Below, piece after piece: positions 1 to 12,751 of a stretch of 12,751 nt of DNA. The position numbers and the translations under genes are program-made. Every line of letters starts with the position of its first letter. The first letter of the stretch is position 1. The notes beneath the pieces were generated by a model, which was not told where the DNA came from, ran no database searches, and worked only from the letters and a program-made list of their open reading frames with translations. The DNA comes from Deltaproteobacteria bacterium (GTDB lineage Bacteria > Desulfobacterota > UBA8473): positions 1 to 12,751 of the forward strand of contig JAUXHQ010000018.1 of assembly GCA_030621455.1 (NCBI GenBank). Reading direction: 5' to 3'.

Positions 1-69
1 CCCCTGATTCCTCTGCGGCTTAGTCCCATAGATATGGCAGAATTACTACGGGATAGATTGAGGCCTTAA
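1..69 (+). CDS. Possible C-terminal end of an upstream gene (partial)
   Basis: Frame 1 is open from the first base to a TAA at 67-69 and gives 22 residues ending in MAELLRDRLRP. The composition (Leu/Arg/Glu-rich, helix-like after an SPID turn) looks like the end of a soluble protein, and the other two forward frames stop early. An open run this short occurs often by chance, so this is only a suggestion. The family cannot be identified from so few residues. If real, the gene would end 35 bp before the repeat element at 104 and would run in the same direction as all other genes here. Confidence 0.28.
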   Translation, partial: PLIPLRLSPIDMAELLRDRLRP

Positions 70-103
70 TTGAATATCTATGTGAAATATCCTGTCGCCA
101 AGA

Positions 104-226
104 TTTTTCGAACTGTGCAGTTACACAAACCCAGTGTATTGAAGTCCCTATGATAGTTCAGTCAACAGGATTGTGTTAAACGCCGGTAAGCGGTAATCCT
201 GCCCAACTGCACTGGTCGAAATTTTT
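104..226 (+). repeat. MITE-like inverted-repeat element, uninterrupted copy
   Basis: A non-coding element of about 123 bp. Its left end TTTTTCGAACTGTGCAGTT (104-122) is matched on the other strand by the right end (about 205-226), with 15 of 17 positions of the shared TTTCGAnCnGTGCAGTT core identical. The same element recurs on the opposite strand at 12448-12704. Positions 105-186 align with 12702-12621 and 187-220 align with 12484-12451, without gaps: 97 of 116 identical by hand count. It encodes no protein and has no obvious target duplication. It behaves like a non-autonomous element or a dispersed intergenic palindrome family. Its age and mobility are unknown. Confidence 0.8.
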
Positions 227-395
227 TTATGGCGTCCTGTTTTGTCAATTCAGCTAAAAATGATGCTAATCCCGAATTGATCCGGATGTTGCGTCAGTGA
301 AACGTCCATGCATATGTATATGAGTGGATATGACAAGGATTGAAGCAACATGGTGGGTTTGAGAGAGGACCATTAAATAGTAAAGGAGTGGCGAG
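227..395 (+). promoter_or_regulatory. Leader of the SDR gene with a strong ribosome binding site
   Basis: This stretch between the repeat element and the SDR start holds no gene. AAAGGAG at 382-388 followed by a 7-base spacer fixes the ATG at 396. A weak sigma70-like pair, TTGCGT (289-294) and TATGTA (313-318) with 18 bases between, could be the promoter of the SDR-cupin-PrpD group, but the match is poor and I give it little weight. No operator or riboswitch fold was recognised. Confidence 0.4.
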
Positions 396-1145
396 ATGAT
401 ATTAAAAGATAAGGTGGCATTTGTAACCGGAGCCGGCAGGGGGATTGGCGCCGTTATAGCAGGGGTTCTGGGCCGGTCAGGTGCCGCTGTAATCCTGAAT
501 TATCAGAAAGGTGTCGGAGAGCCGGACAGGGTTGTGAGAGAGATAAAGGCCTCGGGTGGTGACGCGGTAGCCATACCGGCCGATCTTACAAAGAAAGAAG
601 AGGTCGATTCCATGATCCGGTCCGGCTCGGACCGTTTTGGGACAATCGATATACTTGTGAACAATTATGTCAGCCCGATAGAGTTCAAAAAGTTTAGCGA
701 GCTTGATTGGGAGGATATTCAGTATCAGATCGACGGGACCATAAGGGCTGCTTTTTATTGCTGCAAGGGCGTATTGTCGGGAATGATAGAGAACAAATGG
801 GGGAGGATCATCAATCTTAACAGTACGATCATTCATAAGCCTGTTTCAGGGAGTCACGCTTATGCCGTAGCTAAGGGCGCCATGGATGCCTTTACTAAAA
901 ACCTGGCTATTGAGTATGGTCGATACGGGATTACTGTGAACATCGTATCGCCCGGCATGACCCTCACAAATGAGGTGTTGGCATTGGGCAACAAAACAAG
1001 GGAGAGGCAGGCCAGGACCACACCGTTGGGGCGGCTCAGCACACCAGAAGAGGTGGCCACAGTTGTCTTGTTCTTTGCTTCGCCTTGGTCAGATATGATA
1101 ACAGGAAGCTATCTTCCAGTAGATGGGGGGTGCGCGCTGCCGTAA
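396..1145 (+). CDS. SDR family NAD(P)-dependent oxidoreductase
   Basis: A 249-residue classical short-chain dehydrogenase/reductase, expected to be a cytosolic oxidoreductase acting on an alcohol/ketone pair with NAD(P)(H). The Rossmann nucleotide-binding motif TGAGRGIG is at residues 11-18, the catalytic Ser at 143, and YAVAK supplies Tyr156 and Lys160. The C-terminus PVDGG (241-245) is typical of FabG-like members, and the length is normal. Two sites differ from the family: the usual NNAG is NNYV (89-92), and the position of the structural/catalytic Asn appears to be Gln111 (QIDG for NxxG), by eye alignment. The start is set by AAAGGAG 7 bases upstream. It leads a group with a cupin and an MmgE/PrpD enzyme, which suggests a catabolic or modifying role, not fatty-acid synthesis; the substrate is unknown. 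Confidence 0.93.
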   Translation: MILKDKVAFVTGAGRGIGAVIAGVLGRSGAAVILNYQKGVGEPDRVVREIKASGGDAVAIPADLTKKEEVDSMIRSGSDRFGTIDILVNNYVSPIEFKKFSELDWEDIQYQIDGTIRAAFYCCKGVLSGMIENKWGRIINLNSTIIHKPVSGSHAYAVAKGAMDAFTKNLAIEYGRYGITVNIVSPGMTLTNEVLALGNKTRERQARTTPLGRLSTPEEVATVVLFFASPWSDMITGSYLPVDGGCALP

Positions 1146-1337
1146 CAGTCATCCGCTTAGGAGATGAAGCCAAGTCACCGTTTCTGAAGTGATCTCTTCT
1201 TCACAGGCAAAATCAAAGCATTTCATGTCCCCCACAAACGTCGGAGGTGAAGAGGCTGAGGGGTTGAGACGGCTTATGGAGGAAAAGTAGCGATAAGTAG
1301 AGGTTAGAGTAAAGATAACCGAGAGGAGGCAAGAAAA

Positions 1338-1673
1338 ATGTATGCTGGGAAGACAAGGGGCGTAAAAGAAGATCAACTACCGATGGAAGGAGTTAAAAAT
1401 GCTACAATTCAATGGCTCATATCAGAAAAGGAAGGGGCCAAAGGGTTTGCCATGAGGCTTGTAACCCTCAAAAAAGGGGGGGTCATCCCTCTTCATGTCC
1501 ACCCACAGATCCACGAACAATATATCTTGAAGGGTCGGGGTGTCCTATTTACCAAGGATTCCGAGAAAGAACTGGAACCGGGTGATTTTGCATTTGTGGA
1601 TTCAAATGAGGCTCACGGGATGAAAAACATGGGTGATGAAGACTTTGAGATTATATGCTGTATGAATTTTTAA
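1338..1673 (+). CDS. Single-domain cupin protein
   Basis: A 111-residue small cupin (cupin_2 type), predicted to be a cytosolic beta-barrel metal-binding protein. Motif 1 is clear: GGVIPLHVHPQIHEQYILKG (47-66) supplies metal ligands His53, His55 and Glu60. Motif 2 has PGD at 81-83 and the fourth ligand His93 followed by Asn97. All four canonical ligands are present, so it probably binds a divalent metal. Proteins of this size may be isomerases, decarboxylases, dioxygenase-like enzymes or sensors, and sequence alone does not decide. AGGAGG at 1324-1329, 8 bases before the ATG, supports the start. It is separated from the SDR gene by 192 bp and from the PrpD-family gene by a 195-bp gap that holds a long palindrome. 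Confidence 0.9.
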   Translation: MYAGKTRGVKEDQLPMEGVKNATIQWLISEKEGAKGFAMRLVTLKKGGVIPLHVHPQIHEQYILKGRGVLFTKDSEKELEPGDFAFVDSNEAHGMKNMGDEDFEIICCMNF

Positions 1674-1688
1674 CAGGCATGGTTTAAA

Positions 1689-1767
1689 TATGGCATAGGG
1701 TCCAAGGTTTATGGCACATGGGGTTAACCCTACACCATATATCTTGATCCTTAGACCTTATGCCATA
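1689..1767. repeat. 79-bp imperfect palindrome between cupin and PrpD genes
   Basis: TATGGCATA (1689-1697) faces TATGCCATA (1759-1767). The outer arms stay complementary for about 20 bases (ATGGCATAGGGTCCAAGG against the complement of CCTTAGACCTTATGCCAT, two mismatches). The inner arms also pair around the perfect palindrome GGGTTAACCC at 1721-1730. A transcript could fold into a long hairpin. There is no run of T after it, so a classical terminator is not clear. It could be a dispersed palindromic repeat, an mRNA-stabilising or attenuating structure, or a weak terminator. Confidence 0.75.
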
Positions 1768-1854
1768 GACCTTAAAACATCCCCGGTCATCTATATTGTC
1801 GTTTATTGTTCGACAAACCTAATAAAACATGGGTCTCCCATACGTTACAATTAC

Positions 1855-1861
1855 AAGGAGG
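1855..1861 (+). promoter_or_regulatory. Ribosome binding site that sets the PrpD-family start
   Basis: AAGGAGG lies 7 bases before the ATG at 1869. The reading frame is open further upstream to an ATG at 1806, but that one has no ribosome binding site. The 21 extra residues it would add do not resemble the family N-terminus, whereas translation from 1869 begins with the expected FYAERLAQWVVELKYEDLP. Confidence 0.85.
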
Positions 1862-1868
1862 TTTTGAT

Positions 1869-3275
1869 ATGTTCTATGCAGAGCGGTTGGCACAGTGGGT
1901 TGTTGAGTTGAAGTATGAGGATTTGCCGGTGGACGTGGTTGAAAAGGCGAAGGACTGCATCTACGATTGGGCGGGTATCGCGGTTTATGGCGCTGACTCA
2001 CCCTGGACCAAGGCCCTTCTCGATATGGTGAAAGAGACCGGTGGGAAGGGAGAATCTACTATTTTGGTTCATAATGAAAAGGTGCCCTGCACGAACGCTG
2101 CCATGGTGAATGCGGTTATGGCCTTGAGTTACGACCTGAGTGATACCTATCCAAAGGTTGAACTCCACCCCAGTTGCAGTGTGATCGCATCTGCATTGGC
2201 TATGGCGGAGAGGGAGAATGTGACGGGAAAAGACCTCATAACATCGGTTGTGGCAGGATATGAAGTGATAACAAGGGCTGCGTCATCCATGAACAGGAGG
2301 CCCCAGAGCTTTACCGCTGCCAGGGGGTTTGAGGCAAATTCTATATTCCCGCCATTCGGCGCTGTGGTCGCCTCCGGTAAGCTCCTGGGGCTCAATGCGT
2401 TGGAGATGACGAATGCCATCGGTCTGGCAGGGGGGTCTATGGGGGCATCCACCATTGATTACCTTGTGGACGGTAACTGGACCTACCGGTGGAATTCGGG
2501 TAGGGCCTCCCAGAACGGGGTACAGAATGCCCTCATGGCAAAGAAAGGGTTTGTGGGACCTCACGCAATCTTTGAAGGACAATGGGACAAGAAGGGAAGG
2601 TTCGGGGTAATTAATGCACTGGCAGGGGATATGATGTTTAAAGATGACCTGGTGGATGGTCTTGGAGAGGTCTGGAATATCAAAGAGATGGCCTTTAAGT
2701 ATTACGGATGCTGCCATTACAACCAGGGATACATGGACGGGGTCATCAAGCTCATGAAGGAACATGGGTTTGGCGCAGAAGAGGTTGATGCGGTAATGGC
2801 GTATCTCCCCCATTTTGCGCTCTTCCTCGGTGTGCCCAGGGAGGTGAAGATCAAACCGAAGAACCTGACCATTTCCCAGTGGAGTATTCCTTTTGTGCTG
2901 GCGACTGTGCTGACCGACGGTCATCTACTCAATCCGAAAGTGCAGCTATCTGAGGAGAAGCTTACAGATCCCAAGATGCTTGCGCTGACGGAGAGGGTTA
3001 AGGTGGAGAGGGACAGGGAACTGGATAAGGCCTTTATGGAAGAGGGCATATTCAAATCTCCGGTGAAAGTCTCCTTAAAAGACGGTACAGTGCATGAGAT
3101 CACTTCCACATGCAAAGGGTTCAGCCATAACCCCCTGACCAGGGAAGAGATGGACGAAAAATTCGATGTGCTCACCTCATGTGTATTCGATGACGAGAAA
3201 AGAGAAAGGATGAAGAAGGAATTGAAAAACCTTGAAGAGATAGGGAGCGTCTCCGAAATGGTAAGGCGCTGGTGA
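1869..3275 (+). CDS. MmgE/PrpD family protein
   Basis: A 468-residue cytosolic protein of the MmgE/PrpD family, which includes 2-methylcitrate dehydratase, cis-aconitate decarboxylase and related enzymes acting on small di- and tricarboxylic acids. The typical N-terminal pattern is seen: an aromatic/hydrophobic start, LKYEDLPVDVVEKAKDCIYD (residues about 14-33), then WAGIAVYGADSPW. The all-helical first domain continues with the AAMVNAVMALSYDLSD segment and the glycine-rich GLAGGSMGAS stretch. The length matches the family (about 450-480). The substrate cannot be assigned: linkage to an SDR and a cupin, and not to prpB/prpC, argues against the standard methylcitrate cycle. Start chosen from AAGGAGG at 1855-1861. 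Followed after 38 bp by an ABC exporter. Confidence 0.92.
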   Translation: MFYAERLAQWVVELKYEDLPVDVVEKAKDCIYDWAGIAVYGADSPWTKALLDMVKETGGKGESTILVHNEKVPCTNAAMVNAVMALSYDLSDTYPKVELHPSCSVIASALAMAERENVTGKDLITSVVAGYEVITRAASSMNRRPQSFTAARGFEANSIFPPFGAVVASGKLLGLNALEMTNAIGLAGGSMGASTIDYLVDGNWTYRWNSGRASQNGVQNALMAKKGFVGPHAIFEGQWDKKGRFGVINALAGDMMFKDDLVDGLGEVWNIKEMAFKYYGCCHYNQGYMDGVIKLMKEHGFGAEEVDAVMAYLPHFALFLGVPREVKIKPKNLTISQWSIPFVLATVLTDGHLLNPKVQLSEEKLTDPKMLALTERVKVERDRELDKAFMEEGIFKSPVKVSLKDGTVHEITSTCKGFSHNPLTREEMDEKFDVLTSCVFDDEKRERMKKELKNLEEIGSVSEMVRRW

Positions 3276-3313
3276 GGTAGGGAAGGATCAACGATTTTCT
3301 CAGAGAGGTTGTT

Positions 3314-4045
3314 ATGGGTGCTTATGCGGTATTCTGGCGGGAAATGGTTATATTGAAAAGGCGGTTTCTGAGAGTTTTGGGATTATATACCGTATCCCCG
3401 CTGCTTTTTCTGATTGCTTTCGGTTGGGGGATGGGGAGAAGCCTGAATGTGGAAGGCGTGGGTTATATGACCTTCATGGTGCCGGGGCTTATCGCCCTCT
3501 CCTCCATGAGCCAGAGCTTCAGCATCGCAATGGACATCAATATCGCTCGCTTTTACTGGATGACCTTCGAGGAGTTTCAGAGCGCCCCTGTATCCTCTTT
3601 ATCCATAGTCCTGGGAGAGGTGTTGAGCGGGATGGTAAAGGGGATGCTGGCCGCCATAATGATATTTGTCCTGGCCCTTTGTTTTGGGGCTGAACTGAGG
3701 GTCAATGGCGGCTTTTTTCTCTTTATATGTCTCAACACTTTAATGTTTGCATCCGCTGCCGTGATTACATCGATGGTGGTCAAATCCCACGCAGACCAGG
3801 CGAGCTTTAACGGTTTCTTTATTCTACCCATGTCCTTTCTCTGCGGGACGTTTTTCCCTTTGTCGAGACTCCCTGAATGGGCCTATTTCACCGCAAAGGT
3901 TCTTCCATTAACCCATGCCAGTGCGTGTATTCGCGCAGCGGCTCTGGGACGGGATGTCCCCCTGGTTTCTCTTGGAATTATGGTCTTCTATTCCGTGTTG
4001 TTTTTCTCTGGGGCGGTTATATGTGTGAAAAAGGCCAGCATCTAG
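3314..4045 (+). CDS. ABC-2 type transporter permease
   Basis: A 243-residue integral membrane protein of the ABC-2/NodJ-DrrB type, the membrane half of an export-direction ABC transporter. About six hydrophobic segments are visible (roughly residues 22-40, 52-72, 103-125, 133-155, 166-182 and 217-237). The characteristic C-terminal region is present: FILPMSFLCGTFFPLSRLPE (169-188), followed by LPLTHA. AGAGAGG at 3302-3308 supports the ATG. The cognate ATPase gene follows after 12 bp. The cargo is unknown; relatives export polysaccharides, lipids, drugs or small hydrophobic molecules. Confidence 0.92.
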   Translation: MGAYAVFWREMVILKRRFLRVLGLYTVSPLLFLIAFGWGMGRSLNVEGVGYMTFMVPGLIALSSMSQSFSIAMDINIARFYWMTFEEFQSAPVSSLSIVLGEVLSGMVKGMLAAIMIFVLALCFGAELRVNGGFFLFICLNTLMFASAAVITSMVVKSHADQASFNGFFILPMSFLCGTFFPLSRLPEWAYFTAKVLPLTHASACIRAAALGRDVPLVSLGIMVFYSVLFFSGAVICVKKASI

Positions 4046-4057
4046 GGATTTTCCACC

Positions 4058-4906
4058 ATGACTTCCATTATCAGAATCGAGAGATTGGTTAAGGAATACG
4101 GCAGTATTACTGCTATTGACTGTCTTGACCTGACAGTGACTGAAGGGGAAATATTTGGATTTCTCGGTCCAAATGGGGCCGGCAAGACCACGACCTGCCG
4201 AATTCTGACCACCCTGACCAAGCCCACGTCTGGCAGGGCGTTCATCTCCGGCTATGACGTGGTGGATGATCCTGTCAAGGCCAAGGGGGGCATGGGGATA
4301 GTACCCCAATACCTTAACGTGGATGGGGAACTGACTGCGTATGAAAACCTCAAGCTCCACGGTATGCTTTATGGGATGGATAGGGGGACGAGAAACAGAC
4401 GCATCAAAAAGCTGCTCGACTTCGTGGAACTGACAGACAGAGCGTCTTCACTGGTGAGTATCTTCTCCGGGGGCATGAAGAGAAGGCTGATGATCGCGAG
4501 GGCGCTCCTCCATGAGCCGAAGGTATTGTTCCTGGATGAATGCACAGTCGGTCTCGATGCACAAACCAGGCGGCGAATTTGGGGACTGATTCGGCGGATA
4601 AATCAGGAAGGGGCTACTGTGTTTCTTACCACCCACTACATCGAGGAGGCAGAGGTGTTATGTCACAGGGTGGGGATCATCGATTATGGAAAGTTAATTG
4701 CCGTTGATACCCCCAAGAGGCTTTTGAACCAGACCGGCGATTTTGTAGTGGAGACCCTCGATAATGACGGGGGGCAGGTTCGGTTTTTTCAGGATAGGGA
4801 AGATGCGGCACAGTTTGCCGCATCTTCAGACCGCGATGTTACGATGCGAAAAAGCAACTTGGAGGATGTATTTATCCGGCTTACGGGTAGGCGGGTGAGT
4901 GAATAG
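4058..4906 (+). CDS. ABC transporter ATP-binding protein (DrrA/NodI-like)
   Basis: A 282-residue nucleotide-binding subunit that powers the ABC-2 permease just upstream. Walker A GPNGAGKTT is at 37-45, the Q-loop Gln at 84, the signature FSGGM at 136-140 (Leu replaced by Phe), Walker B VLFLDE at 156-161 with the catalytic Glu161, the D-loop GLD at 165-167 and the H-loop His at 193. The usual LDEPT is LDECT, with Cys162 in place of Pro, which is uncommon but spares the catalytic residues. The roughly 70-residue C-terminal extension, with NLEDVFIRLTGR near the end, is typical of the DrrA/CcmA-like multidrug-type group. A weak AGGGA at 4044-4048 overlaps the permease stop, in keeping with joint expression. 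Confidence 0.94.
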   Translation: MTSIIRIERLVKEYGSITAIDCLDLTVTEGEIFGFLGPNGAGKTTTCRILTTLTKPTSGRAFISGYDVVDDPVKAKGGMGIVPQYLNVDGELTAYENLKLHGMLYGMDRGTRNRRIKKLLDFVELTDRASSLVSIFSGGMKRRLMIARALLHEPKVLFLDECTVGLDAQTRRRIWGLIRRINQEGATVFLTTHYIEEAEVLCHRVGIIDYGKLIAVDTPKRLLNQTGDFVVETLDNDGGQVRFFQDREDAAQFAASSDRDVTMRKSNLEDVFIRLTGRRVSE

Positions 4907-4946
4907 GCTTGTGGCCGGCCAAGTGATGTGGTAGGGTGAAAATGTT

Positions 4947-6056
4947 ATGGTTGACAGTATGAAACATGGGGAAAGGAAGCGAAAAGCTCTTCAGTTATTG
5001 GCAAAATTAGGGGACGCCCACGGGGCGCCGGGTTGCGAAGATGCGGTTCGCCGTATTTTTCGTGATGAGCTTGATGAGAACATACGAACGGACAGAACCG
5101 GCAATATAATCTGCGAAAAAAGAGGCACAAGGAAGCACCCGCGAGTCATGTTGGCTGCGCATATGGATGAGGTCGGGTTTGTTGTCCAAAATATCACCAG
5201 AGCCGGTTTGATTAAGTTTGCACCCCTTGGCGGTTGGTGGCCACACACACTCCTCGCCCAGCGTGTGCGGATCCGGACACGGGAAGGCTCGGAGATTATT
5301 GGCGTCATTGGCGCTAAACCGCCTCACTTTCTCGGTAAGGGTGATCGGGAGCAGGTGCTGGAACTGGAGAAGATGTTTATCGATGTGGGGGCGAAGGACG
5401 AGGGTGAGGTCCGGGAGCTTTTCGGTATTCGACTGGGAGACACTATCGTCCCGGAAAGCGCGTTCACACTGATGCATAACCCGGAATTCCTACTTTGTAA
5501 GGCCTTTGACAATCGTGTTGGTGTGGCGCTGGCGATTCAGGTTGTGGAAGAGATGGTCGATATTCCTCATCCTAATACCGTTTGCACTGTAGGGACCGTT
5601 CAGGAAGAAGTTGGGGTGCGGGGCGCTCATACCGCAGCTTTCAGTTTCAACCCCGATGCTGCCATCATTCTGGAAGGAACGCCTGCGGACGATATTCCAG
5701 GAATACCCGAGGAGGAACGTCAGGGGGTATTGGGGAAAGGGGTGCAGATTCGGCTCCTAGACCCTTCGGCCATCATGAACCGTCGATTCACCCACTATGT
5801 GTTGGATCTAGCGCAGGAAAATAATATTCTTCACCAAGTTGCCGTTCGCAAAAGCGGCGGCACAGACGCACGGGCAATTCAGTTATATGGCCAGGGTGTC
5901 CCGACCATTGTCCTTGGCGTACCCGCCCGTTACATCCACACCCACAACACGATTATTCAGATTAACGATTACCTGGCTGCTCTCGAATTAGTGGTAATAC
6001 TTATCCAACGTCTCGACAAATGCACCGTCGAAGGGTTCACCGTGTTTGATGATTGA
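4947..6056 (+). CDS. M42 family metallopeptidase (glutamyl/deblocking aminopeptidase-like)
   Basis: A 369-residue cytosolic aminopeptidase of the M42 family; relatives form dodecameric shells that trim peptides. The di-metal site is complete: HMDE supplies His72 and Asp74, FDNRVG supplies the bridging Asp188, QEEVG supplies Glu220 (general base) and Glu221, PADDIPG supplies an Asp at 248/249, and RYIHTHN supplies His331. SGGTDA at 303-308 is also diagnostic, and the length is normal. AGGGTGA at 4933-4939 supports the ATG at 4947; a second in-frame ATG at 4959 is possible. No signal peptide. A 93-residue unknown protein and a DUF1847 protein follow with short gaps. Which peptides it cleaves cannot be told; M42 members are often misnamed cellulases. 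Confidence 0.94.
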   Translation: MVDSMKHGERKRKALQLLAKLGDAHGAPGCEDAVRRIFRDELDENIRTDRTGNIICEKRGTRKHPRVMLAAHMDEVGFVVQNITRAGLIKFAPLGGWWPHTLLAQRVRIRTREGSEIIGVIGAKPPHFLGKGDREQVLELEKMFIDVGAKDEGEVRELFGIRLGDTIVPESAFTLMHNPEFLLCKAFDNRVGVALAIQVVEEMVDIPHPNTVCTVGTVQEEVGVRGAHTAAFSFNPDAAIILEGTPADDIPGIPEEERQGVLGKGVQIRLLDPSAIMNRRFTHYVLDLAQENNILHQVAVRKSGGTDARAIQLYGQGVPTIVLGVPARYIHTHNTIIQINDYLAALELVVILIQRLDKCTVEGFTVFDD

Positions 6057-6101
6057 GTATGTGGAGAGGGTAGAACAGGTATATATGCAAAGGAGATGAA
6101 G

Positions 6102-6383
6102 ATGTCTGATCAAGAGAAGGTTCAAGCCGTCTATGAGTATTTATTATCTGAATTTCCGAATTCTACAGTGGAGGATCGGTGCGATGGAGACCGCGGCGCT
6201 TATCTTTTCCGTATTGACGACCAAGGCACGGTGTATTCCGCTGTGGTTTCTGATGCGTTCCTAGATAGTCGCAGTGCCTCGGATATTAAGGTTACCCTGA
6301 AGACGTTTCTCCTTGCCGAACATTTACGGGACATGATTGATACCGGTGTGGCCGTGACGAAGACAGGGCTCGATATTCCGTAG
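6102..6383 (+). CDS. Hypothetical protein, 93 residues
   Basis: A small protein I do not recognise. It is acidic, has no signal peptide or membrane segment, and is likely soluble. The N-terminal part (QEKVQAVYEYLLSEFP) looks helical, a middle section (GAYLFRIDDQGTVYSAVVSD) reads as beta strands, and a second helix follows (KTFLLAEHLRDMID), an alpha-beta-beta-alpha order. AAGGAG at 6090-6095 is 6 bases before the ATG at 6102, so I prefer that start to the ATG at 6096, which abuts the ribosome binding site. It sits 45 bp after the M42 peptidase gene and 59 bp before the DUF1847 gene, so co-transcription is plausible. Confidence 0.72.
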   Translation: MSDQEKVQAVYEYLLSEFPNSTVEDRCDGDRGAYLFRIDDQGTVYSAVVSDAFLDSRSASDIKVTLKTFLLAEHLRDMIDTGVAVTKTGLDIP

Positions 6384-6404
6384 AACAGCACTGTAAGTGA
6401 TATG

Positions 6405-6425
6405 GGGTATGTTTTTGTGATACCC
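6405..6425 (+). other. Small hairpin before the DUF1847 gene
   Basis: GGGTAT (6405-6410) pairs with ATACCC (6420-6425) around a 9-base T-rich loop. The stem ends 2 bases before the ribosome binding site AAAGGAGGG at 6428-6436. It could modulate translation or be chance; no T-run follows, so it is not a clear terminator. Confidence 0.3.
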
Positions 6426-6442
6426 TGAAAGGAGGGAAGAGC

Positions 6443-7117
6443 ATGAAGGATGATACTCCCAATTGTGCCCAATGCCCTGTTAATACAGCGGAACGGCTGT
6501 GCAGAACGGAAGAAGGGAAAGCCCCTCCCTCTTGTCCTACCATAAATAAGCGGGAGCTTATTGAAAAATGTCTGGAGGAATATGAGAAGCCCGATGTTTT
6601 GGAATTTGCAAAGCAATCATCGATACAGGAAGGGGCCGGGTACGAGGGCAAGGAACGCGGGTATGCATACGTAAGACCGGTGAAACCCCGTATTTTGGAA
6701 GTGATGGAATTTGCTCAAAGAATGAAATACAAACGGCTTGGTCTTGCATTCTGCATAGGCCTTCGGAAAGAGGCCAGAATCGTGGGGAAGCTTTTTTCTG
6801 CCAAGGGGTTTGATGTGATTTCCGTTGTGTGTAAGGTGGGTCGTATCCCAAAGGAGAAGATAGGCGTCCGCGACGACCAGAAGATTTCTGTGGGACATTT
6901 TGAGTCTATGTGCAACCCAATCTTACAGATTTCGATCCTTAACGATGAAAAAACAGATTTCAACGTATTGATGGGATTATGCGTTGGGCATGACTCTTTG
7001 TTTTTTAAATACGCAGCGGCCCCTTGCACGGTCCTTGCCGTTAAGGATCGCCTTCTTGGGCATAATCCCTTGGCTGCGGTTTATAATATTGATAGTTATT
7101 ACCGTTACCTGAAGTAG
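6443..7117 (+). CDS. DUF1847 domain-containing protein
   Basis: A 224-residue protein with the layout of the DUF1847 family, cysteine-rich proteins found mostly in anaerobes and thought to bind metal. The N-terminus carries NCAQCP (Cys8, Cys11) with further cysteines at 20 and 31, a likely zinc or iron-sulfur knuckle. The C-terminal part has the repeated pattern of the family: LAFCIGLRKEA, FDVISVVCKVG, SMCNPI, LMGLCVGHD and AAPCTVLAVKDRLLGHNP, several carrying a Cys next to a turn. The family has no established reaction. AAAGGAGGG, 6 bases upstream, is a strong ribosome binding site. Directly after the stop comes the first copy of a 15-bp repeat that also lies before btuF, suggesting this gene once sat next to btuF. 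Confidence 0.88.
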   Translation: MKDDTPNCAQCPVNTAERLCRTEEGKAPPSCPTINKRELIEKCLEEYEKPDVLEFAKQSSIQEGAGYEGKERGYAYVRPVKPRILEVMEFAQRMKYKRLGLAFCIGLRKEARIVGKLFSAKGFDVISVVCKVGRIPKEKIGVRDDQKISVGHFESMCNPILQISILNDEKTDFNVLMGLCVGHDSLFFKYAAAPCTVLAVKDRLLGHNPLAAVYNIDSYYRYLK

Positions 7118-7130
7118 GAGGTATCGTCTT
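7116..7130 (+). repeat. 15-bp direct repeat, left copy
   Basis: AGGAGGTATCGTCTT begins inside the TAG stop codon of the DUF1847 gene and is repeated exactly at 7411-7425. The pair brackets 280 bp that contain the inverted-repeat element at 7159-7400. The simplest reading is a duplicated target site created when an element inserted between the DUF1847 and btuF genes. Confidence 0.8.
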
Positions 7131-7158
7131 AGGCATCTTTCATGCAACTTCAAAAGTA

Positions 7159-7400
7159 GTTTACACTTTTCCTAACTTGTGCGGTTACACAAAAAGTTAC
7201 AATTGCCTAAAGTTTGAAGTGCCTAAAGTTAATTTATTCTGCTTATTTTATAAACCAGATCTTGGTCAGAATCAAAATCAGCAGTGTTTTGGGGCGTATT
7301 TCTTAATTTTAGGCACTTTAGGCACTTCAAACTTTAGGCACTCATTATTTTTAGATGAAATTAGACCTAATTTTCTCGAAAGTTATAAGAAAGTGTAAAC
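7159..7400. repeat. 242-bp double inverted-repeat (MITE-like) element
   Basis: The outer ends are about 20-bp inverted repeats: GTTTACACTTTTCC from 7159, answered on the other strand by GTTTACACTTTCTTATAACTT from 7400. Inside is a perfect 24-bp inverted repeat, 7205-7228 against 7316-7339, built from GCCTAAAG and TTTAGGCACT units. The right side carries three TTTAGGCACT copies (7308-7317, 7317-7326, 7333-7342). TGTGCGGTTACACAAA at 7179-7194 resembles the core of the elements at 104-226 and 12448-12704. An open frame of 73 codons over this region is a by-product of the repeats. No transposase is encoded, so movement would need help in trans. Confidence 0.82.
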
Positions 7401-7410
7401 CGGCAAATGA

Positions 7411-7425
7411 AGGAGGTATCGTCTT
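7411..7425 (+). promoter_or_regulatory. 15-bp direct repeat, right copy, carrying the btuF ribosome binding site
   Basis: This is the exact second copy of AGGAGGTATCGTCTT (first at 7116-7130). It supplies AGGAGG at 7411-7416, 10 bases before an in-frame TTG at 7427, the most likely btuF start. If the repeat is a target duplication, the insertion copied the ribosome binding site, so btuF kept it while gaining a new leader. Confidence 0.65.
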
Positions 7426-7426
7426 C

Positions 7427-8338
7427 TTGTCCTTTCTTGTGATGGTAAGTTACAAAGTAATGTTCATATCTTTATGGGTCTGTGCCTTTGTTCTGCTGGG
7501 TGTCGATACTGCCTTTGAAGCGACTTATGTCGATGAGATGGGAAGGAAGATGGACATCCCGCATAACCCGGAAAAGATCGTCTCCTTGGCGCCGAGTATC
7601 ACAGAGACCCTCTGTTTTCTGAACCTCGGTGAAAGAATCGTGGGAGTTACTCAATTCAGCAACTACCCTGAGGAGTCAAAGACCAAAGCAAAGGTTGGGA
7701 GTTACATAAACCTCAATGTCGAAAAGATCGTCTCCTTGAACCCGGACTTGATAATAGGTATAGCGGACGGGAATAAGAAGGAATCCGTGGATATACTCGA
7801 AGCGTTCGGATATCCCGTCTACGCTGTGAACCCCAGGTGCGTGAAGGATATCTTCCGAACCATCGAAAACATAGGGGAGATCACGGGCAGTATGGACAGG
7901 GCCAGGGAGTTGGTGATTGAATTGAGAAAGAGAATGCATACCGTTGAGACGCGCACGAGGGGAGCGAAAATACCGAGGGTATTTTTCCAGATTGGGATAA
8001 ATCCTCTCATAACCGTGGGCAAGAACACCTTTCACAATGACTTGACGAGGATGGCCGGTGGCGTTAACATCTCAGGAGAAGAAAAGGAAAGGTACCCCCG
8101 ATACAGCCTGGAGAACGTTTTGCTCAAAGCCCCTGAGGTCATCATTATATCTTCCATGCACAGGGGAGGGGGCTTTGATCGAAAGAAAGAAGAATGGATG
8201 AAGTGGAAGAGCCTCCCGGCTGTCAAAAATGAGAGGATCTATATTATTGATTCAGATCTCGTTGACCACCCGTCCCCCCGCATCATCGATGGATTGGAAG
8301 AACTGGCACGGTTGATTCACCCGGAGTTATTCGAATAG
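7427..8338 (+). CDS. btuF: Cobalamin/corrinoid ABC transporter substrate-binding protein
   Basis: A periplasmic class III (BtuF/FhuD type) binding protein, about 303 residues from the TTG start. Residues roughly 10-32 form a signal peptide with a hydrophobic core (VMFISLWVCAFVLLGV), with cleavage likely after FEA. Mature landmarks are KIVSLAPSITETLCFLNLG, VGSYINLNVEKIVSLNPDLI, RVFFQIGINPLITVGK and SPRIIDGLEEL. The last two closely match E. coli BtuF as I recall it (RVFLQFGINPPFTSGK and SPRII), which favours corrinoids over siderophores or haem. Start: AGGAGG at 7411-7416 points to TTG 7427; ATG 7442 gives a tidier signal peptide but is 25 bases away. The frame is open upstream into the repeat element, which I do not count as coding. 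No cobalamin riboswitch is visible upstream. Confidence 0.88.
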   Translation: MSFLVMVSYKVMFISLWVCAFVLLGVDTAFEATYVDEMGRKMDIPHNPEKIVSLAPSITETLCFLNLGERIVGVTQFSNYPEESKTKAKVGSYINLNVEKIVSLNPDLIIGIADGNKKESVDILEAFGYPVYAVNPRCVKDIFRTIENIGEITGSMDRARELVIELRKRMHTVETRTRGAKIPRVFFQIGINPLITVGKNTFHNDLTRMAGGVNISGEEKERYPRYSLENVLLKAPEVIIISSMHRGGGFDRKKEEWMKWKSLPAVKNERIYIIDSDLVDHPSPRIIDGLEELARLIHPELFE

Positions 8339-8359
8339 ATCAGAAAGCGAAGTCGAAAG

Positions 8360-9379
8360 ATGGTAGTAACCCTTCGAAAGGTGATATTTGTATCTTTGGT
8401 GCTTGTTGGTGTTTTTGTTGTCGTTGCGATACTATCTATCTCTCTGGGAACGGCTGATATAGGGTTGATGAAGATATTGAAAGGGGTTTTTGCATGGGGA
8501 ACGGATACCGTCGGTGGATGGACTGACACAGAGAGAGTCATTATTCTCCAAATCCGTTTGCCCAGGATCATACTGGCAGGGATTGTCGGCGCTTCCCTTT
8601 CAGTAGCCGGAGTGGTATTTCAGGCCCTTTTTCGAAACCCCCTGGCAGACCCTTATGTCCTGGGAATTTCAGGAGGATCGGCCGTCGGTGCTATTCTGGC
8701 AATTATCCTAGGGCAAGGACTTGGCCGATTTACTATCCCGACGGCCTCTTTCTGTGGGGCATTGTTGACCATCATGCTGGTCTTGGGCATCGGCAGGAGT
8801 GGATATCGATTCCACGCCAATACATTGCTTCTGGCAGGTGTTGTAGTTGGTTCCTTCTTCTCCGCTGTAATCATGTTCTTGGTGTCCATTACTCAGGATG
8901 AAAGGATTCACAGTATACTCTTTTGGCTAATGGGGGACTTCAGCTTCTCTAAGTATAACGAGATCATAATTGTTGGCCCGTTTGTCCTCGTTGGTGTTAT
9001 TATTATCTATTTCTATGCCCACCCCTTGAACCTCATCATTACCGGAGAAGAGACAGCCATCCAACTCGGTGTCGAGGTGGAAAAGGTTAAGAGATTATTG
9101 CTCATTACCGCTTCCCTGATTACAGGTGTGGTTGTTTCGGTGAGCGGCATCATTGGTTTTGTGGGGTTAATGGTCCCCCACATGATGCGCATGGTGTTTG
9201 GTTCCGACCACCGTCTCCTCCTCCCGGCATCCTGTCTTTTTGGTCTTTCTTTCCTGGTCATCGCCGATACCATTGCAAGGACGATAATTGCGCCCATGGA
9301 GTTGCCCGTGGGAGTGATAACGGCCATCTTCGGAGCCCCATTTTTTATCTACTTGCTACGAAAAAGGGGTCTAAATTAG
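8360..9379 (+). CDS. btuC: Cobalamin/iron-type ABC transporter permease (FecCD family)
   Basis: A 339-residue inner-membrane permease of the FecCD/BtuC family; as a homodimer it forms the channel through which the BtuF cargo passes. Family marks are RLPR at 66-69, NPLADPYVLGISGG at 93-106, the cytoplasmic coupling region GIIGFVGLMVPHMMRM, and the C-terminal ELPVGVITAIFGAPFFIYLL. About ten hydrophobic segments are spread over the protein, the number expected. It lies 21 bp after btuF and 4 bp before the ATPase gene. The permease alone does not tell corrinoid from siderophore or haem; the assignment rests on BtuF. Confidence 0.93.
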   Translation: MVVTLRKVIFVSLVLVGVFVVVAILSISLGTADIGLMKILKGVFAWGTDTVGGWTDTERVIILQIRLPRIILAGIVGASLSVAGVVFQALFRNPLADPYVLGISGGSAVGAILAIILGQGLGRFTIPTASFCGALLTIMLVLGIGRSGYRFHANTLLLAGVVVGSFFSAVIMFLVSITQDERIHSILFWLMGDFSFSKYNEIIIVGPFVLVGVIIIYFYAHPLNLIITGEETAIQLGVEVEKVKRLLLITASLITGVVVSVSGIIGFVGLMVPHMMRMVFGSDHRLLLPASCLFGLSFLVIADTIARTIIAPMELPVGVITAIFGAPFFIYLLRKRGLN

Positions 9380-9383
9380 GCAG

Positions 9384-10184
9384 ATGATAAACGTTTCCAG
9401 CGTAAGTTTCAGATATGTTGACCAATGGGTGTTAAGAGACATCTCATTTGATGTGACCAAGGGGGAATTCTTAGGGGTGATCGGTCCGAACGGTTCCGGG
9501 AAGACGACCCTGTTAAAGAGTCTCAATAGAATTCTTGTTCCCCAGGAGGGAGATGTCCTTGTGGGTGGGGTAAATGTCAAGGAGATAAAGAGAAGAGAGC
9601 TGGCACGGGTTGTGGGTATGGTTCCCCAGGAAGCTCCGATGGTATTTCCATTTACCGTTTTGGAGCTGGTACTGATGGGAAGGGCGCCATACTTGAAGGG
9701 ATTGAGCTTTGAAGGAGAGAAGGATTGTGAAATCGCTCGGCGGGCCATGGAGATGACAGATACACTCCAGTTCTCTAAGAGAGTGGTAGGCGCTCTGAGC
9801 GGGGGTGAAAAGCAGAGGGTCTTGATAGCCCGGGCCATTGCCCAAGAGCCGGACGTAATGCTTCTCGATGAACCCACATCATTTCTTGATATTAAACACC
9901 AAATTGAGATATATGATCTCATAAAGGGACTGAGTTTGGGAAATGGCCTGACCATAGTCGGTGTCTCTCATGACATCAATATGGCCGCCCAGTATTGTGA
10001 CAGGATAATTCTCTTAAGTAATGGCAGGGTTTATAAGGTTGGAACCCCGGAGGAGGTTATCACCTGGGAGAATATTGAAGGGGTGTATGGCTGTATTGTT
10101 CTTGTTGACAAAAACCCCGTAACTGGCAAACCAAGGATTACACCAGTGAGCAAGGATATAGAAAGAGTCTGGTCAGGCTCATGA
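9384..10184 (+). CDS. btuD: Cobalamin/iron-type ABC transporter ATP-binding protein
   Basis: A 266-residue ATPase of the FecE/BtuD/FhuC type that drives the BtuC-like permease. All motifs are intact: Walker A GPNGSGKTT at 34-42, Q-loop Gln82, signature LSGGE at 138-142, Walker B VMLLDE at 158-163 followed by PTSFLD, and the H-loop His196 in GVSHDINMA. The PRITP segment near the C-terminus and the preceding VYGCIVLVDKNP are typical of corrinoid and iron-complex transporters. Its start is 4 bp after the permease stop. Its own TGA (10182-10184) overlaps the ATG at 10181, and the ribosome binding site of the next gene lies right after, so translation is probably coupled. Confidence 0.94.
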   Translation: MINVSSVSFRYVDQWVLRDISFDVTKGEFLGVIGPNGSGKTTLLKSLNRILVPQEGDVLVGGVNVKEIKRRELARVVGMVPQEAPMVFPFTVLELVLMGRAPYLKGLSFEGEKDCEIARRAMEMTDTLQFSKRVVGALSGGEKQRVLIARAIAQEPDVMLLDEPTSFLDIKHQIEIYDLIKGLSLGNGLTIVGVSHDINMAAQYCDRIILLSNGRVYKVGTPEEVITWENIEGVYGCIVLVDKNPVTGKPRITPVSKDIERVWSGS

Positions 10185-10192
10185 AAGGAGGG
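10185..10192 (+). promoter_or_regulatory. Ribosome binding site deciding the MORN gene start
   Basis: AAGGAGGG lies 6 bases before the ATG at 10199. The in-frame ATG at 10181 lies upstream of this site and has none of its own. Starting at 10199 also gives a clean signal peptide, MKMLKVLLLVFCFSTVGISA. Confidence 0.75.
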
Positions 10193-10198
10193 CTCAAG

Positions 10199-10936
10199 AT
10201 GAAAATGTTAAAAGTTTTGTTATTAGTATTCTGTTTTTCCACTGTTGGCATATCTGCTGCAATGGGGGGATGTATAAAAGGTGATTGTTTAAATGGGGAG
10301 GGGACTTACATCTCGTCTGACGGCAGTGAATATGTGGGGCAATTTAAGGACAGTACGTTTAGCGGGCACGGGACTTTGACCTTCCCTGATGGAAAGAAGT
10401 ATGTGGGAAGATTCTCGGATAATAAAGCAAATGGGCACGGGACTTTGAACTTCCCTGACGGCAATAAGTATGAGGGGGAGTTCAAGGATAATAAGTTTGA
10501 TGGGGAGGGCTACTTGAGGTCATCTGATGGCAAGGAGTATGTGGGACAGTTTAGAGAGAATAAGTTTCATGGGCAAGGTGCCCTCACCTCCTCTGACGGC
10601 AAGAGATTCGTGGGTCAGTTTGAGGATAATAAACCAAACGGGCGGGGGACTCTGATCTTTCCGGACGGTCGCAAATATGTGGGGCAATTCAAGGAAGGCA
10701 AGTTTCATGGGCAAGGCACCCTCACCTTTCCGGGCGGTCGCAAATATGTGGGGCAATTTGAAGATGATGATTTTAATGGCCAGGGAACTTTGGAATTCTC
10801 GGACGGTAGCGAATACGTAGGGCAATTCAAGGAAGGCAAGTTTCACGGGCAGGGAGTTTTCAGCTTCCCGGACGGCGGGAAAGACGTGGGGCAATTTGAG
10901 GAAGGAAGGTACGTTGGGCCGTCACCGACCGAATGA
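10199..10936 (+). CDS. Secreted MORN-repeat protein
   Basis: A 245-residue protein with an N-terminal signal peptide (about residues 1-20, cleavage near GISA-AMG) followed almost wholly by MORN repeats. There is a partial first unit (GDCLNGEGTYISSDG), eight full 23-residue units of the type YVGQFKxxKFHGQGTLTFPDG, and a shortened last unit ending in EGRYVGPSPTE. MORN repeats form an elongated beta-sheet used for protein or lipid contacts, and no catalytic domain is present. At the DNA level some units are nearly identical: 24 bases at 10666-10689 recur exactly at 10735-10758, one 69-bp unit away, which points to recent internal duplication. A Cys follows the signal region (MGGC), but the lipobox is poor. 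It lies between btuD and a radical SAM gene, whose start overlaps its stop. Function unknown. Confidence 0.9.
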   Translation: MKMLKVLLLVFCFSTVGISAAMGGCIKGDCLNGEGTYISSDGSEYVGQFKDSTFSGHGTLTFPDGKKYVGRFSDNKANGHGTLNFPDGNKYEGEFKDNKFDGEGYLRSSDGKEYVGQFRENKFHGQGALTSSDGKRFVGQFEDNKPNGRGTLIFPDGRKYVGQFKEGKFHGQGTLTFPGGRKYVGQFEDDDFNGQGTLEFSDGSEYVGQFKEGKFHGQGVFSFPDGGKDVGQFEEGRYVGPSPTE

Positions 10937-11853
10937 TGAATAATAAGCGCTATTACACCTTTAACCGGTTTCTCAAAGAAAAACTCAGTGTCAAGGTTCG
11001 CAAAGTATCTGTAACTGCGGGGTTCACATGTCCAAATAGGGACGGAAAGGTGGGCTATGGTGGTTGCACTTATTGTCATAACCCTGGTTTTACCCCACCC
11101 GGCAGTGATGGCCGGAAATCTATTCGAGCTCAGGTTGAAGAGGCAAAGTTAAGACTGCGGGATGGGGGGTTCAGAGGAAAGTTTTTGGCATACTTCCAGG
11201 CATACTCAAACACCTATGCCCCTGTCAACACCCTTAGGATGTTGTACGATGAAGCATTGTATGATGACGATGTGGTAGGACTTGCCATAGGGACCAGACC
11301 GGACTGTGTGCCCAATGAGGTGCTTTTACTTCTTGAGGAATACGCGGAAAAGCACCACGTGTGGGTTGAATACGGTCTACAGTCTGCAAATGATAAGACC
11401 CTGAAGTATATCAACCGGGCCCATGACTATGCCCGGTTTGAAGATGCGGTGAAACGAACTCAGAACAGGGGCATATATATATGCGCCCATATTATTCTCG
11501 GCCTGCCGGGTGAAGATGAAGCACAGATGTATAAGACTGTGGACAGATTGTCTCAGTTGGGAATTGACGGGATTAAGATCCACCATTTACAAGTGGTAAA
11601 GGGAACGGTGCTCGAAGAACAGTACCATAACGGGGAAGTAGGGGTGTTTTCCATAGAGGATTATGTATCTCTGATATGTAACGTAATAGAGAGAATTTCA
11701 CCAAGAATGGTTATCCACAGACTCATAGGTGATATACGCGACGACCTGTTGGTGGCTCCCCGATGGACAATATCAAAGGGAGAAATAATCTCTTGCATAG
11801 ATAAAGAGCTAAAACGGAGAGATTGTTACCAAGGTATTGGTTATCAAGGGTGA
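10933..11853 (+). CDS. TIGR01212 family radical SAM protein (YhcC-like)
   Basis: A 306-residue radical SAM protein related to E. coli YhcC and the elongator-like Elp3 group. The 4Fe-4S ligands are Cys33, Cys45 and Cys48 in TCPNRDGKVGYGGCTYC, the CX11CX2C pattern of this family. Other marks are FQAYSNTYAP, GLAIGTRPDCV, WVEYGLQSANDKTLKYINR, HIILGLPGE and GIKIHHLQVVKGT. Length is usual. Family members have no firmly established reaction. The ATG at 10933 overlaps the MORN stop (ATGA), showing coupled translation; a second ATG at 10936 is an alternative start. It is the last gene of the five-gene btuF operon. Whether it has any part in corrinoid use is unknown. Confidence 0.94.
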   Translation: MMNNKRYYTFNRFLKEKLSVKVRKVSVTAGFTCPNRDGKVGYGGCTYCHNPGFTPPGSDGRKSIRAQVEEAKLRLRDGGFRGKFLAYFQAYSNTYAPVNTLRMLYDEALYDDDVVGLAIGTRPDCVPNEVLLLLEEYAEKHHVWVEYGLQSANDKTLKYINRAHDYARFEDAVKRTQNRGIYICAHIILGLPGEDEAQMYKTVDRLSQLGIDGIKIHHLQVVKGTVLEEQYHNGEVGVFSIEDYVSLICNVIERISPRMVIHRLIGDIRDDLLVAPRWTISKGEIISCIDKELKRRDCYQGIGYQG

Positions 11854-11859
11854 TAAGCC
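11839..11859 (+). other. Hairpin over the stop codon of the radical SAM gene
   Basis: GGTTATCA pairs with TGATAAGCC around an AGGG loop, with one bulged G; the TGA stop at 11851-11853 lies in the right arm. No T-run follows, so it is at best a weak, atypical terminator or an mRNA 3'-end stabilising structure. Confidence 0.3.
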
Positions 11860-12447
11860 GAATAGGTCCAGATACTAGAGAATGGACTCTTTATCTCCAG
11901 ACTGCCTGTCACACCGGTGTTTACGTATATGAAAAACTGTGGGTGGAGTACCCTCCCCAACATCCGCATTCACCGCGTCCACTCAAATCTCTTTTAACAA
12001 ATTAACAACTTCCGCCCAGAAAGAAAATCAGCACAACATGAGGATCAAATCAATAATAACATTAACTTTCGGATTCACAATATCACAAGGGGGTAAGACC
12101 GACTCCGCATGACCGCTCCAGCAATAGCATCAACTCAGATCGAACACTTTCGGAAGGGCACTCCTGTTTTTCAAAGGACATCAGAACATCTATTTGTTCT
12201 GTAGTATAGTTGGAGGTTTATGCAATTAATGTGCCAAAATGACGAAACATTTGTGGCATCCTCTGGGGTTTGTCAATAGAGGCCTTGGGGGAGACGAGTG
12301 ATTTGTGGAAATATGAAGAGAGACCGAAGCCGTGGCAACATTGCCACAATCTTGGGCGAGACGGAGCGGGGAACTGATCACACTGGCTGTAATTAAGTGG
12401 GACACATAGGCACCTATGAGGCAAAATGACTCATCCGACCTTCCAAC
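11854..12447. other. Intergenic stretch with no supported gene
   Basis: About 600 bp in which I can support no gene on either strand. Open frames of 60-68 codons exist (11823-12005 on +, 12218-12424 on -), but they lack ribosome binding sites and protein-like composition. Small symmetrical sites are present: the perfect palindrome ACACCGGTGT at 11911-11920, CAGAACA/TGTTCTG with a 6-base loop at 12182-12201, and GTGGCAA/TTGCCAC at 12332-12347. The stretch may be decayed coding or mobile DNA. Confidence 0.5.
12332..12347. repeat. Short perfect inverted repeat GTGGCAA-CA-TTGCCAC
   Basis: Two 7-base arms separated by 2 bases form a near-perfect 16-bp dyad, the size and symmetry of a dimeric regulator site. 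With no gene nearby its role is unclear, and it may be chance or the relic of a regulatory region. Confidence 0.35.
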
Positions 12448-12704
12448 TTTTTCGACCTGTGCGGTTGGGCTAGTTTACCGCTTGCCGGCTGCTTATTTCG
12501 TTTGCTTCTTATGAACTACACTTTGGCATAAGGCTGTATGTGAAAGGGGAAGACTAGTCTCGTATGAAATTTGTTATGTTGGCCAGGTTCTTACGTATAA
12601 CAAGCAAACAAAACAAGCAGCCGGCGCTTAACACAACCCTGTTGACAGAATCATCGGAGACACTTCAAGACGCTGGATTTGTGTAACTGCACAGGTCGAA
12701 AATT
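12448..12704 (-). repeat. MITE-like element, second copy, inverted and interrupted
   Basis: The same family as 104-226 but on the opposite strand. Its ends are TTTTTCGACCTGTGCGGTT (12448-12466) and, at the other side, TTTGTGTAACTGCACAGGTC (12679-12698). Read on the minus strand, 12702-12621 aligns with 105-186 and 12484-12451 aligns with 187-220, gapless, 97 of 116 identical by hand count. The 136 bases between these blocks are absent from the left copy. They consist of the inserted element at 12489-12620 plus one extra CCGG. Confidence 0.82.
12489..12620. mobile_element. 132-bp inverted-repeat element inserted in the MITE-like repeat
   Basis: The first 24 bases (12489-12512, beginning CTGCTT and ending CTTAT) match the complement of the last 24 (12597-12620) at 21 positions. 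It is flanked directly by CCGG at 12485-12488 and 12621-12624, whereas the uninterrupted family copy has a single CCGG (183-186) at the same place. This is what an insertion with a 4-bp target duplication looks like; because the site is a palindrome (GCCGGC), the exact border could shift by a base. No coding capacity, so non-autonomous. Confidence 0.78.
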
Positions 12705-12751
12705 GTCAGCGGAGTTGGGGCTCATCCAACTGGGATAGGTTTTCGACGGTC

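What the first reader, a model, noticed from the sequence alone, without database searches (positions are those of the whole stretch)
12448..12704. Nested elements: an interrupted repeat whose empty site is preserved in the same window
The repeat at 104-226 and the inverted repeat at 12448-12704 align gaplessly over 116 positions (82 + 34), except that the right copy holds 136 extra bases. Those are a 132-bp segment with 24-bp inverted ends (21/24 matching) plus one additional CCGG. The left copy therefore serves as the empty site, so insertion and target duplication can be read directly. This defines two separate small element families, one hopping into the other.
Basis: seen in the sequence. 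Interest (0 to 1): 0.72.

Follow-up and report, generated by a model that had tools for sequence, protein, structure and literature searches.

The report
Palindromic repeat that loses its core
A small transposon-like repeat in this bacterial genome seems to lose its hairpin centre again and again, so the shorter copy nearby is most likely a shrunken relative and not the site before an insertion; the hairpin centre itself also sits inside other repeat families.

Summary
The alignment is real: 98 of 120 positions identical, 136 extra bases in the right copy. The reading [quoted passage not shown] is not supported. Both copies belong to one MITE-like family (ends CGACCTGTGCAGTT; 8-bp A/T-rich target duplication). 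Of 88 copies collected, 41 carry the core's 5' motif and 47 do not. Core module and outer arms co-diverged (Mantel r 0.57, 0 of 5000 permutations); short copies are scattered over arm ancestry; their junctions match 6-, 5- and 4-bp direct repeats of the long form; two orthologous sites are long in one genome and short in the other. Best explanation: recurrent loss of a central hairpin by slippage. CCGG is the edge of that hairpin; other families have TCGG/CCGA or TTGG/CCAA there. It sits inside repeat families with unrelated ends (X, with a 9-bp duplication; Y/Z; one W copy), in 8 genomes of this bacterial family and 0 of 387 others searched. No autonomous partner was found.

The parts
12453..12698 (+). 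Long-form element (246 bp), family C: ends CGACCTGTGCGGTT / AACTGCACAGGTCG
   Evidence: sequence; family alignment. Its flanks AACTTTTT / AAAATTGT match at only 5 of 8 (read by eye), so its own target duplication is decayed
12453..12466 (+). left terminal inverted repeat
12685..12698 (-). right terminal inverted repeat
12479..12483 (+). left CGCTT, one of two 5-bp direct repeats flanking the hairpin (loss between them gives class B short copies)
   Evidence: sequence; junctions
12625..12629 (+). right CGCTT direct repeat
   Evidence: sequence; junctions
12484..12489 (+). left GCCGGC, 6-bp direct repeat at the base of the hairpin (loss gives class A short copies, such as the left window copy)
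   Evidence: sequence; junctions
12620..12625 (+). right GCCGGC direct repeat
   Evidence: sequence; junctions
12487..12512 (+). left strand of the covarying stem of the central module
   Evidence: alignment and pair counts
12597..12622 (+). right strand of the stem
12509..12603 (+). core TTATGAACTACA ... TTACGTATAACAA, 95 nt here
   Evidence: length 93-96 in the copies (pattern allowed 62-132; one exception of 108, L031)
109..218 (-). Short-form element (110 bp), class A, read as a loss derivative of the same family; flanks AAAAATTT / AAAAATCT (7 of 8)
183..186 (.). the single CCGG left at the junction of the short copy

Best explanation
The two window copies are a long and a short form of one MITE-like repeat family. 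The complete form has terminal inverted repeats, 8-bp A/T-rich target duplications and a central DNA hairpin module. Short forms arise again and again, also in place at a fixed insertion, when the hairpin is skipped by slippage between short direct repeats at its base (GCCGGC, CGCTT or GCTT). The hairpin module is not tied to these ends: it is shared with other repeat families of the same bacterial family. Shown: shared ends and target duplication, co-divergence of module and arms, scattered short forms, junctions at direct repeats, orthologous long/short pairs, module in other families. Inferred: slippage as the mechanism, long as the ancestral form, mobilisation in trans by a transposase that was not found.
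For: 88 copies: 41 with the core's 5' motif, 47 without. Target duplication of exactly 8 bp: 32 of 87 exact, match 0.805 against 0.575 with shuffled partners, near background at 7 bp and only slightly above the highest of 200 shuffles at 9 bp (0.558 against 0.539). Module and arm distances among 22 long copies correlate, r 0.572, 0 of 5000 permutations. On the arm tree of 55 copies (22 long, 20 A, 11 B, 2 A') long/short needs 21 changes, against a mean of 17.5 (range 11-22) for 500 shuffled labels; B needs 11 changes (shuffles 6-11). Junctions fit GCCGGC, CGCTT and GCTT repeats of the long form. Orthologous sites: G000:C194 long versus class B with one change in G001, and G000:C265 long versus class A in G001, same orientation. 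The CCGG edge covaries in other families.
Against: The arm tree rests on about 100 columns with weak branches, and gene conversion between copies could also scatter the labels. Direct repeats around a missing block look the same whether it was inserted or lost; polarity rests on the two alternative junctions for one filled form, on class A' (which keeps bases of the module) and on co-divergence. X copies also have a short direct repeat (CCGGC, by eye), yet 17 of 17 collected keep the core (both ends were required, so truncated copies would be missed). One of the three state-differing orthologous sites (L002/L224) has the element inverted and is not clean. Some short copies have other junctions (L042, L048, L219, L205).
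Confidence: 0.85

Rival explanations
1. One reading: the 132-bp segment is a separate small element that inserted into the outer repeat with a CCGG duplication; the left copy is the empty site.
For: The inner module also occurs in other repeat families; long and short forms coexist.
Against: One insertion point and orientation in the 25 long copies aligned, with co-diverged arms; two different empty junctions for one filled form; CCGG is a covarying stem edge; no complete solo copy seen among 74 classified modules.
Confidence: 0.05
2. One ancient insertion of the module, with a CGCTT (5-bp) or GCTT duplication, into a class B-like palindrome before the present copies spread, followed by recurrent loss that recreates the empty site.
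For: Class B (ACCGCTTAACGC) is what the pre-insertion site with that duplication would look like.
Against: In X, Y and Z the module edges are TTG...CAA-like and I saw no direct repeat of this kind beside them (by eye); class B copies are scattered, not basal.
Confidence: 0.25
3. The module is an RNA element acting near the 5' side of genes, captured by several MITE families and kept for its effect on the downstream gene.
For: Orientation: in G000 29 of 38 C copies with a scored downstream ORF point the same way as it (p 0.0017), in G001 17 of 22 (p 0.017), X 11 of 13 over all loci.
Against: Core-less copies show the same bias (G000 16 of 20, G001 13 of 17) and long C copies alone in G000 do not reach significance (13 of 18, p 0.096); X in G000 is 3 of 5. 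The stem covaries with almost no G-U intermediates (55 double changes against 2 one-sided), which points to DNA-level upkeep. No Rfam family reaches its threshold. ORFs came from a simple 100-aa caller, and orthologous sites were not removed between genomes.
Confidence: 0.2

Closest known systems
Correia element / NEMIS / CREE of Neisseria
   Same: MITE-like repeat with long (~155 bp) and short (~107 bp) classes that differ by one internal segment, some shorter forms (69-73 bp), a directional core, 71 of 113 in one strain 5' of genes (passages of PMC2229807 and PMC2649163).
   Different: Different ends and target duplication, a longer internal hairpin, repeated independent losses argued here, and a core shared with families that have other ends.
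ERIC (127 bp) and YPAL/RU-2 (168 bp) repeats
   Same: Small palindromic repeats between genes; ERIC orientation matters for its mRNA effect (passages of PMC2229807; abstract start of PMC2759123).
   Different: No direct sequence comparison was made; an optional hairpin core shared between families was not mentioned in the passages seen.
REP / REPIN palindromes
   Same: Short intergenic palindromes (abstract starts).
   Different: Here there are terminal inverted repeats and an 8- or 9-bp target duplication. That REPs lack these is recalled.

Membership tests
MITE (miniature inverted-repeat transposable element) | short, non-coding, many copies | tested here: met
   50-293 bp, 88 copies collected; 0 of 47 core copies scored lie inside an ORF of 100 aa or more
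MITE (miniature inverted-repeat transposable element) | terminal inverted repeats | tested here: met
   TTCGACCTGTGCAGTT with up to 2 mismatches: 76 forward and 84 reverse in G000 against 0 and 0 for the reversed control
MITE (miniature inverted-repeat transposable element) | target site duplication | tested here: met
   C family 8 bp, 32 of 87 exact; X family 9 bp, 5 of 17 exact, match 0.804 against 0.494 shuffled
MITE (miniature inverted-repeat transposable element) | autonomous partner with the same ends | tested here: inconclusive
   none recognised in 20 plus 15 stretches around ends; 0 of 10 ORFs beside single ends match a transposase family in Pfam; assemblies are incomplete
Nested (element-in-element) insertion | empty site plus a constant target duplication around the inner element | tested here: not met
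   two empty junctions for one filled form; CCGG is a stem edge
Nested (element-in-element) insertion | inner element found alone at other sites | tested here: not met
   71 of 74 classified modules have at least one recognised outer arm, the other 3 resemble X on one side. Module fragments without a recognised outer arm exist, e.g. G000:C112
Correia / NEMIS | long and short classes differing by an internal segment | tested here: met
   against passages
Correia / NEMIS | 5'-TA-3' at the termini (Table 1 of PMC2229807) and confinement to Neisseria (passage of PMC2649163) | tested here: not met
   ends CGACC...GGTCG and 8-bp duplication; related loci lie in MAGs named Deltaproteobacteria, Desulfobacterales or bacterium
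Known structured RNA (Rfam 15) | match at the curated threshold | tested here: not met
   only matches below threshold

The most novel reading that the evidence does not exclude
The ~94-nt core plus covarying stem is a unit in its own right: a DNA hairpin with two fixed motifs (GAACTACA and TTRCGTATAA) at a nearly fixed spacing, close to nine helical turns, recognised by some protein, and taken up by several MITE families with different ends and different target duplications (8 bp in C, 9 bp in X). It would be a module that lives inside transposable elements of different transposases.
Probability: 0.2. Interest if true: 0.6.

Novelty: new variant of a known kind. Interest (0 to 1): 0.4.

Why it matters
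It corrects a natural inference: a short copy beside a long copy of a palindromic repeat need not be the pre-insertion site. It gives a natural series of hairpin losses with known endpoints, including two clean orthologous pairs, and it exposes a structured module that keeps its length, its stem and two motifs while the sequence between them is poorly conserved between families that have different ends and different target duplications.

Full report
Observation. Left copy (104-226, reversed) and right copy (12448-12704) align gaplessly but for 136 extra bases in the right copy, 98 of 120 positions identical. The inner ends match at 21 of 24.

Family. The genome that holds the window (G000, 1.92 Mb, 292 contigs, 78% complete) has 25 full-length matches to the inner segment (40 of 48 candidates scored) and many short copies (40 of 76 candidates scored), so these are lower bounds. 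Pairing the ends CGACCTGTGCAGTT / AACTGCACAGGTCG over the loci fetched gave 88 elements, mainly from G000 and its congener G001, with some named MAG loci and two from G003: 41 with the core's 5' motif, 47 without (two rows overlap another row). The flanks carry a target duplication of exactly 8 bp, A-rich then T-rich: 32 of 87 exact, match 0.805 against 0.575 with shuffled partners. An element of 50 bp still has the duplication AATAATTT on both sides (L202).

Junctions of the short copies. Around the centre the long form reads TTTAC-CGCTT-G-CCGGCT...AGCCGG-CGCTT-AAC. Short copies fall mainly into class A (ACCGCTTGCCGGCGCTTAAC; the window's left copy is this with two changes), class B (ACCGCTTAACGC, with changes in some) and class A' (CCGGCTGCTTAAC or CCGGCTACTTAAC, which keeps module bases). 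These are the products expected from loss between GCCGGC (6 bp), CGCTT (5 bp) and GCTT (4 bp). Insertion would have to duplicate GCCGGC in one case and CGCTT in another and yet give the same filled form. A few copies have other internal losses (L042, L048, L205, L219).

Direction. Among 22 long copies, distances between modules follow distances between arms (Mantel r 0.572; 0 of 5000 permutations), so modules were largely inherited with their arms. On the arm tree of 55 copies the long/short label needs 21 changes (500 shuffles: mean 17.5, range 11-22), class B 11 (6-11) and class A 17 (12-20): state and ancestry look unrelated, as recurrent loss would give. The tree is weak and gene conversion is not excluded. 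In flank comparisons I read five sites as orthologous between genomes: two agreed in state (L046/L232 both short; L018/L166 both long, seen on one flank only) and three differed. Of these, L021/L276 (long versus class B with one change) and L114/L246 (long versus class A with a further insert) are clean and in the same orientation; in L002/L224 the element is inverted. Four further pairs in that list shared only part of a flank inside G001 and were not used as orthologous sites.

The module elsewhere. Searching 59 genomes (the own genome and relatives) with the right copy returned the two inner ends without the outer ends in other genera. There the module lies in repeats with other ends: X (GAGTGTAACCTTTTTTCGTT; 9-bp duplication, match 0.804 against 0.494 shuffled, maximum of 500 shuffles 0.601, 5 of 17 exact), Y and Z (AAACTCATTT-like ends, 3 copies each) and a single W copy. 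X also occurs in the window's own genome. A covariance model found the module in 8 of 395 genomes of the phylum, these being the 8 listed as the window's family (at most 8 candidates per genome were scored, with strict filters). A pattern scan of genome contigs gave 28 stretches, all in MAGs labelled Deltaproteobacteria, Desulfobacterales or bacterium (near relatives of the window's genome may be left out there); viral contigs gave none. Spacing: with a pattern that allowed 62-132 nt the copies were 93-96 nt long, with one of 108 (L031); the 28 stretches, where 25 gap lengths were allowed, span 94-97. Between families the two end motifs agree at 0.84-1.00 and the middle at 0.32-0.62. Because copies were found through these motifs, their conservation is partly by choice of sample.

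Stem. In 24 modules the stem pairs at 90.9% of cells, 16 of 27 pairs show changes on both sides and 55 cells are double changes against 13.6 in shuffles; only 2 cells are one-sided G-U changes, and about 57 of 624 cells are unpaired, among them a C-C mismatch in most rows at one position. Covariation with hardly any wobble points to upkeep as DNA. One copy (C21, L028) has a right arm that is nearly the exact complement of its left arm, 56 of 60, median of 39 copies 0.52, as template switching within a hairpin would leave. The outer edge of the stem is CCGG in C and X, TCGG/CCGA in Y and most Z, TTGG/CCAA in W and one Z: CCGG is not a target duplication.

Orientation. With a simple 100-aa ORF caller, C copies point the same way as the next ORF in 29 of 38 scored cases in G000 (51 copies; p 0.0017) and 17 of 22 in G001 (25 copies); X 11 of 13 over all loci, but 3 of 5 in G000. 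The first count (C 22 to 5, X 13 to 0) pooled genomes and used looser borders; the genome-by-genome figures are the ones to use. Long C copies alone in G000 are 13 to 5 (p 0.096).

Autonomous partner. Twenty stretches around ends without a listed partner and 15 around X and C ends were looked at; several proved to have a diverged partner nearby. Ten ORFs beside single ends gave 9 with ordinary Pfam families and 1 with none, no transposase.

Comparison. The Correia element is the nearest analogue in behaviour (length classes by an internal segment; passages), not a relative by any test here. That replicative polymerases slip at a hairpin in vitro is stated in the abstract start of PMC4134008; I read no more of it.

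Noticed in passing
window, about 7157-7402: Another palindromic intergenic repeat, ends GTTTACACTTT.../...AAAGTGTAAAC, with an internal inverted repeat around GCCTAAAGTTTGAAGTGCC; a related piece lies at G000:C53 (L262).
   Followed up: no
L246 (G001:C143), also L205 and L242: An insert of about 180 bp with ends GGGGACGGGGACGAAATAACTTCC inside a class A short copy; pieces of a similar GGGACG(G/A)GGACGAAATAA motif join the stem in L205 and L242.
   Followed up: partly
L028 (G000:C21:26-233): A copy whose right half is a near-perfect complement of its left half, unlike the other 38 long copies compared; looks like template switching in the hairpin.
   Followed up: yes
C and X copies in G000 and G001: Copies point preferentially in the direction of the next ORF (29 of 38 scored C copies in G000), long and short alike.
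   Followed up: partly
L218 (G003:C82:16161-16410): C-family ends around a different interior with its own inverted repeat (ATTCTTGATTCATTTTG...).
   Followed up: no
right arm of C elements: A stretch of about 45 bp in the right arm is absent in L017, L031 and perhaps C116 (L072, contig end), so the right arm has its own optional block.
   Followed up: no
G000:C112 (L074), C183:8812 (L073), C41 (L069): Truncated module pieces without a recognised C end; C183:8812 resembles the Y family, C41 joins module sequence to a different end.
   Followed up: no
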